64,000 nt of DNA from Candidatus Aquidulcis sp. Its GTDB lineage: Bacteria > Chloroflexota > Anaerolineae > UBA4142. The stretch covers positions 1-64,000 of the forward strand of contig DYJA01000016.1 of assembly GCA_020723345.1 (NCBI GenBank), in the 5' to 3' direction. A model generated the notes under the pieces. That model ran no database searches. It had not been told where the DNA came from and saw nothing but the letters and a program-made list of their open reading frames with translations. The stretch's first letter is position 1, and the number at the start of each line of letters is the position of its first letter. Below are positions 1-64,000 of this stretch, piece after piece. A program made the position numbers and the translations under genes.

Positions 1-675
1 CAAGGTCCCGCGCTCGCGCGCTTTATCGTCGAGCAACTTGGCGGCAAGCGCGTCGCCGTCGTCCACGCGGACAACGAGTACGGCAACGGCTTGCGCGATC
101 AGATCACGAACGCGTTCAAATCACTCGGCGTCACGCCCGCGGCGACGGTGAAAATTCCCGAAGCACAAACGACGTACGCAAAATTCATCGCGCCGATCAA
201 AGACGCACAACCCGATGTCGTTTTCCTTGCGGGTTACGAGACCGAGGGAATGGTACTGCTGCCCGAACTGCGCGACGCGGGCGTCACCGCGAAATTTATC
301 TGCTCCGACGGCTGCTTCAACTCGACCTACGTTGACGAAGCCGCGCCCGCGAGTGAGGGAACGTACGTCGGCGCGATCACGCCCGATCCGAAAATCGTCG
401 CGGACAAAAGTTGGTGGAGCGATTACCAAAAAGTCGAAGCGCGCAACCCCGACACGTACAGCGTCCCCGGCTACGCGGCGACTGCCGTGCTTGCCGAAGG
501 CATCAAGAAGGCGAACACGTTCGACGCGGCGCGCGTCGCAGACGCGATCCGCGCGCTCGATTTCAACGCGCTGATCGGCAAGGTGACGTACGATGCGAAT
601 GGCGATTTGAAAGACCAGCGCGTTTACGTTTTTCAAGTGAAAGACGGCGCATTCGTGCAAGTGTACCCCAAGTGA
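1..675 (+). CDS. Branched-chain amino acid ABC transporter substrate-binding protein, C-terminal part
   Basis: The reading frame is open from the first base and stops at 673-675, giving the last 224 residues of a periplasmic-binding-fold (Peripla_BP_6/LivJ-like) protein. The text reads GPALARFIVEQLGGKRVAVV, then HADNEYGNGL, followed by the lobe-closing region with DVVFLAGYETEGMVLLPELR and a C-terminal KVTYDANGDLKDQRVYVFQV segment typical of LivK/LivJ-type receptors. Such proteins capture amino acids or similar small ligands outside the membrane for a LivHMGF-type importer. The signal peptide and the permease genes lie outside the window, so the ligand cannot be given. Confidence 0.88.
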   Translation, partial: QGPALARFIVEQLGGKRVAVVHADNEYGNGLRDQITNAFKSLGVTPAATVKIPEAQTTYAKFIAPIKDAQPDVVFLAGYETEGMVLLPELRDAGVTAKFICSDGCFNSTYVDEAAPASEGTYVGAITPDPKIVADKSWWSDYQKVEARNPDTYSVPGYAATAVLAEGIKKANTFDAARVADAIRALDFNALIGKVTYDANGDLKDQRVYVFQVKDGAFVQVYPK

Positions 676-1059
676 TGTAATTGCTGTTTGTCATTTCGAG
701 GAGGCGTCCTGAGCGGAGCAGCGTTTGTTGCTGCGGGGTCGAAGGGTGCCGAGGAGAAATCACGCAATCGTATGTCTGAGATTTCTCGCTCCGCTCTCCT
801 GAAAATGGACTGTTGCGCGAGCCGCTGGCTCGCTCTGCGACGGGCGAGCCGCCCGTGCAACATTTTCATCCGAAAGTTGGCGAACGCAAGTTCATGGGAA
901 ATTACCCAGAAACTTGGAGTACCGCCGCCGATTGGAAATCGGCGTCTCAACGAGGTGAAAACTCGATCAATCGAGTTGGGCACAATCGGTTTCCAACCGA
1001 TTCGCTCCGCGCCTTGCTGAGACCCCGAATTCATTCGGGGGCATTTCTTTATTTCGCGC
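676..1059. repeat. Gene-free spacer filled with dispersed repeats and at least six short hairpins
   Basis: No gene is seen here. The first part (about 690-800) is a dispersed repeat beginning GTCATTTCGAGGAGG, containing CCTGAGCGGAGCAG and GGGGTCGAAGGGTG, and closing with GAGATTTCTCGCTCC. The rest (about 810-1046) is a row of separate stem-loops with 2-3 nt loops: CGAGCCGCTGGCTCG, GGGCGAGCCGCCC, CCGATTGGAAATCGG, AACTCGATCAATCGAGTT, AATCGGTTTCCAACCGATT and CCCCGAATTCATTCGGGG. The same kind of hairpin row recurs at 30751-31042. Confidence 0.75.
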
Positions 1060-1088
1060 TTGAAAACCATCCGTACCTATGTTATACT
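1060..1088 (+). promoter_or_regulatory. Sigma70-type promoter for the Ig-domain lipoprotein gene
   Basis: A -35 box TTGAAA (1060-1065) and a -10 box TATACT (1083-1088) are separated by exactly 17 bp. Transcription would start near 1095, leaving a leader of about 58 nt that carries the AAAGGAGG ribosome-binding site at 1141-1148. Confidence 0.6.
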
Positions 1089-1152
1089 CACATCAGTCGC
1101 CATGCTGCGCGACCTCTCCAGCCATTCCACCCGCTCATTCAAAGGAGGAACT

Positions 1153-2466
1153 TTGAAGATTCGACGGTTCAACGCTCTACCGAAATTTTTGTTTGCATTT
1201 TTACTGCTCCTTCCAACTGTAACCGCGTGCAGTGTTTTCGCCGGCAAGCCCACCGTCATCATCGCGTCGCCGCCGAGCGGCAGTCAATTCCGCGAAAACG
1301 AAGAAGTCGCGGTGCAATCCACTTCGACCGATTCCTCCGGCGTTGCGCGCGTCGAGTTGTTGATCGACGGTACAGTCGTCCGCACCGATCCATCGCCCAG
1401 TCCCCAAGTCTCGTTCACGCTGATTCAAACGTGGAAAGCGACGCCCGGCACGCACACGATCAGCGTGCGCGCGTACAACACTTCCGGCGCGGTCAGCGAA
1501 CCAGCCGCCGTCTCGATCTCCGTCGCGCAAGTCACGGTGCCGGTGCTGATCACGCCCACGCCGATCGGCGCGCCCACGCCCATCGCCGCGGCAACTGCGA
1601 CGACTGCGCCAGCCGGTTGCGCGAACGACGCGCAATTCGACCGCGACGTCACCGTTCCCGATGGCACAACCTACGCGGCGGGCCAAACCTTCGACAAGGT
1701 CTGGCGACTTTCCAACAAAGGCACGTGCGCGTGGGGCGCGGGCTATCAATTCGTTTTCGTCGGCGGTACGGCAATGACGACGAACACCGTCGTGAACGTC
1801 CCGGCAACTGCGTCGGGCGCGACGGCGGATCTCAAAGTTTCGATGACCGCGCCGAGCACGCCGGGTACCTACACCGGGACGTGGCAAATGCGTTCGTCGA
1901 CCGGTACACTTTTTGGCGCGCGCGTCACCGTGAAAATCGTCGTGCCCGGCCCGACCGGTTGTGTCGGCACACCGAACATCGCGTCGTTCAGCGCGTCGGC
2001 GACGACGATCACCGCCGGGACGGCGATCACGCTCAACTGGGGCGCGGTCACCGGCGCAGAATCGGCGGAAATCGATCAAGGGATCGGCGGCGTCGAAACG
2101 CCCGGCTCGCGCGTTGTGAATCCCACGACGACGACGACGTACACGCTGACCGCGAAATGCGGCGCGAACGTCCGAACTGCCAAAGTGACGATCACCGTCA
2201 ACCCCGCGCCGGTCGCGTGCAGCGGCATGCCGGTCATCACGATGTTCTCCGCGGCGAATACCTCGATCAAAGCAGGAACTTCGACGACATTGAACTGGGG
2301 ATTGGTCAGTAACGCCGATTCAGTTGAGATCAATCAAGGCATCGGCGGCGTCGCGACGCCCGGCTCTGCGAGCATTTCGCCGATTACGAACACAACGTAC
2401 ATTCTGACCGCAAAATGCGGAACAAATATCGACACGCGCCAAGTCCCGATCACCGTGACTCCGTAA
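1153..2466 (+). CDS. Secreted lipoprotein with NBR1-type and PKD-like Ig domains
   Basis: This is a 437-residue lipoprotein of unknown ligand. The TTG start at 1153 is chosen because AAAGGAGG ends five bases upstream and the N-terminus then becomes a clean lipoprotein signal (LPKFLFAFLLLLPTVTAC, Cys about residue 26). After it come an Ig-like domain (KPTVIIASPPSGSQF...), a short TP-rich linker, an NBR1-type Ig-like domain (NDAQFDRDVTVPDGTTYAAG...WRLSNKGTCAW) and two tandem beta-sandwich repeats sharing the core LNWGAVTGAESAEIDQGIGG. The family is common on Chloroflexota cell surfaces and may mediate adhesion or scaffolding. The next gene is a paralogue. Confidence 0.82.
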   Translation: MKIRRFNALPKFLFAFLLLLPTVTACSVFAGKPTVIIASPPSGSQFRENEEVAVQSTSTDSSGVARVELLIDGTVVRTDPSPSPQVSFTLIQTWKATPGTHTISVRAYNTSGAVSEPAAVSISVAQVTVPVLITPTPIGAPTPIAAATATTAPAGCANDAQFDRDVTVPDGTTYAAGQTFDKVWRLSNKGTCAWGAGYQFVFVGGTAMTTNTVVNVPATASGATADLKVSMTAPSTPGTYTGTWQMRSSTGTLFGARVTVKIVVPGPTGCVGTPNIASFSASATTITAGTAITLNWGAVTGAESAEIDQGIGGVETPGSRVVNPTTTTTYTLTAKCGANVRTAKVTITVNPAPVACSGMPVITMFSAANTSIKAGTSTTLNWGLVSNADSVEINQGIGGVATPGSASISPITNTTYILTAKCGTNIDTRQVPITVTP

Positions 2467-2476
2467 CCGGACCAAG

Positions 2477-2545
2477 GTAGGGGCAATCCTGTGTGATTGC
2501 CCTATAACCGAATAAAGAACGAGGCAATCCGATGTGATTGCCCAA
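2477..2545. repeat. Short direct repeats with internal dyads between paralogous lipoprotein genes
   Basis: Two near-identical units, GGCAATCCTGTGTGATTGCC and GGCAATCCGATGTGATTGCC, lie about 40 bp apart in the 120-bp spacer. Each is an imperfect palindrome (GGCAATC...GATTGCC) and could form a small stem-loop. They resemble other dispersed repeats in the window. No transcription terminator with a T-run is evident. Confidence 0.6.
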
Positions 2546-2586
2546 ATCGCATTCACGCATTTGTTTCTACAAAGGGGGGTAGACAG

Positions 2587-4305
2587 ATGGAACTACGTAC
2601 GCGTCTCGTTGTTACTTTATCTGTGCTCTGGCTTGCGCTGTTAGCCGCGTGTGCGGCAGCCGGCAAGCCGAACGTCGTGATCATGTCGCCGCCGAGCGGC
2701 AGTCAATACTTCGAAGGCGAAGACATCGCCGTGCAATCTTCCGCGACCGACGCGACCGGCGTCGTGCGCGTCGAACTCGTCGTGGATGGCGCGGTCGTGC
2801 GCGTCGATCCGTCGCCGACCGCGCAGGGGCAGCCGACGTTTACGCTGATTCAAACTTGGAAGGCGACCGGCGGCGTTCACACGATTCTCGTGCGCGCGTA
2901 CAACGCGTCGGGCGCGGTCAGCGATCCGGCGGGCGTGTCGGTGAACGTCTTGCAAAGAGTCGCGCAAGCGCCCACGCCCACGCCGACGATTCCGAGCGCG
3001 CCGCCGCCGCCAGGGATCACGCCGCCTTCGCCGGTTCCGCCGACCATGGCTCCATCGCCCACCTCGCCGCCGCCGGGTCCATCGTCTTGCACGAACACCG
3101 CCGCGTTCGTTCAAGATGTGACGGTACCGGATGGAACGAATTGGGCACCCGGGCAGGCGTTCAACAAGATTTGGCAAGTGCGAAATACCGGCACCTGCAC
3201 CTGGTCGGGTTATCAACTCGTCTTCGCGAGTGGCGAAGCGATGACGACAAACTCGACTGCCGCGGTGCCAAGCACCGCGCCCGGCGCGACCGCGGATATT
3301 TTGGTCCCGATGACCGCGCCATCGAGCACCGGAGCGCACGCCGGTCAATGGCGTTTGAAAAGCCCATCCGGTCTGTTTGGTCCAACGCTGTCGGTGAGTA
3401 TTGTCGTGGTCGGCGGCGGTGGCGGCAGCCCACCATCGGGCGGGTGCAGTGGAACGCCAAACATCGCGTCGTTCACTTCGTCAGCCGCGTCGGTCACTTC
3501 TGGAAATCCGGTCACGCTGAATTGGGGTGCAGTGACGAATGCCGAATCAGCCGAAATCGATCAAGGGATCGGCGGCATCGAAACGCCCGGCTCGCGCGTG
3601 GTCAATCCGACGGTGTACACGACCTACACGCTGACCGCGCGGTGCGGCGCGAATGTCGCGACGCGGCAAGTCACCATCGCGGTTCTTGCGCCGCCAGTCG
3701 CCGTGCCTCCGGCACCCTCTTTGTCATCGCCAGCCGAAGGGTGGGTTTTTCGGAATTTCCCGCGCACTGCGACATTCTCGTGGAACACGGTCAGTGCTCC
3801 CGGTACCGTAACCTATAACATCGAAATCCAGATCAACACCGGGTCGTGGCAAAACAAAGTCACTCAAACAGGAATCGCAGGCACGAATTATGCCATGTCC
3901 GCTTTCTCTGGAGACAACCAAGGGCGCTGGCGCGTCTGGGCGACGAGTTCAACCGCCGGCGAAGGCGCGAAGAGCGATTGGCGTGGATTTTCGTTCAATA
4001 CCGGCGCGTCGCAGTACGCTGGTACATGGCTGAATAACGATTCGGGAACATCCGGCGTGACGAGGATCATCATCAGTAATTCCGGTCAAACGCTGAATGT
4101 TCACCCCTATGGCAAATGTACTCCGACGGATTGTAATTGGGGCACCAAATCCCAGACATTCAGTGGAGAACCGTTTGTCATTAGTGGTTTTCCAAGTGGA
4201 GGGTCACATCAACTCACTATCACGCTAAATAATGCTGCCGGTACCAGTCTCAAAGCCGTTGATTTCAATGGCACAAGTACTTTCACCTACTACTTCCACA
4301 AGTAG
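2587..4305 (+). CDS. Secreted lipoprotein with Ig-like, NBR1-type, PKD-like and C-terminal beta domains
   Basis: This 572-residue paralogue of the preceding gene starts at ATG 2587, eight bases after an AAAGGGGGG ribosome-binding site; the signal MELRTRLVVTLSVLWLALLA ends at a lipobox Cys (LLAAC, about residue 22). Order: Ig-like domain (NVVIMSPPSGSQYFEGEDIA), Pro-rich linker (about 120-165), NBR1-type Ig domain (AAFVQDVTVPDGTNWAPGQ), a PKD-like repeat with LNWGAVTNAESAEIDQGIGG, a fibronectin-like domain, and a C-terminal beta domain containing GTWLNNDSGTSGVTRI and YGKCTPTDCNWG. The last two domains are absent from the neighbour, so the pair arose by duplication and C-terminal domain gain or loss. 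It is probably surface exposed; the ligand is unknown. Confidence 0.82.
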   Translation: MELRTRLVVTLSVLWLALLAACAAAGKPNVVIMSPPSGSQYFEGEDIAVQSSATDATGVVRVELVVDGAVVRVDPSPTAQGQPTFTLIQTWKATGGVHTILVRAYNASGAVSDPAGVSVNVLQRVAQAPTPTPTIPSAPPPPGITPPSPVPPTMAPSPTSPPPGPSSCTNTAAFVQDVTVPDGTNWAPGQAFNKIWQVRNTGTCTWSGYQLVFASGEAMTTNSTAAVPSTAPGATADILVPMTAPSSTGAHAGQWRLKSPSGLFGPTLSVSIVVVGGGGGSPPSGGCSGTPNIASFTSSAASVTSGNPVTLNWGAVTNAESAEIDQGIGGIETPGSRVVNPTVYTTYTLTARCGANVATRQVTIAVLAPPVAVPPAPSLSSPAEGWVFRNFPRTATFSWNTVSAPGTVTYNIEIQINTGSWQNKVTQTGIAGTNYAMSAFSGDNQGRWRVWATSSTAGEGAKSDWRGFSFNTGASQYAGTWLNNDSGTSGVTRIIISNSGQTLNVHPYGKCTPTDCNWGTKSQTFSGEPFVISGFPSGGSHQLTITLNNAAGTSLKAVDFNGTSTFTYYFHK

Positions 4306-4312
4306 GTACTTT

Positions 4313-4495
4313 TTATGTTGACTTGACATCGTTGCCCAAGATTTGCACTATCGCACAAAAGTCACCCGGCAAAATCGCACCAACGTCAACAGTGATCATG
4401 CCGTCGCTCCGGCTCACATTCACCGCACGATGATCGGAGGCGAGCGAAATATCGCCTGCCTCCGATTTCTTCGAGAGCCAAGATAACGCGATTGG
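4313..4495 (-). pseudogene. Possible remnant of a minus-strand gene
   Basis: On the minus strand a 60-codon open stretch ends with TAA at 4313-4315 and reads SWLSKKSEAGDISLASDHRA followed by NVSRSDGMITVDVGAILPGD and FCAIVQILGNDVKST. The composition is protein-like, but an in-frame TAG lies immediately upstream (4496-4498) and no credible start or ribosome-binding site is present. It lies directly beside the 182-bp inverted-repeat element, so it may be the 3' end of a gene lost by rearrangement. I do not recognise the family. Confidence 0.3.
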
Positions 4496-4520
4496 CTAAC
4501 CCAGGATTATCAACCGGGTC

Positions 4521-4549
4521 TTGAAAACGCGCGTGATGTATGCTATACT
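4521..4549 (+). promoter_or_regulatory. Sigma70-type promoter abutting the 182-bp inverted-repeat element
   Basis: TTGAAA (4521-4526) and TATACT (4544-4549) are spaced by 17 bp. The predicted start point, about 4556, falls on the first bases of the terminal repeat of the following element, so transcription would run through the whole element. Confidence 0.5.
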
Positions 4550-4550
4550 C

Positions 4551-4732
4551 GGCATGGTTCAAGTTAGCTTGACACTTTTCCAGGACAGAAGACTTGGCGA
4601 ACTGGACATAAGAGTCAAGAATCCACAGTTTTATGCTCAAAATAGCCACTTCGAGGCACTTGGTTGCCGAAAAATTTCCGAACCGTTGTGCAAAAGTGTC
4701 AATCTAACTTTTCAGAGTTTTTGAACCATGCC
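4551..4732. mobile_element. 182-bp MITE-like element with terminal inverted repeats, or a structured ncRNA
   Basis: The ends are inverted copies of GGCATGGTTCAA (4551-4562 and 4721-4732), and just inside them is a second, 19-bp inverted match, AAGTTAGCTTGACACTTTT (4561-4579) against AAAAGTGTCAATCTAACTT (4692-4710), with one mismatch. The interior has no reading frame of note and is AT-richer than its surroundings. This architecture fits a miniature inverted-repeat transposable element left by an insertion sequence. Because a strong promoter fires into it, a closed-stem RNA of about 175 nt is the alternative. The 177 bp between it and the next gene contain nothing convincing. Confidence 0.5.
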
Positions 4733-4909
4733 CTATACTCTGCCCAAGCATTTCGATTTGAATGTTATGGAGAGGAGGCGCCCGGCGATTATCAAATTGA
4801 AATTGGCTTTGACCTCATCGCTTGTTGTACGTCTCAGTGCTCGCGCTTGATCGTGGACGACCCCCGACTATTTTAGACCGGGGTAACCTATTCGGTTCAA
4901 ACGGAGGAC

Positions 4910-5161
4910 ATGATGAGCGAATTGTTGGACACCCTGCTGGGATTGGCGACGCCCATCTTGCTCGCGGCGCCCAAGAAAAAAGTCGCGAAGAAAAAAGCGG
5001 CGCCCAAGAAAAAAGCCGTGAAGAAGGCGGCGCCCAAGAAAAAAGCCGTGAAGAAAGCCGCGCCCGCACCTGCCGTTGCAGCCGCCCCGGCACCGCCCCC
5101 GCCACCTCCACCGCCGCCTGCCGCGCCAGTCCCGCCGCCCACCACGCCGACCTGGCCATAA
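4910..5161 (+). CDS. Small protein with histone-H1-like Lys/Ala/Pro-rich tail
   Basis: An 83-residue protein starts at ATG 4910 (or 4913) behind ACGGAGGAC. Residues 1-20 (MMSELLDTLLGLATPILLAA) are hydrophobic. They are followed by three to four copies of a PKKKAVKKAA-type unit and a Pro/Ala-rich end with a run of nine prolines. The basic repeats match the style of bacterial histone-H1-like or AlgP-like tails that bind DNA or other polyanions. The hydrophobic start could instead be a membrane or signal segment. The next gene repeats the same plan. Function is not established. Confidence 0.6.
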   Translation: MMSELLDTLLGLATPILLAAPKKKVAKKKAAPKKKAVKKAAPKKKAVKKAAPAPAVAAAPAPPPPPPPPPAAPVPPPTTPTWP

Positions 5162-5177
5162 GGGACATGGCAGATTG

Positions 5178-5786
5178 ATGAGTTTGATTGCAGATTGGAT
5201 CCTGTGCGCCGCGCGCCCGCTCGTTCTAGCGGCAACCAAAAGCAAACGCAAGCCGATCAAAAAAAGCGGCAAGCGTCCTGCTCCCGCCGCGCGTTCGCGC
5301 GTCAAACGCGCGCACAGCAAAAAAACGCGCGCAAAAAAAGCGGCGCGTCCGACCAAGCCCGGACCGCGCCGCGTTGCGCGCGGTAAACCAGTCGCCGGAC
5401 GCGCGCGCGCGCCACTGCGCGCTCCGGTCGCTCCGGCGGCTGCGCCCAAACCGGCGGAACCCGCGCCGCCGCCGAAACCCGTTCCGCCGATCGGACGCGC
5501 GATCTTGCTCTCGCCCGAAAACGAAAAATTCGTGGACAGTTTTCATCCCACTTTCCGGTGGCTTTCGGTCGGGGGCGCGACACGGTACGAAATCGCGTGG
5601 GGCGAGGATCCTGCCTTGACTGCGAGTCATACGCTTCTTTCGATCGCAACGGAAGCGACAGTGCCGGCAGAAGAGACCTTGCGGCTCGGGGTAACGTACT
5701 TTTGGCGCGTCCGCGGAGGCAACGAAAGCGGCTGGGGGCCCTGGTCGGCGATTGCCTCGTTTCGCGTCTTGGAAGAAATTCCGTAA
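5178..5786 (+). CDS. Basic-tailed protein with C-terminal fibronectin-III-like domain
   Basis: This 202-residue protein begins at ATG 5178, 16 bp after the preceding gene and probably in one operon with it. It has the same layout: a short hydrophobic start (MSLIADWILCAARPLVLAAT), then a strongly basic Lys/Arg/Ala-rich stretch (about 21-85) and a Pro-rich linker. From about residue 105 a beta-sandwich follows (ILLSPENEKFVDSFHPTFRW ... VTYFWRVRGGNESGWGPWS), which looks like a fibronectin-III-type domain. No enzyme motif is visible. It could tether to DNA, lipid headgroups or cell-wall polyanions through the basic part. Confidence 0.6.
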   Translation: MSLIADWILCAARPLVLAATKSKRKPIKKSGKRPAPAARSRVKRAHSKKTRAKKAARPTKPGPRRVARGKPVAGRARAPLRAPVAPAAAPKPAEPAPPPKPVPPIGRAILLSPENEKFVDSFHPTFRWLSVGGATRYEIAWGEDPALTASHTLLSIATEATVPAEETLRLGVTYFWRVRGGNESGWGPWSAIASFRVLEEIP

Positions 5787-5885
5787 GTTGTATGACCGAT
5801 CATGTTGGCGAGGCAACCTTCGTTCTCTTGCGTCGAGTACGAAGTTGCCTTGCCTTTTTATCTCTTACCGGCGCGCGCAAACTAT

Positions 5886-5914
5886 TTTACAAAACTTGTC
5901 AACTCGCCTATAAT
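5886..5914 (+). promoter_or_regulatory. Near-consensus promoter for the acidic Cys-motif protein
   Basis: TTTACA (5886-5891) and TATAAT (5909-5914) are 17 bp apart. The predicted start is near 5921, giving a leader of about 40 nt that contains AAGGAGG just before ATG 5962. Confidence 0.7.
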
Positions 5915-5961
5915 AGCGTCGCTCCAAACCCGGACAATTCTTATTTCAAGGAGGCTGGCTG

Positions 5962-6240
5962 ATGACACGCATTCGATGCCGTGAGCGGCGGTGCATTTTT
6001 AACAAGAACGGCATTTGCGCTAGTGACGAAATCGAATACGAGCCGGACGCGGGCTGCCTGACGATGGAAGCGCGCGAAGATGCTGCTGATGAAGACGAAG
6101 CATGGGAAGACGAAGACCTGGACGCGGATCTCGAAGAAGAATTGGAAGATGAAGAGGATGAAGCGGACGAGGACGAAGAGTGGGAAGACGAATCCGATGA
6201 CGAAGACGAATACCTGGGCAGTCGTCCGCGAAGACGCTAG
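5962..6240 (+). CDS. Small DUF1540-like Cys-motif protein with a polyacidic tail
   Basis: A 92-residue protein starts at ATG 5962 behind AAGGAGG and a strong promoter. Residues 4-34 carry a four-Cys pattern (IRCRERRCIFNKNGICASDE ... GCLTME), reminiscent of the metal-binding DUF1540 family. The remainder (about 38-85) is almost entirely Asp and Glu, ending GSRPRRR. The very acidic tail contrasts with the basic tails of the two genes just upstream, so an electrostatic partnership is possible but unproven. No homologous function can be named from sequence alone. Confidence 0.6.
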   Translation: MTRIRCRERRCIFNKNGICASDEIEYEPDAGCLTMEAREDAADEDEAWEDEDLDADLEEELEDEEDEADEDEEWEDESDDEDEYLGSRPRRR

Positions 6241-6337
6241 ACTGCGCGTGCGCTTTCCTCGCTGAGCCAATGCGGCGCGCCCTTGGCGGCGCGCCGCGCC
6301 GTGTTCACACGCGTTGGGAAATTGACCGAGGGCTGAA

Positions 6338-8455
6338 ATGATCGCGGGCGATTCGTTGCTCGACCGCTCCGCGCGGTATTCACGCTGGCACGCCACACGC
6401 GCGCTGTTGATCGGCGCGTTTTTTGCGTTGACGCTCGTGGCGCTCCTGGCTTTTCAAGCCGCCTCCGAACCGCTGCGGCTGGAATTGGGCAAAGCGAGTC
6501 CCAAGACCATCCTCGCGCCGGAACGCGTCACCTTTGTCAGCGCGATCTTGACGAACGACGCGCGCGCCAAAGCCGAAGCGCAAGTCAAAGAAGCGTACGA
6601 TCCGCCGGACGCCCATCGCACGCGCGAGCAGGTGCGATACGCGAATCGCGTCTTTGATTATTACGATTCCGTCCGTCACGATCCGTACAGCGCGCTCGAC
6701 CGCAAACTGGAATGGGTTCAGCAAATCCCCACGCTCACCGTGCCGTCGCTCATCATGAGCCGGACCCTCGCGCTCGATGAACCGGTGTACCATCGCGTCG
6801 TCAGCGAAACACTGTACGTGCTCGACCTGACGATGCGCGACGTGATTCGTCCCAGCGATCTCTCTGCCCAATCCGCGCTGATTCCCTCGCGCATCAGTCT
6901 CGCGCTCCCCGCCGAACAAGCCGAACTCGTGACGGCTTGGACCCAAGTTTTCCTCACGCCGAATAGTTTCTTCAACCCAATCCGCACGAAGGAGGAGCGC
7001 GCCCGCGCGCGCGAAAGCGTCGGCGCGGTGTACCGCACGCTGGAAAAAGGACAAGCCATCGTGCGCGAAGGCGAAGTCGTCACGGCACTCGCGCTCGAAG
7101 CGTTGGCGGAAACCGGCTTTCTGCGTCCCAATCTCACCGCCGCCGATTATGCGGGCCCCGGCTTGTTCGCGTTGTTGCTCGCGCTGCTGCTCGCCGTGTT
7201 TGTAATCCGCCTGCGTCCCTCGCTGATCGCGCATCCGCGCGCGCTGCTGCTGATGGCGTGCCTGATTCTGCTTTTCGCGGCAGGCGCCAAAACCCTGGGC
7301 GACCGCCCCACCTTGCTCCATTATCTCTACCCGCTTAGCGCCGCGGCGATGTTGCTTGCCGTGTTGGTCGATTCCACGATCGCGCTCGGCGCGGCGATAA
7401 TCCTCGCGATGACATTTGGATTTTTCGTCCACGGCTCGCTCGAATTGACGATGTACGCGCTCGCCGGAGGCATCGTCGCGGCGCTCAGTTTGGGGCGCAT
7501 CGAACGCCTGCATGTATTTCTGTGGAGCGGCGCGTACGTCGCGGCGGCGAACGCCGCCGTCGTCGCAATCTTTCGCGCGCTCGCGCTCGAAAAAGATTGG
7601 GCGGTGTGGAACACGTCCTTGCTCGCCGCGTTGGTCAACGGCGCGCTCGCCGGACTGATCGCGCTGGGCAGTCTGTTCGTCATCGGCAAACTCTTTGGCA
7701 TCACCACGTCGCTCGAATTGCTCGACCTCGCGCGCCCCACGCATCCCTTGTTGAAAAAATTATTGGTCGAAGCGCCCGGCACGTATCATCATAGTTTGAT
7801 CGTGAGCCAACTCGCGGAACAAGCCGCGCAGCGCGTCGGCGCGGACGCGCTGCTCGTGCGCGTCGCGGCGTACTATCACGATGTCGGCAAGACGCGCGAG
7901 CCGCAATCGTTCGTCGAAAATCAGATGGACGGCATCAACGTTCACGACACGCTCGAACCGAAGACGAGCGCGGGCATTGTGATCGACCATGTGCCGCGCG
8001 GCATCGCGCTCGCGAAAAAGTACGGTGTTCCGGAACGCTTGCGCGATTTCATTCCCCAGCATCACGGCACAACGCTCGCGGCGTACTTTCATCGCAAAGC
8101 GATCAAAACCAATAGCGGCAACACGGCGGTTGACGAAAAAGATTATCGCTACCCCGGACCCAAACCGCAATCGCGCGAGACCGCGATCTTGATGCTCGCC
8201 GACGGCGTCGAAGCGACGACGCGCGCGGAACGTCCGACGACACCGGAACAAATTCGCGCCATCATCGATCGCATCTTCAACGAACGCCTGCGCGACGGGC
8301 AATTGGACGAAAGCGATTTGACGCTGCGCGACTTGCAACAAATCAAGGAAGCGTTCTTCGGCGTCCTGCAAGGGTTATATCATCCGCGCGTGCGCTATCC
8401 CGAACCGCCGCAAGCAGTTGGCGGTGAACAGTCAACGGTGAACAGTCAACAGTAA
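6338..8455 (+). CDS. Seven-TM HD-domain phosphohydrolase (PgpH/7TMR-HD family)
   Basis: A 705-residue membrane protein. Residues about 20-45 form the first TM helix, followed by an extracellular 7TMR-HDED-like region (about 45-265), six or seven TM helices (about 270-470) and a cytoplasmic HD domain with the metal-binding YHDVGK motif (H514, D515) plus VIDHVPRG and PQHHGTT. Family members hydrolyse cyclic di-AMP in Firmicutes, so turnover of that messenger is likely. The C-terminal GGEQSTVNSQQ is encoded by the dispersed repeat GTGAACAGTCAACA, which also supplies the stop region. The pairing with ybeY is conserved in many bacteria. Confidence 0.9.
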   Translation: MIAGDSLLDRSARYSRWHATRALLIGAFFALTLVALLAFQAASEPLRLELGKASPKTILAPERVTFVSAILTNDARAKAEAQVKEAYDPPDAHRTREQVRYANRVFDYYDSVRHDPYSALDRKLEWVQQIPTLTVPSLIMSRTLALDEPVYHRVVSETLYVLDLTMRDVIRPSDLSAQSALIPSRISLALPAEQAELVTAWTQVFLTPNSFFNPIRTKEERARARESVGAVYRTLEKGQAIVREGEVVTALALEALAETGFLRPNLTAADYAGPGLFALLLALLLAVFVIRLRPSLIAHPRALLLMACLILLFAAGAKTLGDRPTLLHYLYPLSAAAMLLAVLVDSTIALGAAIILAMTFGFFVHGSLELTMYALAGGIVAALSLGRIERLHVFLWSGAYVAAANAAVVAIFRALALEKDWAVWNTSLLAALVNGALAGLIALGSLFVIGKLFGITTSLELLDLARPTHPLLKKLLVEAPGTYHHSLIVSQLAEQAAQRVGADALLVRVAAYYHDVGKTREPQSFVENQMDGINVHDTLEPKTSAGIVIDHVPRGIALAKKYGVPERLRDFIPQHHGTTLAAYFHRKAIKTNSGNTAVDEKDYRYPGPKPQSRETAILMLADGVEATTRAERPTTPEQIRAIIDRIFNERLRDGQLDESDLTLRDLQQIKEAFFGVLQGLYHPRVRYPEPPQAVGGEQSTVNSQQ

Positions 8456-8486
8456 GCCGAAGCAATCCCCAAGCCGCGAGTCAAAA

Positions 8487-8921
8487 ATGGAAATCGAAAT
8501 TCGGGTCAAGTCAAAATTTTCTTCGCGTGTGACACGCGCTCGCCTCGCGCGCGTCGCGCGCAAAACTTTGCGCGCGGAAAAAGCGAACGTCGCGCTGACA
8601 ATCTACGTCACCGACGACGCGGAAATCCACAAAATGAATCGCGCTTTTCACGGCACTGACGCAGCGACGGATGTGCTGGCGTTTCCGTTTGAAATGGAGA
8701 GGCGTTTGATTAAACGCTCCTACCTGGGCGACATTGTCATTTCATACGACCGTGCGCGTGCGCAGGCGCGCACCGCGCGTTGGCGCGTCGCCGACGAATT
8801 GGACTTGCTCGCGGTCCACGGTATTTTGCACCTGCTCGGCTACGACGATCGGACGCCGCGCAAACGCGCGCGAATGTGGAAACGGCAAGAAGAAATCCTG
8901 GGACGCGTCGCGGGCGCATAA
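8487..8921 (+). CDS. ybeY: Endoribonuclease YbeY
   Basis: This 144-residue protein is a UPF0054/YbeY metallo-RNase acting in 16S rRNA maturation and ribosome quality control. Diagnostic segments are FHGTDAATDVLAFPF and YLGDIVIS, and the zinc motif region HGILHLLGYDD. The canonical motif has three histidines (HGxLHLxGYDH); here the third is Asp, a ligand exchange that may or may not preserve zinc binding. The gene follows the HD phosphohydrolase by 31 bp, the usual neighbourhood for ybeY. Confidence 0.88.
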   Translation: MEIEIRVKSKFSSRVTRARLARVARKTLRAEKANVALTIYVTDDAEIHKMNRAFHGTDAATDVLAFPFEMERRLIKRSYLGDIVISYDRARAQARTARWRVADELDLLAVHGILHLLGYDDRTPRKRARMWKRQEEILGRVAGA

Positions 8922-8943
8922 CGCGCGGCGGAAGGTTATTCCA

Positions 8944-9594
8944 ATGTCAGTCCTACCCAAACTCGCATGTATGCAAAATCGGCGCGACGAAGCGCCGAAT
9001 CAAGAATTGGCGAAGGAACTCGCGGCAAAAGCGGATCGCAAAGGGATCCGGGAGATCGCAGAGAATTTGTGGAACAAGGACAAGAATATTCAGTTCGACT
9101 GCGTCAAGGTTCTCTACGAAATCGGCTACCTCAAGCCCGCCCTGATCGGCGATTACGCTTCCGACTTTGTCAAACTCTTGTCGAGCCGACACAATCGTTT
9201 GGTGTGGGGTGGAATGCTCGCCTTGTCCACTGTCGCCGCGAGCCGGGCGGATCAAGTCTACCCTCACGTGGACAAGATCCGCCGCGCGATGGCAAACGGC
9301 TCGGTGATCACGATCGACAATGGCGTCAAGGTGCTCGCGCGCGTCGCTGCCGCCAAGCCAGAGCACAATCGCGAGATATTTCCGTACCTAATTGAAATTC
9401 TTGAACATTGTCGCCCGCAAAGTATCGCGCAGTACGCCGAAAGTACGCTGTGCGCGGTGAATGTCCAGAACCGCAAGAAATACATGGCGGTCTTGACCAA
9501 GCGGCAAAGCGCGTTGTCTCCGGCGCAATCGGCGCGCATCAAAAAAATACTCAAGACATTGTCAACGGCAGATAAAGTGGAGCGGTTCTTGTAG
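8944..9594 (+). CDS. HEAT-repeat-like helical protein
   Basis: A 216-residue soluble protein starts at ATG 8944, 22 bp after ybeY. It is almost entirely amphipathic helices with recurring pairs (IQFDCVKVLYEIGYLKPALI, LVWGGMLALSTVAASRADQV, VITIDNGVKVLARVAAAKPE), a pattern of HEAT/Armadillo-like alpha solenoids that serve as binding platforms. No catalytic motif is visible. A 110-bp spacer with dispersed AT-richer repeats (TTCAGTAACGAATCACCGAA and similar) follows. Confidence 0.6.
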   Translation: MSVLPKLACMQNRRDEAPNQELAKELAAKADRKGIREIAENLWNKDKNIQFDCVKVLYEIGYLKPALIGDYASDFVKLLSSRHNRLVWGGMLALSTVAASRADQVYPHVDKIRRAMANGSVITIDNGVKVLARVAAAKPEHNREIFPYLIEILEHCRPQSIAQYAESTLCAVNVQNRKKYMAVLTKRQSALSPAQSARIKKILKTLSTADKVERFL

Positions 9595-9704
9595 GTGTTG
9601 AAAAGTATTCGGTAATCAGTTCACAGCGTTCAGTAACGAATCACCGAATACCGAATTCTGAAAACTGGATACTGAATTTCCCACACTGCTCGTCAGGGGT
9701 AACC

Positions 9705-10601
9705 ATGGATCGAATCGTCGAATGTGTCCCAAACTTTTCTGAAGGTCGGCGCGCGAACGTCGTGGATGAAATCGTCAAGGCGATGACGATGCGCGGCGTC
9801 AAAGTTCTGGATCGCGAGATGGACGCGAATCACAATCGCAGCGTCATCACGCTCGCAGGCGATCCCGGCGCGATGGAGGAAGCGATCTTTCGCGGCATCG
9901 CGGCGGCGGCGCGCGTGATCGATCTCGACGCGCATCGCGGCGAACACCCGCGCATCGGCGCGACCGACGTCGTGCCATTCGTGCCGATTCGCGGCGTCGC
10001 GATGGAGGATTGCATCGCGCTCGCGCAGCGTCTGGGCGCGCGCGTCGGACGCGAATTGGATATTCCGGTGTACCTGTACGAACGCGCCGCCATGCGCCCC
10101 GAACGCCGCGACCTCGCCTCCATTCGGCGCGGCGAGTACGAAACGTTGAAGCAAGAAATCGCGATGAATCCCGAACGCGAACCCGATTTCGGTCCAAAGA
10201 AAATCGGCAAAGCAGGCGCGACGGTGATCGGCGCGCGTCCGTTCCTGATCGCGTACAACGTCAATCTGGCGACGAATGATGTGCAGGTGGCAAAGGACAT
10301 CGCTAAGATCGTGCGCGAAAAAGGCGGCGGTTTGCCGAGCGTCAAGGCGTTGGGATTCGAGTTGAAGGATCGCGGCATCGTCCAGGTTTCGATGAACCTG
10401 ACCGATTTCAACGTCACGGGAATTCTGAAAGCGTTCGAGACGGTCAAAGTCGAAGCGGAACAACGCGGCGTGCCGGTACTCGAAAGCGAGATCGTCGGAC
10501 TCGTGCCGCTCGAAGCGTTGACGCAACTCGCGGCGCACGCGCTCAAATTGCCGGCACTGAACGTGAGCCAGGTTGTGGAAATGAAATTGTTTGGGGAATG
10601 A
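9705..10601 (+). CDS. ftcD: Glutamate formimidoyltransferase
   Basis: A 298-residue protein, the length of a stand-alone formiminotransferase domain (no cyclodeaminase attached). It transfers the formimino group between formiminoglutamate and tetrahydrofolate in histidine degradation and one-carbon metabolism. Recognisable segments are IVECVPNFSEGRR at the N-terminus, DMDANHNRSVIT-like text (DREMDANHNRSVITLAGDPG), HPRIGATDVVPFVPIRG, and the second subdomain GARPFLIAYNVNLATNDVQV. The start is ATG 9705 behind AGGGGTAACC. No other histidine-utilisation gene is adjacent. Confidence 0.93.
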   Translation: MDRIVECVPNFSEGRRANVVDEIVKAMTMRGVKVLDREMDANHNRSVITLAGDPGAMEEAIFRGIAAAARVIDLDAHRGEHPRIGATDVVPFVPIRGVAMEDCIALAQRLGARVGRELDIPVYLYERAAMRPERRDLASIRRGEYETLKQEIAMNPEREPDFGPKKIGKAGATVIGARPFLIAYNVNLATNDVQVAKDIAKIVREKGGGLPSVKALGFELKDRGIVQVSMNLTDFNVTGILKAFETVKVEAEQRGVPVLESEIVGLVPLEALTQLAAHALKLPALNVSQVVEMKLFGE

Positions 10602-10609
10602 TCGACCAA

Positions 10610-10638
10610 AAACCCGTTTTCTGCGAGAAAACGGGTTT
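10610..10638. terminator. Bidirectional terminator hairpin between converging genes
   Basis: AAACCCGTTTTC (10610-10621) and GAAAACGGGTTT (10627-10638) form a perfect 12-bp stem with a 5-nt loop, placed exactly between the stop codons of ftcD and the minus-strand permease. A short T-run follows it on the minus strand, so it can end both transcripts. Confidence 0.75.
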
Positions 10639-11700
10639 CTACACCACTACCATCTTTTTCGTCACGCGAAAGAAGATTACGAGCGCGACGAGGAACACCA
10701 GCGCGTACTTTGCCACATCTGCGATCCCCGTGTAATAATCGCCCGTCGCCAGACGCGTCACCATTTGAATCGGCGCGGCGTCGATGACCGAACTCACACT
10801 CGTGGCGATGACGATAAAAAGCGAATAGACGAACTGCGAGCGTTCGCGGTCGTGCAGCGTGGTCGCGGTGAACGCCGAGAGGACGATGTTCGTCGCGGCG
10901 ATGAACGCGGCAAGCAAAAGCACCAAGCCAATGTTCTGAATGTCGATCCGGTTCAGCCGCAAGAGCGCGAGCCACAGCACGCATTGCGCGAGCGCGACGA
11001 CGAACGCCGCAAAAATTTTCGCCGCAAAAATCGTGTTGAGCGACAACGGCGCAGAGTACAGCGTTTCCAACGTGTGCGTTTCCAATTCCTCGGACAGCGA
11101 GTCGATCACCAAACTGCCCGCGACGAACGCGGGAAAGAGCATCAACATCGGAATGATCACCGAGTACAAAAACTGGAACGTCGTGTCGGGCTGACCGGGA
11201 ACCTCCGTATAGTTGACGACGACGCCGCGCTCTTGCCGCAAGGAATTCTCGTACCGTTTGAGCGGCTCGCGCAAAATCAACAGGATGAACGACGCGAACG
11301 TTTCCGAACGCGGCAAAATCATTTTCATTTCAACCGGCTCGAGCGTGTCGGGCGGCACGACCAGCATCACGTCAATCGCGCGGCGCTCGAATGCGCGGGT
11401 CGCGTCGGCGGCATCCGCGAATAAACTCACGCGCAGATTGCCGTCGCGCAAATAGCGCGCCAGCGGCGTATTGAAATCGCTCGTCACGACGCCGACGCGC
11501 AGATTCATCCGCGCGTTCACGCTGATCGATTCGGGATCGTACAGCGAAAGCAAGCCGATCAGCAGCGCGGACGAAAACGACGCGACGAACAACTGAATCG
11601 TGATCGCGATGACGATCGTTTTCTCGCGCGTGATCGAACGCCATTCTTTTTTGACGATGGCGAAACCTGCCCTGAGCGAAGTCGAAGGGAGCGCGGTCAT
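10639..11700 (-). CDS. ABC-2 type transporter permease (NatB/YhaP-like)
   Basis: A 353-residue membrane protein with one N-terminal TM helix (about 30-52), a large extracytoplasmic domain (about 60-175) and five TM helices at the C-terminal half. This is the layout of ABC-2 permeases that export ions, peptides or lipids. Its ATG overlaps the stop of the upstream permease by 4 bp, so the two are translationally coupled. Residues 4-11 (LPSTSLRA) are encoded by a dispersed palindromic repeat (11666-11691) lying inside the first codons. The cognate ATPase is the divergent gene at 13565. Confidence 0.85.
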   Translation of the reverse strand: MTALPSTSLRAGFAIVKKEWRSITREKTIVIAITIQLFVASFSSALLIGLLSLYDPESISVNARMNLRVGVVTSDFNTPLARYLRDGNLRVSLFADAADATRAFERRAIDVMLVVPPDTLEPVEMKMILPRSETFASFILLILREPLKRYENSLRQERGVVVNYTEVPGQPDTTFQFLYSVIIPMLMLFPAFVAGSLVIDSLSEELETHTLETLYSAPLSLNTIFAAKIFAAFVVALAQCVLWLALLRLNRIDIQNIGLVLLLAAFIAATNIVLSAFTATTLHDRERSQFVYSLFIVIATSVSSVIDAAPIQMVTRLATGDYYTGIADVAKYALVFLVALVIFFRVTKKMVVV

Positions 11701-13421
11701 TGGATTCCTCGAATCAAAATCAGATTGTACAGCGCGTGCGCGAACGCGCCAACGAGAACGGCGAACGGATACCGCACACGGAATCGCGTCGTCAAAAGGC
11801 AGACGATTGACGTGAAGACGAAATGCGCGGCGAGCGGCACCGGCAGCAAGCCCGTGTTGAATAGCACGCCCGCGATCCGCGATTGCGAGACCGCGCTCAG
11901 CGTCACGAGAAGCAGACCCTTCTCCCCAGCGAGGAAACCGAGCGCGGAAAGAAACGCCAACACGAGCATTTGCCGCGTCGAGCGCAGCAGACCGCGCTCG
12001 TGCAGCACCGCGATCCCGGCTGACTTTGCCACTTCTTCAATCGTCGCGGCGACGCCCATGATCGCGCCAATCATCAACGTCGTCGGCAGGTTGAGCGAGA
12101 TCGCGAGCGCGATCAACTGCGCGACGTAGACGAGCGGAATGAGCAGGAGACTCAAGACAAAAATCGACGCGGACAGATGATCGCGGTTGATGATCAGAAA
12201 AATCGCGTCGGCGAGTTTGCGATGAATCGGGCGAAAGCCCATCAAGTATTCTTCGTTCAGCACGCGCGTGCTGACGTACAACGCCAATGCAAAAATCAAA
12301 ACGAGCGGCGTCGCCGCGAAAAGATATTCCTGCAACCCGAACGGTTCGTTGCGATACATTTTCACCGCGAGCGTGATCGGCGACATGTACGCCAGATCGC
12401 TAATGCCCGAAAACATCGCGGGCGTAATCAAATACGCGGTCGTGACTGAAGTTGCCAACATCGAGATAAATGTGGTATCTTTGAACGTGCGATAGAGCAT
12501 CGGCACTATCAAATAAATACCGAAAATGAAACAGACCGCGGGCGCAAAGATCGCGAGCGCGAGCAGGGGATCGCCGCGCGTCGCCACGGCGATGACCGCG
12601 ACGCCCACGAGCGAAAAGGTGACGTACGGCAGCATTTTGCCGATGATGATTTGAAACGGCGTGATCGGCGCGGACAAGAGCATCGTCAATTTGCGATTTG
12701 TCTTTTCGTCCATGAAACCGCTGGTAAAAAAAACGCTGACGAGAAAGACGGGCAAAATAAAAAGAAACGCGAGAATCACTTGCCCGAAGGGATTGGGCGG
12801 CGTGGTCAGCGACGGAACGACGATCTGCCGGTCGGTCAGCGACTTGATCTGTGGTAACGCGCCGCTTGCGGCTTCGCGAATTTGTTCGCGCACGGCGGCG
12901 TCGCTCGCGCTGGCGGGCGCGGCAGTCGATTGCAGCGCGGGCGTGGGCGTCGCGAGCATTTCGGCAAACGATTGCGCCGCGTTGACCGCGTCGAAATAGT
13001 TGACCTCGATCCGCAGCGGAAACGCGTGCGCGAGATCGAATTCCGCGTTGACGCGCGCGGTCTCGCGTTTTTCCAAGTAGCGTTTGAGCGCGCCCGCGGC
13101 GTACAACGATTTGTCGTCGCCGCGCGTCAAGACCTGCGCGCCGTCGACGAAAACATCAATCGCTTTTTGATTGAGCCGGGCGACGCCCGTCGCGCGATCC
13201 AGGATGACGATGCTGAATCTGCCATCGCGGATTTCAGGGGCGTCGGGCGAAACGCCGACGCGGTAGATGCCGGCGCCGATGGTCGGCGGCGATTGCAGCG
13301 TGAACCACGCCAGGACGAGCGCGCCCAGCGCGAACGCGATGAACGTCGCGCGCGCGTCGCCGCCCACCCGGGCGCGCAGGCGCGTCAATTCGCGTTTCGA
13401 GATCGTGAGAATGTTTCGCAT
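11697..13421 (-). CDS. ABC-2 permease fused to a PrsW/CPBP-like membrane domain
   Basis: A 574-residue protein. Residues 1-390 match an ABC-2 permease: N-terminal TM, a long external domain, then TM helices with IPTFLVSVFFTSGF-like text and MDEKTNRKLTMLLSAPITPF. From about 400 a second membrane module begins, containing ATIEEVAKSAGIAVL, FLAGEKGLLL and GAFAHALYN. The spacing of EEvaK and HALYN recalls PrsW-type intramembrane proteases. Start: ATG 13421 (MRNILTISKRELTRLRAR); the in-frame extension up to 13505 is wholly dispersed-repeat sequence and is excluded. It overlaps the next permease by 4 bp. Confidence 0.78.
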   Translation of the reverse strand: MRNILTISKRELTRLRARVGGDARATFIAFALGALVLAWFTLQSPPTIGAGIYRVGVSPDAPEIRDGRFSIVILDRATGVARLNQKAIDVFVDGAQVLTRGDDKSLYAAGALKRYLEKRETARVNAEFDLAHAFPLRIEVNYFDAVNAAQSFAEMLATPTPALQSTAAPASASDAAVREQIREAASGALPQIKSLTDRQIVVPSLTTPPNPFGQVILAFLFILPVFLVSVFFTSGFMDEKTNRKLTMLLSAPITPFQIIIGKMLPYVTFSLVGVAVIAVATRGDPLLALAIFAPAVCFIFGIYLIVPMLYRTFKDTTFISMLATSVTTAYLITPAMFSGISDLAYMSPITLAVKMYRNEPFGLQEYLFAATPLVLIFALALYVSTRVLNEEYLMGFRPIHRKLADAIFLIINRDHLSASIFVLSLLLIPLVYVAQLIALAISLNLPTTLMIGAIMGVAATIEEVAKSAGIAVLHERGLLRSTRQMLVLAFLSALGFLAGEKGLLLVTLSAVSQSRIAGVLFNTGLLPVPLAAHFVFTSIVCLLTTRFRVRYPFAVLVGAFAHALYNLILIRGIQ

Positions 13422-13433
13422 TTTTTCTAGAAT

Positions 13434-13554
13434 GTCATTGCGAGGAGCATCGTGAGCGGAGCCGCGGAGCGGCGCAGTCGAACGATGCGACGAAGCAATC
13501 TCCACCTTGCGATGCGGGGAGTGCTTCGGACAAAAACCGTCCTCGCAATGACAC
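13434..13554. repeat. Dispersed repeat occupying the divergent ABC permease/ATPase spacer
   Basis: The spacer is built of a dispersed repeat in head-to-head form: GTCATTGCGAGGAGCATCG on the left and, inverted on the right, CGTCCTCGCAATGAC, with CGAAGCAATCTCCACCTTGC in between. The same block occurs at 55271-55313, where it is translated as part of a signal peptide, and a relative lies near 690-800. Any promoters of the two divergent units must lie in or beside this repeat. Confidence 0.75.
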
Positions 13555-13564
13555 AGAAGGTTGT

Positions 13565-14446
13565 ATGATCGAACTGGAACAGGTTACCAAACGGTACGGC
13601 AATTTGTTCGCCGTGAACGCGCTCGATCTGCAAGTGCGCGACGGCGAAATCATCGGCATCATCGGGCATAACGGCGCGGGCAAGAGCACGACGCTCAAGA
13701 TGATCGCGGGATTGATCGCGCCGACGAGCGGCGTCGTGCGCGTGCTGGGTCGCGATATGGCAAAAGAGAGTACGCTCGCCAAGCGCGACATCGGCTATCT
13801 GCCCGAAGAGAATCCGCTCTACGAAAACATGACCGCGCGCGAATATCTGACTTTTTTCGCCGAGTTGTACGGGCTGCCCGCGGCGAAAACGCGCGCGCGG
13901 ATCGACGAACTGCTCGGCTCGCTCAACTTGCCGGAGAAGGACAAACTGACCGGCGAGTTTTCAAAAGGAATGCGCCGCAAAGTCGCGATTGCGCGTTCAC
14001 TCTTGCACGATCCGCGCGTCTTGATTCTCGACGAGCCGAACTCGGGGCTTGATCCGCTTACATCGTTCTTCATTATCAATTATCTCAAGACGCTCAAACG
14101 TCAAGGCAAGACGATCATTTTGAGCGCGCACAACCTTTTTCACGTCGAGTACATCTGCGACCGCGTGGCAATCATCAAGAATGGGCGAATGATCGTGTGC
14201 GACACGATGGATGCGATCCGCGCGACGTTGGGCAATCGCGAATATCAAGTTGTTTTCCGAACGGACGAACACTTGGAGTACGAGCGCAAAGACGGCAACT
14301 ATGTTTTTCGCACGAGCGATGTCGGCGCGATGGCGGAAATCTTGGGTGAGATCTCCGAGAACGATTGGGCGTTGGTAGATTTATCGGTGCAAGAATCCGC
14401 GCTGGAAGAAATCTACGTGCGGCTGATGACGACTGAACGGCAGTGA
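13565..14446 (+). CDS. ABC transporter ATP-binding protein (ABC-2 exporter)
   Basis: A 293-residue ABC ATPase. Walker A is GHNGAGKST (about residues 35-43), the Q-loop region YLPEENPLY, the signature FSKGMRRKVAIARSLLHDPR (FSKGM replacing LSGGQ, as in NatA-like exporters), Walker B VLILDEPNSGLDP and the switch His in ILSAHN. A C-terminal domain of about 80 residues follows. It should energise the two divergently encoded permeases. AGAAGG at 13554-13559 provides the ribosome-binding site for ATG 13565. Confidence 0.9.
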   Translation: MIELEQVTKRYGNLFAVNALDLQVRDGEIIGIIGHNGAGKSTTLKMIAGLIAPTSGVVRVLGRDMAKESTLAKRDIGYLPEENPLYENMTAREYLTFFAELYGLPAAKTRARIDELLGSLNLPEKDKLTGEFSKGMRRKVAIARSLLHDPRVLILDEPNSGLDPLTSFFIINYLKTLKRQGKTIILSAHNLFHVEYICDRVAIIKNGRMIVCDTMDAIRATLGNREYQVVFRTDEHLEYERKDGNYVFRTSDVGAMAEILGEISENDWALVDLSVQESALEEIYVRLMTTERQ

Positions 14447-14500
14447 GTATAGCATAGCGATTGGAAAAGTCAAAGGATGCGTGGACAAGAGGAGTCCATT

Positions 14501-16321
14501 ATGCAGCACGCCAAAGACAATTTGCCAGCGCCAAAGTTATTCCTCGCAGGATACGCACTCGCGGCTTGCGGCTTTGGACTGATCTTGGTGATCTTGCGCT
14601 TGCCCGATCAACTTGTGATCGTGATGGTCGCGCCGGTCTTGTTCGCCGCCATGCGATACGCGCAACGGATTTATCTATGGGCGTTGATCATTCTGGCGAT
14701 TCTGGCGCTGAGCGTGACGCGGCAGATTTCGATGCACTTTCCATCTTCACTGGCGACCATCATCGTGGGCAGTTTGACGCTATTTCTGATTGGAGAACTT
14801 GTCTACCGTCAGACGACCGAGCGCGTCCGCGCCGAACAAGAATTGGAAGCCGTCCGCCAAGCCAGTCTCACCCTCACTTCAAGTCTGGACTCGCATGCCG
14901 TACTCGACGCGCTCCTGGAAACGACGTTTCGCCTGCGCCCGGGCGCGCAAGACGCGCACATCTACCTATATCAGAACGAGCGCTTGTCTTTTGCTGCCTC
15001 GTTGTGGGAGAACGGGAGCAAAGGTCACCAATTTGCCGAACCGCGCGCCAACGGTTTGACGTATACTGTCGCGCGCAGCCGAAAGATGATCGCAATTTCT
15101 GACATGCGCGCGCATTCTCTGTTTGCGAACGCGCCGGGCACGATCAAAGGCGCCATCGTCGGGATCCCGCTCAAAATCGGTCACCACGTCGTCGGCGTGA
15201 TGAACATCGCGTACACCAAACCGCGCGCCTTTTCGGCGAGTGAACTGCGCGTGCTGGAACTCTTGGGCAGTCATGCGGCAATCGCGATCGATAATGCGCG
15301 CCTGTTCGACGAAACGCGGCACCGCGCCGAGCGCATGGCGGTCCTCAACGAGATCGGACAAGCGCTGACGGCGACGCTCAAACTCGAAGAACTCTATCGG
15401 GTGATCTATCAGCAAGTCAGTCGCGTCTTGAGCGTGGACACATTTTTCATCGCGCTCTACGACGAATCGCAAAGCGAGATTCATTTTCCATTCCTCTTGG
15501 ACGACGAGCGCGAACTGCCGAGCGTCACGCGCCCGCTCGATCTCGGACCCACCAGTCAAGTGATTCGGACGCGCGCGCCCTTGCTCTTAAACCGCACCAG
15601 TGATCTCGCGCGCGTGGGCGGGGCGCACTTTGGAAACGTCGGCAAGCCCAGTTGCGCGGCGTTGTACGTGCCGATGGTCGCCGGCGCGCGCGTCGTCGGC
15701 GTGATCTCGACGCAAAGTTACCGCGAGGACACCTACCAACCCGAGGACGTGCGCGTGCTCGAAATGATTGGCGCGCAAGCCGCCATCGCTTTGGAAAACG
15801 CGCACTTGTACGAGCAAGTGCAGCAACTCGCCATCACCGACGAACTGACCGGCTTGTTCAACCGGCGCGGTTTGTTCCAACTGGGTCAGCGCGAAGTCGA
15901 ACGCGCGCTACGCTTCAAGCGTCCGCTGACCGCGATCATGTTGGACATCGATCATTTCAAGAACGTAAACGACTCACATGGACACCCGGCCGGCGACCGC
16001 GTCTTGCGCGCGCTGACCGAGTGCTGCCGCGAAAACGTCCGCACGATCGATATCGTCGGGCGGTACGGCGGCGAAGAGTTCGTCCTGCTGCTGCCCGAAA
16101 CCGATCTCGCCGATGCCATTCCGGTTGCCGAGCGTCTGCGCGTTTCCGCCGCCAGTGCCAGCGTGTCGTTCGGACGCGAACATTTGCAATTCACGATCAG
16201 TTTGGGCGTGGCGGAATTGACATCCGAGATTCCGAATCTCGCCGCGTTGATCGAGCGCGCGGATCAAGCGCAATATCTCGCCAAGCAATCCGGGCGCAAC
16301 CGCGTTCGCGTATATCAATAG
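14501..16321 (+). CDS. Membrane-bound GAF-GAF-GGDEF diguanylate cyclase
   Basis: A 606-residue signalling protein that should make cyclic di-GMP. Residues 10-105 hold four hydrophobic helices; then come a short coiled stretch, two GAF domains (about 125-280 and 290-440) and a GGDEF domain. The active-site motif is GGEEF (523-527), metal-binding LDIDHFKNVND precedes it, and RTID five residues upstream forms an intact inhibitory I-site, so product feedback is expected. ATG 14501 is preferred to ATG 14477 because AGAGGAG is well placed before it. The 170 bp downstream contain only repeats such as GGACACAGATGTACACAGAT. Confidence 0.9.
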   Translation: MQHAKDNLPAPKLFLAGYALAACGFGLILVILRLPDQLVIVMVAPVLFAAMRYAQRIYLWALIILAILALSVTRQISMHFPSSLATIIVGSLTLFLIGELVYRQTTERVRAEQELEAVRQASLTLTSSLDSHAVLDALLETTFRLRPGAQDAHIYLYQNERLSFAASLWENGSKGHQFAEPRANGLTYTVARSRKMIAISDMRAHSLFANAPGTIKGAIVGIPLKIGHHVVGVMNIAYTKPRAFSASELRVLELLGSHAAIAIDNARLFDETRHRAERMAVLNEIGQALTATLKLEELYRVIYQQVSRVLSVDTFFIALYDESQSEIHFPFLLDDERELPSVTRPLDLGPTSQVIRTRAPLLLNRTSDLARVGGAHFGNVGKPSCAALYVPMVAGARVVGVISTQSYREDTYQPEDVRVLEMIGAQAAIALENAHLYEQVQQLAITDELTGLFNRRGLFQLGQREVERALRFKRPLTAIMLDIDHFKNVNDSHGHPAGDRVLRALTECCRENVRTIDIVGRYGGEEFVLLLPETDLADAIPVAERLRVSAASASVSFGREHLQFTISLGVAELTSEIPNLAALIERADQAQYLAKQSGRNRVRVYQ

Positions 16322-16496
16322 CAGAGACGGCTCCCATGCCATCGTCAGGTTATTGTTTAGACTTTATCGGAAATAGTTTTGGACACAGATGTACACAGAT
16401 GAACACAGATTGAAAACCCTAAAAATCAGTGTTTATCAGTGTCAATCTGTGTCCTATCATCTGGTTTTTGATTACTTTGTCCGTAAGGATTCTTCA

Positions 16497-19400
16497 ATGC
16501 CTCAGTTTGAATTTCACATCGCGCGCCGCGCGCGCGAAAAGTACCAGTGCGACGACACGCTTTTTGCGCTGAGCGGCAACGTCATTCTAGCGAACGTGCG
16601 CGCGGCGCGTCGATTGGCGCAGCAGATCAACGCCGCGCGCGATCTCGTCGCGCATCCCGAGCAGGCGATCCGAGCGGGTCAGTTGAACGCGATGGGCTTG
16701 ATCGACGAGTTGCTGCACTATATCGTCGCGCAGTACCGGCAACAGATCAATCCGCGCGCGATGGAAAACGCGCTCGCGCACCTGGAACGCGCCATCGGCA
16801 AAAACGCGGTCGACGCCGCGCTGAAAAAATTCGCGGACGAATTTCCGAACGTCGCGGTCTATCGCGGCGAAATGGACGCGGCGAAGTTTCTCGACGGCGC
16901 GACCGACGGCGTGCCGCATCGCCAGATCATTCTCGAAGAAATGTTGATGTTGTGGCTCGCGAACGAAAATCCCGCATTCGCGCCGTTCCTCGAATTGTTC
17001 GACGACACTGCGCTCGAAAAAGCGACTGCCTACCAATCTCTAATCTCCACTCTCCACTCTTTCTTCGAGACGCAACCCAAGTTCGGTCCCGACAACCAAA
17101 ACTTGATCGATCTGCTCCGCGCGCCCGCGCGCGCGTCGCCGCATTCGCTCGAAGGGCAACTCGAATTCATGCGCGCGCGCTGGCTCGCGCTCATCGGCAA
17201 ATATCTGCGCGTGTTGCTGACCGGACTCGATTTGTTGAAAGAAGAAACGCGTCTGCTGTTTTTCGGACCAGGGCAAGCGCGCGCGCCTGAATTCAGGCGC
17301 GGTCGGCGCGGCGTCTACGACGGCGAATATCCCGAATACGAACGCTTTAGCCGCGATCTCGATTGGATGCCGCGCCTGGTGCTGCTTGCCAAAAGCACGT
17401 ACGTCTGGCTCGATCAACTCTCGAAAAAATATCAGCGCGCGATCACGCGGCTCGATCAAATTCCCGACGAAGAACTCGACTTGCTCGCGCGGCGCGGCTT
17501 TACGGGCGTGTGGCTGATCGGCGTGTGGCAGCGCAGTTCCGCGTCGAAACGGATCAAGGAATTGTGCGGCGCGCTGAACGCGGAAGCGTCGGCATATTCG
17601 GTCTTCGACTATGCTGTCGCGGACGATCTCGGCGGCGACGCCGCGCTCGGAAATTTGCAAGCGCGCGCGTGGCAGCGCGGCATCCGTCTCGCCAGCGACA
17701 TGGTGCCGAATCACATGGGCATCGATTCGCGCTGGGTGAGCGAGCATCCCGATTGGTTCATCGCGTCCGAGTACGCGCCGTTTCCCGCGTACTCGTTCAA
17801 CGGCGAAAATTTGTCGCGCGATCCGCGCATTGGAATTTTTCTCGAAGATCATTATTTCAATCGCAGCGATGCGGCGGTCGTCTGCAAGCGCGTCGATTTT
17901 GCGACGGGCGACACGAAATACATTTATCACGGCAACGACGGCACCAGTTTTCCGTGGAACGACACCGCGCAGTTGAATTTCCTCAAGCCCGAAGTGCGCG
18001 AGGCGGTCATCCAAACGATTCTGCGCGTCGCGCGCCAGTTCCCGATCATCCGGCTCGACGCGGCGATGACGCTGGCAAAGCGGCATTATCAACGCTTGTG
18101 GTTTCCCCAGCCCGGCTCCGGCGGCGATATTCCATCGCGCGCGGAATTTGGCTTGACGAAAGAGGAATTCGACGCGGCAATGCCGCAAGAATTTTGGCGC
18201 GAGGTCGTGGATCGCGTCGCGGCGGAAGCGCCGGATACGCTCTTGCTCGCGGAAGCATTCTGGCTGATGGAAGGATATTTTGTCCGCACGCTCGGGATGC
18301 ACCGCGTCTACAACAGCGCGTTTATGATCATGCTGCGCGACGAGGACAATGCCAAGTATCGTTCCGTCATTAAAAACACGATCGAGTTCGATCCAGAAAT
18401 TCTGAAACGCTATGTGAATTTCCTGAACAACCCGGACGAAAAAACGGCGGTCGAGCAATTCGGCAAGGGCGACAAATATTTCGGCGTGGCGACGATGATG
18501 GCGACGCTCCCCGGTTTGCCGATGTTTGGACACGGGCAATTCGAAGGACTCGCCGAACGGTACGGCATGGAATTTCGCCGCGCCCTGTGGGACGAGCAAG
18601 CCGACGCGCACCTGGTCTGGCGGCACGAGCGCGAGATTTCGCCGCTGCTGCACCGGCGGTATCTTTTCGCGGGCGTCGAGAATTTCTTGCTGTACGATTT
18701 TTTCACGCCGAATGGCGCAGTCAACAAAGACGTGTTCGCGTACTCGAATCGCTTTGGCGGCGACCGCGGGCTGGTCGTTTACCACAACAAGTTCGCCGAC
18801 ACACGCGGCTGGATTCGCGCCTCGGCGGCGTACCTCGACAAAGCGCAAAACAAACTCGCGCAGAAAAATCTGGGCGAAGGACTCGCGTTGTCCGCCGACG
18901 AAAATTCCTTCGTCATCTTTCGCGATCTCGTCGGCAACTTGGAATATATTCGCAGCGGCAAAGCATTGTGCGGGCAAGGTCTGTACGTCGAACTCGGCGC
19001 GTACCAATGTCACGTCTTTCTCGATTTTCGCGAGGCGCGCGACGACGCGCAGCATCCGTGCGCGCGCTTGTGCGCGTCGTTGAACGGACGCGGCGTGTCC
19101 AGCATCGACGACGCGCTGCGCGAATTGCGCCTCCAACCGATCCACCAACCCTTTCGCGAACTTGTCAACGCGGGAACGCTGCGGCGTTTGCTAGAGGCGC
19201 GCAGCAGACCGCGCAAGAGGCAAACTTGGTTCGGTTCGGACGCGGAACTGCTTGACAGCATCCAACAAAAATATCTGCGACTCGTCCGCGCGATCAAACA
19301 ATTCAGCGGCGGCAGCGGCGACGCGATTGAACTCGCGGCGCAAATGCGGCGCGAGTTGGAAGCGGTGCTGCAAATGACGACCGCCGACCGCCGACCCTTC

Positions 19401-20210
19401 GACTACGCTCAGGGCAGACTACCGACCGCCGCGATGAAATATCTCCGCGCGAATCTCAAGGAGGACGCGGCGCGGGCGACACTGTGCGCGTGGGTGTTCG
19501 TCCACGCGCTCGGGCGCGCGCAGGGCGAACGCGATGACGCGGCGCGCAGTCGCGCGTGGTTGGACGAGTGGCTGCTCGGCAAATTGATCGCCGACGCGGT
19601 GCAAGGGCTGGGACTGAGCGAAGAACATGCGTGGCGCGCCGTCGAAATGATCAAGTTGATGACCGCCCACCAACAGTGGTACGCCGTCGAGGTGAGCGCG
19701 TCGCGCCATCGTCCGCGCGCGCGTCCTAACCGCGCCGCCGCGCTGCTCGACGCGTGGTTCGGCGATAACGCGACGCGCGAATTTCTGCGCGTGAATCGGT
19801 ACGAAGAAACGTGGTGGTTCGACAAAGAAGCGTTCGAATCGCTGCTGTTCTGGATGAACGCGGTCGCCGTCGTCCGCTTGAGCGCGGACGCGTCGCGTAC
19901 ATCGAAGAAAATCGCCGCAGAAATCATCGCGGTGTACGATGCAGTGAAAAAACTGCGCGCGGCGGAACGGAAATCGAAATACCAGGTGGAGCAGTTACAG
20001 GAGGCAGCCGCGCGCCTCGTCACTGAAACGCCATCATCCACCACCCCGCGATGCAAAAATACGGACCATACGGAATCGCCGCGGTCAGCGCGACCCGGCG
20101 ATGGACGACGAGTTGATACGCGAGAAACACAAACGCGCCGAGACCGCCGAGCAAGATTGTGTATAGAATCGCGGGAAACACGTTCGGGAAACCGACGACG
20201 ACGCCCATAA
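16497..20210 (+). CDS. Very large GH13 (alpha-amylase superfamily) protein
   Basis: The frame encodes 1237 residues, far above a normal amylase. A helical N-terminal region (about 1-310) precedes a TIM barrel with GH13 signatures: region I ASDMVPNHMG, nucleophile Asp521 in IIRLDAAM, acid/base Glu586 in LLLAEAFW and a final-strand segment TLPGLPMFGHGQFEG. The usual NHD motif is not obvious. A helical C-terminal region follows. Repeat-derived residues RRPFDYAQGRLP interrupt it at 19380-19428. The last 60 or so codons overlap the opposite prepilin peptidase gene and look like read-through, so the true end may lie near 20026 after a frameshift. Start ATG 16497 follows AAGGA. Substrate unknown; malto-oligosaccharide or trehalose metabolism is possible. 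Confidence 0.8.
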   Translation: MPQFEFHIARRAREKYQCDDTLFALSGNVILANVRAARRLAQQINAARDLVAHPEQAIRAGQLNAMGLIDELLHYIVAQYRQQINPRAMENALAHLERAIGKNAVDAALKKFADEFPNVAVYRGEMDAAKFLDGATDGVPHRQIILEEMLMLWLANENPAFAPFLELFDDTALEKATAYQSLISTLHSFFETQPKFGPDNQNLIDLLRAPARASPHSLEGQLEFMRARWLALIGKYLRVLLTGLDLLKEETRLLFFGPGQARAPEFRRGRRGVYDGEYPEYERFSRDLDWMPRLVLLAKSTYVWLDQLSKKYQRAITRLDQIPDEELDLLARRGFTGVWLIGVWQRSSASKRIKELCGALNAEASAYSVFDYAVADDLGGDAALGNLQARAWQRGIRLASDMVPNHMGIDSRWVSEHPDWFIASEYAPFPAYSFNGENLSRDPRIGIFLEDHYFNRSDAAVVCKRVDFATGDTKYIYHGNDGTSFPWNDTAQLNFLKPEVREAVIQTILRVARQFPIIRLDAAMTLAKRHYQRLWFPQPGSGGDIPSRAEFGLTKEEFDAAMPQEFWREVVDRVAAEAPDTLLLAEAFWLMEGYFVRTLGMHRVYNSAFMIMLRDEDNAKYRSVIKNTIEFDPEILKRYVNFLNNPDEKTAVEQFGKGDKYFGVATMMATLPGLPMFGHGQFEGLAERYGMEFRRALWDEQADAHLVWRHEREISPLLHRRYLFAGVENFLLYDFFTPNGAVNKDVFAYSNRFGGDRGLVVYHNKFADTRGWIRASAAYLDKAQNKLAQKNLGEGLALSADENSFVIFRDLVGNLEYIRSGKALCGQGLYVELGAYQCHVFLDFREARDDAQHPCARLCASLNGRGVSSIDDALRELRLQPIHQPFRELVNAGTLRRLLEARSRPRKRQTWFGSDAELLDSIQQKYLRLVRAIKQFSGGSGDAIELAAQMRRELEAVLQMTTADRRPFDYAQGRLPTAAMKYLRANLKEDAARATLCAWVFVHALGRAQGERDDAARSRAWLDEWLLGKLIADAVQGLGLSEEHAWRAVEMIKLMTAHQQWYAVEVSASRHRPRARPNRAAALLDAWFGDNATREFLRVNRYEETWWFDKEAFESLLFWMNAVAVVRLSADASRTSKKIAAEIIAVYDAVKKLRAAERKSKYQVEQLQEAAARLVTETPSSTTPRCKNTDHTESPRSARPGDGRRVDTRETQTRRDRRARLCIESRETRSGNRRRRP

Positions 20211-20676
20211 ACGCCGCAAGTTTCACATCGCCTTGACCGAACGCGCCGCCTGAAATGTGAATCTTGCGCGCGCGCGCGAAAATTTCGGCGAAGAGGTAAA
20301 TGCCCAGAACGATGACGAACGCGCTCACCCCGCCGAGGAGCGGCAATCGCCAATTCGGCTGCGCGAGCGGGCTGGCAATCGCGGCGAAGAGCGTCGCGGG
20401 CAGGATCACGACATCGAAAATCAGGCGATGTTCCAAATCGGTGACGAGGACGACGAGAAAGACGAATGTGTAAATTGCCGTCAGCGCGAATTGGATCGTC
20501 ACGCCGAAACGCGCGACGAGAACCGCGAACGCGAGCGCGGTGACGACGACGACTATCGGCGCGCGCAAGCGATGTCGGACATTCGGCAGCGCGCGCGCGG
20601 CGACGAGATGATCGGCGACACGATTGACGATAATCCCGACGATCAAACCGAGTAACGCGCAGAGAAAAATCTCCAT
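20020..20676 (-). CDS. Prepilin peptidase (A24 family aspartic protease)
   Basis: A 218-residue polytopic protein of the type IV leader peptidase family, which cleaves prepilins at the inner membrane. The two catalytic Asp motifs are TDLEHRLIFD and GGAFGQGDVKLAAFMG (GxGD). The usual cytoplasmic zinc-finger domain of PilD is absent, so the protein resembles the short, peptidase-only or PilD-like forms. Start ATG 20676 (MEIFLCALLGLIVG). Its 3' end overlaps the tail of the GH13 frame by about 190 bp. No pilus genes are in the window. Confidence 0.85.
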   Translation of the reverse strand: MEIFLCALLGLIVGIIVNRVADHLVAARALPNVRHRLRAPIVVVVTALAFAVLVARFGVTIQFALTAIYTFVFLVVLVTDLEHRLIFDVVILPATLFAAIASPLAQPNWRLPLLGGVSAFVIVLGIYLFAEIFARARKIHISGGAFGQGDVKLAAFMGVVVGFPNVFPAILYTILLGGLGAFVFLAYQLVVHRRVALTAAIPYGPYFCIAGWWMMAFQ

Positions 20677-20679
20677 TGT

Positions 20680-20708
20680 TTGACAAAATCTCCCCTGGCG
20701 GTTATGAT
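20680..20708 (+). promoter_or_regulatory. Consensus promoter producing a leaderless transcript
   Basis: TTGACA (20680-20685) and TATGAT (20703-20708) with a 17-bp spacer. The expected start point, 20715, is the A of the ATG of the next gene, and no Shine-Dalgarno sequence exists, so the mRNA is predicted to be leaderless. Confidence 0.7.
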
Positions 20709-20714
20709 GCAAAC

Positions 20715-21572
20715 ATGCTCGAACCACCGCCAGTCCAAACGCCCCATCGGCACACGCCGTTGGATCGTTTGAGTTTAGTGACTAGTCTCGTCCTCGTCGG
20801 ACTGACGCTTTCGCTGATCCTCGACTTGCCTTCTCAGCGGATCCTGTTCTCGTTCCTGGGTTCGGAGGCGAGCATCACCGTCTCCGGCACCTGGCTGATC
20901 GCGACGCTGCTCGCCGCGCTGACCGCCGCCGGCGTCAATTCCATCGCGCGCCAGCACCCGCGCGTCCATCTCGCCGATACGCGGTATATCTTCATCCTGT
21001 GGATTTTGCCCGCCGCGATTGTCGTCACCGCGACGCTGCTGCTTTCGTTCGCCGACGTGCGCGCGTACGGCGTATCCGCGTTGATTCTCGTCGCGCTCGC
21101 GGGCGCGTTTCTGGTCGTCGCGATTATTGGCGAATACCTGACAATCGATTTGAACGACCGCGTGTACAGCGCAGCGCGTCTGGGCGTGAATCTCGCGGTG
21201 TACCTCGTCGCGCTGATTTTGTTTGCGACCGTTTACAGTCTCAAAGTCCGCAGTCTCTTTTCTGCGCCCGCCATCGGGATCGCGGGCGGATTGCTCGCGC
21301 TCGAATTGTTACGCAGCAGCGAGGCGGATTTCGGACGCACCTGGTTGTACGCCACCGTCATCGGACTCACGATGGCGGAAATCGTGTGGACGCTGAACTA
21401 TTGGAATCTCTCCGGCTTGATCGGCGGCGCGTTTCTCCTCGTTTTCTTCTACGCGTTTACCGGCATCGCGCAGCAATATCTGTGGAATCGTCTCAACCGC
21501 ATCGTCTTTGCCGAATTCGCGCTGATCGTCTTCGGCGCGACGGCGCTCCTCTTTTGGCTGCGCCCGCGTTAG
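20715..21572 (+). CDS. Eight-TM integral membrane protein of unknown function
   Basis: A 285-residue protein with about eight hydrophobic helices starting at LSLVTSLVLVGLTLSLIL and ending at FALIVFGATALLFWL. A conserved-looking loop EADFGRTWLYATVIGLTMAE lies between helices. It resembles uncharacterised membrane proteins found in Chloroflexota; no transporter or enzyme motif is visible. Start ATG 20715 is chosen because it coincides with the predicted transcription start; a TTG at 20676 would overlap the promoter. Confidence 0.6.
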   Translation: MLEPPPVQTPHRHTPLDRLSLVTSLVLVGLTLSLILDLPSQRILFSFLGSEASITVSGTWLIATLLAALTAAGVNSIARQHPRVHLADTRYIFILWILPAAIVVTATLLLSFADVRAYGVSALILVALAGAFLVVAIIGEYLTIDLNDRVYSAARLGVNLAVYLVALILFATVYSLKVRSLFSAPAIGIAGGLLALELLRSSEADFGRTWLYATVIGLTMAEIVWTLNYWNLSGLIGGAFLLVFFYAFTGIAQQYLWNRLNRIVFAEFALIVFGATALLFWLRPR

Positions 21573-21579
21573 TACCATA

Positions 21580-21640
21580 GTGCGTTAGTTCGGTAGTTCG
21601 ATAGTTGATGCGAGGAACTATCGCACTATTGCGCTATCCA
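21580..21640. repeat. Dispersed repeat of TAGTT/ATAGTGCG words forming a hairpin
   Basis: The spacer between converging genes is built from words such as TAGTTCGGTAGTTCGATAGTT and GAACTATCGCACTATTGCGC, which pair imperfectly into a stem-loop. It can serve as a terminator for either side, but no T-run is present. Confidence 0.5.
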
Positions 21641-21641
21641 A

Positions 21642-22526
21642 CTATTGCGCTTTGAAGTTCAACCACACCGCGCCTCCAATCACCATCCCCCCGCCAAGCA
21701 ACTGCAACCATTCCAATCGTTCACCCAGAATGACGAACGCGAGAACGCTTGCCAGCACCGGTTCAATCGTCGCGAGAATGCTGGCGTTACTCGCCGGGAC
21801 GCTGCGGAGTCCGGCGGTGAAAAACCAAATCGCGCCAAGCGTCGGACCAAAGACTAAAGCGAGCAAATAAAGCCACGTCTGCGGATGCTGGATCAGTGGC
21901 GCGAACGCGTCTCCGGTTTGAAACAGCGCGAGGAACAACGCGCCGAAAAGCAGTTGGTACGTCAACGCCGTCCAGGGCGAATACTGCTTGACAATCGCTT
22001 TGCTGAAAATTGTGAAAAGCGCGTACGTGAGACCCGCGCCCAGCCCAAACGCGATGCCGACGACGTTCAGACTCAATTGCGCGGGATCGTACGCGCGCGC
22101 GACGAGCGCGCAGCCGCCGAACGCGAGCGCGAGCGCGCCGAGTTTGCGTGCGTCCAGCGCCTCGCCCCACACGCGCCACGCGATCAACGCGACGAACGCG
22201 GGCGCGGTGTACAACAAAACGACCGCCATCGTCACCGTCGTTTGAATGATCGCCTGCGCGTACAACCAATAAAACGCGCCGATCCCGATCATGCCATAGA
22301 CGACGAAAATTCCCAGCCCGCGCCGCGTCGCGCGCAACTGATCGCGCCGCGTCAACATCATCGCGCCAAGTGAAATGATCGCGGCGACACCCGCGCGTAA
22401 AAACGCGATCGTCAACGCGGGGAGACCGGATCCGTCGTGGAGCGCGCGCACCAGCAATCCGATCATGCTCCACAACATCGCCGCGACGATGACAAAGAGG
22501 TAACCGCGCAACGAAGATTGATTCAT
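21642..22526 (-). CDS. EamA/DMT-family transporter
   Basis: A 294-residue protein with ten TM helices made of two EamA repeats (about 8-140 and 150-290), the fold of drug/metabolite exporters such as RhaT or YdcZ-like permeases. Typical text includes IVAAMLWSMIGLLVRAL, AVVLLYTAPAFVALIAW and ATIEPVLASVLAFVILGERL. Substrate cannot be predicted. Start ATG 22526 is chosen over upstream codons because the promoter on this strand starts transcription about four bases before it. Confidence 0.88.
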   Translation of the reverse strand: MNQSSLRGYLFVIVAAMLWSMIGLLVRALHDGSGLPALTIAFLRAGVAAIISLGAMMLTRRDQLRATRRGLGIFVVYGMIGIGAFYWLYAQAIIQTTVTMAVVLLYTAPAFVALIAWRVWGEALDARKLGALALAFGGCALVARAYDPAQLSLNVVGIAFGLGAGLTYALFTIFSKAIVKQYSPWTALTYQLLFGALFLALFQTGDAFAPLIQHPQTWLYLLALVFGPTLGAIWFFTAGLRSVPASNASILATIEPVLASVLAFVILGERLEWLQLLGGGMVIGGAVWLNFKAQ

Positions 22527-22536
22527 GAATGAACGT

Positions 22537-22565
22537 AGAATACCATCACGCGCGCCGCGTGTCAA
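22537..22565 (-). promoter_or_regulatory. Promoter of the EamA transporter gene with a nearly leaderless start
   Basis: On the minus strand TTGACA (22565-22560) and TATTCT (22542-22537) are 17 bp apart. The predicted start near 22530 leaves only about four bases before ATG 22526. Confidence 0.6.
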
Positions 22566-22576
22566 ACAACGAAAAA

Positions 22577-22605
22577 TTGACTATCACCACCTCTCGCGAT
22601 AAAAT
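22577..22605 (+). promoter_or_regulatory. Promoter of the membrane glycosyltransferase gene
   Basis: TTGACT (22577-22582) and TAAAAT (22600-22605) are separated by 17 bp, back to back with the EamA promoter. The leader to ATG 22641 would be about 29 nt. Confidence 0.6.
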
Positions 22606-22640
22606 GGAGTCAAACCCTGTGAACATCGCCGTAGGTGCCG

Positions 22641-24122
22641 ATGAAAAGACTCTTTCCCTCTTTGTCGCGTTGGGCGCGCAATCCGCTCGTGCAATTCACT
22701 CTCGTCGGATTGCTGATGTGGTTGGCGTATCTCGATCTGACGCTCACATATCCGCTCAAAACGTTCGTCGACAAGTATCCGCTCACTGACTTTGGCAGAG
22801 CGAATAATTGGAGCCAGTGGACGCTCGCCGATTTTCTGTTTTCGATCTTGGGCGCGTTCTTGCTCTACCTGATCGCGTGGCGAATCGTCAGCCGCCATTC
22901 GCAAGATCGCCGTCTGCTCTGGTTGGCGCTCGCGTTCGCGCTGCTTTTTGGCGTGACGCTGCTCGTGATGTACCCCGTTTCTTCCACCGATATTTTCGAG
23001 TACGTCTTCCACAGCCGCATTCTGGTTCACTACGGACAAAACCCGCTCGCCGTTCCGCCGATGGTGTTCCGGGGCGATCCCTTCTTGCCGACCGTGAACT
23101 GGCAGCGCCATCCTTCGCCCTACGGACCACTGTGGGTGCTGCTAACGGTGCCGGGCTCGTTGATCGCGGGCGATGATCTGATCCTCAATCTCGTCTTGAT
23201 GAAGGCATTAGCGGTGATCTTTTACCTGGGCTGCGCGCTCGTGATTGCGGCAACTCTGCGTCACAAAAACCCAGGACAACAGATCATCGGGACGCTTCTC
23301 TTTGCGTGGAATCCGCTTGTCTTGTTCGAAGCACCGGGCAACGGGCACAACGGAATCATCATGATGTTCTTCGCGTTGCTCTCGATCTATTTTCTCGTAC
23401 GGCGTCAATGGTTGTGGGTCATCCCCGCGCTCGTGGCATCGGTTCTGATCAAGTACATCACCGCGATTTTGCTGCTGCCGTTTCTGGTCTATTGCTGGCA
23501 AGCGCAGAACGATCGCGCGGCGCGTTGGCGATACCTCGGCAGGACGATTGCGCTCACCGCGTCGTTCGTCGGCGCGCTGATTTTGCCTTTTCTGCAAGTG
23601 CCGCAAGGACTGCTCGAAGAAGCCAATTTTTACAGCGCGCTCGCGATTCCTTCGCTGGCGTACAATTATTTGCGCGGCATCCACGGCAACGACATCGCCA
23701 AGATTCTGACGATCAGCGTGTGCGTCTTTTCGTATCTCGTGCTGTACGCGCTCAGCGTGCGAACATTGACGCGCGAACAACGACCGCACCGCCTGCTCGT
23801 CGTCTGCACCTGGTTGATCGTCGCGTATCTCGGAATCGCGTGCATGCACTTTCAACCCTGGTTCGCGATCTGGCCCATCGCGCTCGGCATCTGGGTGAGC
23901 CATCCGCTCGCGCGGCGCGTTCTCGTCGTCTTCACCGCGTCCGCGCTCTTGTCGTACGCGGCGAATTTCGTGTGGATTTGGAATTATCGCGCGTGGCAAA
24001 TTTTGCAAGTGAACGCGATGTTCGTCGCGGTCATCTTCGCGCCACCGCTGATCGTCGGATTGGTGAGCCGCATACAAGAAGCGCACCATACATTCGCGCG
24101 ATGGCGCGCAGTCCAAACATAA
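22641..24122 (+). CDS. Polytopic GT-C-like glycosyltransferase (MptB-like)
   Basis: A 493-residue membrane protein with about 12 helices. The first external loop carries PVSSTDIFEYVFHSRILVHY and WQRHPSPYGPLW, the acidic and HPSPYGP signatures of polyprenol-phosphate-mannose-dependent alpha-mannosyltransferases and related GT-C enzymes that build cell-envelope glycans. Another typical segment is NPLVLFEAPGNGHNG. A GTG at 22635 is an alternative start. The donor is most likely a polyprenyl-phosphate sugar; acceptor unknown. Confidence 0.75.
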   Translation: MKRLFPSLSRWARNPLVQFTLVGLLMWLAYLDLTLTYPLKTFVDKYPLTDFGRANNWSQWTLADFLFSILGAFLLYLIAWRIVSRHSQDRRLLWLALAFALLFGVTLLVMYPVSSTDIFEYVFHSRILVHYGQNPLAVPPMVFRGDPFLPTVNWQRHPSPYGPLWVLLTVPGSLIAGDDLILNLVLMKALAVIFYLGCALVIAATLRHKNPGQQIIGTLLFAWNPLVLFEAPGNGHNGIIMMFFALLSIYFLVRRQWLWVIPALVASVLIKYITAILLLPFLVYCWQAQNDRAARWRYLGRTIALTASFVGALILPFLQVPQGLLEEANFYSALAIPSLAYNYLRGIHGNDIAKILTISVCVFSYLVLYALSVRTLTREQRPHRLLVVCTWLIVAYLGIACMHFQPWFAIWPIALGIWVSHPLARRVLVVFTASALLSYAANFVWIWNYRAWQILQVNAMFVAVIFAPPLIVGLVSRIQEAHHTFARWRAVQT

Positions 24123-24137
24123 AGGGGAATGATTCGA

Positions 24138-25295
24138 ATGCTACCAACTACAGCCGACATCGTAATCATCGGCGGCGGATGTATGGGCGTGAGCGCCGCG
24201 TACTATCTCGCCGCGCGCGGCGCGGGACAAGTCGTCTTGCTCGAACGCGAAAAATTCTTAGGCATGGGTTCGACGGGACGCAACGCGGGCGGCGTGCGCT
24301 ACCAATTTTCGACCGAAGTGAATATCCGTCTCTCGATATTTTCGCTCGCTGTGATTTCGCATTTTGAAGAACTGTGCGGCATCTCCGCGTGCTATCATCC
24401 GATTGGCTATCTTTTTTTGTTGCAGACCCCGAAAGAAGTCGAAGTGTTCAAGGCGAATGTCGAATTACAACGACGCGTCGGCGTGCCCTGGGTGCGCTAT
24501 CTCGAACCGCGCGAAATCGCGCAACTCGTTCCGCTCGTCAATCTCGACGGCGTGCTCGGCGGGACGTTTTGTCCGCGCGACGGTCTCGCCGATCCGAATA
24601 GCGTAACGCAAGGATTCGCGAAAGGCGCACGGGCGCACGGCGCGCAAATCGAAATGGAAACAACGGTCACGGGAATCAAAACCGAACGCGGACGCGTCGC
24701 GGCAGTCGTCACCAATCGCGGCGAAATCGCGACGCGCACGGTTGTGAATTGCGCCGGACCCTGGGCGGCGCAAATCGGCGCGCTGGCGGGAGTCGACATT
24801 CCGATCCTTCCCGTGCGCCGCCAATTCTTCACGACGGACGCGCTGCCGCAGATTCCGCGCGAGCACACTTTTGTCATCGAATTCGCGACGTCGCTGTACT
24901 TTCATCCCGAAGGCGCGGGCTTGCTCGTCGGCATGTCGAATCCCGACGAAAAGCCCGCAGACACGTACGCGATTGACGAGGATTTTCACTGCAAAACGCT
25001 CGAACGCGCGATTTACCGGCTGCCATTGTTGGAAAACGCGTGCGTCGCGAGTCAGATCGCGGGCTTGTACGAAGTGACGCCCGACGCGCATCCGATTCTC
25101 GCGCAAGCGCGCGCGCTGTCGGGATTTTACATCGCGGCGGGATTTTCGGGACACGGCTTTCAACATTCACCCGCGACCGGGAAAGTGATGAGCGAACTGA
25201 TCCTCGACGGCAAAGCGACGACGATTGATATCTCGATGCTCGACCTCGAACGGTTTGCGGAGGGACGGTTGGTGCAGGAAGTGAATGTGGTGTGA
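24138..25295 (+). CDS. FAD-dependent oxidoreductase (DAO/sarcosine oxidase beta-like)
   Basis: A 385-residue flavoprotein. The dinucleotide-binding motif is IVIIGGGCMGVSAAYYLAARG at the N-terminus, followed by GSTGRNAGGVRYQFSTE, typical of the DAO superfamily, and near the end FSGHGFQHSPATGKVMSELI, the C-terminal FAD-contacting motif of sarcosine oxidase beta/glycine oxidase-like enzymes. It likely oxidises an N-methyl or secondary amino acid. ATG 24138 gives good spacing to AAAGGGG at 24121-24127; ATG 24129 is too close to it. Confidence 0.88.
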   Translation: MLPTTADIVIIGGGCMGVSAAYYLAARGAGQVVLLEREKFLGMGSTGRNAGGVRYQFSTEVNIRLSIFSLAVISHFEELCGISACYHPIGYLFLLQTPKEVEVFKANVELQRRVGVPWVRYLEPREIAQLVPLVNLDGVLGGTFCPRDGLADPNSVTQGFAKGARAHGAQIEMETTVTGIKTERGRVAAVVTNRGEIATRTVVNCAGPWAAQIGALAGVDIPILPVRRQFFTTDALPQIPREHTFVIEFATSLYFHPEGAGLLVGMSNPDEKPADTYAIDEDFHCKTLERAIYRLPLLENACVASQIAGLYEVTPDAHPILAQARALSGFYIAAGFSGHGFQHSPATGKVMSELILDGKATTIDISMLDLERFAEGRLVQEVNVV

Positions 25296-25303
25296 GAAAG
25301 GGA

Positions 25304-25332
25304 TTGCCCAATTTCCTCAAACGTGGTAGAAT
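25304..25332 (+). promoter_or_regulatory. Promoter of the DUF4258/DUF2283 pair
   Basis: TTGCCC (25304-25309) and TAGAAT (25327-25332), 17 bp apart, just after the oxidoreductase stop. The predicted start is about 6 bases before ATG 25345. Confidence 0.5.
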
Positions 25333-25344
25333 TTGATTGGGAAA

Positions 25345-25626
25345 ATGTCCGTGATAAAACCGATGCGTTTTTCATTGCACGCCAGACTGAATCTCCGCGA
25401 CCGTGAGATTCCAGAGGAAGAGGTAGAACGCGCTTTGCAACAACCAGAATTTATCGCTCCTGGGTATGCCAATCGTGAGGTCTATCTGCGCCGTTATCAA
25501 GACAGCGTACTGGCGCAGGAAATGCTTCTCCGCGTGGTTGTTGAGGAGACAGAGACCGAGCGCGTTGTCGTGACAATTCACAAAACGTCGCAGATCGCGC
25601 GCTACTTGAAAGGATTACTGAAATGA
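25345..25626 (+). CDS. DUF4258-like small protein, possible toxin of a pair
   Basis: A 93-residue protein with a DUF4258/RelE-like pattern: FSLHARLNLRDREIPEEEVE and RYQDSVLAQEMLLRVVVEET then ERVVVTIHKTSQIARYLK. DUF4258 proteins are often encoded next to DUF2283 proteins and are suspected toxin components. Its stop overlaps the start of the next gene (ATGA at 25623-25626), showing translational coupling. Start ATG 25345 (MSVIKPMRFSLH) is uncertain; GTG 25351 and ATG 25363 are alternatives. Confidence 0.7.
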   Translation: MSVIKPMRFSLHARLNLRDREIPEEEVERALQQPEFIAPGYANREVYLRRYQDSVLAQEMLLRVVVEETETERVVVTIHKTSQIARYLKGLLK

Positions 25627-25829
25627 AAGTTGTTTACGATCCTGAAACTGATACGCTAACAATCACGCTACGCGACGAGCGCATCCGCGAATCGGATGAA
25701 GTGCGTCCAGGTGTCATCGCGGATTTTGGCTACGACGGGCAGATTGTCCGCTTTGAGATTTTGTCCGCGTCGAAAGTGGTTACGCGCCCCAAAGCAATGG
25801 CGTTTGAATTGCAAGAAGCAGTTGCATAA
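25623..25829 (+). CDS. DUF2283 small protein, possible antitoxin
   Basis: A 68-residue protein matching the DUF2283 family: MKVVYDPETDTLTITLRDER then VRPGVIADFGYDGQIVRFEI. It is coupled to the DUF4258 gene by a 4-bp overlap. The family is small, beta-rich and without known enzymatic activity; the pairing is the main argument for an antitoxin role. Confidence 0.8.
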   Translation: MKVVYDPETDTLTITLRDERIRESDEVRPGVIADFGYDGQIVRFEILSASKVVTRPKAMAFELQEAVA

Positions 25830-25835
25830 GACAAA

Positions 25836-25864
25836 TTGACATGCCGCGCTCCCTGTGTTAGAAT
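25836..25864 (+). promoter_or_regulatory. Promoter of the beta-helix protein gene with almost no leader
   Basis: TTGACA (25836-25841) and TAGAAT (25859-25864) with a 17-bp spacer. Predicted start near 25871, three bases before ATG 25874; no ribosome-binding site is seen. Confidence 0.65.
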
Positions 25865-25873
25865 CGGCGACGT

Positions 25874-27484
25874 ATGAAGCAAAAGAACCTTGCTGTTCTC
25901 GTCGTCATCGAAACGGCGGCGCTCGGTCTCGTCGCGATGGGCGCATTTGGCGTGCTGATGGATCAGTACGAACGCGCGCAGAACAAGATCGTCGAACGTA
26001 CAGCCGTCGCGCGCGCCACCCAAGTCTTCGTCGCGATGCTGACCGCGACGCCGCCGACCGCGACGCCCACCCGCACAACCACCGGCACCCCCACGCGCAC
26101 CGCGACGCCGCCATTTTCTCCAACACCCTCCAGGACGCCGACGCCGCTGATTTCGCCGACGCCTTCCCTCTCGCCCACGCCTTCGCTCTCGCCGACGCCG
26201 CGCCCTACGCGCCCGCCTACCTCGCCGCCGACGAACGCGCTGACGCAGTGCGACACGATTGACGACTCGGGTAACTATCGCTTGACGACCGATCTCACCG
26301 CGAACGGCGAGTGCATCAAAATCAAAGCGAGTTACGTCGTGCTCGATTGCGCGGGGCACGCGATTCGCGGCACGAACGACACCGGCTATGGCATCGCCAT
26401 CCGCAAGTACGGTCTGCTCAATGCGCAAACGCCCGGCTACGTCGAAGTCCGCAACTGCCGACTCTCGAATTTTCTCTACGGCATTTACGTTGAAGCGGGA
26501 AACAAGTTGGTGATCAGGGACAACGACAGTTCGAATAATTTCGACGACGTGGAGCCCGGGTCGCGTTTTGGCAAATTCTTGGGCATGACCGAAGGCGGCG
26601 GCATCCGCCTGAATCACACGACCGACTCCCAAGTGCTGAACAACACGACAAACACGCAAGCCATCGGCATCGACGTTCGCAATTCCAGCGGCGTCGTCGT
26701 GCGCGGCAACACCTCGTCGAACAATTCGGCGTGGGGCATCAACTTTGTGCGGACGAACAACAGCGAAGCGTCCGGGAACACGACGACGGACAACGTGCGG
26801 AAATGCACCTGGGGCGCGGGCACCGTCGGCTTTGGCTGCGACGCGGGCGGCATCGTCTTGCAGGATGGCTCGAACGGAAACCTGGTCGCGAACAATTCCG
26901 TGACCGGGCGCAACGGCAACGGCATTTTCATCAAAGCGCACGCGATGCCATGCGGCAGCAACAACACGATCACCGGCAACACGATCAACTCGGTGCTGTA
27001 CAATTCGGTCGAACTGAGTTTCTGCACCGGCAACAAAGTCAACAACAACCAGATGCGCGATTCGCTCGACGGTGTCTGGTTGGGTTTTGCAAACAATTCC
27101 GAAATCCGGGGCAACGTCATCGCGAATATGCGGAATCACGGCGTCATTTCGTTGAACAGCCGCGGCAATACCGTCTCCGGCAATCAGATCATCAACAGCA
27201 ACGAAGCGATCTACTTTTATTCCGAAGAGTACAACCGGACCGAGTACGGCTGGCTGCCCTCCGGCGATTACACGTCGCACAGCAATTGCCTCTGCGGCAA
27301 CACGCTGAGCAACAACACAGTTGGCGTACACCTTTTGGATTCGACCGAGAACCAGGTTACCGGCAACACGTACCAGAACAACAATCGCAACCTTTTGGTG
27401 CAAGGCAGAAACCACGGCAATAATTTGCAGGGACGCTTGCAGTTTCCATTTGGACAAGCGTTGGCGATGTTGCTCTCCCGCTGA
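25874..27484 (+). CDS. Membrane-anchored right-handed beta-helix (NosD-like) protein
   Basis: A 536-residue protein with an N-terminal TM anchor (LAVLVVIETAALGLVAMGAF, about 6-28), a short helix, a Thr/Pro-rich stalk (about 55-120) and a parallel beta-helix from about 125 to the end. The helix shows regular NosD/PbH1 rungs rich in Asn (GIDVRNSSGVVVRGNTSSNN, NEAIYFYSEEYNRTEYGW). Such domains bind or process polysaccharides or form surface shafts. No catalytic polysaccharide-lyase residues can be assigned. It is oriented outside the cell by the anchor. Confidence 0.82.
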   Translation: MKQKNLAVLVVIETAALGLVAMGAFGVLMDQYERAQNKIVERTAVARATQVFVAMLTATPPTATPTRTTTGTPTRTATPPFSPTPSRTPTPLISPTPSLSPTPSLSPTPRPTRPPTSPPTNALTQCDTIDDSGNYRLTTDLTANGECIKIKASYVVLDCAGHAIRGTNDTGYGIAIRKYGLLNAQTPGYVEVRNCRLSNFLYGIYVEAGNKLVIRDNDSSNNFDDVEPGSRFGKFLGMTEGGGIRLNHTTDSQVLNNTTNTQAIGIDVRNSSGVVVRGNTSSNNSAWGINFVRTNNSEASGNTTTDNVRKCTWGAGTVGFGCDAGGIVLQDGSNGNLVANNSVTGRNGNGIFIKAHAMPCGSNNTITGNTINSVLYNSVELSFCTGNKVNNNQMRDSLDGVWLGFANNSEIRGNVIANMRNHGVISLNSRGNTVSGNQIINSNEAIYFYSEEYNRTEYGWLPSGDYTSHSNCLCGNTLSNNTVGVHLLDSTENQVTGNTYQNNNRNLLVQGRNHGNNLQGRLQFPFGQALAMLLSR

Positions 27485-27506
27485 ATAACTCGCGCGCGCA
27501 TGGCAA

Positions 27507-27569
27507 CCGCAGAGACGCAGAGAACGCAGAGGTAAAGTTTTTCTCTGCGTCTCTGCGCGCTCTGCGGTT
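27507..27569. repeat. Inverted repeat of GCAGAGA words between the beta-helix and signal peptidase genes
   Basis: GCAGAGACGCAGAGA (27509-27523) and TCTCTGCGTCTCTGC (27542-27556) are perfectly complementary, with a further CCGCAGAG/CTCTGCGG match outside. The loop includes a T-run. It can act as a terminator and belongs to the dispersed-repeat set of this genome. Confidence 0.7.
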
Positions 27570-27592
27570 AATTTTGCCAGTCACTCGAATCG

Positions 27593-27621
27593 TTGCGCGA
27601 TAGGTCAACTTGGATTATAAT
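27593..27621 (+). promoter_or_regulatory. Promoter of the signal peptidase I gene
   Basis: TTGCGC (27593-27598) and a consensus TATAAT (27616-27621) with 17-bp spacing. It argues that translation begins downstream, at TTG 27655, and not at the in-frame TTG 27610 that lies within the promoter. Confidence 0.6.
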
Positions 27622-27654
27622 GGCAAGCGAAACAAAGCATGGAAGGAAAGTCCT

Positions 27655-28287
27655 TTGGAACTATCGAACGATCCTAACGCGACCATACCCAATCCCGATG
27701 CGCCGTTCGGCGCGCCCGAGTCTTTGCCGCAACCGGCGAAGCCCTCTTGGTGGAGCAATTTGGGATCCGCGCTGCGCGAATTGGCTGAGACGCTCATTTT
27801 GACGCTGGTAATTTTTCTCGTCATTCGCTTCGCAGTTCAAAATTTTCGCATCGAAGGTTTGAGCATGGAACCCAATTTTCACGACGGGCAGTACCTGTTC
27901 GTGAATAAACTTTTGTACATGCTCCAACCACCCCAACGCGGCGACGTGGTCGTCTTCGTGCCGCCGAACAACAACTCGCGCGATTTTATAAAGCGTGTGA
28001 TCGGCTTGCCCGGCGACCGAATCGAGATTCGTTCCGGCGCCGTATTCATCAACGGCGAGGCGTTGAATGAGACGTACCCGCTCAACCCTGCATCCTATTC
28101 GACCGGCTCGCTCGTCGTGCCGCCGGACGAATATTTCGTGCTCGGCGACAATCGCAACTATTCGAGCGATTCGCACTCGTGGGGCACCGTGTCCAAAAAG
28201 AGCATCATCGGCAAGGCGTGGTTTTCGTACTGGCCCCCCCAAATGATGGGCTTGGTGCCGGACTATACGTCCGCGGCTGGAAAATGA
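27655..28287 (+). CDS. lepB: Signal peptidase I
   Basis: A 210-residue type I signal peptidase, anchored by one TM helix (about 41-62) with the catalytic domain outside. Box B EGLSMEPNFHDGQYLFVNKL holds the nucleophile Ser70; box D RDFIKRVIGLPGD holds the general base Lys113; box E GDNRNYSSDSHSWG is present. It removes signal peptides of exported proteins, such as the non-lipid secreted proteins here. TTG 27655 is selected because AAGGA is 6 bp upstream and the promoter excludes earlier starts. Confidence 0.92.
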   Translation: MELSNDPNATIPNPDAPFGAPESLPQPAKPSWWSNLGSALRELAETLILTLVIFLVIRFAVQNFRIEGLSMEPNFHDGQYLFVNKLLYMLQPPQRGDVVVFVPPNNNSRDFIKRVIGLPGDRIEIRSGAVFINGEALNETYPLNPASYSTGSLVVPPDEYFVLGDNRNYSSDSHSWGTVSKKSIIGKAWFSYWPPQMMGLVPDYTSAAGK

Positions 28288-28289
28288 AT

Positions 28290-28381
28290 GCGGCATCCTG
28301 AGCGGAACAACGTGGAGTCGAAGGACATCACATTCTTCGACTACCTCTTCGACTCCGCTCAGAGTCCGCTCAGAATGACAC
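28290..28381. repeat. Dispersed CTGAGCGGA/TCGAAGG palindromic repeat
   Basis: The spacer holds CCTGAGCGGAACAACGTGGA then GTCGAAGGACATC, and the inverted form CTTCGACTCCGCTCAG twice. It is the same family that sits inside several reading frames of this window (see glycerol kinase, GH13 protein, STAND proteins). Confidence 0.75.
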
Positions 28382-28397
28382 CGCAGGAAAAATCCCC

Positions 28398-28958
28398 GTG
28401 ACCATCAAGGACGATGAACTCCAACAAATCGTGCGCCAAGTCGTGACGCGCGTCCTCGCCGAACAAAACGCGCCGTCATCGCCCGCGCCTGCCGCGTCCG
28501 CGCAGAAGACAATCGCGATTGGCGCGGATCACGGCGGCGTCGCGATGAAAGCCGATTTGACAAAGTACCTCAACGAACTTGGCTTCGCGGTCAACGATTG
28601 CGGCACCTTCTCCTCCGATCCGGTTGACTATCCCGACATCGCGTACGCGGTCGCGAAACTCGTGAGCGACGGCGCAGCCGCGCGCGGCATCGTCATCGAC
28701 GGCGCCGGCATCGGTTCCGCGATGACCGCGAACAAAGTGCCGGGCGTGCGCGCCGCGCTCTGCTACGATCTCTCGACCGCGCGGAACGCGCGCGAGCACA
28801 ACGACGCGAACGTGCTCACGCTCGGCGCGCGATTGATCGGCGCGGGACTCGCGCGCGACATTGTCAAAATCTTTCTCGAAACCGAATGTACCGAAGCGCG
28901 CCACCAGAAACGCGTCGCAAAGATTATGGATGTGGAAAAGCGGTATCTGAAGAAATAG
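28398..28958 (+). CDS. RpiB/LacAB-family sugar-phosphate isomerase with N-terminal targeting-like helix
   Basis: A 186-residue protein. From about residue 36 it matches ribose-5-phosphate isomerase B: IAIGADHGGVAMKADL, then VDYPDIAYAVAKLVSDG, IVIDGAGIGSAMTANKVPGV and the anomer-binding AREHNDANVLTLGARL. The usual catalytic Cys position reads DGAG/GIGS instead of CGTG, as in some RpiB-like and LacB-like proteins, so activity on ribose-5-phosphate is not certain. Residues 5-24 (DDELQQIVRQVVTRVLAEQ) are an amphipathic helix followed by a Pro/Ala linker, as in microcompartment-targeting peptides. Start is GTG 28398 after a repeat spacer. Confidence 0.82.
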   Translation: MTIKDDELQQIVRQVVTRVLAEQNAPSSPAPAASAQKTIAIGADHGGVAMKADLTKYLNELGFAVNDCGTFSSDPVDYPDIAYAVAKLVSDGAAARGIVIDGAGIGSAMTANKVPGVRAALCYDLSTARNAREHNDANVLTLGARLIGAGLARDIVKIFLETECTEARHQKRVAKIMDVEKRYLKK

Positions 28959-28959
28959 A

Positions 28960-29093
28960 GGGGATAAGAAGGCATAAGAGGGCTTGAGAAAGCAGAGAAG
29001 GCGAAGAAGGCGCGCCCTCTCGCCCTCTTGCCCTCTCTGCCCTCTCCGCCTTCTTCTGCCCTCTTCTCCCTTCTTCTCCCTTCTGTCCTTTCA
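28960..29093. repeat. Polypurine-polypyrimidine inverted block before deoC
   Basis: About 50 bases of almost pure purine (GAGGGGATAAGAAGGCATAA ... GCAGAGAAGGCGAAGAAGG) are followed by about 80 of almost pure pyrimidine (CCCTCTCGCCCTCTTGCCC ... CTTCTCCCTTCTTCTCCC). The two halves pair imperfectly into a long hairpin. No gene is present; the block lies between two co-directional genes. Confidence 0.7.
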
Positions 29094-29095
29094 GG

Positions 29096-29980
29096 ATGAA
29101 AACTATGACAATGCCCGAAACGCAAGTCCAACAAATCACCCAAGCCATTCTCGACGCGCTCAGCCGCTACACGGTGCCGCCGTGCGGCGTCGCGGAAGCG
29201 CACGGCTGTACCGATTGCCAATTCTGCGCGCAGAAATGTCCCGAGCGCGTGCGCCAAGTGCTCGACGCGGGCGCGGCGCGTATTTCCGCGCGGACTGGAG
29301 TAACTGTGGTGCCGAAAGACATTACCAAGTTCATCGATCACACTTTGCTAAAACCCGAAGCGACGCCCGCCGAAATCGAAAAGCTGTGCAAGGAAGCGAA
29401 AGAGTACCACTTTGCCGCCGTGTGCGTCAATCCGCCGTACGTCAAACAATGCGCGGCGTTGTTGCGCGGCACCGACGTGACCGTGTGCGCGGTGATCGGC
29501 TTTCCGCTCGGCGCGCACACGACCGAGACGAAAGTGTTCGAGACGAAGCAAGCGGTCGCCGACGGCGCGCGCGAAATCGATATGGTGATCAACATCGGCG
29601 CGCTCAAGGCGAAGCAGTACGATTTCGTCCGCGACGATATTCGCGCAGTCTGCGACGCGACGCACGCGGGCGGCGCGATCCTCAAAGTGATCATCGAAGC
29701 CGCGCTGCTGACCGACGACGAAAAAGTGCGCGCGTGCGAATTGTCGAAAGAGGTGGGCGCGGATTTCGTCAAAACGTCAACGGGCTTTGGACCCGGCGGC
29801 GCGACGGTCCACGATGTCGCGCTGATGGCGCGCACGGTCGGTGCGGAGTTGGGCGTGAAAGCGGCGGGCGGCATTCGCAACTACGAGCAAGCGCAGGCGA
29901 TGATCGCGGCAGGCGCGACGCGCATCGGCGCGAGCGCGGGCGTCAAGATTGTGGCGGAAGCGCGCGCGAGTAAGCAGTGA
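29096..29980 (+). CDS. deoC: Deoxyribose-phosphate aldolase with a Cys-rich N-terminal extension
   Basis: A 294-residue class I aldolase splitting deoxyribose-5-phosphate into glyceraldehyde-3-phosphate and acetaldehyde. Core: [29 protein letters not shown], the Schiff-base lysine K226 in [16 protein letters not shown], and VKAAGGIRN. Residues 1-75 are extra to the normal enzyme: an amphipathic helix ([14 protein letters not shown]) and a four-Cys stretch ([20 protein letters not shown]). Such a helix-plus-linker start resembles microcompartment encapsulation peptides and matches the style of the neighbouring RpiB-like protein. ATG 29096 is used; ATG 29105 is possible. Confidence 0.9.
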
Positions 29981-30058
29981 ACAGTGAACAGTGGGGCAGT
30001 ATTCAGTGTTCAGTATTCAGTAGCAGGCGGACGCCGTTCCGTGCGTGGGGAGGCAAAT

Positions 30059-30412
30059 ATGGGAATCACGTATATTGATGGTTCGGTCGCGGGACCCAAA
30101 GGGAAAAAAGTTTCGGTGCGTTTTCTTGTGGACAGTGGAGCGAGTTATACCTTGTTGCCACATTCCGATTGGCAAGCGATTGGATTGAAAGCGAAACGAG
30201 AAATGGATTTTACGCTTGCGGACGGCGCGATTGTCAAGCGCAACATCTCTGAATGTCACATCACATTACCGCAAGGCGAGGGACATACTCCTGTGATTCT
30301 CGGCGAACCAGGGGACGAAGCGTTGTTAGGCGCGGTCACACTGGAAATTCTTGGACTCGTGCTCAATCCATTCACGCGCACTTTACAACCAATGCGGATG
30401 ATGCTGGCATGA
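30059..30412 (+). CDS. Retropepsin-like aspartyl protease fold protein
   Basis: A 117-residue protein with the clan-AA motif FLVDSGASYTLLP near residue 24 and a second-half LLGAVTLEILGLVLNPFTRT, as in bacterial retroviral-like aspartyl proteases. A protein this size would act as a homodimer. Start ATG 30059 follows GGGGAGG. Its stop overlaps the next start (ATGA at 30409-30412). The substrate is unknown. Confidence 0.8.
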   Translation: MGITYIDGSVAGPKGKKVSVRFLVDSGASYTLLPHSDWQAIGLKAKREMDFTLADGAIVKRNISECHITLPQGEGHTPVILGEPGDEALLGAVTLEILGLVLNPFTRTLQPMRMMLA

Positions 30413-30825
30413 ACAAAATCAAAATCACTTCTGGCGACATCACCGCGTTCGCGGAACTGAACGACTCACCGACGGCGCAAGCGATCTGGGACGCGCTGCC
30501 GATTCAAGCGCAAGCGAATACCTGGGGCGACGAGATTTACTTTGCGATTCCCGTCAAGCGCGGACAAGAAAAAGACGCGCGCGAGGTCGTGCAGATGGGC
30601 GAACTGGGCTATTGGACGCCTGGTCACGCCTTTTGCATTTTCTTCGGGCGCACGCCCGCGAGTCGCGGCGACGAAATTCGCGCGGCGAGCGCGGTCAACA
30701 TCATCGGCAAAGTGGAAGGCGACGCGCGCGTGTTCAAGAAAGTGAAAGACGGCGCGGAAATAGCGTTGAGCAAGGCAAACGCCCCCGAATTTTATTCGGG
30801 GGCTAACGAGATGGAAACCCGATGA
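30409..30825 (+). CDS. Cyclophilin-like fold protein (TM1367/DUF-type)
   Basis: A 138-residue protein coupled to the aspartyl-protease gene. The sequence KITSGDITAFAELNDSPTAQ, then ALPIQAQANTWGDEIYFAIP, ELGYWTPGHAFCIFFGRTPAS, matches the small cyclophilin-like family of archaeal and bacterial proteins without proven isomerase activity. The last 15 or so residues (APEFYSGANEMETR) come from a repeat element whose hairpin is inverted relative to the copy 146 bp downstream. In that second copy the frame would end at once (GAA TAA), so the original C-terminus was probably ...SKANAPE. Confidence 0.75.
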   Translation: MNKIKITSGDITAFAELNDSPTAQAIWDALPIQAQANTWGDEIYFAIPVKRGQEKDAREVVQMGELGYWTPGHAFCIFFGRTPASRGDEIRAASAVNIIGKVEGDARVFKKVKDGAEIALSKANAPEFYSGANEMETR

Positions 30826-31042
30826 ATTGGGTGGGCGCGCAATCGGCTTGAGCCGATTTCCACCTGATTAGCCGTCGAATTGATTCGACGGCGTTCGGCG
30901 CGGAAATAGCGTTGAGCAAGGCAAACGCCCCCGAATAAAATTCGGGGGCTAACGAGATGGAAACCCGATGAATCGGGTTAGCGCGCAATCGGCTTGAGCC
31001 GATTTCCACCTGATTAGCCGTCGAATTGATTCGACGGCGTTC
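30751..31042. repeat. Tandem duplication of a 146-bp multi-hairpin element
   Basis: Positions 30751-30896 and 30897-31042 are near-identical copies. Each holds a gene tail (GGCGCGGAAATAGCGTTGAG) and four hairpins: CCCCCGAA...TTCGGGGG, AACCCGAT...ATCGGGTT, AATCGGCTTGAGCCGATT and GCCGTCGAATTGATTCGACG. The loop of the first hairpin is GAATTTTATTC in copy one and GAATAAAATTC in copy two, exact reverse complements. The element ends about 16 bp before the DUF4062 protein gene. Confidence 0.9.
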
Positions 31043-31058
31043 GACGCGACAAGGCGCA

Positions 31059-34000
31059 ATGAAAATCTTCGTCAGTTCCACCTACGTTGACCTAATCGAA
31101 TACCGCAGGGCGGCGGAACGCGCGATCAATCTGCTCGATCAGCAATTCAAAGGGATGGAGTATTTCGGCGCGCGTCCCGAAGAACCGAAAGCCGCGTGCC
31201 TCAAAGAAGTCGAGCAGGCGGATGTGTTCGTCGGCATTTACGCGCATCGCTACGGATTCGTTCCCGACGGCGACACGGCATCCATCACCGAGCAGGAATT
31301 CGAGCACGCGAAAAAACTCGGCAGACCGATTTTCTGTTATCGCGTGAGTCCGAAACAACCCTGGTTGCTTGAGTTCGTCGAAAAAGACACGGACAAGCAC
31401 AAGCCGACGGAAAAACTCGCCGCGTTTTTGAAGCGCATCGAAAAAGATTTCGTGCGGAGCAAGTTCACCACGCCCGACGATTTGCTCGCGAAAATTTCGG
31501 CAGACTTGTCGCGCCACCTCGTCGAGCGCGGTCGAGTCGCGCGCATCACGCATCCGCTTCCGCCTGTCCCCTATTTCGTCCACACCTATCCGCTCCAAGC
31601 CCACTTTACGGGGCGCGTAATCGAACGCGCGGAGTTGGCGGATTGGATGGGGCGCGACGCGCGCGCGGCGTTCGTCCTCGAAGCCATCGGTGGGATGGGC
31701 AAGACCGCGCTCGCGTGGGTGTGGACGCAGGAGATTTTTTCGCTCAACATTCCGATTGCGGGCGTTTTTTGGTGGAGTTTCTACGCGGAGCGCGATTTCA
31801 GTCGCTTTCTCGATAAAGCGATTGCGTACGCGAGCGGCGGCACGATGGACGCCCAGCAAATTTCTTCCGACCGCGACCGCGTGGACGCGCTGGCGAATCT
31901 CCTGCGCCAATCGCGATTCCTCTCCGTCCTCGATGGATTCGAGCGCGTGCTGCGCGCGTACGCGCGGATGGACGCGGCGTATCGCGGCGACGCGGTGGAC
32001 GCGGACGCGCGCAACGATTATCGCGCCTGCGCCGATCCGAACATCGGCATATTTTTGCGATGTCTCGCGAGCGGCGGGACGCTGACGAAATTACTCATTA
32101 CCTCTCGCCTATTTCCCCGTGAACTCGACGATTTAGCGGGTGTTCGCCTTATGCCGCTGACGGGGATGAATCCAGACGACGCGGTCGAGTTTTTTCACAA
32201 GCAGGGAATCAACGGAACGCACACCGAAATTGAAACCGCGGGCGCGGCGTACGGCTTTCATCCGCTGACGCTCCGTTTGCTCGCGGGCGCGCTGAAACAA
32301 GACCCGCGCTATCACGCCGATATTCGCAACGCGCCGAGTGTGGAGATGCGCGAGGCGGACAGGGACAAGCGAATGCAAAGGATGTTGGAGTTTGCGTACG
32401 ACTCGTTGCCGCCGCAAGAACGAAAATTGTTGAGCCAACTCTCCGCGTTCCGCAGTCCGATGAAGTACGAGACGATTCGCGATATTTTCGCGGGCGGTAG
32501 GGGCAGTAGGGGCGCAATTGAATTGCGCCCCTACGATGACAACGAAGACGAACTGGCGCACGCGATTTCCAACTTGAGCGAGCGCGGCTTGTATATGCGC
32601 GATGCCGCGACCGACACATTTGATTTGCATCCCGTCATCCGCCGCTATTGCTACGACATGCTTGCCGACAAACCGCAAACGCACGCGATTTTCATTGTCT
32701 ATTTCCAAAAGATTGAGCCGCCGCAAAAAATCCAAACGCTTGCCGACCTGCAGCCGACGATTGAACTCTATCACCACACCGTCCGCGCGGGGCGATATGA
32801 TGAGGCGGCGCAGTTATTCAACTCCCGAATTTGGCGCACACTATACTATCAACTTGGCGCGTACCAGACTCAAATCGAAATTCTGCGTGCGCTTTTTCCT
32901 GATGGCGAGGATAATCTGCCGCGTTTGAAAGATGTAAGTATCCAAGCGAAGGAATTAGCTGAACTTGCTAGTGCTTATTCGCTTGTGGGACAACCGCGTC
33001 GCGCAGTTCCTCTGACTTTGAGACACAACGATTTGAGAGAAAAAGCGGGCGACAAGAAAAATCTCGCCATCGGCTTGGGGAACGTCGCAATACAGCAACT
33101 TGGCATAGGCGAACTGAAAGCGGCGGAGCAGAACCTGCGGCGCAGAATCGAGATTTGCCGCGAAATCAAGGATGAGTTCAACGAAGCCATCGGGCATCAG
33201 GAACTTGGGCGCGTGCTGGCGTATCGCGGTGAGTTTGCGGAGGCGGAGCGGGAGTTGGACGCAGCGTTTGAGATGTTCGGGAAGCAAAACGCCGTGCAAT
33301 CGCAAAGCGTTGTGTCCGCATACCGCGCGCTCCGCGCCTTGCTGATGGGCAATGCGTCCGCCGCGCTTGCGTCCGCTCGCAAGGCGCGCGAGTTCGCGGA
33401 GGAAGACGCGCGGACGGACGCGCCGACCGAACGCGATTTCATTCGCGCGGAGTGGATGATTGGCACGGCGTTGGTAGCGGAGGTATCGTCGGTAGGGGCG
33501 AAGCATTTTTCGACTCCACTACGCTCCGCTCAGGATGCTTCGCCCTTACAACGCGCCTCGCCCTTACAACAGGCAGAACACCATCTCGCCGAAGCATTAT
33601 CGCGTGACCGCGCCATCGGAATGGTGGACATCGAAGCGGCGATTCTGTTGGAGTTTGCGAAATTGCGGTTGGTGCAAGGAACGACCGCAGACGACCGACG
33701 GCAGACCGCCGCTGTCACCCTGAGCGGAGTCGAAGGGTCGGCGGTCGGCGGTCAGCAGTCGGCGGTCGCGCCGTTGATGCAAGAGTCGCTCACGTTCGCG
33801 CGCGAGGCGCTGGAAATCGCGGAGCGGTGCGAGTATCGGTTGGATCAGGCGGAGATTCATAATTTTTTGGCGGAGTGGTGGATGACGACCGCCGACAACC
33901 GACGGCAGACCGCAGATCCTTCGACTTGGCTTCCTTCGACTCCGCTGCGCTCCGCTCAGGATGTGGCGGTCGGCGGTCAGTCGTCGGCGGTCGCACAAGC

Positions 34001-34121
34001 GCGCGAGCATGCGGAACGCGCGAAAGAACGCGCGTGGTGCGATGGTCCGCCGTATCATTACAAGGTCGCGTATGAGCGCGCGGAGAGTTTGTTGAAAGAG
34101 ATTGACAGGGTGACACGGTGA
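31059..34121 (+). CDS. DUF4062-STAND NTPase-TPR protein, probable antiviral or signalling NLR-like protein
   Basis: A 1020-residue protein. Residues 1-95 form a DUF4062 domain (MKIFVSSTYVDLIEYRRAAE ... ADVFVGIYAHRYG). A STAND/NACHT-like ATPase follows with Walker A EAIGGMGKTALAW (about 207-218), a Walker-B-like FLSVLDGFERVL and ITSRLFPRELDDL sensor text; winged-helix and TPR-like helical repeats fill the C-terminal half. Bacterial STAND proteins with such N-terminal effectors are often defence proteins, but regulation is an alternative. Four dispersed palindromic repeats interrupt the frame without breaking it (32506-32534, 33492-33549, 33681-33770, 33885-33995). Start ATG 31059; stop lies in a GGTGACAC repeat. 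Confidence 0.82.
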   Translation: MKIFVSSTYVDLIEYRRAAERAINLLDQQFKGMEYFGARPEEPKAACLKEVEQADVFVGIYAHRYGFVPDGDTASITEQEFEHAKKLGRPIFCYRVSPKQPWLLEFVEKDTDKHKPTEKLAAFLKRIEKDFVRSKFTTPDDLLAKISADLSRHLVERGRVARITHPLPPVPYFVHTYPLQAHFTGRVIERAELADWMGRDARAAFVLEAIGGMGKTALAWVWTQEIFSLNIPIAGVFWWSFYAERDFSRFLDKAIAYASGGTMDAQQISSDRDRVDALANLLRQSRFLSVLDGFERVLRAYARMDAAYRGDAVDADARNDYRACADPNIGIFLRCLASGGTLTKLLITSRLFPRELDDLAGVRLMPLTGMNPDDAVEFFHKQGINGTHTEIETAGAAYGFHPLTLRLLAGALKQDPRYHADIRNAPSVEMREADRDKRMQRMLEFAYDSLPPQERKLLSQLSAFRSPMKYETIRDIFAGGRGSRGAIELRPYDDNEDELAHAISNLSERGLYMRDAATDTFDLHPVIRRYCYDMLADKPQTHAIFIVYFQKIEPPQKIQTLADLQPTIELYHHTVRAGRYDEAAQLFNSRIWRTLYYQLGAYQTQIEILRALFPDGEDNLPRLKDVSIQAKELAELASAYSLVGQPRRAVPLTLRHNDLREKAGDKKNLAIGLGNVAIQQLGIGELKAAEQNLRRRIEICREIKDEFNEAIGHQELGRVLAYRGEFAEAERELDAAFEMFGKQNAVQSQSVVSAYRALRALLMGNASAALASARKAREFAEEDARTDAPTERDFIRAEWMIGTALVAEVSSVGAKHFSTPLRSAQDASPLQRASPLQQAEHHLAEALSRDRAIGMVDIEAAILLEFAKLRLVQGTTADDRRQTAAVTLSGVEGSAVGGQQSAVAPLMQESLTFAREALEIAERCEYRLDQAEIHNFLAEWWMTTADNRRQTADPSTWLPSTPLRSAQDVAVGGQSSAVAQAREHAERAKERAWCDGPPYHYKVAYERAESLLKEIDRVTR

Positions 34122-34179
34122 CATGGTGACACGGTGACTTATTCACCTTGTCACCCCGTCACCTTGTCTCCTTGTCCCG
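34105..34179. repeat. GGTGACAC tandem words with inverted counterpart before glpK
   Basis: Repeats of GGTGACACGGTGACATGGTG are followed by the inverted series CACCTTGTCACCCCGTCACC. The block supplies the last codons and the stop of the STAND gene and forms an imperfect hairpin ahead of the glycerol kinase gene. Confidence 0.7.
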
Positions 34180-34202
34180 AATTCCAATCAAGGAGCAACA
34201 CA

Positions 34203-35768
34203 ATGCCAAACTACGTCGCGGCAGTCGATCAAGGCACAACTGGCACGCGTTTTATGATTTTCGATCACGCGGGGCAAGTCGTCGCGTCGCATTACGAAGA
34301 GCATCACCAAATTTATCCGCAACCCGGCTGGGTGGAGCACGACGCGGGCGAAATCTGGGATCGCACGCGCACGACGATTGGCGGCGCGCTGGCAAAAGGC
34401 GCGCTGAGCCATGCCCTGAGCGAAGTCGAAGGGGGAGCGACGTCAGGAGCGGAGTCGAAGCGCACGCTCCACGCGAGCGATCTCGCCGCGATTGGCATCA
34501 CGAACCAGCGCGAGACGACCGTCGTCTGGAATCCGAAGACGGGCGAGCCGTACCACAACGCGATTGTGTGGCAGGACACGCGCACGCAAGCGATTTGCCA
34601 AAAATTGATTGACGACGGCAAATCCGATTTCATTCGCGCGAAAACCGGCTTGCCGATTGCAACTTATTTTTCCGCATCCAAAATCCAGTGGCTGCTGGAA
34701 AACGTGAGGGACCTGCGCGCGCACGCGGAACGCGGCGAAGCGATCTTCGGCAACATCGACACCTGGGTCATCTGGAATCTCACGGGCGGCAAAAATGGCG
34801 GCGTCCACATCACCGATTACACGAACGCGTCGCGCACGATGCTGCTGAATTTGCGGACGCTCGATTGGGACGACGAGTTGCTCGCGCTCTTCGACATTCC
34901 GCGCGCGATGCTGCCGCAACTCCGCGCGTCCTCCGATCCGAAACTGTACGGTTATTCCGACGCGCTCGGTCCCGTCGGCGGACGCGTGCCCATCTGCGGC
35001 GATCTCGGCGATCAACAAGCCGCGCTCTTCGGACAAGTCGGTTTCGACGCGGGCGAAGCGAAGAACACGTACGGCACCGGCTGCTTTTTGCTGTTGAACA
35101 CCGGCAAAGAAATCGTCCCTTCGAAATCCGGTTTGCTCACCACGGCGGCATCGAACGGGCAAACCTGTTTCGCGCTCGAAGGTTCGATTGCGATTGCGGG
35201 CGCGGCGGTGCAGTGGCTGCGCGACAATTTGAAGATGATCGCGAACGCGGCGGAGACGGAAGAAATCGCGCAATCGGTCGCAGACACGGGCGGCGTGTAC
35301 TTCGTGCCCGCGTTCAACGGGTTGTTCGCGCCGCATTGGGATATGTACGCGCGCGGCACGCTCGTCGGCATCACGCGCTATACCGCGCGCGAGCACATCG
35401 TCCGCGCGACGCTCGAAGCAATTTGCTTTCAAACGCGCGAAGTGATCGAGGCGATGGAAAAAGATTCCGGCGTGCCGCTCAAAACATTAAAAGTCGACGG
35501 CGGCGCGGTCAAAAACAATTTCCTGATGCAGTTGCAAGCCGATATTCTCGGCGCGCGCGTCGTGCGCCCCATCGTCAACGAAACGACCGCGCTCGGCGCG
35601 GCGTACGCGGCAGGACTCGCGGTCGGCTTTTGGAAATCGCTCGACGAACTGCGCGCGAACTGGGGCGTGGATCGCGTCTTTGAGCCGCAATGGGACGCGG
35701 CGCGGCGCGAGGCAAGTTACGCGGGATGGAAGAAAGCAGTCGAACGCGCGAAGGGGTGGTTAAAATGA
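34203..35768 (+). CDS. glpK: Glycerol kinase with a repeat-derived insertion
   Basis: A 521-residue FGGY kinase phosphorylating glycerol to glycerol-3-phosphate. Signatures: [28 protein letters not shown], the catalytic-Asp region [33 protein letters not shown] and the adenosine motif [20 protein letters not shown]. Between LAKGAL and [12 protein letters not shown] there is an extra stretch of roughly 20 residues ([20 protein letters not shown]) absent from standard GlpK; it is encoded by the palindromic repeat CCCTGAGCGAAGTCGAAGGG (34412-34431). Start ATG 34203 behind AAGGAG. Confidence 0.93.
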
Positions 35769-35770
35769 TG

Positions 35771-35801
35771 CGTGATACGTGAAAAAGAGTCACGTATCAC
35801 G
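35771..35801. terminator. Hairpin after glycerol kinase
   Basis: CGTGATACGTGA (35771-35782) and TCACGTATCACG (35790-35801) pair perfectly, two bases after the glpK stop. Further TTTCACG copies follow. There is no clear T-run, so it may be a repeat element acting as a weak terminator. Confidence 0.55.
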
Positions 35802-35859
35802 TTTCACGTTTCACGTTGTGTTGTGTTATAATCGCCGCAGTGGAAACAAGGAGGCGCGC

Positions 35860-37038
35860 ATGAACCTCGATCAAGCCGTCCAATTGTTGAACTGGTTGGA
35901 CGAAGAACATCGCAAAGACAAAACGCAAATCGCCGAATTGGCAAGTCAGCTGACTCAGCAGTACACGCTCGTCGCCGGATTGAACAAGACCGTGCAAGAC
36001 CTGGAAGAACGACTCGCGCGCGTGCAGAGTCAGGCGCTGCGTTATGCCCAACTCGAACAAACCGCCGGGCAGACCAAAGCCGAAGTCCAAATGTTGCTCG
36101 AGCAACACAACAAGCAGCGCGCGCTCGCCGAAGAAGAACAATTCCGTCTCCGCCAACTCGAACGCGAGCGCGCCGATCAGATTTTGAGCACACTGCAACT
36201 GCAAATCGAAGGACTGCAGCAATGGCAGCGGTCGATCACCGGCGACCACGAACTGATCAATCGCGCCGATCTAACCCTGGGAACCTTACAGCGCGAGGTC
36301 GAAGAACAGATTCATCGCGACGAAGAATCGAACCATCGTCTGCAATTGCTCGAAGAGTGGGTGCCGCGCTTTGGGCAAATGGCGACGGAGCAACGCCAAC
36401 TGAGCGAACGCTTGACGAAGGAACGCGCGGAAGCTGTCGAAGCCGCGCGCCGCGCCGAACAACAGCGCGCGCGCCACATGGCGGAATGGGCGGAGCAAAT
36501 GAAAGCGAGCCGCCGCGAAGTGGACGAGTGGATCACCCAAATGCGCGCGATTCAGGAACAACACAAAGACAGCCGCAAGATTTACAACGAGATGCAAGAA
36601 CTCGAAGAACGACTCAAGCAAACCGAAGCGCGCCTCCTGCAGTGGCAGCGCCTGCTCGAAGAGACGCGGCGCAAAGAACGCGATCAACTCCTCGCCGACG
36701 TGGACAAGCGCTGGCAACAACAGTTGGGCGAGTGGCAATTCCTGCGCGACGAATGGACCAAACGCCTCTCCGCGATCACCGATCGCGTGGGCAAACTGGA
36801 AGATTGGCGACCCGAAGTGGTCAGTCAATTGCACGACCTCGTCGAGAAAATGGAGCGGGAACATCGCGAGCGTTTGGTGATGATGGTGGATGTGGTCAAA
36901 GCGGAAATCGATCTTCAGCGTTCGCACGCGACCCAAGTCGACAAAGTTCTCAACGAACTCATCACCCGCATCGAAGGCGAAAAAGCCGGCGCCAAGTCAA
37001 AGATCAAAGCCGCGGCGTCTGCCGCGACAGGAGCGTGA
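35860..37038 (+). CDS. Long coiled-coil protein
   Basis: A 392-residue protein that is nearly all charged heptads (Glu/Gln/Arg/Leu-rich) from about residue 15 to 370, e.g. LAEEEQFRLRQLERERADQI and EMQELEERLKQTEARLLQWQ. No enzymatic domain. It would form a rod-like dimer, perhaps a structural or scaffold protein. Start ATG 35860 follows CAAGGAGG, and a consensus -10 box TATAAT lies at 35827-35832. selB begins 4 bp after its stop, so the two are probably co-transcribed; a functional connection is not known. Confidence 0.75.
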   Translation: MNLDQAVQLLNWLDEEHRKDKTQIAELASQLTQQYTLVAGLNKTVQDLEERLARVQSQALRYAQLEQTAGQTKAEVQMLLEQHNKQRALAEEEQFRLRQLERERADQILSTLQLQIEGLQQWQRSITGDHELINRADLTLGTLQREVEEQIHRDEESNHRLQLLEEWVPRFGQMATEQRQLSERLTKERAEAVEAARRAEQQRARHMAEWAEQMKASRREVDEWITQMRAIQEQHKDSRKIYNEMQELEERLKQTEARLLQWQRLLEETRRKERDQLLADVDKRWQQQLGEWQFLRDEWTKRLSAITDRVGKLEDWRPEVVSQLHDLVEKMEREHRERLVMMVDVVKAEIDLQRSHATQVDKVLNELITRIEGEKAGAKSKIKAAASAATGA

Positions 37039-37041
37039 CGC

Positions 37042-38904
37042 GTGCGCGTCGTCGGTACCGCCGGACACGTCGATCACGGCAAGTCGACGCTCGTCAAAGC
37101 GTTGACCGGCATCGATCCGGACCGGCTCAAAGAAGAAAAAGAACGCGAGATGACGATTGACCTGGGTTTCGCGTGGCTCACGCTGCCCAGCGGCCAAACC
37201 GTCAGCATCGTCGACGTGCCGGGACACGAGGGGTTCATCAAGAACATGCTCGCGGGCGTCGGCGGAATCGACGCGGCGCTGCTCGTGATCGCGGCGGACG
37301 AAGGCGTGATGCCGCAGACGCGCGAGCACCTCGCGATTTTGGATTTGCTCCAAGTCAAAGGCGGCGTCGTCGCGCTGACGAAAAAAGACGTCGTCGATCC
37401 GGAATGGATCGAAATGGTGTCGGCGGACGTTCGCACAGAACTTGCCGAGACAATCCTCGCGAACGCGAAAATCATTCCCGTCTCGTCCAAAACGCGCGAC
37501 GGAATCAAAGACCTCCTCGCCGAATTAGATCGACTCCTCGAAACGGTTGCCGCGAAAAACAATTTGGGCAAGCCGCGCCTGCCGATTGACCGCGTCTTTT
37601 CGATTGCCGGGTTCGGCACGGTCGTGACCGGCACGCTGATCGACGGCAGTTTCGCGGTCGGGCAAGAAATCGAAATTGTGCCCGGCGGCAAGCGCGGGCG
37701 CGTGCGCGGTTTGCAAACGCACAAATCGAAACTCGAACGCGCGACGCCCGGCAGTCGCGTCGCGATGAATCTCTCCGGTCTCGCGGTCGAAGACTTGGCG
37801 CGCGGGCAAGTTGTCGCGCTGCCCGGCACGCTTGCCGCGACGACCTTGCTCGACGCGCGCGTGCAATATCTTGCGTCCGCGCCAAAAGCGTTGGAGCATA
37901 ACGCCGAGGTGGATTTCTTCACCGGGTCGGCGGAAGTGCCCGCGCGCGTCCGCTTGCTCGATCATGCGGAACTAAAGCCGGGCGACATTGGTTGGGTGCA
38001 ACTGCAACTTGCCGCGCCGGTCGCGGTCGCGAAGAACGACCGCTTTATCATTCGCTTTCCATCGCCGAGCATCACGATTGGCGGCGGCGTGATCGTCGAT
38101 CCGAACGCGACGACGCGCCATCGCCGCTTCAAGCCCGACGTGATCGCGCGGCTCGAAACGCTCGCGCGCGGCACGCCGGACGAAATCGTTTTGCAATTTC
38201 TCGCGGCGCGCGGCGCGCACCCTGCCGACGCGAAAGAAATCGCGACTGGCACCGGCTTGAGTACCGAAGTTGTCGCGCAAGCATTGACCGCGCAAGCCGC
38301 GAACGTCGTCGCGCTCGGCGCGGCGTACATCACGCTGCCGAATTGGAACGCGCTCGCGGAAAAAATTCGCGCCGCGCTCGACGAGTTTCATCGGCAGAAT
38401 CCGCTGCGCGCGGGCTTGTCGCGCGAGGAATTGAAAAGTCGGCTGGGGCTTGCGCCGCGCGTCTTTGATCGCGTGATCGAACGCGCGACGGCGGAAAATA
38501 TTCTGTCCGCGAGTGAAGACCTCGTGCGGCGACCGGATTTTGTCGTCAAGTTCGCGCCCGAGTTGCAGAAAAAGATCGACGCGCTCCTCGCGCAATTCGA
38601 CCGAGCGCCGTACGCGCCGCCGTCGGCGCAAGACGCGGAAGCCGCGATTGGCGCAGACGCGGTGAACGCGCTCGTGACGCAAGGCAAACTTGTGCGCCTC
38701 AACGATCAAGTTTTGCTCGCGCCGAAAGCATTCAACGCGATGCAGGACTGGGTTGTCGCGACGATTCGCGCGCAGGGCGAGGTGACTGCCGCGCAAGTGC
38801 GCGATCAATTCAACACGAGCCGCAAGTACGCGGTTGGCTTGCTGGAATATCTCGACACGATCCGCGTGACCAAGCGCGTGGGCGATGCGCGGGTGCTGCG
38901 ATGA
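37042..38904 (+). CDS. selB: Selenocysteine-specific translation elongation factor SelB
   Basis: A 620-residue GTPase that delivers Sec-tRNA(Sec) to UGA codons followed by a SECIS element. Domain I has [35 protein letters not shown] and TKKD; domains II-III follow ([16 protein letters not shown]), then C-terminal winged helices (about 430-620) such as [20 protein letters not shown]-like text. GTG 37042 has AGGAG 10 bp upstream. Its stop overlaps the next start (ATGA). No selA, selD or tRNA(Sec) gene is found in the window. Confidence 0.93.
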
Positions 38905-39809
38905 ATGACGAGCGACGACCGACGACCGCCGACCCTTCGACTTCGCTCAGGGCGAGCCCCCGAGTGCCGCACGAGTCGCGGAATTTGTCGAGCGCGATTG
39001 AAACACCCAATCGCGTTCGGCGCGCGATGAAAAGCAACGCGTCCGCGCCATCGCCGATTCGCCGCGTGTGGCTGGAACGCTTTGCGCGCCTCGCGCTGAT
39101 CGCGGCAATCGGCGCGGTCTTTGGCGCGCTCTGGTTCGCGGTGACCGGCACACCGCGCCCCGCGCAAGTGATCGCGCTGGCGCCCGCGCCGCTGCAAACG
39201 CTCATCCCCACGCTCATTCCGATCCCGACTTCGACGCCCACCCCCACGCCGACGCCGCTGCCGCCGCTCGTCGGGCTCGTCGCCGGACATTCTGGCGGCG
39301 AGGATCCCGGCGCGAACTGTCCCGATGGCTTGCGCGAAGTGGACGTGACGACCGATGTCGCGCGGCGCGCGAAAACACTGCTGGAGGCGCGCGGTTATCG
39401 CGTGGACATTCTCGCGGAATTCGATCCGCGCTTCAGCGCGACCAAACGCGATTACGCGCCGAACGTACTGCTCGCGATTCACGCGGACTCGTGCGTGTAC
39501 TACGCGTCGGGCTACAAAGTCGCGCGCGCGTCGAACAGCGCGTCGCCGCAAGAGGAAGACCGCCTGGTGCGCTGCGTCAGTTCGTCGTACGCCGCGGCGT
39601 CGCAATTGCCGTTTCACGAGGGGAGCATCACGACGGCGATGACGCTGTATCACAATTTGATGAAGATCGATCCCAAATCGCCCGCCGCGATCATCGAACT
39701 GGGTTTTCTTGGATCGGATCGCGCGACGCTGGTGAACAAACGCGAGCAACTCGCGCTGGGAATCGCGAATGGCGTGGAGCGGTTTTTGCAGGGGAGCGGG
39801 TGTCAGTAG
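38901..39809 (+). CDS. Membrane-anchored N-acetylmuramoyl-L-alanine amidase (Amidase_3)
   Basis: A 302-residue cell-wall hydrolase. A TM anchor (FARLALIAAIGAVFGALWFA, about 60-80) and a Pro/Thr-rich spacer precede the zinc amidase domain from about 118: first ligand GLVAGHSGGEDPG, REVDVTTDVA with the Glu ligand, third ligand LLAIHADSC, and catalytic Glu in AIIELGFL. It cleaves the lactyl-amide bond of peptidoglycan outside the membrane. Residues 5-20 (RRPTTADPSTSLRASP) come from the dispersed palindrome at 38933-38952, so the true start may be ATG 39027. It overlaps selB by 4 bp. Confidence 0.85.
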   Translation: MNDERRPTTADPSTSLRASPRVPHESRNLSSAIETPNRVRRAMKSNASAPSPIRRVWLERFARLALIAAIGAVFGALWFAVTGTPRPAQVIALAPAPLQTLIPTLIPIPTSTPTPTPTPLPPLVGLVAGHSGGEDPGANCPDGLREVDVTTDVARRAKTLLEARGYRVDILAEFDPRFSATKRDYAPNVLLAIHADSCVYYASGYKVARASNSASPQEEDRLVRCVSSSYAAASQLPFHEGSITTAMTLYHNLMKIDPKSPAAIIELGFLGSDRATLVNKREQLALGIANGVERFLQGSGCQ

Positions 39810-39841
39810 GACAGTGAACAGTCAACAGTGAACGGTGAGCG

Positions 39842-40495
39842 ATGATTACGGATACGCGGACCAGAACGCGACAGACGATCATTGACATCGCGCAGCGGCA
39901 TCAGCGCGGCGGCGCGGGTAGCGCGCTCGCGTTCCTCGCGGAAAGGACGACGCAAATGGCGTGGCTCGATCTTTCTCCGATTCTTTCTCCGATTCGGTGG
40001 GCAGTCGTCGGCGCGGCGGCAACGCGGCTGTATATGCCGGAACGCGCGACGCGCGATTTGGACGCGGCGATTCGCGCCGAAGACGCGCCCGCCGCGCGCA
40101 AAAAACTCGCCGACGCCAAATTTGTTTTTCAAGGTGAATTGAGCATCGGCGGCGCGACGTGGCGCGCGCCGAATGGACAAATGGTTGACGTGATCGAAGG
40201 GCGCGAAGTGTGGTGGCGCGACGCGCTCGCGGAAGCGCAAACGAATCGCGACGCGCAAGGACTGCCGATTTTGCCGTTGCGCTATCTGGTGTTGATGAAA
40301 TTTCAAGCAGGTCGTGTGCGCGATCTGGGTGATATAACGCAAATGCTGGGACAAGCCGATGACGCCACACTTGACGCGACACGCGCGTTGTTCAAACAGT
40401 ATGCACCAGCAGATCTGAATGATCTGGAGAGTTTGATAACGTTGGGAAAGTTGGAAGTGAACAGTGAACAGTCAACAGTGAACAGTCAACAGTGA
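39842..40495 (+). CDS. Nucleotidyltransferase (AbiEii-like)
   Basis: A 217-residue protein. The text WAVVGAAATRLYMPERATRD then LDAAI has the form of the AbiEii/DUF6036-like nucleotidyltransferase core (G-x-A-x6-R-T-x-D-x-D), here with one of the paired acids missing (DLDAAI). Such enzymes serve in toxin-antitoxin and abortive-infection pairs, but no AbiEi partner is visible beside it. The final NSEQSTVNSQQ is encoded by a tandem repeat. Start ATG 39842 follows GGTGAGCG. Confidence 0.7.
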   Translation: MITDTRTRTRQTIIDIAQRHQRGGAGSALAFLAERTTQMAWLDLSPILSPIRWAVVGAAATRLYMPERATRDLDAAIRAEDAPAARKKLADAKFVFQGELSIGGATWRAPNGQMVDVIEGREVWWRDALAEAQTNRDAQGLPILPLRYLVLMKFQAGRVRDLGDITQMLGQADDATLDATRALFKQYAPADLNDLESLITLGKLEVNSEQSTVNSQQ

Positions 40496-40521
40496 ACAGT
40501 CAACAGTGAACAGTCAACAGT
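40456..40521. repeat. Tandem 14-bp repeat AGTGAACAGTCAAC
   Basis: Four or more copies of AGTGAACAGTCAAC run from the last codons of the nucleotidyltransferase gene into the spacer. Shorter runs occur at 8422-8453 (end of the HD phosphohydrolase), near 29977-29995 and at 39811-39836. Confidence 0.85.
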
Positions 40522-40574
40522 GGGACGGTGGACAGACCTTCGAGGTTTCGCGCAAGCGCCTCGAAGGTCTTTTT

Positions 40575-41564
40575 CTACATGGGAGGAGTTTTGCTCGCGC
40601 CGAGCATCACGTCTTTGACTGCTGCGCCGAGGTCTTTGATCGACTGCGTCGTGTTCGATTTCGCCGTGGAAACTTGACGCGTCGCGGCTTCGACGAACGC
40701 TTTCGTGATGCCCTTGGTGCCTTCGACGACGATGCTGCCGAGCAGCACGACCGCTTCCGCCGTCGCGGATTTGCGGAGCGCGCGACGATCCTCCAGTACG
40801 AGCGCGGAGCAATACCGCCGCGTGATCACGCCGACGCGCAGAGTCAACAGCGCGTTCGCGCTCCCCTGCAAAATCGAATTCGCGAGGAGCGTCGCCGCGA
40901 TGTTCAAGCCGGGAATCGCGCCCGCCGCCGATCCCAGGACGCCGGAGACAATCGGCTGGACTTGCTCGCTCAGATCAATATCGGCGATACTGCTCGCGAC
41001 AAACGCGGTCGCGCCGACGTTCGCATACAGGTCGAGCATTTCGCGCAGCGTTGGACGCTGATAGTACACGTGCGCGACTTGCCAGATCAGGCGCGTCTGC
41101 GTCACCAACACGAGCAAGCCGTCGAGGTTGCCGTTCTGCGAAATCGCGGTGCTGGTGAAGACGACGCCCGCGGTGTTCGTGACGATCTCTTGCGCGCGTT
41201 TGTCGAGGAGTTGCAGCGCGGCGTCTACTTCTTGGCGATTTGTGACGCGGAGACCTTGCTTTTTCAGGATCGCGTTTTGGTTCAGGCGTTGTTGCAGCGC
41301 GATCAGATGCTGCGGAAATTCAGGCGCGGTTTCAGCGCGCGGCGGACGCAACGGCTTGGGCAAACTGACGAAGAGGACAATCGGCACGACGATGCAAATC
41401 GCGTAGATCAGAATCAGCGTGAAGAGGAGCCCCAGCCCCAAACGCGGATCGATCATCGCCGCGAGATTGACGATTTGCGCGGTTTGGTTGACGACGGTGA
41501 TGACGAAGCCGACGACGATCAAAAGGGAAACGAAAAAGAAAATGCGCGAGAGCGTGGTTTGCAT
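40575..41564 (-). CDS. DUF697-family membrane protein
   Basis: A 329-residue protein with two N-terminal TM helices (about 5-28 and 45-68), a cytoplasmic helical part and a C-terminal DUF697-like region (about 165-300) containing VGATAFVASSIADIDLSEQV and SGVLGSAAGAIPGLNIAATL. Relatives such as YcjF occur near membrane stress or GTPase genes; the function is not known. Start ATG 41564 has GAGGAGG upstream on the minus strand. Confidence 0.72.
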   Translation of the reverse strand: MQTTLSRIFFFVSLLIVVGFVITVVNQTAQIVNLAAMIDPRLGLGLLFTLILIYAICIVVPIVLFVSLPKPLRPPRAETAPEFPQHLIALQQRLNQNAILKKQGLRVTNRQEVDAALQLLDKRAQEIVTNTAGVVFTSTAISQNGNLDGLLVLVTQTRLIWQVAHVYYQRPTLREMLDLYANVGATAFVASSIADIDLSEQVQPIVSGVLGSAAGAIPGLNIAATLLANSILQGSANALLTLRVGVITRRYCSALVLEDRRALRKSATAEAVVLLGSIVVEGTKGITKAFVEAATRQVSTAKSNTTQSIKDLGAAVKDVMLGASKTPPM

Positions 41565-41590
41565 GATCCCTCCTCAAAGTGACGACCGCC

Positions 41591-41730
41591 GCGCGAAAGA
41601 TTACAACGGACTGGATCGGATTGAACGGACATTTCCGAAGACGCACGTCCGTTAAATCCCATTTCGTCCGTTATCATCCCCTGCCGCGCGCGCGAAAGAT
41701 TACAACGGACTGGATCGGATTGAACGGACA
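41591..41730. repeat. Two direct copies of a 41-bp repeat upstream of minus-strand genes
   Basis: The 41-bp word that begins GCGCGAAAGATTACAACGGA and ends ATCGGATTGAACGGACA is found at 41591-41631 and 41690-41730, 99 bp apart, with a CGTCCG-rich inverted segment between. No gene is seen in the 187-bp spacer. Confidence 0.85.
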
Positions 41731-41751
41731 GAGATCTAATACAAGGCGCGT

Positions 41752-44700
41752 TCATTCGCCGCTTGCGGCGCGTCGCGCCTCAGTCAGTTTTTCGGTTCCA
41801 TTTGGGTCAGCGAGCGCGAGCGCGTCGAGCAGCCACGCCACGCGCGCGACGATGCCCGCGTCGCGGTTAATCGCGCGCGCGGCGCGAAACGCGGCGACGG
41901 CGTCGCTTACGTAGGGGCGCAATTGAATTGCGCCCTTACCTTCACCCGTACCACACAGTGACAACCCGCACAGCGCCACGCCCTTGGCATCCAGCGCGTC
42001 GTACAATTCTGGCGTCTGCGCCAGCAACGCGTCCGCGTGTTGAATCGCGGCGGTGAATGCTTCGCGCGCGTCACCCAAACCCGAAGAGTCTCGGAGACCC
42101 TTCGGGTTTACCGCCGCCTGCCGCAACGCGATGACGCCGAGGAGCGCGAGGACGTTGTGATTGTTTTGCGGCTCGTCGTACTGGCGCGCGGATTCTGCGG
42201 CGGCACGCGCGGCTTGGAGACCTGACAGGTTTTGGAAACCTGTCAGGTCTGTTTGCACGGCGTACAGTTGCGCGAGGGCAAGACCCCAGCGCGCATAATT
42301 CTGAATTGTGGTCAATCCAATTTCATCAGCGATACAAGCCGCTTGCTTGAATGATTCCGTCGCGTCATCGAATTTATTTTGGTCAACAAGCACATCTGCC
42401 TTGTTGTTCAAATCAAAACTTTCGCCGCGTTTGTCGCCAATCTCGCGCGCAATCGCCAGCGCTTGCTCGTAGAACTGGATCGCGCGGCGCGTCTCGCCCA
42501 ATTCGGCGTAACGGTTGCCGAGGTTGCCGAGGCGAATGCCTTCGCCGCGTCTATCGCCAATCTCGCGCGCGATCGCCAGCGCTTGCTCGTAGAACGCAAT
42601 CGCGCGGCGCATCTCGCCTAACTCGCTGTACGCGCTGCCGAGGTTGCCGAGGTGGTTGCCTTCGCCGCGTTTGTCGCCAATCTCGCACGCAATCGCCAGC
42701 GCTTGCTCGTAGAACTGGATCGCGCGGCGCGTCTCGCCCAATTCGGCGTAACGGTTGCCGAGGTTGCCGAGGCCTGCGCCTTCGCCGCGTTTGTCGCCAA
42801 TCTCGCGATCAATCGCCAGCGCTTGCTCGTAGAACTGGATCGCGCGGCGCGTCTCGCCTAACGCGCTGTACGCGTTGCCGAGGTTGCCGAGCCAAACACC
42901 TTCGGCTTGGCGATTTTTTCTTTCGCGCGCGTTTGCAAGTGCTTGCTCGTAACAAGAAATGGCGCGACGTGTATTGCCAATCGCGGCTAATGCTTGCCCC
43001 AAGTTGCCGACACTCTGTCGTTTCAAATCAGCGTCGCTGATTTTCCCCTGCAACTTCTCGTGCATCTCCACCATCAATCGGTAATGTCCCCACAACAGCA
43101 GGTACTCACCATCAATCTCCAACACCACACTCGCCGCCGTGTCGTAATCCTCTGCCGCACAGCGCAAATCAAACTCGTTCAACTGCGGCTCAAGGTCCGC
43201 CAGCGTCTTCCACGTCTCGCGCGGCTTGCGCGTCTGGGCAAAATAATCGGCGGCGCGCGTGAGCAAATCGCGTTGCGTCCAACCCCCATCCCCTGCCCTT
43301 CCCCCGTTCGGAAATTCGCCGAACAGGGGAAGGGAGTTTGCCCCCTCCCCTGTTTTCGATCCTGAGCGGAGCGCAGCGGAGTCGAAGGATTGAAAACGGG
43401 GGAGGGTTGGGGTGGGGGTCACACGCGACCACGCGTACTCGCGATCCGCGGGATGCAAATAGTACTTGCCGCTTTCGCGATGCGCGAATTGCATATTCAC
43501 CAAACGATTCAGCACGGGCGCGCTGTCCACGCTCGCGACGAACGGCTGGAGCAGGTAATCCAATGCCGCAGCACTGACGGGGCGCGCGTACGCCGCCAGC
43601 GACTGCATCACGCGCTGCGCGGTCGGGTCGAGGCGGCTGAACGCTTCACCCACCATCGCTTCGACGACATTCTCTGGTAGGGGCGGTTGTAGAGGCGTTT
43701 TTAAAAACGCCCCTACGCCCAAAATTTCTTCCAACGACGTGTAGCGGTCGGCGGAGAGAATCGCGTACAGCGCTTCGAGCGCGCGCGGAAAGCCGCGCGT
43801 CCGCTCGCAGGCGCGTTGGAGCAGCGCATCGTCCGCATTTTTCAAACCGACTCTGCCGTCCGCGTCCATCTCGCGCAAGAGTCGTTTGGCGTAAGACGCT
43901 TCTAGCCCCGCGTCCACAGCAAGATACTTTTGACACCCTGGCTGGAAGAGTTCGAGTTCGCGCGGCGGGATGCGCGTCGTGAGAATGAGTTTGACCGCGT
44001 GATGCGGCGCGGACAAAATCGCGCGCAGCGCGTCGTCCAATTCCGCGTCCTGGACGCAGCACGTCGTCGCATCCATCACGCTTTCAAAATTGTCGAGCAG
44101 AACGACGACGCGCCCGCGCGGAAATTTTTCGAGGAGCGCGAGCATTTTGTTATGCGTGCTGATTTTCGGATCGCGGTACAGCGCGTCCAGTTTTTGCGCG
44201 ACGTCGGCGGGGAGGAGTTGGCACAAATCGGCGAAGAGGTTCGGCGTGTTGATCGTCCGCGTGCCGATCGCGCTGAGGTAGACGATGCCGTCCACGCTGA
44301 GCGCGCCGAGGTCGTCGGGCAGTTGTCCACTCTCCAACGCTTTGAGGAGGCGGCACACCATCGCCGTTTTGCCGATGCCCGCGCGCCCGTTGATCGTCAA
44401 CATGCGGCACGCGTCGTCGCGCAAAAAATCGGCGACGATTTTGTTTTCGACGTGGCGATCCTGAAAGTAGCGCGGCGCGGTCAGCGGCGGCGGGTTGATG
44501 AACTTCGTACCCCCACCCCGTCCCTCCCCCGTCGCCGACAGGGGAGGGGGTCTGCGTTCGCGTTCGATCCCCGCCTTGATGCTTTCATCCGTGCGGCGCG
44601 CGGCGGCATCAGGGTTTTTCACCACCTCCGTTTGCGCGGCGACTTGCTTACGGAGGAGTTCGATGTCGGCTTGGATGCGCGGGCGGTCGGCGTCGGACGC

Positions 44701-45165
44701 GCGCTCGAAATCGCGCACGGCATCCTTCAGGCGAAATTCCAGCGCGCGCAATTCGCCTTCGGGGGAGTGGAGCCACTGCAAATCGTTCCGCAGTTTGGCG
44801 AGCGCGGTCTTGTAATCGCCGACGAAATCAATGTACTGGCGCGACGCGATGCGGAAAGGCGCGTCGGCGTCCGCGTGGAGACGCGCGAGGAGGATCGGCT
44901 TTTTGAATTTGAGCGCGGCAGTCCATTCGGGCTTGCAGTTCGATTCGTCGGTCACGCTGTCGCGCGACATGACGAAGATCAGACTGTCGCAGTCGCGAAT
45001 CGCTTCGCGGATTTGCGCGTCCCAATCGCCCGCCGCCGCGTGCAGTTCCCGCCGAAAAATCCATACGGGGAACGATGGCGGACCCGCTTGCAGATCGTCG
45101 GCGAGTTTCAGCGCGAATTCTTCCGTGTCAGTCGCCGAGTACGAGATGAAATGATAATATGGCAT
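41752..45165 (-). CDS. TIR-STAND NTPase-TPR protein, probable NLR-like immune protein
   Basis: A 1137-residue protein. Residues 1-130 are a TIR domain (MPYYHFISYSATDTEEFALK ... SLIFVMSRDSVTDESNCKPE) with the candidate catalytic Glu80. A STAND ATPase follows: Walker A INGRAGIGKTAMV (about 255-267), Walker B VVVLLDNFESV, and TTRIPPRELELF. From about 690 there are TPRs, four of them near-identical 40-residue units (755-915). TIR-STAND proteins sense phage and destroy NAD+ or make signal molecules. Six palindromic repeats are translated in frame (41911-41939, 42077-42109, 42218-42250, 43265-43425, 43678-43716, 44508-44551). Confidence 0.85.
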   Translation of the reverse strand: MPYYHFISYSATDTEEFALKLADDLQAGPPSFPVWIFRRELHAAAGDWDAQIREAIRDCDSLIFVMSRDSVTDESNCKPEWTAALKFKKPILLARLHADADAPFRIASRQYIDFVGDYKTALAKLRNDLQWLHSPEGELRALEFRLKDAVRDFERASDADRPRIQADIELLRKQVAAQTEVVKNPDAAARRTDESIKAGIERERRPPPLSATGEGRGGGTKFINPPPLTAPRYFQDRHVENKIVADFLRDDACRMLTINGRAGIGKTAMVCRLLKALESGQLPDDLGALSVDGIVYLSAIGTRTINTPNLFADLCQLLPADVAQKLDALYRDPKISTHNKMLALLEKFPRGRVVVLLDNFESVMDATTCCVQDAELDDALRAILSAPHHAVKLILTTRIPPRELELFQPGCQKYLAVDAGLEASYAKRLLREMDADGRVGLKNADDALLQRACERTRGFPRALEALYAILSADRYTSLEEILGVGAFLKTPLQPPLPENVVEAMVGEAFSRLDPTAQRVMQSLAAYARPVSAAALDYLLQPFVASVDSAPVLNRLVNMQFAHRESGKYYLHPADREYAWSRVTPTPTLPRFQSFDSAALRSGSKTGEGANSLPLFGEFPNGGRAGDGGWTQRDLLTRAADYFAQTRKPRETWKTLADLEPQLNEFDLRCAAEDYDTAASVVLEIDGEYLLLWGHYRLMVEMHEKLQGKISDADLKRQSVGNLGQALAAIGNTRRAISCYEQALANARERKNRQAEGVWLGNLGNAYSALGETRRAIQFYEQALAIDREIGDKRGEGAGLGNLGNRYAELGETRRAIQFYEQALAIACEIGDKRGEGNHLGNLGSAYSELGEMRRAIAFYEQALAIAREIGDRRGEGIRLGNLGNRYAELGETRRAIQFYEQALAIAREIGDKRGESFDLNNKADVLVDQNKFDDATESFKQAACIADEIGLTTIQNYARWGLALAQLYAVQTDLTGFQNLSGLQAARAAAESARQYDEPQNNHNVLALLGVIALRQAAVNPKGLRDSSGLGDAREAFTAAIQHADALLAQTPELYDALDAKGVALCGLSLCGTGEGKGAIQLRPYVSDAVAAFRAARAINRDAGIVARVAWLLDALALADPNGTEKLTEARRAASGE
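42421..42900. repeat. Four 120-bp tandem units encoding near-identical TPRs
   Basis: The period is exactly 120 bp (starts 42421, 42541, 42661, 42781), each coding on the minus strand for a unit like NLGNRYAELGETRRAIQFYE plus QALAIAREIGDKRGEG. A fifth, diverged unit follows. The low divergence between copies indicates recent duplication or gene conversion. Confidence 0.93.
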
Positions 45166-45205
45166 CGTTGCCCCCGCTCCTACATTCTATCACGTTTTGT
45201 TTCGT

Positions 45206-45234
45206 TTGACACGCGTGTTCGACAATATTATACT
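45206..45234 (+). promoter_or_regulatory. Promoter of the HicB-like gene
   Basis: TTGACA (45206-45211) and TATACT (45229-45234), 17 bp apart. The start point is near 45241, about 13 bases before ATG 45254, with ACGAGG as the ribosome-binding site. Confidence 0.7.
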
Positions 45235-45253
45235 CTAGCCACGAGGTTGAACG

Positions 45254-45619
45254 ATGGCAGAGCATCCACTTCTCACCGTCGAAATCACGCGCGACAATTC
45301 AGGCGTGACGTTGTATTGTCCCGAATTGAACATCCACACGTCAGGCAAAACCGAGGCGCAAGTGCGGCATAAATTCGTGAACGCGCTATTCGAGTATTTC
45401 GAATTTCTCGACGCGCACGATTTCAAGGACGAAGCGCCCTATCGAGAACACTACGCGCTCCTGGCGCAACACGTCTTGCCTTCCCTTGCGGACGCGTCGC
45501 TGCGTAGTCCGCACAAACCGCGCGCCTTGCCGCGCAAATGGCTCGAACTCATCCGTCATCGGAGCGAATCGTGGGACGCCGACATCTTTGGAAGCCTCGT
45601 GAAGCCAGCCGCGCTCTAG
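45254..45619 (+). CDS. HicB-like antitoxin candidate
   Basis: A 121-residue protein. The N-terminal half (LLTVEITRDNSGVTLYCPEL then NIHTSGKTEAQVRHKFVNAL FEY) resembles the partly degraded RNase-H-like fold of HicB antitoxins, though the typical DNA-binding tail is not obvious. The gene overlaps the HicA-like frame by about 49 bp, the arrangement expected for a toxin-antitoxin operon. Confidence 0.6.
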   Translation: MAEHPLLTVEITRDNSGVTLYCPELNIHTSGKTEAQVRHKFVNALFEYFEFLDAHDFKDEAPYREHYALLAQHVLPSLADASLRSPHKPRALPRKWLELIRHRSESWDADIFGSLVKPAAL

Positions 45620-45905
45620 AAAAATTGGGCTTCGCCAAAGACACCAAGCGCGGCAAGGACGATCACGTTTGGTTTTTCAAGCGTGTCCTCTGCTTGAATA
45701 CGAGTCCCATACCATCACGACGATGGTAGACATGGGCATTGACACCATTCCGTACACGACGATGGATTACATCTTGGACGCGCTGTCGCTAGACGATGAA
45801 ACGCTCTGGCAAGCGTTCAAAGGCGCTTACACGGCGGCGATGTACGATATGTATGTGCGGACAATTCCCAAGAATCGTTTGATGCCTCCCGCGATACGAA
45901 AATAA
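45571..45905 (+). pseudogene. HicA/YcfA-like toxin gene with a frameshift
   Basis: Frame one from GTG 45571 reads REASRALEKLGFAKDTKRGK DDHVWFFK, the N-terminal half of a HicA-like mRNA interferase, and soon stops at 45727-45729. The missing second half lies in another frame (HTITTMVDMGIDTIPYTTMD then YILDALSLDDETLWQAFKG), open to the stop at 45903-45905. The switch must occur around the T-run GGTTTTTC at 45669-45676. Either the toxin is inactivated, the read has an indel, or a -1 frameshift joins the halves. Confidence 0.6.
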
Positions 45906-46021
45906 AACCCGCACGCCCCTCTGCCCAATTTTCTCCACGCGCTTGTGACAAGCCCTTCCTCAAAAGACAAAGCGGAAGATTGAAGGGATTCTTTTATCCT
46001 TCATCCTTCCGCCTTCATCCT

Positions 46022-46483
46022 TCATCCTTCCGCCTGCGGCATCGTATTCGGCGCGCCGCAGTACGGGCAAATGTTCCAGCGCAAACTCGTGATGCGGTGG
46101 CAATTATCGCAGCGGCGTTTGAGGCGCGTGTGGCAATTCGGACAGTAGAGAAAATCGGAGTGGATTTTCTGCTGGCACATCGGGCACGCCAATTTCTCTT
46201 CGATGTCTTGCATCAACGCTTCTTGCGCGAGTTCGCTCTCGTACTGCGCGGCGAGCGTCTCGCGCGGGCGCAGCATAAAGTACAGCAGCAATCCGGGAAT
46301 ATTGAAGACGACGACGAGCGCGACCGAGACCACCTGCATCACCAGATCGTGCGAGCGCGCGCGAATATCGCGAAACGCCCACACGATCAAACTGAGCCAC
46401 ACCGCGACCAGGTACACGCCGAGGAACGCGCCGATCAATTGCAAAAGCGAAGCGAGCGCGCCGAGATCGAAAGGCAATGACAT
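46022..46483 (-). CDS. Membrane protein with two C-terminal zinc ribbons
   Basis: A 153-residue protein. Two TM helices (about 10-38 and 50-75) are followed by a cytoplasmic tail with two CxxC...CxxC zinc ribbons: CPMCQQKIHSDFLYCPNC and CDNCHRITSLRWNICPYC. The architecture is typical of small Chloroflexota and Firmicutes membrane proteins of unknown role. ATG 46483 is selected because AGGGAGAA lies upstream and the promoter on this strand excludes the longer frame. Confidence 0.75.
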   Translation of the reverse strand: MSLPFDLGALASLLQLIGAFLGVYLVAVWLSLIVWAFRDIRARSHDLVMQVVSVALVVVFNIPGLLLYFMLRPRETLAAQYESELAQEALMQDIEEKLACPMCQQKIHSDFLYCPNCHTRLKRRCDNCHRITSLRWNICPYCGAPNTMPQAEG

Positions 46484-46514
46484 TGCAAATTCTCCCTGTC
46501 CAGAATCGGGACGC

Positions 46515-46543
46515 ATTATAACATCATCTTGGGAATCAGACAA
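46515..46543 (-). promoter_or_regulatory. Promoter of the zinc-ribbon membrane protein gene
   Basis: On the minus strand TTGTCT (46543-46538) and TATAAT (46520-46515) with 17-bp spacing; predicted start near 46508. Confidence 0.65.
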
Positions 46544-46629
46544 AAGACGGAAGAACACAGAACACAGAATACAGATAAAATCATTTCGAGGTTTTGATCT
46601 GTACTCTGTGTTCTGTTGTCTGGATTCTG

Positions 46630-46659
46630 TTGTCTTATTTCGTGAGGTTGTGGTATAAT
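46630..46659 (+). promoter_or_regulatory. Promoter of the bifunctional nuclease gene
   Basis: TTGTCT (46630-46635) and a consensus TATAAT (46654-46659) with an 18-bp spacer. Between this and the divergent promoter lie the imperfect inverted repeats ACAGAACACAGAATACAGAT and ATCTGTACTCTGTGTTCTG. Confidence 0.6.
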
Positions 46660-46708
46660 GTTCCCGTAACGCACTGACTCGCGTCATGGCGTTTCGCATG
46701 GAGGCAAA

Positions 46709-47230
46709 ATGGATTCCAATTGGGTGACGGTGAAAATTGACAGCGTGCGCGTGAGTCTCGTTTCGCCGCATCGCCTCGTGGTGCTGAAAGACGACGACGA
46801 ACGCTTTTTGCCGATTTGGATCGGGCCCTTCGAAGCGGACGCGATCACGATCGCGCTGCAAGGCACTCAGCCCGCGCGCCCGCTCACGCACGACTTGCTC
46901 AAAACGATGATCGCGCAAGTCGGCGGCAAAGCCAAACACATTGACGTGATTGATTTGCGCGACGATACGTTTTTCGCCGAGATCGTGATGGACATTGCGG
47001 GCAAGCGCGTCGTGCTCGACTCGCGTCCCAGCGATGCGATCGCGCTCGCCGTCCGCCTCGATGTCCCCATCCGCGTGAACGAGACGGTGATGGCGCGCGC
47101 GGCAATTCGCCCCAGCCAAGAAGCGGAAAGCGCGCCGGAGCCGGAAGAAAAACTCGACGCGTTCCGCGACGCGCTCCAAGACCTCGACCTGGGCGGACTG
47201 GGCAAGAGTGACGCGCCGAAGGAGAATTGA
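46709..47230 (+). CDS. Bifunctional nuclease domain protein (BFN/DUF151)
   Basis: A 173-residue protein of the BFN family. Core motifs are VVLKDDDERFLPIWIGPFEA, DAITIALQG, RPLTHDLLKTMI and RPSDAIALAVRLDVPIRV. Homologues have nuclease activity on RNA and DNA, and the family is conserved next to core genes in many bacteria. An acidic tail (about 135-173) is unique to this copy. ATG 46709 follows GGAGG. Confidence 0.88.
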   Translation: MDSNWVTVKIDSVRVSLVSPHRLVVLKDDDERFLPIWIGPFEADAITIALQGTQPARPLTHDLLKTMIAQVGGKAKHIDVIDLRDDTFFAEIVMDIAGKRVVLDSRPSDAIALAVRLDVPIRVNETVMARAAIRPSQEAESAPEPEEKLDAFRDALQDLDLGGLGKSDAPKEN

Positions 47231-47236
47231 GTTGAC

Positions 47237-47275
47237 GTCAGACTTCCGAAATCTTGGAGATTTCGGAAGTCTGAC
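47237..47275. terminator. Perfect 18-bp hairpin between the nuclease and dnaB genes
   Basis: GTCAGACTTCCGAAATCT (47237-47254) and AGATTTCGGAAGTCTGAC (47258-47275) are perfectly complementary with a 3-nt loop. No T-run follows, and dnaB starts 12 bp later, so it may attenuate or stabilise the message, or be another palindromic repeat. Confidence 0.7.
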
Positions 47276-47286
47276 TTGAGATTTGG

Positions 47287-48660
47287 ATGGATATTCAAAC
47301 CACTGCCGCGCCGAATAAAATGGTGCCCAGCAACATCGAAGCCGAACAGGCGGTACTGGGCGCGCTGCTGATCGATCCCGACGCGATCGTCAAAGTCGTC
47401 CCGATTCTCCACGCCGAAGATTTCTATCTCGAAAAACACGCGTGGATTTTCGAGGCGATTTTCGCGCTGCACGAACGCCGCGAGCCGATTGACTTTTTGA
47501 CCGTCGTCGCGGAACTGGAACGCCGCAGCAAAATCAACGACGTCGGCGGCGCGGCGTACATCACCGCGCTCATCAACGCCGTCCCCACCGCGATTCACAT
47601 CGAACATTACGCGCGCCTGGTCGAACGCTTGTCCACGCAGCGCCGCCTCATCTCCGCCGCCGGCAACATCGCCGAAATCGCGTACGACAGCGCGGAAGAA
47701 ATCGACGCGATGATCGATCACGCCGAAGAGACGATCTTTGCGGTCGCGCAGCGCCGCATGAGCCGCGACCTGATCTCGATGCGGATCGCGGTCGATCAAT
47801 TCATGGATCACCTCGATTACGTCCAGCGGCATCAAGGCGAACTGCTCGGCGTCCCGACGGGCTTCATCGATCTCGACAAACTGCTCGGCGGCTTTCAGCC
47901 GTCGGATTTGGTTATCGTCGCAGGACGACCGGGCTCCGGCAAAACTTCGTTCGCGCTTTCGATTATGCAATATGCGGCGGAAAAAAAGAAACGGATCGCG
48001 CTCTTCTCGCTCGAAATGTCGGCGGAGCAATTGGTGCAGCGACTCGTCGCCAGCATGGGCGAAATCGATTCGCAGAATCTGCGGCTGGGCAAAATCAGCG
48101 ACGACGATTATTCCAAACTCGCGCGCGCGACCGGCGAACTTTCGGAATTGTCGATCTTTATCGACGACAGCGCGGCGATCACGCCGATTGAAATCCGCGC
48201 CAAAGCGCGCCGACTGCAATCCGAATTTGGGATCGACATGATCATCATCGACTATATGCAATTGATGACGATTCGCGGGCGGATCGAAAATCGCGTGCAG
48301 GAGATTTCGCAAATCTCGCGGCAGTTGAAAGAACTCGCGCGCGAACTGCACGTGCCGGTCGTCGCGCTGTCGCAGTTATCGCGCGCGGTCGAAGCGCGGC
48401 AGGATCATCGTCCACAGTTGGCGGATTTACGTGAATCTGGGTCCATCGAGCAAGATGCGGACGTCGTCATCTTTATCTTCCGCGAGAAAACGTACTACCC
48501 GACACTGGAAAAATGGCAGCAGGCGCACCCGCACAAACCGTACCCGGAAAACATCGCCGAGATCATTGTCGCGAAGCATCGGCACGGACCGATTCGCGAC
48601 ATTCAATTGTTCTTCGCGGAAGACCAAGCGACGTTTAGAAATTTGGAAGCCGCGCAATGA
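47287..48660 (+). CDS. dnaB: Replicative DNA helicase DnaB
   Basis: A 457-residue hexameric helicase that unwinds DNA at the fork. The N-terminal collar domain begins PSNIEAEQAVLGALLIDPDA; after a linker the RecA-like domain carries Walker A AGRPGSGKTSFALS (about 211-224), LFSLEMSAEQLVQRLVAS, Walker B MIIIDYMQLM, and ALSQLSRAVEARQDHRPQLA. No intein is present. Its stop overlaps the DnaD-domain gene (ATGA at 48657-48660), giving a dnaB-dnaD-loader operon. Confidence 0.96.
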   Translation: MDIQTTAAPNKMVPSNIEAEQAVLGALLIDPDAIVKVVPILHAEDFYLEKHAWIFEAIFALHERREPIDFLTVVAELERRSKINDVGGAAYITALINAVPTAIHIEHYARLVERLSTQRRLISAAGNIAEIAYDSAEEIDAMIDHAEETIFAVAQRRMSRDLISMRIAVDQFMDHLDYVQRHQGELLGVPTGFIDLDKLLGGFQPSDLVIVAGRPGSGKTSFALSIMQYAAEKKKRIALFSLEMSAEQLVQRLVASMGEIDSQNLRLGKISDDDYSKLARATGELSELSIFIDDSAAITPIEIRAKARRLQSEFGIDMIIIDYMQLMTIRGRIENRVQEISQISRQLKELARELHVPVVALSQLSRAVEARQDHRPQLADLRESGSIEQDADVVIFIFREKTYYPTLEKWQQAHPHKPYPENIAEIIVAKHRHGPIRDIQLFFAEDQATFRNLEAAQ

Positions 48661-49316
48661 AACTCTTCTCCGGCTTTCCCGCAGGCAAACTCGACGTGAC
48701 GCCGCTGCCGAATTTATTTTTCAGCGAACTCGCCCCGGCGATTGACGATCTCGCCGAGTTAAAAGTGACACTGTATACCTTTTGGCTACTCGCGCACAGC
48801 AAGAACGTGTTCGTGCGCGCGAGCGAACTGCGCGCGGATCGCACGTTGGCGCAATCGCTCAAGGCGAACGACGCCAAGCCGGAGCAGGAATTGGAGCGCG
48901 CGCTCGCGCGCGCAGTCGAACGCGGCACGCTGTTGCGCTTGGCGGCGGACGACGCGCTGTACTTTTTGAACACCGAACGCGGACGCCGCGCGCTTGAAAA
49001 AATGGAAAGCGAACAACTGCCGCGCAGCGACCGCGCGCCCGAACCCGCGACGACAGCCGCGCGTCCGAATATTTTCGCGCTGTACGAACAAAACATCGGA
49101 CTGCTGACGCCGATGCTCGCCGAGGAATTGAAAGAGGCAGAACAACAATATCCCGCCGAGTGGATCGCGGAGGCGATCAAAATTGCGGTGGATCAAAACA
49201 AACGCAGCTGGAGTTACGCGCGCAAGATTTTGGAACGCTGGAAAACTGACGGACGCGCGGCGAAATCGAAAAAGAAAACGTGGTACGATGAATATGGCAA
49301 ATTCGTCAAACGCTAA
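48657..49316 (+). CDS. DnaD/DnaB_2-domain replication protein
   Basis: A 219-residue protein. The C-terminal part NIFALYEQNIGLLTPMLAEE then LKEAEQQYPAEWIAEAIKIA and RSWSYARKILERW is a classic DnaD-like (DnaB_2) domain, which binds DNA and helps load the helicase in Gram-positive bacteria and Chloroflexota. The N-terminal part is a likely winged helix. It sits between dnaB and a DnaC-like loader, overlapping both. Confidence 0.88.
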   Translation: MKLFSGFPAGKLDVTPLPNLFFSELAPAIDDLAELKVTLYTFWLLAHSKNVFVRASELRADRTLAQSLKANDAKPEQELERALARAVERGTLLRLAADDALYFLNTERGRRALEKMESEQLPRSDRAPEPATTAARPNIFALYEQNIGLLTPMLAEELKEAEQQYPAEWIAEAIKIAVDQNKRSWSYARKILERWKTDGRAAKSKKKTWYDEYGKFVKR

Positions 49317-50646
49317 CGCGCCAACGCCGTGCCCAATTTGCGGCGGCGTCGGCTTTTTGCGCCGCGACGTGCCGGTCGATCATCCCGACTTTGGGCGCGC
49401 GGTGCCGTGCGTCTGCAAGTTGCGCGAGACCCAGCACGCCGAACTCGACGATTTGCGCAAGACGAGCGGACTCGCGCATCTGACGCAGATGACATTCAGC
49501 GCGTTTCGTTCGGAAGGCATCGGCTTGCCGCCGGACAAGCGCAAGAATTTGCGCGACGCGCACGACAGCGCGCGCGCGTTTGCGAGCGACCCGCGCGGCT
49601 GGCTCTTGCTCAAGGGCGGCTACGGCTGCGGCAAGACGCATCTCGCCGCCGCGATTGCGAATGAACGCCTCGCGCGTAGCGAGGCGGTGCTTTTCATCGT
49701 CGTGCCGGATCTGCTCGATCATCTGCGCGCGACGTTTGCGCCGACGAGCCGCGTCACGTACGACGACCGTTTTGAATCGGTCAAGACTGCGCCGCTGTTG
49801 ATTCTCGACGATCTGGGCGCGCAGGTGACGACGCAGTGGGCGCAAGAAAAACTTTTCCAACTCTTCAACTATCGCTACAACGCGCAACTGCCGACGGTCA
49901 TCACGACGAATCGCGAGTTGGAAGAGATCGATCCGCGCGTCCGCTCGCGCCTCGCCGACGCGACGTTCTGCAAAATCGTCACGCTTCTTGCGCCCGATTT
50001 TCGGCAGGGCGGCGTTGATACGAATGGTTCGGGCATTTCGAATCTCGCGCACTATGGCGATATGACGTTCGAATCGTTCAACTCGCGCGACGACGAATTG
50101 AAAGGCGATGCGCGCACCAACTTGCGGCGCATCATCTTCACCGCGAAGGATTATGCCGAAAAACCGCACGGGTTCATCGTCTTCACCGGTGAGTACGGCT
50201 GCGGCAAGACGCATCTGGCAGCGGCGATTGCGAACGCGATCTCCCAGCGCGGTGGATCGGCATCGCTCGTCGTCGTGCCGGATCTGCTCGATCATCTGCG
50301 CGCGACGTTTGCGCCCGGCAGTACGGTCACGTACGATCAGCGTTTCGACGAGACGCGCAGCGCGCCGGTCTTGGTGCTGGATGATCTCGGCACGGAAAAC
50401 GCGACGCCGTGGGCGCGCGAAAAACTCTTTCAGATCATTGACTATCGCTACGTCGCGAAATTGCCCACGATCATCACGATTCACCGCGAAGCGGAAATCG
50501 ACGCGCGCATCCAATCGCGCATCTTCGATCTGGCGCGCAGTTCCGTGAATGAAATCCTCGCGCCGAGTTATCGCACGACGCATCGCCGCGCGCAAGCCAA
50601 ACCGGAAAGCGGGTATCGTCGCGCGCGCGCCAGCAATGCATCCTGA
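49288..50646 (+). CDS. DnaC/DnaI-like helicase loader with two tandem AAA+ domains
   Basis: A 452-residue protein. After a zinc-finger-like start (CPICGGVGFLRR ... AVPCVCKLRE) come two complete DnaC/IstB-type ATPase modules. Module 1 has Walker A LKGGYGCGKTHLAAAIAN (about 110) and Walker B LLILDDLGAQ; module 2 has Walker A TGEYGCGKTHLAAAIAN (about 301) and VLVLDDLGTE. Each is followed by VVPDLLDHLRATFAP and YR-type sensor text. Typical loaders have one module, so this is an internal duplication. The start (ATG 49288 or 49294) overlaps the DnaD gene. Confidence 0.85.
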   Translation: MNMANSSNANAPTPCPICGGVGFLRRDVPVDHPDFGRAVPCVCKLRETQHAELDDLRKTSGLAHLTQMTFSAFRSEGIGLPPDKRKNLRDAHDSARAFASDPRGWLLLKGGYGCGKTHLAAAIANERLARSEAVLFIVVPDLLDHLRATFAPTSRVTYDDRFESVKTAPLLILDDLGAQVTTQWAQEKLFQLFNYRYNAQLPTVITTNRELEEIDPRVRSRLADATFCKIVTLLAPDFRQGGVDTNGSGISNLAHYGDMTFESFNSRDDELKGDARTNLRRIIFTAKDYAEKPHGFIVFTGEYGCGKTHLAAAIANAISQRGGSASLVVVPDLLDHLRATFAPGSTVTYDQRFDETRSAPVLVLDDLGTENATPWAREKLFQIIDYRYVAKLPTIITIHREAEIDARIQSRIFDLARSSVNEILAPSYRTTHRRAQAKPESGYRRARASNAS

Positions 50647-50654
50647 TCGGCAAC

Positions 50655-50712
50655 AACCTTGCGAAGGTTCGAGTACGATCCGATCGCGTACTTCGGCAAC
50701 CTTCGCAAGGTT
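50655..50712. repeat. Inverted repeat after the helicase loader gene
   Basis: AACCTTGCGAAGGTT (50655-50669) and AACCTTCGCAAGGTT (50698-50712) pair perfectly and surround a smaller GTACG/CGTAC dyad. A related element lies at 58216-58276. It may terminate the replication operon. Confidence 0.75.
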
Positions 50713-50755
50713 TCCCACCTTCATCCTGATCGACCGATTGCCCGTTCCCCATCTT

Positions 50756-50783
50756 TTGCCCCGTTCGGGCTTTGTGGTATAAT
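50756..50783 (+). promoter_or_regulatory. Promoter of the Pro-rich lipoprotein gene
   Basis: TTGCCC (50756-50761) and TATAAT (50778-50783) with a 16-bp spacer; AAGGAG at 50834-50839 precedes ATG 50851. Confidence 0.55.
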
Positions 50784-50850
50784 CCTCGCGGCACTAGTCC
50801 ACGGCGAGCGCGCGTGCTCTCCGTCCAACTTTCAAGGAGATCGAAAGCGA

Positions 50851-51507
50851 ATGCAAATGAGACAATGGGGCATCCGCCTCGCGCTGGGTCTTGTTTTTTT
50901 CATCGGCGCGCTCGGCTGTCACCTGAGTGATACTTTCCTCGCGCAAGCCACGCTCACACCAACCCGAACCCGAACCGTCAAACCGACTTTTACACCCATC
51001 CCATCAGCAACCGCGACCCAACCGCCGACCGCGGTTCCCTCGCCAACCAAATTGCCCCCAACCGCGACGCGACGCCCGGCGACCAAACCGCCGCCAACCA
51101 AGCCACCAGCACCCCCACCGCCGCCCGCCCCGGCAGGTCCCACCGCGTCTCCGTATGAATGGCACGTCAATGCGCCCGGTTGCGAACACTCCGGCGGTGT
51201 CTACGTCAAAGCCCGCGTCTATGGCGATAAGAACAATCCCGATAGCGGCATGGAAGGAATGCGCGTAGTTTTGGGCGATGGAAGTGGAAACCGCTTTGAT
51301 ATTCCTCCCGTCACCACGACCTGGGATGGTACCTACTCTTTCACACTATCCCCCGATGGCGCGCCGCCGTTCAAAGGAACTGTTTACGTTTGGCTGATTG
51401 ACGCTGGCGGCAAACGGATTTCCGATATTGGCGGACCGATGGTTTTCAATGGACTTGGACCCGACAACGGTGGCTGCTGGCACGGATGGGTCGATTTTTG
51501 GAGATAA
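50851..51507 (+). CDS. Pro/Thr-rich lipoprotein
   Basis: A 218-residue lipoprotein. The signal peptide ends at a lipobox Cys (FFIGALGC, about residue 23), followed by a long Pro/Thr/Ala linker (about 30-100). The C-terminal domain from about 103 (EWHVNAPGCEHSGGVYVKAR ... DNGGCWHGWVDFWR) has several Cys and His and looks like a small beta-domain shared with the lipoprotein at 52153. No enzyme motif. Surface-exposed; role unknown. Confidence 0.75.
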   Translation: MQMRQWGIRLALGLVFFIGALGCHLSDTFLAQATLTPTRTRTVKPTFTPIPSATATQPPTAVPSPTKLPPTATRRPATKPPPTKPPAPPPPPAPAGPTASPYEWHVNAPGCEHSGGVYVKARVYGDKNNPDSGMEGMRVVLGDGSGNRFDIPPVTTTWDGTYSFTLSPDGAPPFKGTVYVWLIDAGGKRISDIGGPMVFNGLGPDNGGCWHGWVDFWR

Positions 51508-51529
51508 CATCAGAACGGAGGTCTCGCCG

Positions 51530-52072
51530 ATGAGCGCCTCAGACAAACCTCACCCTTTCGTCGCGCTCGCGCGCGCGGCAATTGAAGCGTACGTGCGCGA
51601 GCGAAAACATCTCAAGCCACCGCGCCCCTTGCCGCCGGAGATGCAGGCGCGCGCGGGCGCGTTCGTCTCGCTGCATCTGCCGGACGGCGAACTGCGCGGC
51701 TGCATCGGCACGATTGAGCCGGTGCGCGAGAATCTCGCCGAAGAAATCATCGAGAACGCGATCAGCGCGGCGACGCGCGATCCGCGCTTTCCGCCGGTCG
51801 CGCCGGACGAACTCGACGCGCTCGACATTTCGGTCGACGTGCTGACCGCGCCAGTGCCGATTGATTCGATTCGCGATCAGGATCCCAAGAAGCACGGCTT
51901 GATCGTGCAATCGTTGAAAAATTCCTGGAAGCGCGGTCTGCTCTTGCCCGACCTGGACGAAATCGATACAGCGGAGAAGCAACTGTACTACACGCGCGTC
52001 CACAAAGCCAACATCACCAATCCGACCGAGCCGGTGCAGTTGTACCGGTTTGAGGTCAAGCGATACCACTGA
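51530..52072 (+). CDS. AMMECR1-domain protein
   Basis: A 180-residue protein with the AMMECR1 core: AGAFVSLHLPDGELRGCIGT, then ENAISAATRDPRFPPVAPDE, and GLIVQSLKNSWKRGLLLPDL. The LRGCIG motif is the signature. The family is conserved in all domains, often near the MEMO and radical-SAM AmmeMemoRadiSam genes, which are not in this window. ATG 51530 follows ACGGAGG. Confidence 0.92.
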   Translation: MSASDKPHPFVALARAAIEAYVRERKHLKPPRPLPPEMQARAGAFVSLHLPDGELRGCIGTIEPVRENLAEEIIENAISAATRDPRFPPVAPDELDALDISVDVLTAPVPIDSIRDQDPKKHGLIVQSLKNSWKRGLLLPDLDEIDTAEKQLYYTRVHKANITNPTEPVQLYRFEVKRYH

Positions 52073-52152
52073 TGGCAAATGCCGTATAGCGTATGGCACA
52101 TTGCCAACGACGATTTGCGATTCGCTATACGCGCTCCGTCCTCGCCGAAAAG

Positions 52153-52842
52153 ATGGATCCGATGAAGCCATTTTCTCGCGCCCACAAATTGATTCTGCTC
52201 GCCGCGTTTGGGTGGCTGGTGATTCTGGGTTGTCAAATGACCGATCTCGTCGCGCGCGTCAATCCGAGCGCGACGCGCACTGCCGCGCCGACCGTGCGCG
52301 CGACGTTCACGCGCGTGCCGCCGACCGAGCCACCGCCCCCGCCGCCGCCGACAGTACCGCCGCCTCCAACCGCGCTGCCGACGCGCCCGCCGACCGCGCG
52401 TCCCGCGCCGACGCGCGTGCCCACACCCAAGCCCGCCGCGCCGCCGCCTGCCCCGCCAACGGCAGATCTGTTCGGCGGTTTCTATTATCGCCCGGTCAAC
52501 AAAGGATGTTCTTCATCCGCGTCGCCAAACACGCGCATCGAAGGCACCGTCTACGACAACGGGATGAAAAAGAACGGCGTCACCGTTCGCTTGTCGCACG
52601 GCGAGCATCTCGATCCGCTGCTCCCGGATTTCGTCACGGGGATCGATCCGAATGATCCGAATCACAAAGCCCCGGAGCGCGAAGGCATGTACCGCTTGTC
52701 ACCCGCCGAAGGAGGATATGTCGATGGCAACTGGTGGGTTTTCGTCATCGCTCCAGACGGCAGTCCGCTTTCCAAAGGGCAGTACATCAAAACACACGAT
52801 GGTCCCGGCTGCAACATTGCGATTATCGATTTCGTGCATTAG
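52153..52842 (+). CDS. Pro-rich lipoprotein with a Cys-containing beta domain
   Basis: A 229-residue lipoprotein (lipobox WLVILGC, about residue 27) with a Pro/Ala/Thr linker (about 40-110) and a C-terminal domain (FGGFYYRPVNKGCSSSASPN ... HDGPGCNIAIIDFVH) related in style to the protein at 50851. The paralogues bracket the AMMECR1 gene. Start ATG 52153 is likely; ATG 52162 is possible. The gene-free 215 bp downstream contain only AT-richer sequence with a -10-like TATAAT near 53009. Confidence 0.72.
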   Translation: MDPMKPFSRAHKLILLAAFGWLVILGCQMTDLVARVNPSATRTAAPTVRATFTRVPPTEPPPPPPPTVPPPPTALPTRPPTARPAPTRVPTPKPAAPPPAPPTADLFGGFYYRPVNKGCSSSASPNTRIEGTVYDNGMKKNGVTVRLSHGEHLDPLLPDFVTGIDPNDPNHKAPEREGMYRLSPAEGGYVDGNWWVFVIAPDGSPLSKGQYIKTHDGPGCNIAIIDFVH

Positions 52843-53057
52843 CACTGATCCAACGATTCTGAACCGCGCGCCAGATGCGGCAAGTGCGACAAATATACGA
52901 CCACGCTTTGACTTAATTCAGACTCAAATGGTCTAAAATGGCATAAGTCAAGCGGTCGGTACAACTCTCCAACACGATCTCCATTCCACAAAGATATGAT
53001 TTTGTGATATAATACTGCCAGAGTACCACCCTATCATCGTCTTGACGCAGAGGATAG

Positions 53058-54182
53058 ATGAAATCTTTCGTTCGACATGCCATCTTGTTTGGGATGGCGA
53101 TCATACTTGCCGGTTGTGTTTCCAGCGTAGTTGATCCGCTCGCGAGCAACCCCGTACCCGCCAGCAGTGTAGGCAGTTACGCGCTTGCGCCCACCCCAAC
53201 TTCGCTTCCGACATCCGGCGTTCCCACAGTTGTCCCCACCGCCACACTCCTTCCGATTCCCGCGACCGGCGGCAGAGTCGCCTCCGCCGGGCTGAATCAA
53301 GCCAATCTAGACCCGCGTGCTGATTCTGATTTGCGCGCAAATCCAAAGACGTGGCTTGATCCGTCCCCAACATCGCTGCCGCCAACTTCGGCTCCGCCCG
53401 TCGCCAGACCCAGTCGCCCGTTTGAAACCACCGAACTGTACGTCCACGTTCCACCGCAAGCCAATTCGCGCCAACCGCTGCGCGTGCTCGTCGTGCTGCA
53501 TGGCATGGGCGGGCGCGGTGATGCTTTCTCTCAGAGCTTGATCAAAGATGCCGAGCGGAACAATTGGGTGCTCATCGCGCCGACATTCCAGTATCAAAAC
53601 TATCTCGATCCCAAACTCTTGAGGGAAGACGACATCGTGTTTGGACAGAGAATTCTCGACACGCTCAACGTTTTGCCGCAGCGTCTGAATTTGAAACTGC
53701 GCCAACGCGTTCTGCTCTACGGATTCTCGCGCGGCGCGCAACTCGCGCATCGCTTTGCCTATTTCTACCCCGACCGCGTCGCGAGCGTCGTCGCGCTCTC
53801 GGCGGGCGCGTACACGATGCCGACCGAAAAACGAACGAGCGAAAAAGACGCGCCGGTAATTCCGTTCCCGTACGGCGTGGGCGATTTGCGGGAATGTGTC
53901 GGACAGTCGATCAACTGGCAAGCGCTGAAGAAAATCTCGTTTTGGATCGGCGTAGGCGCGCAAGACAACAATGCCAACGACGTGGCGCGCGCGTTCGATC
54001 AGTACGGCGGCAAAACGCGCGTCGATCGCGCCAAATCATTCCAGCAAGCGCTCCAAACACTTGGCATCGACGCGCGGCTGGTCATCTTCCCAGATGCCTC
54101 CCACGACTTGACCGGGCAGATGCGTGTAAACGCGTTGAAATTCTTGCGCGATGACGAATTGGCTGATAATTGGAACGATTAG
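53058..54182 (+). CDS. Secreted alpha/beta-hydrolase lipoprotein
   Basis: A 374-residue protein with a lipoprotein signal (ILFGMAIILAGC, Cys about residue 20), a TP-rich linker and a hydrolase domain from about 125. The nucleophile is Ser224 in LYGFSRGAQ (GxSxG), an oxyanion-type HGMGGRG lies at about 150, and PDASHDLTGQ near the end supplies Asp/His. It resembles PHB-depolymerase/esterase-type enzymes acting outside the cell. It begins the four-gene hydrolase array. Confidence 0.8.
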   Translation: MKSFVRHAILFGMAIILAGCVSSVVDPLASNPVPASSVGSYALAPTPTSLPTSGVPTVVPTATLLPIPATGGRVASAGLNQANLDPRADSDLRANPKTWLDPSPTSLPPTSAPPVARPSRPFETTELYVHVPPQANSRQPLRVLVVLHGMGGRGDAFSQSLIKDAERNNWVLIAPTFQYQNYLDPKLLREDDIVFGQRILDTLNVLPQRLNLKLRQRVLLYGFSRGAQLAHRFAYFYPDRVASVVALSAGAYTMPTEKRTSEKDAPVIPFPYGVGDLRECVGQSINWQALKKISFWIGVGAQDNNANDVARAFDQYGGKTRVDRAKSFQQALQTLGIDARLVIFPDASHDLTGQMRVNALKFLRDDELADNWND

Positions 54183-54185
54183 AAT

Positions 54186-55247
54186 GTGAATCAATCGCTT
54201 GAACTGCGAACGAGCATCCTCGTCACCTTGCTCTTGTGCGGTTGTTCCCACTTGATCCCGCCCCCAACTCCTACTCCCGCGCCAAGTTTTACGCCCGCTC
54301 GCGTTCAGTTGCCTTCCCCCACGCGCCGCGTGACGACGCCTTCCGTCACGCGCGCGGATAATTCAACCCGCGCGTTTACGCGTACGCCTGCGCCAATCGC
54401 AACCTTGACGCGCATCTTCACCCCGGTACCCACCTCCACACCTTGGCCCATTCCTTCGGGACGCAGCGAATGCAGCGAACAGCAGTTTCGCAGTCCGACT
54501 CTGAACACCACTCTATCGCTCTACGTCTATCTGCCCACCGGCTATTTCGAACAAACTCGACGCCGCTATCCAACGCTGTATTTGCTCTCCGGCTTGGGCG
54601 GCAACCCGCGCGAATGGGTGATCTACGGCGTGTGCGCGGAAATGGATCAACTCATTCCGAACGAAAGCGTTCAACCGATGATCGTCGTTATGCCCTCCGG
54701 CAACGACAACCCGGCAGGCGGCTTGGGCTCGTACTGGTTCAACCACGCGCCGCCGCCCGTCAGCGATGGCAAACGCTGGGGCGATTACATTTGGCAAGAC
54801 GTCGTCAATTACATCGATTCGAAATATCGAACGCTGCCACAGCGCGCCAGCCGCGCAGTCGGCGGGCTGTCGGCGGGCGGACAGGGCGCGTTGACGCTCG
54901 CGTTCACACATCCGGAGATCTTCAGCGTCGTCGGCGCGCACAGTCCATCGTTTCGCCGCGCCGATGGGTCGGTTGCAGCATTTGGCGATCCGGCGTATTA
55001 TCAGCAGTACGATCCGGTCTGGCTCGCGCAAAATACGCAGACATGGCGCGATTTGGCAATCTGGATCGACGACGGCGACGCCGATAATCAATGGGGCAGC
55101 GCGATCCGCGAATATCACGATTTGCTCGCCGCGCTCGACATTCCGCACGAGTGGCACATTTTCCCCGGCACGCACGATCCGACGTACTGGTCGCCGCTCG
55201 TGCCAACTTATCTTCAATGGTATTCCATCAAATTAACGGGACAATGA
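54186..55247 (+). CDS. Esterase D-like (feruloyl esterase/EstA family) lipoprotein 1
   Basis: A 353-residue lipoprotein (GTG start 54186; lipobox LLLCGC) with a TP-rich linker and an esterase-D/S-formylglutathione-hydrolase-like domain: VYLPTGYFEQTRRRYPTLYL, GDYIWQDVVNYIDSKYRTLP, nucleophile in GGLSAGGQGALTLAF, and GAHSPSFRRADGS. The catalytic Asp/His fall in the DGDADN and GTHDPTYW segments. It begins 4 bp after the previous stop and overlaps the next gene (ATGA), so the array is translated as one message. Confidence 0.85.
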   Translation: MNQSLELRTSILVTLLLCGCSHLIPPPTPTPAPSFTPARVQLPSPTRRVTTPSVTRADNSTRAFTRTPAPIATLTRIFTPVPTSTPWPIPSGRSECSEQQFRSPTLNTTLSLYVYLPTGYFEQTRRRYPTLYLLSGLGGNPREWVIYGVCAEMDQLIPNESVQPMIVVMPSGNDNPAGGLGSYWFNHAPPPVSDGKRWGDYIWQDVVNYIDSKYRTLPQRASRAVGGLSAGGQGALTLAFTHPEIFSVVGAHSPSFRRADGSVAAFGDPAYYQQYDPVWLAQNTQTWRDLAIWIDDGDADNQWGSAIREYHDLLAALDIPHEWHIFPGTHDPTYWSPLVPTYLQWYSIKLTGQ

Positions 55248-56353
55248 TACGATCATTTTTCTTGCGACATGTCATTGCGAGGACGTTTTTTGTCCGAAGC
55301 AATCTCCACCTTGCTTTGATCATCCTCGCGTTGACCTCCGGCTGTTCGATCATTCAGCCGACGCCAACGCCGACCGCGACGTACACGCCGCTGCCAACAC
55401 TGACGCCGACGCGCGGTCCATCGCCGACGCCGACGCGCACATCGACGCGTACACCCACGCCCACGATCACAGCGACGCCGACATCTACCGCGACGCCGAC
55501 GATCACTTCAACACCGACGCCCTTTCCGCGCCCGACCGGCAAAATTACGCGCGTGGACACAAAATTTCGCAGCACGCTTCTGCAAGAGGATCGGAAAATT
55601 TTGATCTACTTGCCACCCGGGTACAACACGCAAACCACGCGCCGCTATCCGGTGTTGTACATGCTGCACGGCTATGGCGGTTTCAACTTGACAAACACGA
55701 CCGAATGGGAACAATGGGGGCTGCAAACCAACGCCGAGCAGATGATGGTCAGCGGCGAAATCCAACCGATGATCATCGTGCAGCCGACTGGGTACATGGC
55801 AGACGGTCAGCCATCGTACTTTTTCAACCACGGTCCCGGCACCGACGGCAAACGCTGGGGCGATTACATCTGGCAAGATGTCGTGAATTACGTGGACGCG
55901 AATTATCGCACGCTGCCGCGCCGCGAGAGCCGCGCGATTGGCGGATTTTCGTTGGGCGGGCAGGGCGCACTATCGCTCGCGCTGACACAACCCCAAGTTT
56001 TCAAAATCGTCGGCGCGCACAGCCCATCGTTTCGCGGCGCGGATGGATCGATTCCATACATCAACGATTGGAACTGGTTCAACCAATTCGATCCGATCTG
56101 GCTCGTGCGCTACACCGACAACGCGCGCGGGTTGACGCTCTGGATCGACGTGGCGTACGGCGACGACAAAGTCCGCGACTGCGGCGAAGGATCCGATCGC
56201 TGCGTGATGGCGTTTCACAATCTGCTCGTGTCGAAAAACATTCCGCACGAATGGCGCGACACGTGGTCCGGCAATCACGAGGGCTATAATTATTGGGGTC
56301 CGCACATTCCCGATTATTTGCGTTGGTACTCGTCTAGATTGGTGGGACAATGA
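55244..56353 (+). CDS. Esterase D-like lipoprotein 2 with a repeat-derived signal peptide
   Basis: A 369-residue paralogue: IYLPPGYNTQTTRRYPVLYM, nucleophile in GGFSLGGQGALSLAL, GAHSPSFRGADGS. The signal peptide MIRSFFLRHVIARTFFVRSN leads to HLALIILALTSGC. Residues 9-22 (HVIARTFFVRSNLH) are encoded by the dispersed repeat at 55271-55313, so the n-region of the signal peptide comes from the repeat. ATGA overlaps on both sides couple it to its neighbours. Confidence 0.84.
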   Translation: MIRSFFLRHVIARTFFVRSNLHLALIILALTSGCSIIQPTPTPTATYTPLPTLTPTRGPSPTPTRTSTRTPTPTITATPTSTATPTITSTPTPFPRPTGKITRVDTKFRSTLLQEDRKILIYLPPGYNTQTTRRYPVLYMLHGYGGFNLTNTTEWEQWGLQTNAEQMMVSGEIQPMIIVQPTGYMADGQPSYFFNHGPGTDGKRWGDYIWQDVVNYVDANYRTLPRRESRAIGGFSLGGQGALSLALTQPQVFKIVGAHSPSFRGADGSIPYINDWNWFNQFDPIWLVRYTDNARGLTLWIDVAYGDDKVRDCGEGSDRCVMAFHNLLVSKNIPHEWRDTWSGNHEGYNYWGPHIPDYLRWYSSRLVGQ

Positions 56354-57360
56354 TAACGCGATCCGTCATTTCGAGTGCAGCGAGAAATCTCGCTCGGATG
56401 ATCCTGCTCGCGCTCGTCAGCGCGAGTTGCACAGCCAAACCGCTCCCGTTGACCGGCGCGTCCAGCGGCGCGCCACTCCCCGTCGACGCACCCTGCGACG
56501 CCGTCGCAGAACTCGCGCCCGAACGCCCGACGATTCCGCGCCCCGACACGATCCCGATTCCCACAATCACGCCGCAGCCGATCTACGCAGACGCGCGCAG
56601 CGATCTGATCGACGCCACGTTCCACAGCCCGCTCATTGACAAGTCCTTGCCGATTCTGATCTATCTGCCGCCCGGTTATTCCGATTCGACGCGCCGTTAT
56701 CCGGTGTTGTACATGCTTTCCGGTTACGCGGGCGATTATCGCGAATGGGCGACGTACGGCTTGTGCCGCGTGCTCGATACACTCATTCGCGGCGGCGCAG
56801 TCCAGCCGATGATCCTGGTGATGCCGGAAGGCGACCGCTCGTGGTGGTTCAACCACGCGCCGATTCCCGGCAGTGACGGCAAACCCTGGGGCGATTACGT
56901 TTGGCGCGATGTCGTCGGGTACGTGGACGCGAACTATCGCACGTTGCCGCACCGCGCCAGTCGCGCGATCGGCGGGTTATCCTCCGGCGGACAGAGCGCG
57001 CTGATGCTGGGCTTGACGCGCCCCGAAGTATTCGGCATCGTCGGCGCGCACAGCCCATCGTTTCGCGGCGCGGACGGCTCGCTCGCGATTTTTGGCGACC
57101 GCGAATATTTCAAGCAGTACGATCCGGTTTGGCTCCTCCAGAATCGGACGACGTGGCGGCAACTCGCGCTCTGGGTTGATGTCGGTGCGGACGACAATCA
57201 GTGGGGCAATGCGGTCAACGATTTCCGCGCGCTGCTCGTGCGGCTTGGCGTGCCGCACGAGTTCCAAAATTCCTGGCGCGGCGTTCACGACAGCAATTAC
57301 TGGTCCGAGCATTTGAGCGATTACTTGATGTGGTATTCATCGAAACTTGCAGGGGAATAG
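56350..57360 (+). CDS. Esterase D-like lipoprotein 3 with a repeat-derived signal peptide
   Basis: A 336-residue paralogue with IYLPPGYSDSTRRYPVLYML, GDYVWRDVVGYVDANYRTLP, nucleophile in GGLSSGGQSALMLGL and GAHSPSFRGADGS. The signal peptide starts MITRSVISSAARNLARMILL and ends at ALVSASC; its VISSAARNLAR stretch is the translated repeat GTCATTTCGAGTGCAGCGAG at 56365-56397. The TP-rich linker of its relatives is replaced by a short Pro-containing stretch. The stop codon TAG is inside a terminator hairpin. Confidence 0.84.
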   Translation: MITRSVISSAARNLARMILLALVSASCTAKPLPLTGASSGAPLPVDAPCDAVAELAPERPTIPRPDTIPIPTITPQPIYADARSDLIDATFHSPLIDKSLPILIYLPPGYSDSTRRYPVLYMLSGYAGDYREWATYGLCRVLDTLIRGGAVQPMILVMPEGDRSWWFNHAPIPGSDGKPWGDYVWRDVVGYVDANYRTLPHRASRAIGGLSSGGQSALMLGLTRPEVFGIVGAHSPSFRGADGSLAIFGDREYFKQYDPVWLLQNRTTWRQLALWVDVGADDNQWGNAVNDFRALLVRLGVPHEFQNSWRGVHDSNYWSEHLSDYLMWYSSKLAGE

Positions 57361-57394
57361 AGTCGGGACGTTCGGTTGAACGTCCCGACTCTAT
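57357..57394. terminator. Terminator of the esterase array
   Basis: ATAGAGTCGGGACGTTC (57357-57373) and GAACGTCCCGACTCTAT (57378-57394) form a perfect 17-bp stem with a 4-nt loop, followed by TTTTG. The stem contains the stop codon of the last esterase gene, and the GntR promoter starts right after it. Confidence 0.85.
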
Positions 57395-57395
57395 T

Positions 57396-57424
57396 TTGAC
57401 AAATCACCCGATTCGCGGTATAGT
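57396..57424 (+). promoter_or_regulatory. Promoter of the GntR regulator gene
   Basis: TTGACA (57396-57401) and TATAGT (57419-57424), exactly 17 bp apart. The start point is near 57431. Confidence 0.75.
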
Positions 57425-57434
57425 GCATGCAGTT

Positions 57435-57448
57435 GTTGGACGTCCAAC
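57435..57448. promoter_or_regulatory. GntR operator candidate
   Basis: GTTGGACGTCCAAC is a perfect 14-bp palindrome placed a few bases after the transcription start and before the coding start. Its symmetry suits a homodimeric GntR/HutC regulator, so it is a likely autoregulatory operator. Confidence 0.55.
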
Positions 57449-57475
57449 CTCTTTGGCAAGCGGTGGTCATTGGAA

Positions 57476-58198
57476 ATGCCCAAGTCCCAACTGTATCTGC
57501 AAACGCGCGAACACATTCTGGAATTGATCCACCAGCCCCGCATCCAACCCGGCGATCAACTGCCCAGTGAAACGGCGTTGAGCCAAACCCTCGGCGTCAG
57601 CCGCAACACCCTTCGCGACGCCCTCATGTCGCTGGAGCAAGACGGCATCGTGTTTCGTCGGCACGGCACCGGTACGTTCGTGGCGTCCTCGCCTCATCAT
57701 TTGAGAACCAGTCTGAACCGCATCCTCCCCATTCCCGAACTCATCGCGGCTTCGGGTTTCAAGCCGCAGATCGCAGAGTTGAAAATCAGTGCGCTCGTCG
57801 GTCCCTCGGATGCCCACCAGATCCTGGGGGTGCCGCCTACCGAGAAGATCCAAGCCGTCGCGCTGTTGCACTTGGCAGGCAAACGTCCCGCCGTCTATAT
57901 CACGTACTGGCTGAGTCCTGTTCTACGCGCGGATCACGTCCGCTGGGACACGTTCGATGGTCACATGCAGAATTTCATCGAACGCACATTCCACACGCGC
58001 ATTCAACGCTCGTACGTGCGAATCCACGCGGTTAGCGCGACGAAAGAACTCGCGGCTAAACTGAAAGTGAAAAAATCTAGTCCGCTCCTCAAATTGACGC
58101 ACGTGGCGTACACTTCGACCGATCAACCGGTGTACTGTAGCACATCGTACCAAGACTCGGAACTACTTGAAGTGACGGTCGTGCGTCACCGCAAATAA
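57476..58198 (+). CDS. GntR/HutC-family transcriptional regulator with UTRA domain
   Basis: A 240-residue regulator. The winged helix occupies about 5-75 (LYLQTREHILELIHQPRIQP, QLPSETALSQTLGVSRNTLR, DGIVFRRHGTGTFV) and a UTRA ligand-binding domain the rest (about 90-238). UTRA domains of HutC type bind small metabolites such as amino acid or sugar derivatives. It precedes a polyamine-type importer and likely controls it. ATG 57476 is used; TTG 57470 is possible. Confidence 0.9.
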   Translation: MPKSQLYLQTREHILELIHQPRIQPGDQLPSETALSQTLGVSRNTLRDALMSLEQDGIVFRRHGTGTFVASSPHHLRTSLNRILPIPELIAASGFKPQIAELKISALVGPSDAHQILGVPPTEKIQAVALLHLAGKRPAVYITYWLSPVLRADHVRWDTFDGHMQNFIERTFHTRIQRSYVRIHAVSATKELAAKLKVKKSSPLLKLTHVAYTSTDQPVYCSTSYQDSELLEVTVVRHRK

Positions 58199-58215
58199 TT
58201 TATGTCCCGGCCCGA

Positions 58216-58276
58216 GATCAACCTCGCGAAGGTTGACTTGAGGCAGACTCGAGATCGAGATCAACCTTCGCAAGGG
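58216..58276. repeat. Inverted repeat between gntR and the importer genes
   Basis: GATCAACCTCGCGAAGGTTG and, about 40 bp on, TCAACCTTCGCAAGG pair with one mismatch. The element is related to the one at 50655-50712. Confidence 0.65.
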
Positions 58277-58334
58277 TGTCGACAAGGACTGGACGATGAT
58301 TCCAGTCCATCGAAAAAATACTTTAGGAGGAAGT

Positions 58335-59534
58335 ATGAACGCCAAGAACAAAAAGTACGTGTGCCTCGTCGGCTTGCTGCTTGCCCTAACACTATTGGCA
58401 GCGTGCGCGCCCGCGCCGACGCCCGCGCCAACCGCCGCGCCGCCGACCGCCGCGCCCAAGCCAACCGTTGCGCCGACGGTTGCGCCAACTGCCGCGCCGG
58501 TCGCGACCACCGCGCCCACTGTCGCGCCGACGGCTGCGCCCAAGCCGACGGAGGCGACGCCCAACTTCGCCGGCAAGACGCTCAACGTCTCGTTCTTTGC
58601 CTTTAACGTCGATCTCATCAACAAAAACATCAATCAGCCCTTTGAGAAAAAGTACGGCGCAAAAATCGTGTACGACACCGGCAACAACGCCGACCGCCTC
58701 GCCAAACTTGTCGCGCGCAAAGACAATCCGAACATCGACGTCGTCGCGTTCTCGACCGAATTCTTGCTGCGCGCGGTTCAAGCCGGAGTCATTCAACCGT
58801 ACGATCCGGCGAAGATCAAAAACATCGATCAACTGTACGATTGGGCGAAAGATCCGCTCGGCAACAAGATGGGCGTCGGCTACACCATTTCCGGCTACAC
58901 CATGTTCTATCGCGAAGACAAAGTCAAAGAGCCGCTTACATCGTGGAAAGACTTGTGGCGTCCCGATTTGAAGGGGTACGTCTCGCTGCCCGACATCACC
59001 ACGACGAACGGTCCTGCGACGATTGCCTTGATCGCCAAAGCGTGGGGCGGCGATCTCAACAATGATCAAATCGCGTGGGACAAACTCGCCGAACTGAAAC
59101 CCAACCTGATCACCGCGTACAAAAATTCGGCGGAACTGATCACGCTCGTTCAGCAAGATGAAGTGTGGGTGTCCGGTTATTCGACGTTTGCGTGGGGCAA
59201 TTTGCTCAACACCAAGAAACCGCTCAAGTCCGTGGTACCGAAAGAAGGTCTCGTCGGCTTCGTCAACACGCTGAGCGTCGTCAAGGGCTCGCCGAACGCC
59301 GAACTCGCGCAGGCGTACATTGACTTTATGATCTCGGAACAAGTCCAACTCGCGGAAGCGCTCGATCTGGTGGACTCGCCCGCGAACAAAAACGTCAAGG
59401 TGCCAGCCGACATTGCGGCAAAGTTGACGTATGGCGACGATGTGATCAAGTCGCTCATGTTCCTGAACGATCAGCAAATCGCCAACAAGCGCCAAGGTTG
59501 GATCGATCGCTGGAACAAGTTGATGGCGAAATAA
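58335..59534 (+). CDS. Spermidine/putrescine-type ABC transporter substrate-binding lipoprotein
   Basis: A 399-residue lipoprotein with signal peptide and lipobox LLAAC (about residue 24), a Pro/Ala/Thr linker (about 26-75) and a PotD/PotF-like class II binding domain: TLNVSFFAFNVDLINKNINQ, DVVAFSTEFLLRAVQAGVIQ, GVGYTISGYTMFYREDKV, SGYSTFAWGNLLN. The ligand could be a polyamine or a related organic cation or acid. ATG 58335 follows AGGAGG. Confidence 0.85.
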   Translation: MNAKNKKYVCLVGLLLALTLLAACAPAPTPAPTAAPPTAAPKPTVAPTVAPTAAPVATTAPTVAPTAAPKPTEATPNFAGKTLNVSFFAFNVDLINKNINQPFEKKYGAKIVYDTGNNADRLAKLVARKDNPNIDVVAFSTEFLLRAVQAGVIQPYDPAKIKNIDQLYDWAKDPLGNKMGVGYTISGYTMFYREDKVKEPLTSWKDLWRPDLKGYVSLPDITTTNGPATIALIAKAWGGDLNNDQIAWDKLAELKPNLITAYKNSAELITLVQQDEVWVSGYSTFAWGNLLNTKKPLKSVVPKEGLVGFVNTLSVVKGSPNAELAQAYIDFMISEQVQLAEALDLVDSPANKNVKVPADIAAKLTYGDDVIKSLMFLNDQQIANKRQGWIDRWNKLMAK

Positions 59535-59540
59535 AATCGC

Positions 59541-59623
59541 GTAGGGGCGTTTCACACTTGCCCTGGCGGGGACGTGGCTGTGGCGAAGTACGCCACAGTC
59601 ATGCCAGGGTGAAACGCCCCTAC
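59541..59623. repeat. Long nested hairpin between the binding-protein and permease genes
   Basis: GTAGGGGCGTTTCAC (59541-59555) pairs with GTGAAACGCCCCTAC (59609-59623); inside lie CCCTGGC/GCCAGGG and GGCTGTGGCG/CGCCACAG. It can lower expression of the permeases relative to the binding protein, as is common in ABC importer operons, but it also belongs to the dispersed GTAGGGGCG family found inside other genes. Confidence 0.75.
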
Positions 59624-59633
59624 AAAAATATCA

Positions 59634-60461
59634 ATGCGCCAACTCTTTCAAACGCGCACGATTCTTCTGCTCATCACGCCCGCGCTGTCGTTTCTCGCGC
59701 TCTTCTTTTTGCTGCCGCTCGTGTTCGTGCTCGCGGACAGCGTGCGCGATCCGGGCGGCTTGACGCTGCAGCGCTACGGCGATTTTCTCGCGCAAGATCA
59801 AACGCGCAACGTGTACTTGCGCACGCTGCAACTCGGCGTGATCGTCACCGGACTGGCGGCGCTGATGGGCTATCCTGCCGCGTACCTCATCGCGCGGATG
59901 CCGGCGAATCGCCGCGCGCTCGCGATGTCGCTCGTCATTCTGCCGCTGCTGACCAATCCGGTCGCGCGCACGTACGCGTGGCTTGTGATCCTGGGACGCA
60001 ACGGATTCTTCAATCAAGCGATGGTCGGTCTCGGTCTTATCGCCGAGCCGATTCGGATTATCTACACCGAAAACGCGATCGTCATCGGGCTGCTGCAACT
60101 TTTCCTGCCGCTGATGGTACTCACGCTCGTCAGCGCGATGGAAAATATTCCGACCGACGTCGAAGAAGCCGCGCGCAGTTTAGGCGCAGGCGGACTGCAA
60201 ACATTTCTGCGCGTCATTCTGCCCCTCTCTGCCGACGGCTTGGTCTTGGGCGGCACGCTCGTTTTCACCGGCAGTATCACCGCGTACGTCACACCCGCGA
60301 TCCTTGGTGGCACGCGCGTGCTGATGCTCGCGACGCTTTTGCAGCAGCGCGCGATCGTGCTGCTCGACTGGAGCGGCGCGACGATCATCGCGGTCGTGAT
60401 GATCATGACGACGCTCTTGATAAACGGACTGTTACGTCAGTTGCGTCCTAGATCTGTGTAG
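59634..60461 (+). CDS. ABC transporter permease, PotB-like
   Basis: A 275-residue permease with six TM helices and the cytoplasmic coupling helix EEAARSLGAGGLQTFLRVIL. The first helix is an uncleaved signal-like segment (TILLLITPALSFLALFFLLP). It follows the binding-protein gene and forms the channel with the next permease. Confidence 0.88.
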   Translation: MRQLFQTRTILLLITPALSFLALFFLLPLVFVLADSVRDPGGLTLQRYGDFLAQDQTRNVYLRTLQLGVIVTGLAALMGYPAAYLIARMPANRRALAMSLVILPLLTNPVARTYAWLVILGRNGFFNQAMVGLGLIAEPIRIIYTENAIVIGLLQLFLPLMVLTLVSAMENIPTDVEEAARSLGAGGLQTFLRVILPLSADGLVLGGTLVFTGSITAYVTPAILGGTRVLMLATLLQQRAIVLLDWSGATIIAVVMIMTTLLINGLLRQLRPRSV

Positions 60462-60583
60462 TTCGACAATGGCAGATTTTCCCACCGATGGAAAGGAACA
60501 CAGAAAATAAAGCAGAGGACGAGCATCCGTGTGCCTTTCGATCAGTGGGGAGGGTATAATCTGAAATTTCCAAAGTAGTCAAA

Positions 60584-61363
60584 ATGAAGAAATCGCCTTT
60601 GCTCTACACTGCGTTCATCATCGTCTTTACATTCTTGTTGGGACCATTCCTCGTCATTCTCATCGCGTCTTTCAGCGGCGACGCGTCCATGGCGTTTCCG
60701 CCGAAAGGATTTTCGGTGCAGTGGTTCCAAAAAGTGCTTGACGTCCGGATGTTCCGCGACGCATTCTGGACGAGTTTGCAACTCGCCGTCGCGTCGACGC
60801 TCACCGCGTTGGTGCTTGGCACGCCGGTCGCATACGCGCTCGTGCGTTTCAAGTTTCGCGGGCAGAACGTCGTCGAGATTTTATTTTCATTGCCAGCGAT
60901 TGTACCAGAACTCGTCCTCGGTTTCGGGTTGCTGCAATATTTCGCGTTGCGGATGAACATGCCGATTTTTCCCGGCTTGTACTTTGGACACACCGCGATT
61001 CTCTTTCCGTACGCCGTGCGCGTCGTCTCGACGTCGCTTCGCAATTTCGATCCCGCCATCGAAGAAGCCGCGATCAGTCTGGGCGCGTCGCGGCTGAAAA
61101 GTTTTCTACTCGTCGTAATGCCGAATTTGCGCGCGGCATTTCTCGCCGCGTTCATCCTCGCGTTCATCACATCGTTCAACAACGTTTCGGTCTCGCTTTT
61201 TCTGACGGGACCCGGCGTCGCGACGCTACCGATTCAAATGCTCGCGTACATGGAAATGTATTTCGATCCAACCATTGCCGCGCTGTCATCGATCATCATC
61301 GTGATCACGTTCGCCATCGTGCAAACCGCCGAGCGCGCGTTCGGTATTTCGCAACATATTTGA
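60584..61363 (+). CDS. ABC transporter permease, PotC-like
   Basis: A 259-residue permease with six TM helices, signal-like start LLYTAFIIVFTFLLGPFLVI and coupling helix EEAAISLGASRLKSFLLVVM. The 122-bp spacer before it has a -10-like TATAAT at 60555-60560 but no good -35 box. It ends one base before a possible GTG of the ATPase gene. Confidence 0.88.
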   Translation: MKKSPLLYTAFIIVFTFLLGPFLVILIASFSGDASMAFPPKGFSVQWFQKVLDVRMFRDAFWTSLQLAVASTLTALVLGTPVAYALVRFKFRGQNVVEILFSLPAIVPELVLGFGLLQYFALRMNMPIFPGLYFGHTAILFPYAVRVVSTSLRNFDPAIEEAAISLGASRLKSFLLVVMPNLRAAFLAAFILAFITSFNNVSVSLFLTGPGVATLPIQMLAYMEMYFDPTIAALSSIIIVITFAIVQTAERAFGISQHI

Positions 61364-61372
61364 GTGAATCCA

Positions 61373-62434
61373 ATGTCATTTCTCGAACTCAACAACCTTC
61401 AAGTCGGCTACGAAAAAGATTCGTCGGTTCTCAACGATTTTCATTTGACCGTCGAGAAAGGCGAACTCGTTTCGCTGCTCGGTCCCAGTGGCTGCGGCAA
61501 AACGACGACGCTGCGAACGATTGCCGGTTTCATCGAGCCGACGCGCGGTCAAGTGCTGATCAACGCACGCGATTACACCCGAACGCCGCCGAACAAACGC
61601 AACATCGGTTTGGTGTTTCAGTCGTACGCGCTCTTTCCGCACCTTTCGATTTTTGAAAACGTCGCGTTCGGATTGCGGATGCGTCGCGTCAACACCAGCG
61701 ATACGAAAAAACGCGTCGCCGCCGCGCTCGCAATGGTCGATCTAACCGGCTATGAAAATCGTCTCCCGGCGCAACTCTCCGGCGGACAGCGGCAGCGCGT
61801 CGCGCTCGCGCGCGCGGTCGTCATCGAACCGGATTTGCTCTTGCTCGACGAGCCGCTGTCGAATCTTGACGCGAAATTGCGCGTCGGAATGCGCGCGGAA
61901 TTGCACCGCTTGCAACGACAGCTCGGACTCACCGCCGTCTACGTGACGCACGATCAAGTCGAGGCGATGAGTTTGTCCGACCGCGTCCTCGTGATGAACA
62001 AAGGCAAGATCGAACAAGAAGGCAAGCCGGAAGAAATTTTCTATCGCCCCGCGACGCCGTTCGTCGCGCGGTTTATGGGCTTTGACAATCAATTCGCCGG
62101 ACGCGTGAAAAACATCGGCGACAATCAGGTCGAGATCGAAGCCGGGACGTGTCGTCTAATCGCGCGTCCGCACTTTATTCCGGACGTGCGCGTCGGCGAT
62201 CCGGTCGACGTGCTGTTCCGCCCCGAAGTCGCGCAACTCGCGCGCGCGCCGGGCGATAACGCGATTCCCGGCGAGATCGTGTTCCGCACGTTTCAAGGCA
62301 GCACGGGCGAATACTTGGTGCGCTGCGCGCTCGGCGAATTCACCGTCGCGCTCGCGGAGACATCGCCATCGTTCACGCCGGGTGCGATTCACGTCGTCGT
62401 CGCGCCGGAGAATCTGATCGTCGAAAAACCGTAG
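61373..62434 (+). CDS. ABC transporter ATP-binding protein, PotA-like
   Basis: A 353-residue ATPase with Walker A GPSGCGKTTTLRT, Q-loop FQSYALFPHLSIFEN, signature LSGGQRQRVALARA, Walker B LLLLDEPLSNLDAKLR, H-loop VTHDQVEAMSLSD and a C-terminal TOBE domain (about 270-350). It powers the importer formed by the two permeases. ATG 61373 is preferred but GTG 61364 is possible. Its stop lies in the next repeat. Confidence 0.92.
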   Translation: MSFLELNNLQVGYEKDSSVLNDFHLTVEKGELVSLLGPSGCGKTTTLRTIAGFIEPTRGQVLINARDYTRTPPNKRNIGLVFQSYALFPHLSIFENVAFGLRMRRVNTSDTKKRVAAALAMVDLTGYENRLPAQLSGGQRQRVALARAVVIEPDLLLLDEPLSNLDAKLRVGMRAELHRLQRQLGLTAVYVTHDQVEAMSLSDRVLVMNKGKIEQEGKPEEIFYRPATPFVARFMGFDNQFAGRVKNIGDNQVEIEAGTCRLIARPHFIPDVRVGDPVDVLFRPEVAQLARAPGDNAIPGEIVFRTFQGSTGEYLVRCALGEFTVALAETSPSFTPGAIHVVVAPENLIVEKP

Positions 62435-62483
62435 GACAATTTTCTAAATTGCCTACGCACGACAATTTGAAAAATTGTCCTAC
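62431..62483. repeat. GTAGGACAATTTT inverted repeat supplying the potA stop
   Basis: GTAGGACAATTTT (62431-62443) and AAAATTGTCCTAC (62471-62483) are perfect inverted copies. The TAG in the left arm is the stop of the ATPase gene, and AGGAG just after the right arm serves the phosphorylase gene. Confidence 0.75.
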
Positions 62484-62492
62484 AGGAGAACC

Positions 62493-63227
62493 ATGACCGA
62501 GATTCAAAAACACATTCGCTGCAAACCCGGCGATGTCGCGCGGTACGTGCTTGTGCCCGGCGATCCAGGTCGCGTCAAGCGCATCGCCGAGCAAATGGAC
62601 GAAGCGCATCTCGTCGCGGAGAATCGCGAGTACGTGGTTTACACCGGCACGACCCAGGATGTGCCGGTGAGCGTTTGCTCGACCGGCATCGGCGGACCCG
62701 CCGCGTCCATCGCGATTGAAGAACTCGTCAAGGTTGGCGCGCAAGTTTTCATTCGCGTCGGTTCCGCGGGCGGACGGCAAGACGACATCGCGATCGGTAC
62801 GCCGGTCATCATCACCGCCGCGCATCGCGGTGAAGGCACGTCGAAAGTGTACCTGCCGGTTGAATTTCCCGCCGTCGCCGATCTCGACGTGACGAACGCG
62901 CTCGTCGCCGCGGCGCGTGAGAGCGGACAACCGTACCGCGTCGGCGTCGGTTTTACGCGCGATGCGTACTACGTGCAAGACAAGGCGTTGAATGAGTTGT
63001 TGAAAAGCGTCGGCGTCGTCGCGGCGGAGCAAGAGGCATCGCTGTTGTTCATCGTCGGCAGCGTGCGCCGCGTGCGCGTCGGCGCGATTGTTTCGACCGA
63101 TTCGAACATCTGGTTGCCGGTACAACCGACGCTCGAAGAAAAAGAAAAACTGTTTCGCATCGGCGAGAAAAAAGCGATCACGATCGCGTTACGCGCGGTG
63201 CAGATTCTTGCAGAGCGCGGAATATAA
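62493..63227 (+). CDS. Nucleoside phosphorylase (uridine phosphorylase-like)
   Basis: A 244-residue PNP/UDP-family enzyme that splits a nucleoside with phosphate. Motifs: YVLVPGDPGRVKRIAEQMDE, VSVCSTGIGGPAASIAIEEL, VFIRVGSAGGRQDDIAIGTP and the substrate-binding VVAAEQEASLLFIVGSVR. The ribose-binding Met-Glu of the family (EMEx) reads EQE, so specificity is uncertain. CAGGAG precedes ATG 62493. The adenine deaminase follows, suggesting nucleoside and base salvage. Confidence 0.87.
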   Translation: MTEIQKHIRCKPGDVARYVLVPGDPGRVKRIAEQMDEAHLVAENREYVVYTGTTQDVPVSVCSTGIGGPAASIAIEELVKVGAQVFIRVGSAGGRQDDIAIGTPVIITAAHRGEGTSKVYLPVEFPAVADLDVTNALVAAARESGQPYRVGVGFTRDAYYVQDKALNELLKSVGVVAAEQEASLLFIVGSVRRVRVGAIVSTDSNIWLPVQPTLEEKEKLFRIGEKKAITIALRAVQILAERGI

Positions 63228-63232
63228 CAATA

Positions 63233-63299
63233 GGACGCAGACGAACGCGGACAAACGCGGCTTTTGTTTTTCCGCGTCCATCCGCGTTCGTCCGCGTCC
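63233..63299. repeat. GGACGCAGACGAACGCGGA inverted repeat
   Basis: GGACGCAGACGAACGCGGA (63233-63251) and TCCGCGTTCGTCCGCGTCC (63281-63299) pair with one mismatch; the loop contains a T-run. A terminator role or a dispersed repeat are both possible. Confidence 0.7.
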
Positions 63300-63319
63300 C
63301 ATCTTTGCTTGAGTGAAAA

Positions 63320-64000
63320 ATGCTTCAGCTTGATTTGTTGATTTACCACGCGCGCATCGCCGATGTTTTTCGAATGCGCGTGTTCGATGGCTGGATCGGG
63401 ATTCGCGATGGACGATTCGTGTACGTCGAAGAGGGCGCGCCGCCAAAGGAAATCATCGCCGACGAAACGCGCGATCTCGGCGGGCGCGTGCTCGCGCCCG
63501 GCTTGATCGACGCGCACATGCACATTGAATCGTCGCTGTTGACGCCGCGCGCGTTCGCGCACGCGGTCATTCCTCATGGCACGACGGCGGTCCTCGCCGA
63601 TCCACACGAAGTCGCCAACGTTGCGGGCGAAGAAGGCGTGCGCTGGATGATCCGCGCGTCGCAGAATTTGCCGCTGCGGATTTTCTACGCGATTCCAAGT
63701 TGCGTCCCCGCGACCTCGCCCGAAATCGAATGGACGCGCGCGGTGTTCGATGCGACCACGGTGAAACGACTCGCGCGCGAACCCTCCGTGATCGCGCTCG
63801 GCGAAGTGATGGATTATGGGCAGGTTCTCGCGAACGGCGAACGCTTGCGCGGCATGGTGGACGCGGCACACGACGCGGGGCTGTTGGTCGAAGGACACAT
63901 CCCAACTTTGCGCGGCGCAGAGTTGTCGCATTATCTCGCGTGGCGCATCACCTCGGATCACACGTTGACGACGCCGGAGAAAATCCGCGAACAAATCTCC
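63320..64000 (+). CDS. ade: Adenine deaminase, N-terminal part
   Basis: The gene runs off the window after 227 codons. It belongs to the adenine deaminase (Ade) branch of the amidohydrolase superfamily, which converts adenine to hypoxanthine and ammonia. Evidence: GRVLAPGLIDAHMHIESSLL (metal-binding HxH), PHGTTAVLADPHEVANVAGE, GLGEVMDYGQVL-like text (ALGEVMDYGQVLANGERLRG) and VEGHIPTLRGAELSHYLAWR. ATG 63320 is close behind the repeat and preceded by GAGTGAAAA; no better ribosome-binding site is visible. Confidence 0.9.
   Translation, partial: MLQLDLLIYHARIADVFRMRVFDGWIGIRDGRFVYVEEGAPPKEIIADETRDLGGRVLAPGLIDAHMHIESSLLTPRAFAHAVIPHGTTAVLADPHEVANVAGEEGVRWMIRASQNLPLRIFYAIPSCVPATSPEIEWTRAVFDATTVKRLAREPSVIALGEVMDYGQVLANGERLRGMVDAAHDAGLLVEGHIPTLRGAELSHYLAWRITSDHTLTTPEKIREQIS

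Follow-up and report, generated by a model that had tools for sequence, protein, structure and literature searches.

The window analyzed here is the whole 64,000-nucleotide stretch of DNA, which belongs to contig C14 of the MAG G000 (6.3 Mb). Three adjacent genes, designated A, B and C, lie within it together with their candidate transcription signals and a MITE (Table 1). The original prediction had described A and B as sharing a hydrophobic start followed by a Lys/Ala/Pro-rich stretch, and C as joining a Cys motif to a nearly pure Asp/Glu tail; open reading frames, net charges and alignments agreed with both descriptions. In comparisons with relatives, whole-gene dN for the three genes was about 0.2-0.5, and dS ranged from about 1 to saturated. 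Because amino-acid-changing substitution falls well under silent substitution, these comparisons indicate that A, B and C are genuine conserved genes and not products of chance ORF composition.

Table 1. Coordinates of the genes and associated features at the A-B-C locus of the window.
Feature	Position	Strand	Description and basis
A-B promoter	4521..4549	+	TTGAAA-17-TATACT, extended -10 (GATGTATGC); consensus scan 10/12
MITE, 182 bp	4551..4732		12-bp terminal inverted repeats; interrupts the A-B promoter at its -10 region
Gene A	4913..5161	+	82-aa basic protein; ORF, alignment A2, dN<dS, 30-bp tandem repeat
Gene B	5178..5786	+	202-aa protein; ORF, alignment A1, Pfam fn3, AlphaFold model, Foldseek
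Probable intrinsic terminator of the A-B unit	5807..5854	+	Hairpin, then TTTTTAT; RNA fold -32.6 kcal/mol, z -3.86 (shuffles of the window sequence)
C promoter	5886..5914	+	TTTACA-17-TATAAT; 11/12 consensus match
Gene C	5962..6240	+	92-aa protein, classed by sequence as probable divergent DUF1540; ORF, alignment A3, DUF1540 matches

Gene A probably begins at the second ATG of its frame (4913), since the alignment of its relatives starts at that Met. The encoded protein (net charge +14) opens with a hydrophobic N-terminus, continues through a 10-residue repeat of the AAPKKKAVKK type, present in approximately three copies, and closes with a Pro-rich end, its Lys/Ala/Pro tail being encoded by 3.3 copies of the tandem repeat. 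Across nine A proteins, the composition was 13-24% K, 14-35% A and 18-27% P. It was noted that the residues ahead of the hydrophobic stretch of A are acidic or neutral and that dense Lys follows behind it, which is the opposite of the charge order of a signal peptide. Net positive side-chain charge before the hydrophobic core, corresponding to the basic n-region of a Sec signal peptide, was found in 0/9 A proteins, and the B proteins were mixed in this respect (alignments and listings inspected by eye). The hydrophobic segment of A ends in an Ala-rich sequence resembling a cleavage site. No Pfam family was matched by A, and NCBIfam rows appeared at chance level only. Alignment A2 was made without the A of G004, which is frameshifted inside the Lys-rich repeat (L046:5991-6208), and the A of G013 is out of sight because the contig begins inside B. 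The G004 frameshift may be an assembly error or genuine decay.

Gene B (net charge +23) shares the first part of this plan, with a hydrophobic N-terminus and a Lys/Arg/Ala/Pro linker, and ends in a predicted fibronectin-III (FN3) domain at residues ~104-200. The original prediction had treated B as a second protein with a basic tail; the hydrophobic start and the Lys-rich stretch stood up, and the C-terminal domain had been overlooked. The Pfam fn3 model matched 15/15 aligned B members (E<=0.1; best 8.3e-8), with the B of the window scoring 17.7 bits, under the Pfam cut-off of 25, and Pfam families other than FN3/Ig were not found. In the AlphaFold model, residues 101-200 reached a pLDDT of 87-95, and FN3 chains headed the Foldseek list for this model (best E 2.6e-6). 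From the profile matches and the model, we assign a fibronectin-III fold to the C-terminal part of B. Compared with the FN3 family (PF00041), B is distinctive in carrying just one such domain after a strongly basic linker and in showing no recognisable signal peptide. The N-terminal half had a pLDDT of about 50 and no confident structure. The lowest dN within B was found in the FN3 domain (0.12-0.27), and the highest in the basic linker (0.37-1.05).

The N-terminal segment of B varies considerably in alignment A1, even inside the family of the window (f1). In the sister family (f2), B has no hydrophobic start, and scant upstream space for one; its basic N-terminus carries a GVVGxLKK-type amphipathic segment. 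In both A and B of the window, Lys-rich sequence comes after an opening run of about 16-20 hydrophobic residues. When the A and B N-termini were compared, the mean local score was 27.3, relative to a mean of 15.6 and a maximum of 18.4 in 1000 shuffles; the sequences within each set are kin, and hence the comparison carries no formal probability. The B of G010, which is cut by a contig end, was used in this comparison and left out of alignment A1. This N-terminal likeness in f1 is consistent with an origin of A from the first half of B.

Gene C (net charge -30) encodes a C-x4-C-x7-C-x12-C head and a polyacidic tail. All four Cys residues (C6, C11, C19 and C32) were invariant in the 20/20 proteins of alignment A3, from which the C of L053 was omitted owing to its shortened in-frame tail; in that G011 frame (L053:3188-3400), translation ends early past the third Cys, and the acidic tail is missing. 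DUF1540 (PF07561) was matched in 17/20 aligned C orthologues (E<=0.1; best 2.3e-6) and was the sole family matched by most members. The proteins of this family are, like C, small with four conserved Cys; the C of the window differs in scoring below the profile cut-off (13.6 bits relative to 22.1) and in its conserved polyacidic tail. Matches over the cut-off were recorded in 5/100 class genomes, all five being C orthologues by position. These profile matches lead us to classify C as a probable divergent DUF1540-type protein, and it is probably an independent protein whose four Cys serve metal binding or disulfide chemistry. AlphaFold gave C a mean pLDDT of 55.7 and no confident fold. CdeA of the C. 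difficile exosporium is one of the small four-Cys members of DUF1540. One paper describes the function of DUF1540 as unassigned, and one places some Firmicutes DUF1540 proteins beside bd oxidase genes. The Cys head of C is under tighter constraint than its acidic tail, and the lower constraint on the B linker and C tail suggests that these tails are maintained as composition more than as sequence.

We assessed the transcription signals around the three genes. The A-B promoter element was conserved upstream of A in 9/10 aligned relatives and was missing in L047. A and B are separated by 16 nt in the window, and their stop and start codons overlap as GTGA in L045 and L049. In 8/8 genomes in which B and C are adjacent, B is followed by a strong hairpin (-32 to -44 kcal/mol, first 110 nt), with a weak T-run in L042 and L056; a simple terminator scan missed the hairpin of the window because its loop lies outside the limits of the scan. 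The promoter that the original prediction had attributed to C was recovered, with a promoter-like element 44-50 nt 5' of C in the same 8/8 genomes. Given the probable terminator hairpin after B and the distinct promoter ahead of C, the locus is most simply read as two transcription units, A-B and C onwards. An A-B-C single operon was rejected on these two elements, and the proposal of the trio as one complementary-charge unit is not supported, given their recurrence. The A-B promoter pattern had a single exact match in its own genome and three more at 2 mismatches, and the C promoter pattern was also unique at full match. A regulon defined by shared promoters was rejected, given that each pattern occurs at full match only at its own locus. 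A search of the A leader for structured RNA in Rfam returned one sub-threshold match, located elsewhere on the opposite strand, and a defence system was discarded as PADLOC gave no match.

The distribution of the genes was then compared across the order and class. B was found in 16/20 order genomes, comprising 11/14 genomes of f1 and 5/6 of f2. Among 396 class genomes, just three weak matches lay outside the order, all to the FN3 part, two of them within open frames longer than 1000 residues and the third within a frame of 234 residues. For named relatives, 13/16 loci with B came from uncultured Anaerolineae/Chloroflexota MAGs, and the remaining 3/16 were weak matches in Bacteroidota and Acidobacteria. 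A was present in 10/20 genomes searched (a set without G013), every one from f1, and in 0/6 from f2. All f1 genomes with readable DNA upstream of B carried A (10/10, counting the frameshifted G004 copy), and A and B are a co-inherited pair in this family.

C was detected in 13/14 f1 genomes, 0/6 f2 genomes and 142/396 class genomes, leaving 129 class genomes with C outside f1. B and C were neighbours in 8/14 f1 genomes. They occupy separate contigs in G003, G010 and G011, and Opp peptide-transporter genes lie 3' of B in G003 and G011 and 5' of C in G010 and G011, which places B and C apart in these three genomes. G006 and G009 carried C without A and B, none of the three genes was detected in G007, and the f2 B occurs without A and without C. 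At C loci outside the order, for which 23 of the 129 genomes were examined, moeA or mobB was nearby in 12, VKOR in 9 and an amidohydrolase-CYTH gene in 9, with at least one of these close to C in 19/23 (flanks of about 0.1 to 7 kb; gene names Pfam-confirmed on one example each). Neither the FN3 domain of B nor PgpH was close to C in any of these 23 genomes. The conservation anticipated for the trio thus divides: A and B are inherited together and B often adjoins C in f1, but in related genomes C mostly lies elsewhere. It was also noted that the amidohydrolase beside C in 9/23 genomes is fused with a CYTH domain (L066:1072-3033).

The usual gene order in f1 is an Ig-domain gene, A, B, C, c2, a PgpH-type 7TM-HD gene and ybeY, and the f2 order is an Ig-domain gene, B, c2, pgpH and ybeY. 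The conserved protein c2 had no Pfam match at 1e-5, and there is too little space for it in the window, G001 and G002. Positions 1060-4305 of the window hold two neighbouring genes whose products start like lipoproteins and carry Big_7 and N_BRCA1_IG (NBR1-type Ig) domains, and relatives of these genes sit 5' of A/B throughout much of the order.

In outline, A and B resemble PhaF of Pseudomonas putida and AlgP of P. aeruginosa, which are depicted as an N-terminal granule-surface part joined to a disordered DNA-binding Lys/Ala/Pro tail. Both are described as binding DNA and helping to place granules, and they provide precedents for a granule-associated protein whose KPAA-type tail lies on DNA (PMC3574117 and PMC9239181). 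A has the Lys/Ala/Pro-rich repeat tail that marks the phasin/AlgP H1-like proteins, and neither A nor B has the phasin or AlgP N-terminal domain. A further differs in having ~20 residues before the tail, an AAPKKKAVKK unit in place of KPAA and a Pro-rich end, and B differs in ending with the FN3 domain.

From composition and analogy, we favor a tentative reading, held at somewhat less than an even chance, in which A and B would act as polycation tethers that are expressed together. At the N-terminus, a short helix of weak hydrophobicity would dock on a hydrophobic, cytoplasm-facing surface, which could be a storage granule or the inner membrane. The Lys/Ala/Pro stretch, being disordered, would extend into the cytoplasm and grip a polyanion, most likely DNA. 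The FN3 domain of B, placed past the basic stretch, would probably bind a protein partner, and C would stand outside the scheme as the gene that happens to open the next transcription unit. The reversed charge order in A and the f2 B lacking a hydrophobic start favor cytoplasmic proteins, and the likeness of the tails to AlgP and PhaF favors a polycation tether. The hydrophobic stretch scored between soluble and true transmembrane controls (flat or centred weights), which together with the f2 B favors contact with a hydrophobic surface from the cytoplasmic side. DNA binding by A or B found no support in any family model, and Lys-rich low-complexity tails can equally bind RNA, polyphosphate, phospholipid or envelope polymers. 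The polyanion binding put forward in the original prediction is plausible for A and B, which do form a real pair, whereas the inclusion of C in such a set is not supported.

The main rival to the tether reading is export, in which A and B would begin with a signal sequence, lay their basic stretch on anionic cell-wall or capsule polymers and, in B, present FN3 as an extracellular adhesion module. Bacterial FN3 domains are usually extracellular, and this habit, combined with the upstream Ig-domain, lipoprotein-like genes typical of exported proteins, suggests an envelope setting and weighs against a cytoplasmic tether. Mycobacterial HBHA, another Lys/Ala/Pro-tailed protein, is known as a surface adhesin and provides a precedent, as does the cleavage-site-like end of the A segment; one report also describes HBHA as a nucleoid protein. 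However, the charge distribution around the hydrophobic stretch of A, with no net positive charge before it and many positive residues after, and the f2 form of B fit export poorly, and on the same scale the hydrophobic segment of a Big2 lipoprotein-like protein encoded in the window is far stronger. We regard export as rather unlikely, while still the chief competitor. A and B may instead be phasin-like proteins through which PHA or polyphosphate granules are positioned on the nucleoid, a special case of the tether reading that draws on the outline architecture of PhaF and AlgP; the absence of a phasin domain and a hydrophobic part of ~20 residues in place of a long helix render this improbable.

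A similarly improbable alternative gives A and B a role on RNA or ribosomes, in connection with the downstream pgpH-ybeY genes and in place of a role on DNA. B lies upstream of both genes in the two families, and YbeY, identified here by its family, is an rRNA-maturation endoribonuclease. A terminator nevertheless separates B from the next unit in f1, B lies away from pgpH-ybeY in G003, G010 and G011, and no RNA-binding domain was found in A or B. The least probable reading, to which we assign very little weight, is an opposite-charge chromatin-like or polyanion-exchange set in which C would serve as a DNA mimic or chaperone that strips A and B. The conserved opposite charges and the B-C adjacency in f1 speak for such a set, but the separate terminator and promoter are conserved between B and C, C occurs in 129 class genomes outside f1 with B nearby in 0/23 examined, and C without A/B and B without C are both encountered.

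A more specific form of the tether reading would make A and B an order-specific system in which the cytoplasmic FN3 protein B was part-duplicated in one family into the bare tail A, linking the nucleoid to the membrane or a granule in Anaerolineae-type Chloroflexota; we consider this elaboration quite unlikely. Should the cytoplasmic tether reading hold, this lineage would have its own pair of proteins for organising the nucleoid or granules, in a group for which little cell biology exists, and B would offer an unusual example of an FN3 domain at work inside a bacterial cell. A titles-level search of the literature on Anaerolineae histone-like proteins and Chloroflexi FN3 surfaced nothing on A or B, hinting that the two may be previously undescribed. 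Among Lys-rich tail proteins, the A-B pair represents a lineage-specific variant, and C is an older and separately controlled gene. The separateness of C, an acidic gene of probable DUF1540 type with its own history, demonstrates that charge complementarity and adjacency can mislead.

The MITE jumped recently into the A-B promoter. It is bounded by GGCATGGTTCAA ends and flanked by an 8-bp target duplication, CTATACTC, at 4543-4550 and 4733-4740, and its flanks, when joined without the element, align uninterrupted to L042. Eleven full copies were found in its own genome, all 100% identical and each with an 8-bp duplication; among 19 other genomes searched, short end matches were recorded in G016 only. 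The distal promoter copy remains intact beside the MITE, and transcription could consequently pass through the element. Partial MITE ends with related sequence were also observed at contig ends (C120 and C23). These may be traces of larger parent elements that were left unassembled.

Follow-up and report, generated by a model that had tools for sequence, protein, structure and literature searches.

REPIN/BIME elements are inverted dimers of REP sequences associated with TnpA-REP/RAYT, and the foot of their hairpins carries a 5' GT[AG]G tetranucleotide (PMC3116915, PMC6006769, PMC8266576). When the hairpin loop was reverse-complemented, TnpA-REP of S. maltophilia was severely impaired in cleavage and no longer gave a gel-shift complex (PMC8266576). 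The TnpA-Y1 transposases of subclass 1.2 (Quentin et al. 2018, PMC6006769) have a Y---Q--HH signature, are present in low copy, generally lack the typical terminal structures of IS200 and occur mostly in Cyanobacteria and Bacteroidetes. Inversion of short hairpin loops has been described as well: in yeast genes, template switching reversibly inverts a 3-bp spacer between 10-bp arms (PMC8604942), and loop-only inversions occur in rRNA hairpins, those of bacteria included (PMC8794818).

We analysed a stretch of 64,000 nucleotides from Candidatus Aquidulcis sp. (contig DYJA01000016.1, positions 1 to 64,000; hereafter the window), in which a 146-bp unit is duplicated in tandem on the forward strand at 30750-31041. 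Copy one (30750-30895) contains the last ~31 bp of a cyclophilin-like gene and one four-hairpin element; copy two (30896-31041) contains the duplicated gene tail and one four-hairpin element with canonical loops. The copies are 96% identical and are distinguished by six bases, namely 30791-30793 (TTT/AAA), 30828 (T/C), 30833 (G/T) and 30834 (G/A). As read from the sequence, the exact shared sequence at the duplication junction TTCG/GCGCGGAAAT is 2 bp only. The reading that we favour, with a probability of roughly 0.8, is that of a tandem-duplicated four-hairpin REPIN/BIME-like element in which the loop of the first hairpin (HP1) was inverted once in copy one, lengthening the protein. A first-pass annotation of this DNA had noticed the tandem 146-bp duplication, which was borne out, and had called the first hairpins of the two copies exact reverse complements, as they are (23-mers at 30781-30803 and 30927-30949). 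It had seen one hairpin pair, which is real, but had overlooked the four-hairpin, dispersed, transposase-associated element. Two occurrences of the hairpin pattern were counted in the window, and none in 100 shuffles.

The elements extend from 30781 to 30892 in copy one and from 30927 to 31038 in copy two, the canonical one, and are matched on both strands by the covariance model R1 of the family (see below) with 87-88 and 99-102 bits, respectively. Folding of the copy two element gave z values of -7.3 and -8.1. The hairpins and linkers named here are given on the forward strand. HP1 of copy two, GCCCCCGAATAAAATTCGGGGGC (30927-30949), has the canonical loop AAA at 30937-30939 and contains a TAA stop in the register of the gene (30936-30938). 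HP1 of copy one, GCCCCCGAATTTTATTCGGGGGC (30781-30803), has the inverted loop TTT at 30791-30793; the polarity rule of the family is broken and the stop is gone. HP2 is AACCCGAT-GA-ATCGGGTT in copy two (30962-30979), and its stem is weakened in copy one (30816-30833) by the substitutions at 30828 and 30833, with 30834 lying just outside. HP3 is found at 30841-30858 in copy one (AATCGGCT-TG-AGCCGATT) and at 30987-31004 in copy two, and HP4 at 30871-30892 and 31017-31038, respectively. In copy two, the linker TAACGAGATGGA (30950-30961; family consensus TCTCAACGAGGTGGA) is the 5' strand of a closing stem, P1, and occupies the place where the family carries the GTGG/GTGA foot of HP2. The linker TCCACCTGATTA (31005-31016) is the 3' strand of P1 and represents the inverted foot of HP3.

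The cyclophilin-like protein (138 aa) is encoded at 30409-30825 on the forward strand, with its last residues and its stop inside copy one. It matches PF04126 (E 7e-43), and the conserved part comprises residues 3-120. With the loop of copy two, TAA would be placed at codon 128, giving 127 residues. In copy one, the three loop bases are inverted and the GAA-TAA stop is thus lost; the frame reads through to the TGA at 30823-30825 and yields 138 residues instead. A loop-dependent stop had been part of the first-pass annotation: the loss of GAA-TAA and the extended frame in copy one hold, and the gain is 11 residues (FYSGANEMETR), not about 12. Since the homologues in relatives end at about 123-128 residues, the TAA of the canonical HP1 gave the normal protein length. 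The 11-residue tail lies past the conserved domain, whose last residue is 120, and is presumably near neutral, with little effect on the protein anticipated.

Downstream, on the forward strand, lies a gene for a 1020-aa protein with a DUF4062 domain (31059-34121). In a genome of the same genus (G001), the cyclophilin-like and DUF4062 genes are also neighbours and no element separates them, so the insertion probably took place in the lineage of the window's genome. At this locus of G001 (L035), a GGATGAAGGATGA simple repeat is found downstream of the cyclophilin-like gene in place of the element. On the other side, a small retropepsin-like aspartyl protease gene (PF13650/PF13975; window positions 30059-30412) overlaps the start of the cyclophilin-like gene. 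Elsewhere in the window, at 42414-43010, we observed tandem 120/240-bp repeats in about four copies, which possibly encode TPRs.

The element belongs to a family that is dispersed over the genome, since a BLAST search of the window's own genome with the repeat returned 48 places. Eight elements whose HP2 and HP3 both have 2-nt loops served to build the covariance model R1, because a MAFFT alignment of the first 15 elements had misplaced the 2- versus 3-nt loops. In the window's genome, R1 gave 130 matches, corresponding to about 65 elements; owing to the near symmetry of the element, almost all of these are matched on both strands. A further solitary element of the family lies in the window at 926-1040 (69-70 bits, both strands). 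Moreover, R1 matches were present in 21 of 40 relatives, and G001 and another relative (G004) have about 40-45 elements each, with matches counted on both strands. No Rfam family came near its threshold; the best hit, gyrA RNA, lay outside the element and scored 17.5 bits where the cut-off is 45.

The order of parts is constant in the family: HP1 and HP2 flank a linker like TCTCAACGAGGTGGA, a short spacer follows, and HP3 and HP4 flank the inverted linker. HP1-HP2 and HP3-HP4 thus form an inverted pair, with mirrored linkers and loops and with R1 matches on both strands of nearly every element. The foot, scored in 126 half-elements, was AGGTGGA (GTGG) in 48 and AGGTGAA (GTGA) in 46, the remainder being variants. 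In the aligned R1 matches, 97.3% of cells were paired and 31 of the 39 pairs had changed on both sides, counts that lean towards structure because the alignment was model-fitted and both strands of most elements were included. When partners were slid, 27-45% were paired, and the slid and shuffled controls were far from the real values. Other repeats were seen at some of these loci. At L177 (C102:104700-105200), and similarly at L010 and L027, elements are interrupted by a short tract like CCTTCGGCTTTGCTCAGGAT or CTGAGCGTAGCCGAAGG, by its appearance a different dispersed repeat that has entered the hairpins. A second class of palindromic repeat adjoins the elements at L006 (~1380-1470) and L014 (~1640-1745), where further short hairpins (AGCCGACCTCCGTCGGCT, GCGACTTTTAGTCGC) form arrays.

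A polarity of the loops runs through the family. The 2-3 nt loop has A as its last base in the two left hairpins (..NA; GA, CA, AA, GGA) and T as its first base in the two right ones (TN..; TC, TG, TT, TCC). In the window's genome, this rule was obeyed by 118 left and 112 right hairpins, and clear flips numbered three among about 233 scored hairpins (about 1%): HP1 of copy one, HP1 at C55:4393-4505 (GAATTTATTC) and HP1 at C102:104881-105016 (GATTTCCAATC). In the latter two, the loops are exact reverse complements of allowed loops. The other polarity exceptions that were inspected turned out to be mostly mis-registered pairs; the rest had self-palindromic loops or belonged to elements carrying an insert. 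Because HP1 of copy one breaks the rule and HP1 of copy two obeys it, copy two is canonical and copy one derived. The rule is shared with other Chloroflexota and cyanobacteria despite quite different stems; for elements at transposase loci of other genomes, 148 cases obeyed the polarity, 5 did not and 15 were self-palindromic. The conserved polarity is likely to reflect the reading of the loop by the transposase. At L222 (2657-2909), beside a transposase gene, all loops are GA, so the hairpins stand head to tail and not as the usual inverted dimer.

The rarity of flips bears on the proposal of the first-pass annotation that flipping the palindrome is a switch of C-terminus, taken here as a programmed and reversible inversion that goes back and forth. 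The two orientations are indeed adjacent, with the stop codon in one of them and not in the other, and spacer inversions by template switching are reversible in principle (PMC8604942). However, the family flips in about 1% of cases and not near half, no flips were found among the scored hairpins of the other tandem arrays of the genome, and the anatomy of the element consists of hairpins and linkers only. The homologues, moreover, end near 127 residues and the added tail lies past residue 120, outside the conserved domain. We thus consider such a switch highly improbable; there was no sign of the flipped hairpin as a working switch, and this part of the proposal is unsupported. HP1 of copy one is one rare mutated copy within a genome-wide family.

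As for the origin of this copy, the element would have entered the cyclophilin-like gene at its 3' end, where the TAA in the element's own HP1 would have replaced the stop of the gene. The 146-bp unit would subsequently have been duplicated in tandem, using 2 bp of microhomology, and HP1 of copy one would have had its 3-nt loop inverted in a single event, most likely a replication-fork template switch between the two perfect 10-bp arms. This inversion would have turned GAA-TAA into GAA-TTT and brought the protein from a length of 127 residues to 138. Template switching, an established mechanism, accounts best for the flip; perfect 10-bp arms around a 3-nt spacer are typical of its substrates, and a replication-template event, already suggested in the first-pass annotation, is well supported as its origin by the polarity break in copy one and by the documented spacer inversions of the same size.

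Two other origins of the loop were weighed. Three independent point changes might have produced the TTT/AAA difference, and the tandem copies do differ at three other single positions. Nevertheless, given the divergence of 3/143 outside the loop, we estimate the chance that three adjacent changes match the reverse complement at (0.021/3)^3, or about 3e-7, and the flipped hairpins at C55 and C102, also with exactly reverse-complementary loops, speak against ordinary substitutions too, an origin that we regard as extremely unlikely. Alternatively, HP1 of copy one might have been overwritten through ectopic conversion by an HP4-type hairpin of another element, with its TN loop polarity; the family has many HP4 hairpins with a GAATTTATTC-like core. 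Against this, the HP1 arms and both flanks are identical between the copies, so that a conversion tract would be confined to a few nucleotides, which makes this origin quite unlikely. Inversion by template switching remains the origin that we prefer.

The best Y1_Tnp match in the window's genome (C94:6667-7011) lies 76 bp from an array of two elements. Its three closest orthologues, from other genomes, are 76-80% identical, and an element lies upstream of each, at distances of 31, 46 and 52 bp, so that in all 4/4 genomes with the closest orthologues an element is found 31-76 bp upstream of the gene. We extended this comparison to a second collection, which shares some genomes with the first; it supplied 80 homologous loci, most of them belonging to Chloroflexota and cyanobacteria. 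R1 hits with E below 1e-3 numbered 70 over these loci, of which 58 were within 300 bp of the transposase gene, 11 at 300-600 bp and 1 farther away; 69/70 thus lay at most 600 bp from the gene. A count of short hairpins made independently of the model gave a density of 3.74/kb within 400 bp of Y---Q--HH genes and 0.16/kb at more than 800 bp from them; around the remaining Y1 genes, which are mostly IS200-like, it was 0.53/kb. The motif is YVRNQKEHH in the transposase of the window's genome, and Y---Q--HH was present at 73/80 homologous loci. The C94 protein (about 145 aa) had NCBIfam NF033573 (IS200/IS605) as its sole match, with 78 bits; with the RAYT model NF047646 (REP-associated tyrosine transposase), it was not above the curated cut-off. 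It also matches solved transposases of the IS200/IS605 type, e.g., ISHp608 (E about 1e-9). In G004 and some other element-rich genomes, whose assemblies are incomplete, no close orthologue of the transposase was seen.

The clustering of four-hairpin elements around the gene of a single-strand Y1 transposase makes the element REPIN/BIME-like, and the transposase may well mobilise it. The match to the IS200/IS605 model instead of the RAYT model, the mixed foot sequence and the element-rich genomes without a close orthologue weigh against this reading. A role mainly as RNA, with the hairpins acting as terminators or mRNA stabilisers at gene 3' ends and no link to a transposase, would agree with the strong RNA folding (z about -6 to -8) and with the position of the tandem elements between two co-directional genes. 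However, the elements cluster at the transposase gene and not merely at gene ends, which argues for a DNA role; their near strand symmetry, with model matches on both strands, is as expected of DNA; and no T-run follows HP4 in the sequence. An RNA-only role is thus unlikely and was set aside. Under the REPIN/BIME-like reading, the hairpins would be read as single-stranded DNA, loop included, by the low-copy Y1 HuH transposase. By likeness to TnpA-REP of S. maltophilia, which is of another transposase subclass, the flip probably spoiled HP1 as a recognition site on that strand, and the rarity of flips in the family would follow from such a loss.

The pairing of four-hairpin REPIN-like elements with the Y---Q--HH subclass looks new: among open-access main texts that bring together REP sequences, Chloroflexi and transposases, we found no description of it. 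A broader proposal, for which we see the balance as even, is that the Y---Q--HH (subclass 1.2-like) transposases of Chloroflexota and cyanobacteria represent an undescribed REPIN system, with genome-wide four-hairpin inverted dimers whose stems drift, whose loop polarity is fixed and which flips immobilise. If so, loop polarity would be the part read by the protein and natural template-switch flips of the loop would mark dead copies. The visible polarity code separates a constrained part, the direction of the loop, from an unconstrained one, the stem sequence, and a DNA partner is suggested for a transposase subclass that was described without one. Copy one, in turn, offers a natural example, in a bacterial gene, of a stop codon removed by loop inversion.

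Compared with known systems, the flip resembles the spacer inversions attributed to template switching (PMC8604942, PMC8794818) in that a short spacer is exactly inverted between perfect arms of >9 bp; unlike in those cases, the repeat that holds it is a dispersed one, and a stop codon was lost through it. With IS200/IS605, the system shares a HuH-Y1 transposase with an NF033573 match and the hairpins, but no gene-carrying mobile unit was seen, the genome having one strong copy of the transposase gene and many short non-coding elements. The GTAG repeat families (PMC3733652), among them GTAG-23 of T. roseum, are likewise short tagged palindromes that occur in Chloroflexi too, often as dimers, with loops of 2-3 nt, and the T. 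roseum elements lie inside further small palindromes; an inverted four-hairpin unit is not part of the main text of that report. The transposase is similar to TnpA-Y1 subclass 1.2 in its Y---Q--HH motif, short protein, low copy number and presence in cyanobacteria, a likeness judged by the Y motif, and differs in occurring in Chloroflexota and in having four-hairpin elements at the gene. Finally, REPIN/BIME (PMC3116915, PMC6006769, PMC8266576) and the present elements are alike in that short palindromes are paired in inverted orientation, with a GT-rich foot on the 5' side of the inner hairpin, and in having many dispersed, often tandem copies around a low-copy Y1 transposase gene. In contrast to the two hairpins per unit of REPIN/BIME, there are four here, with a further hairpin standing on the outer side of each foot. 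Only about 40% of half-elements have GTGG as their foot, and a similar share have GTGA; it is the loop polarity that is conserved while the stems vary freely.
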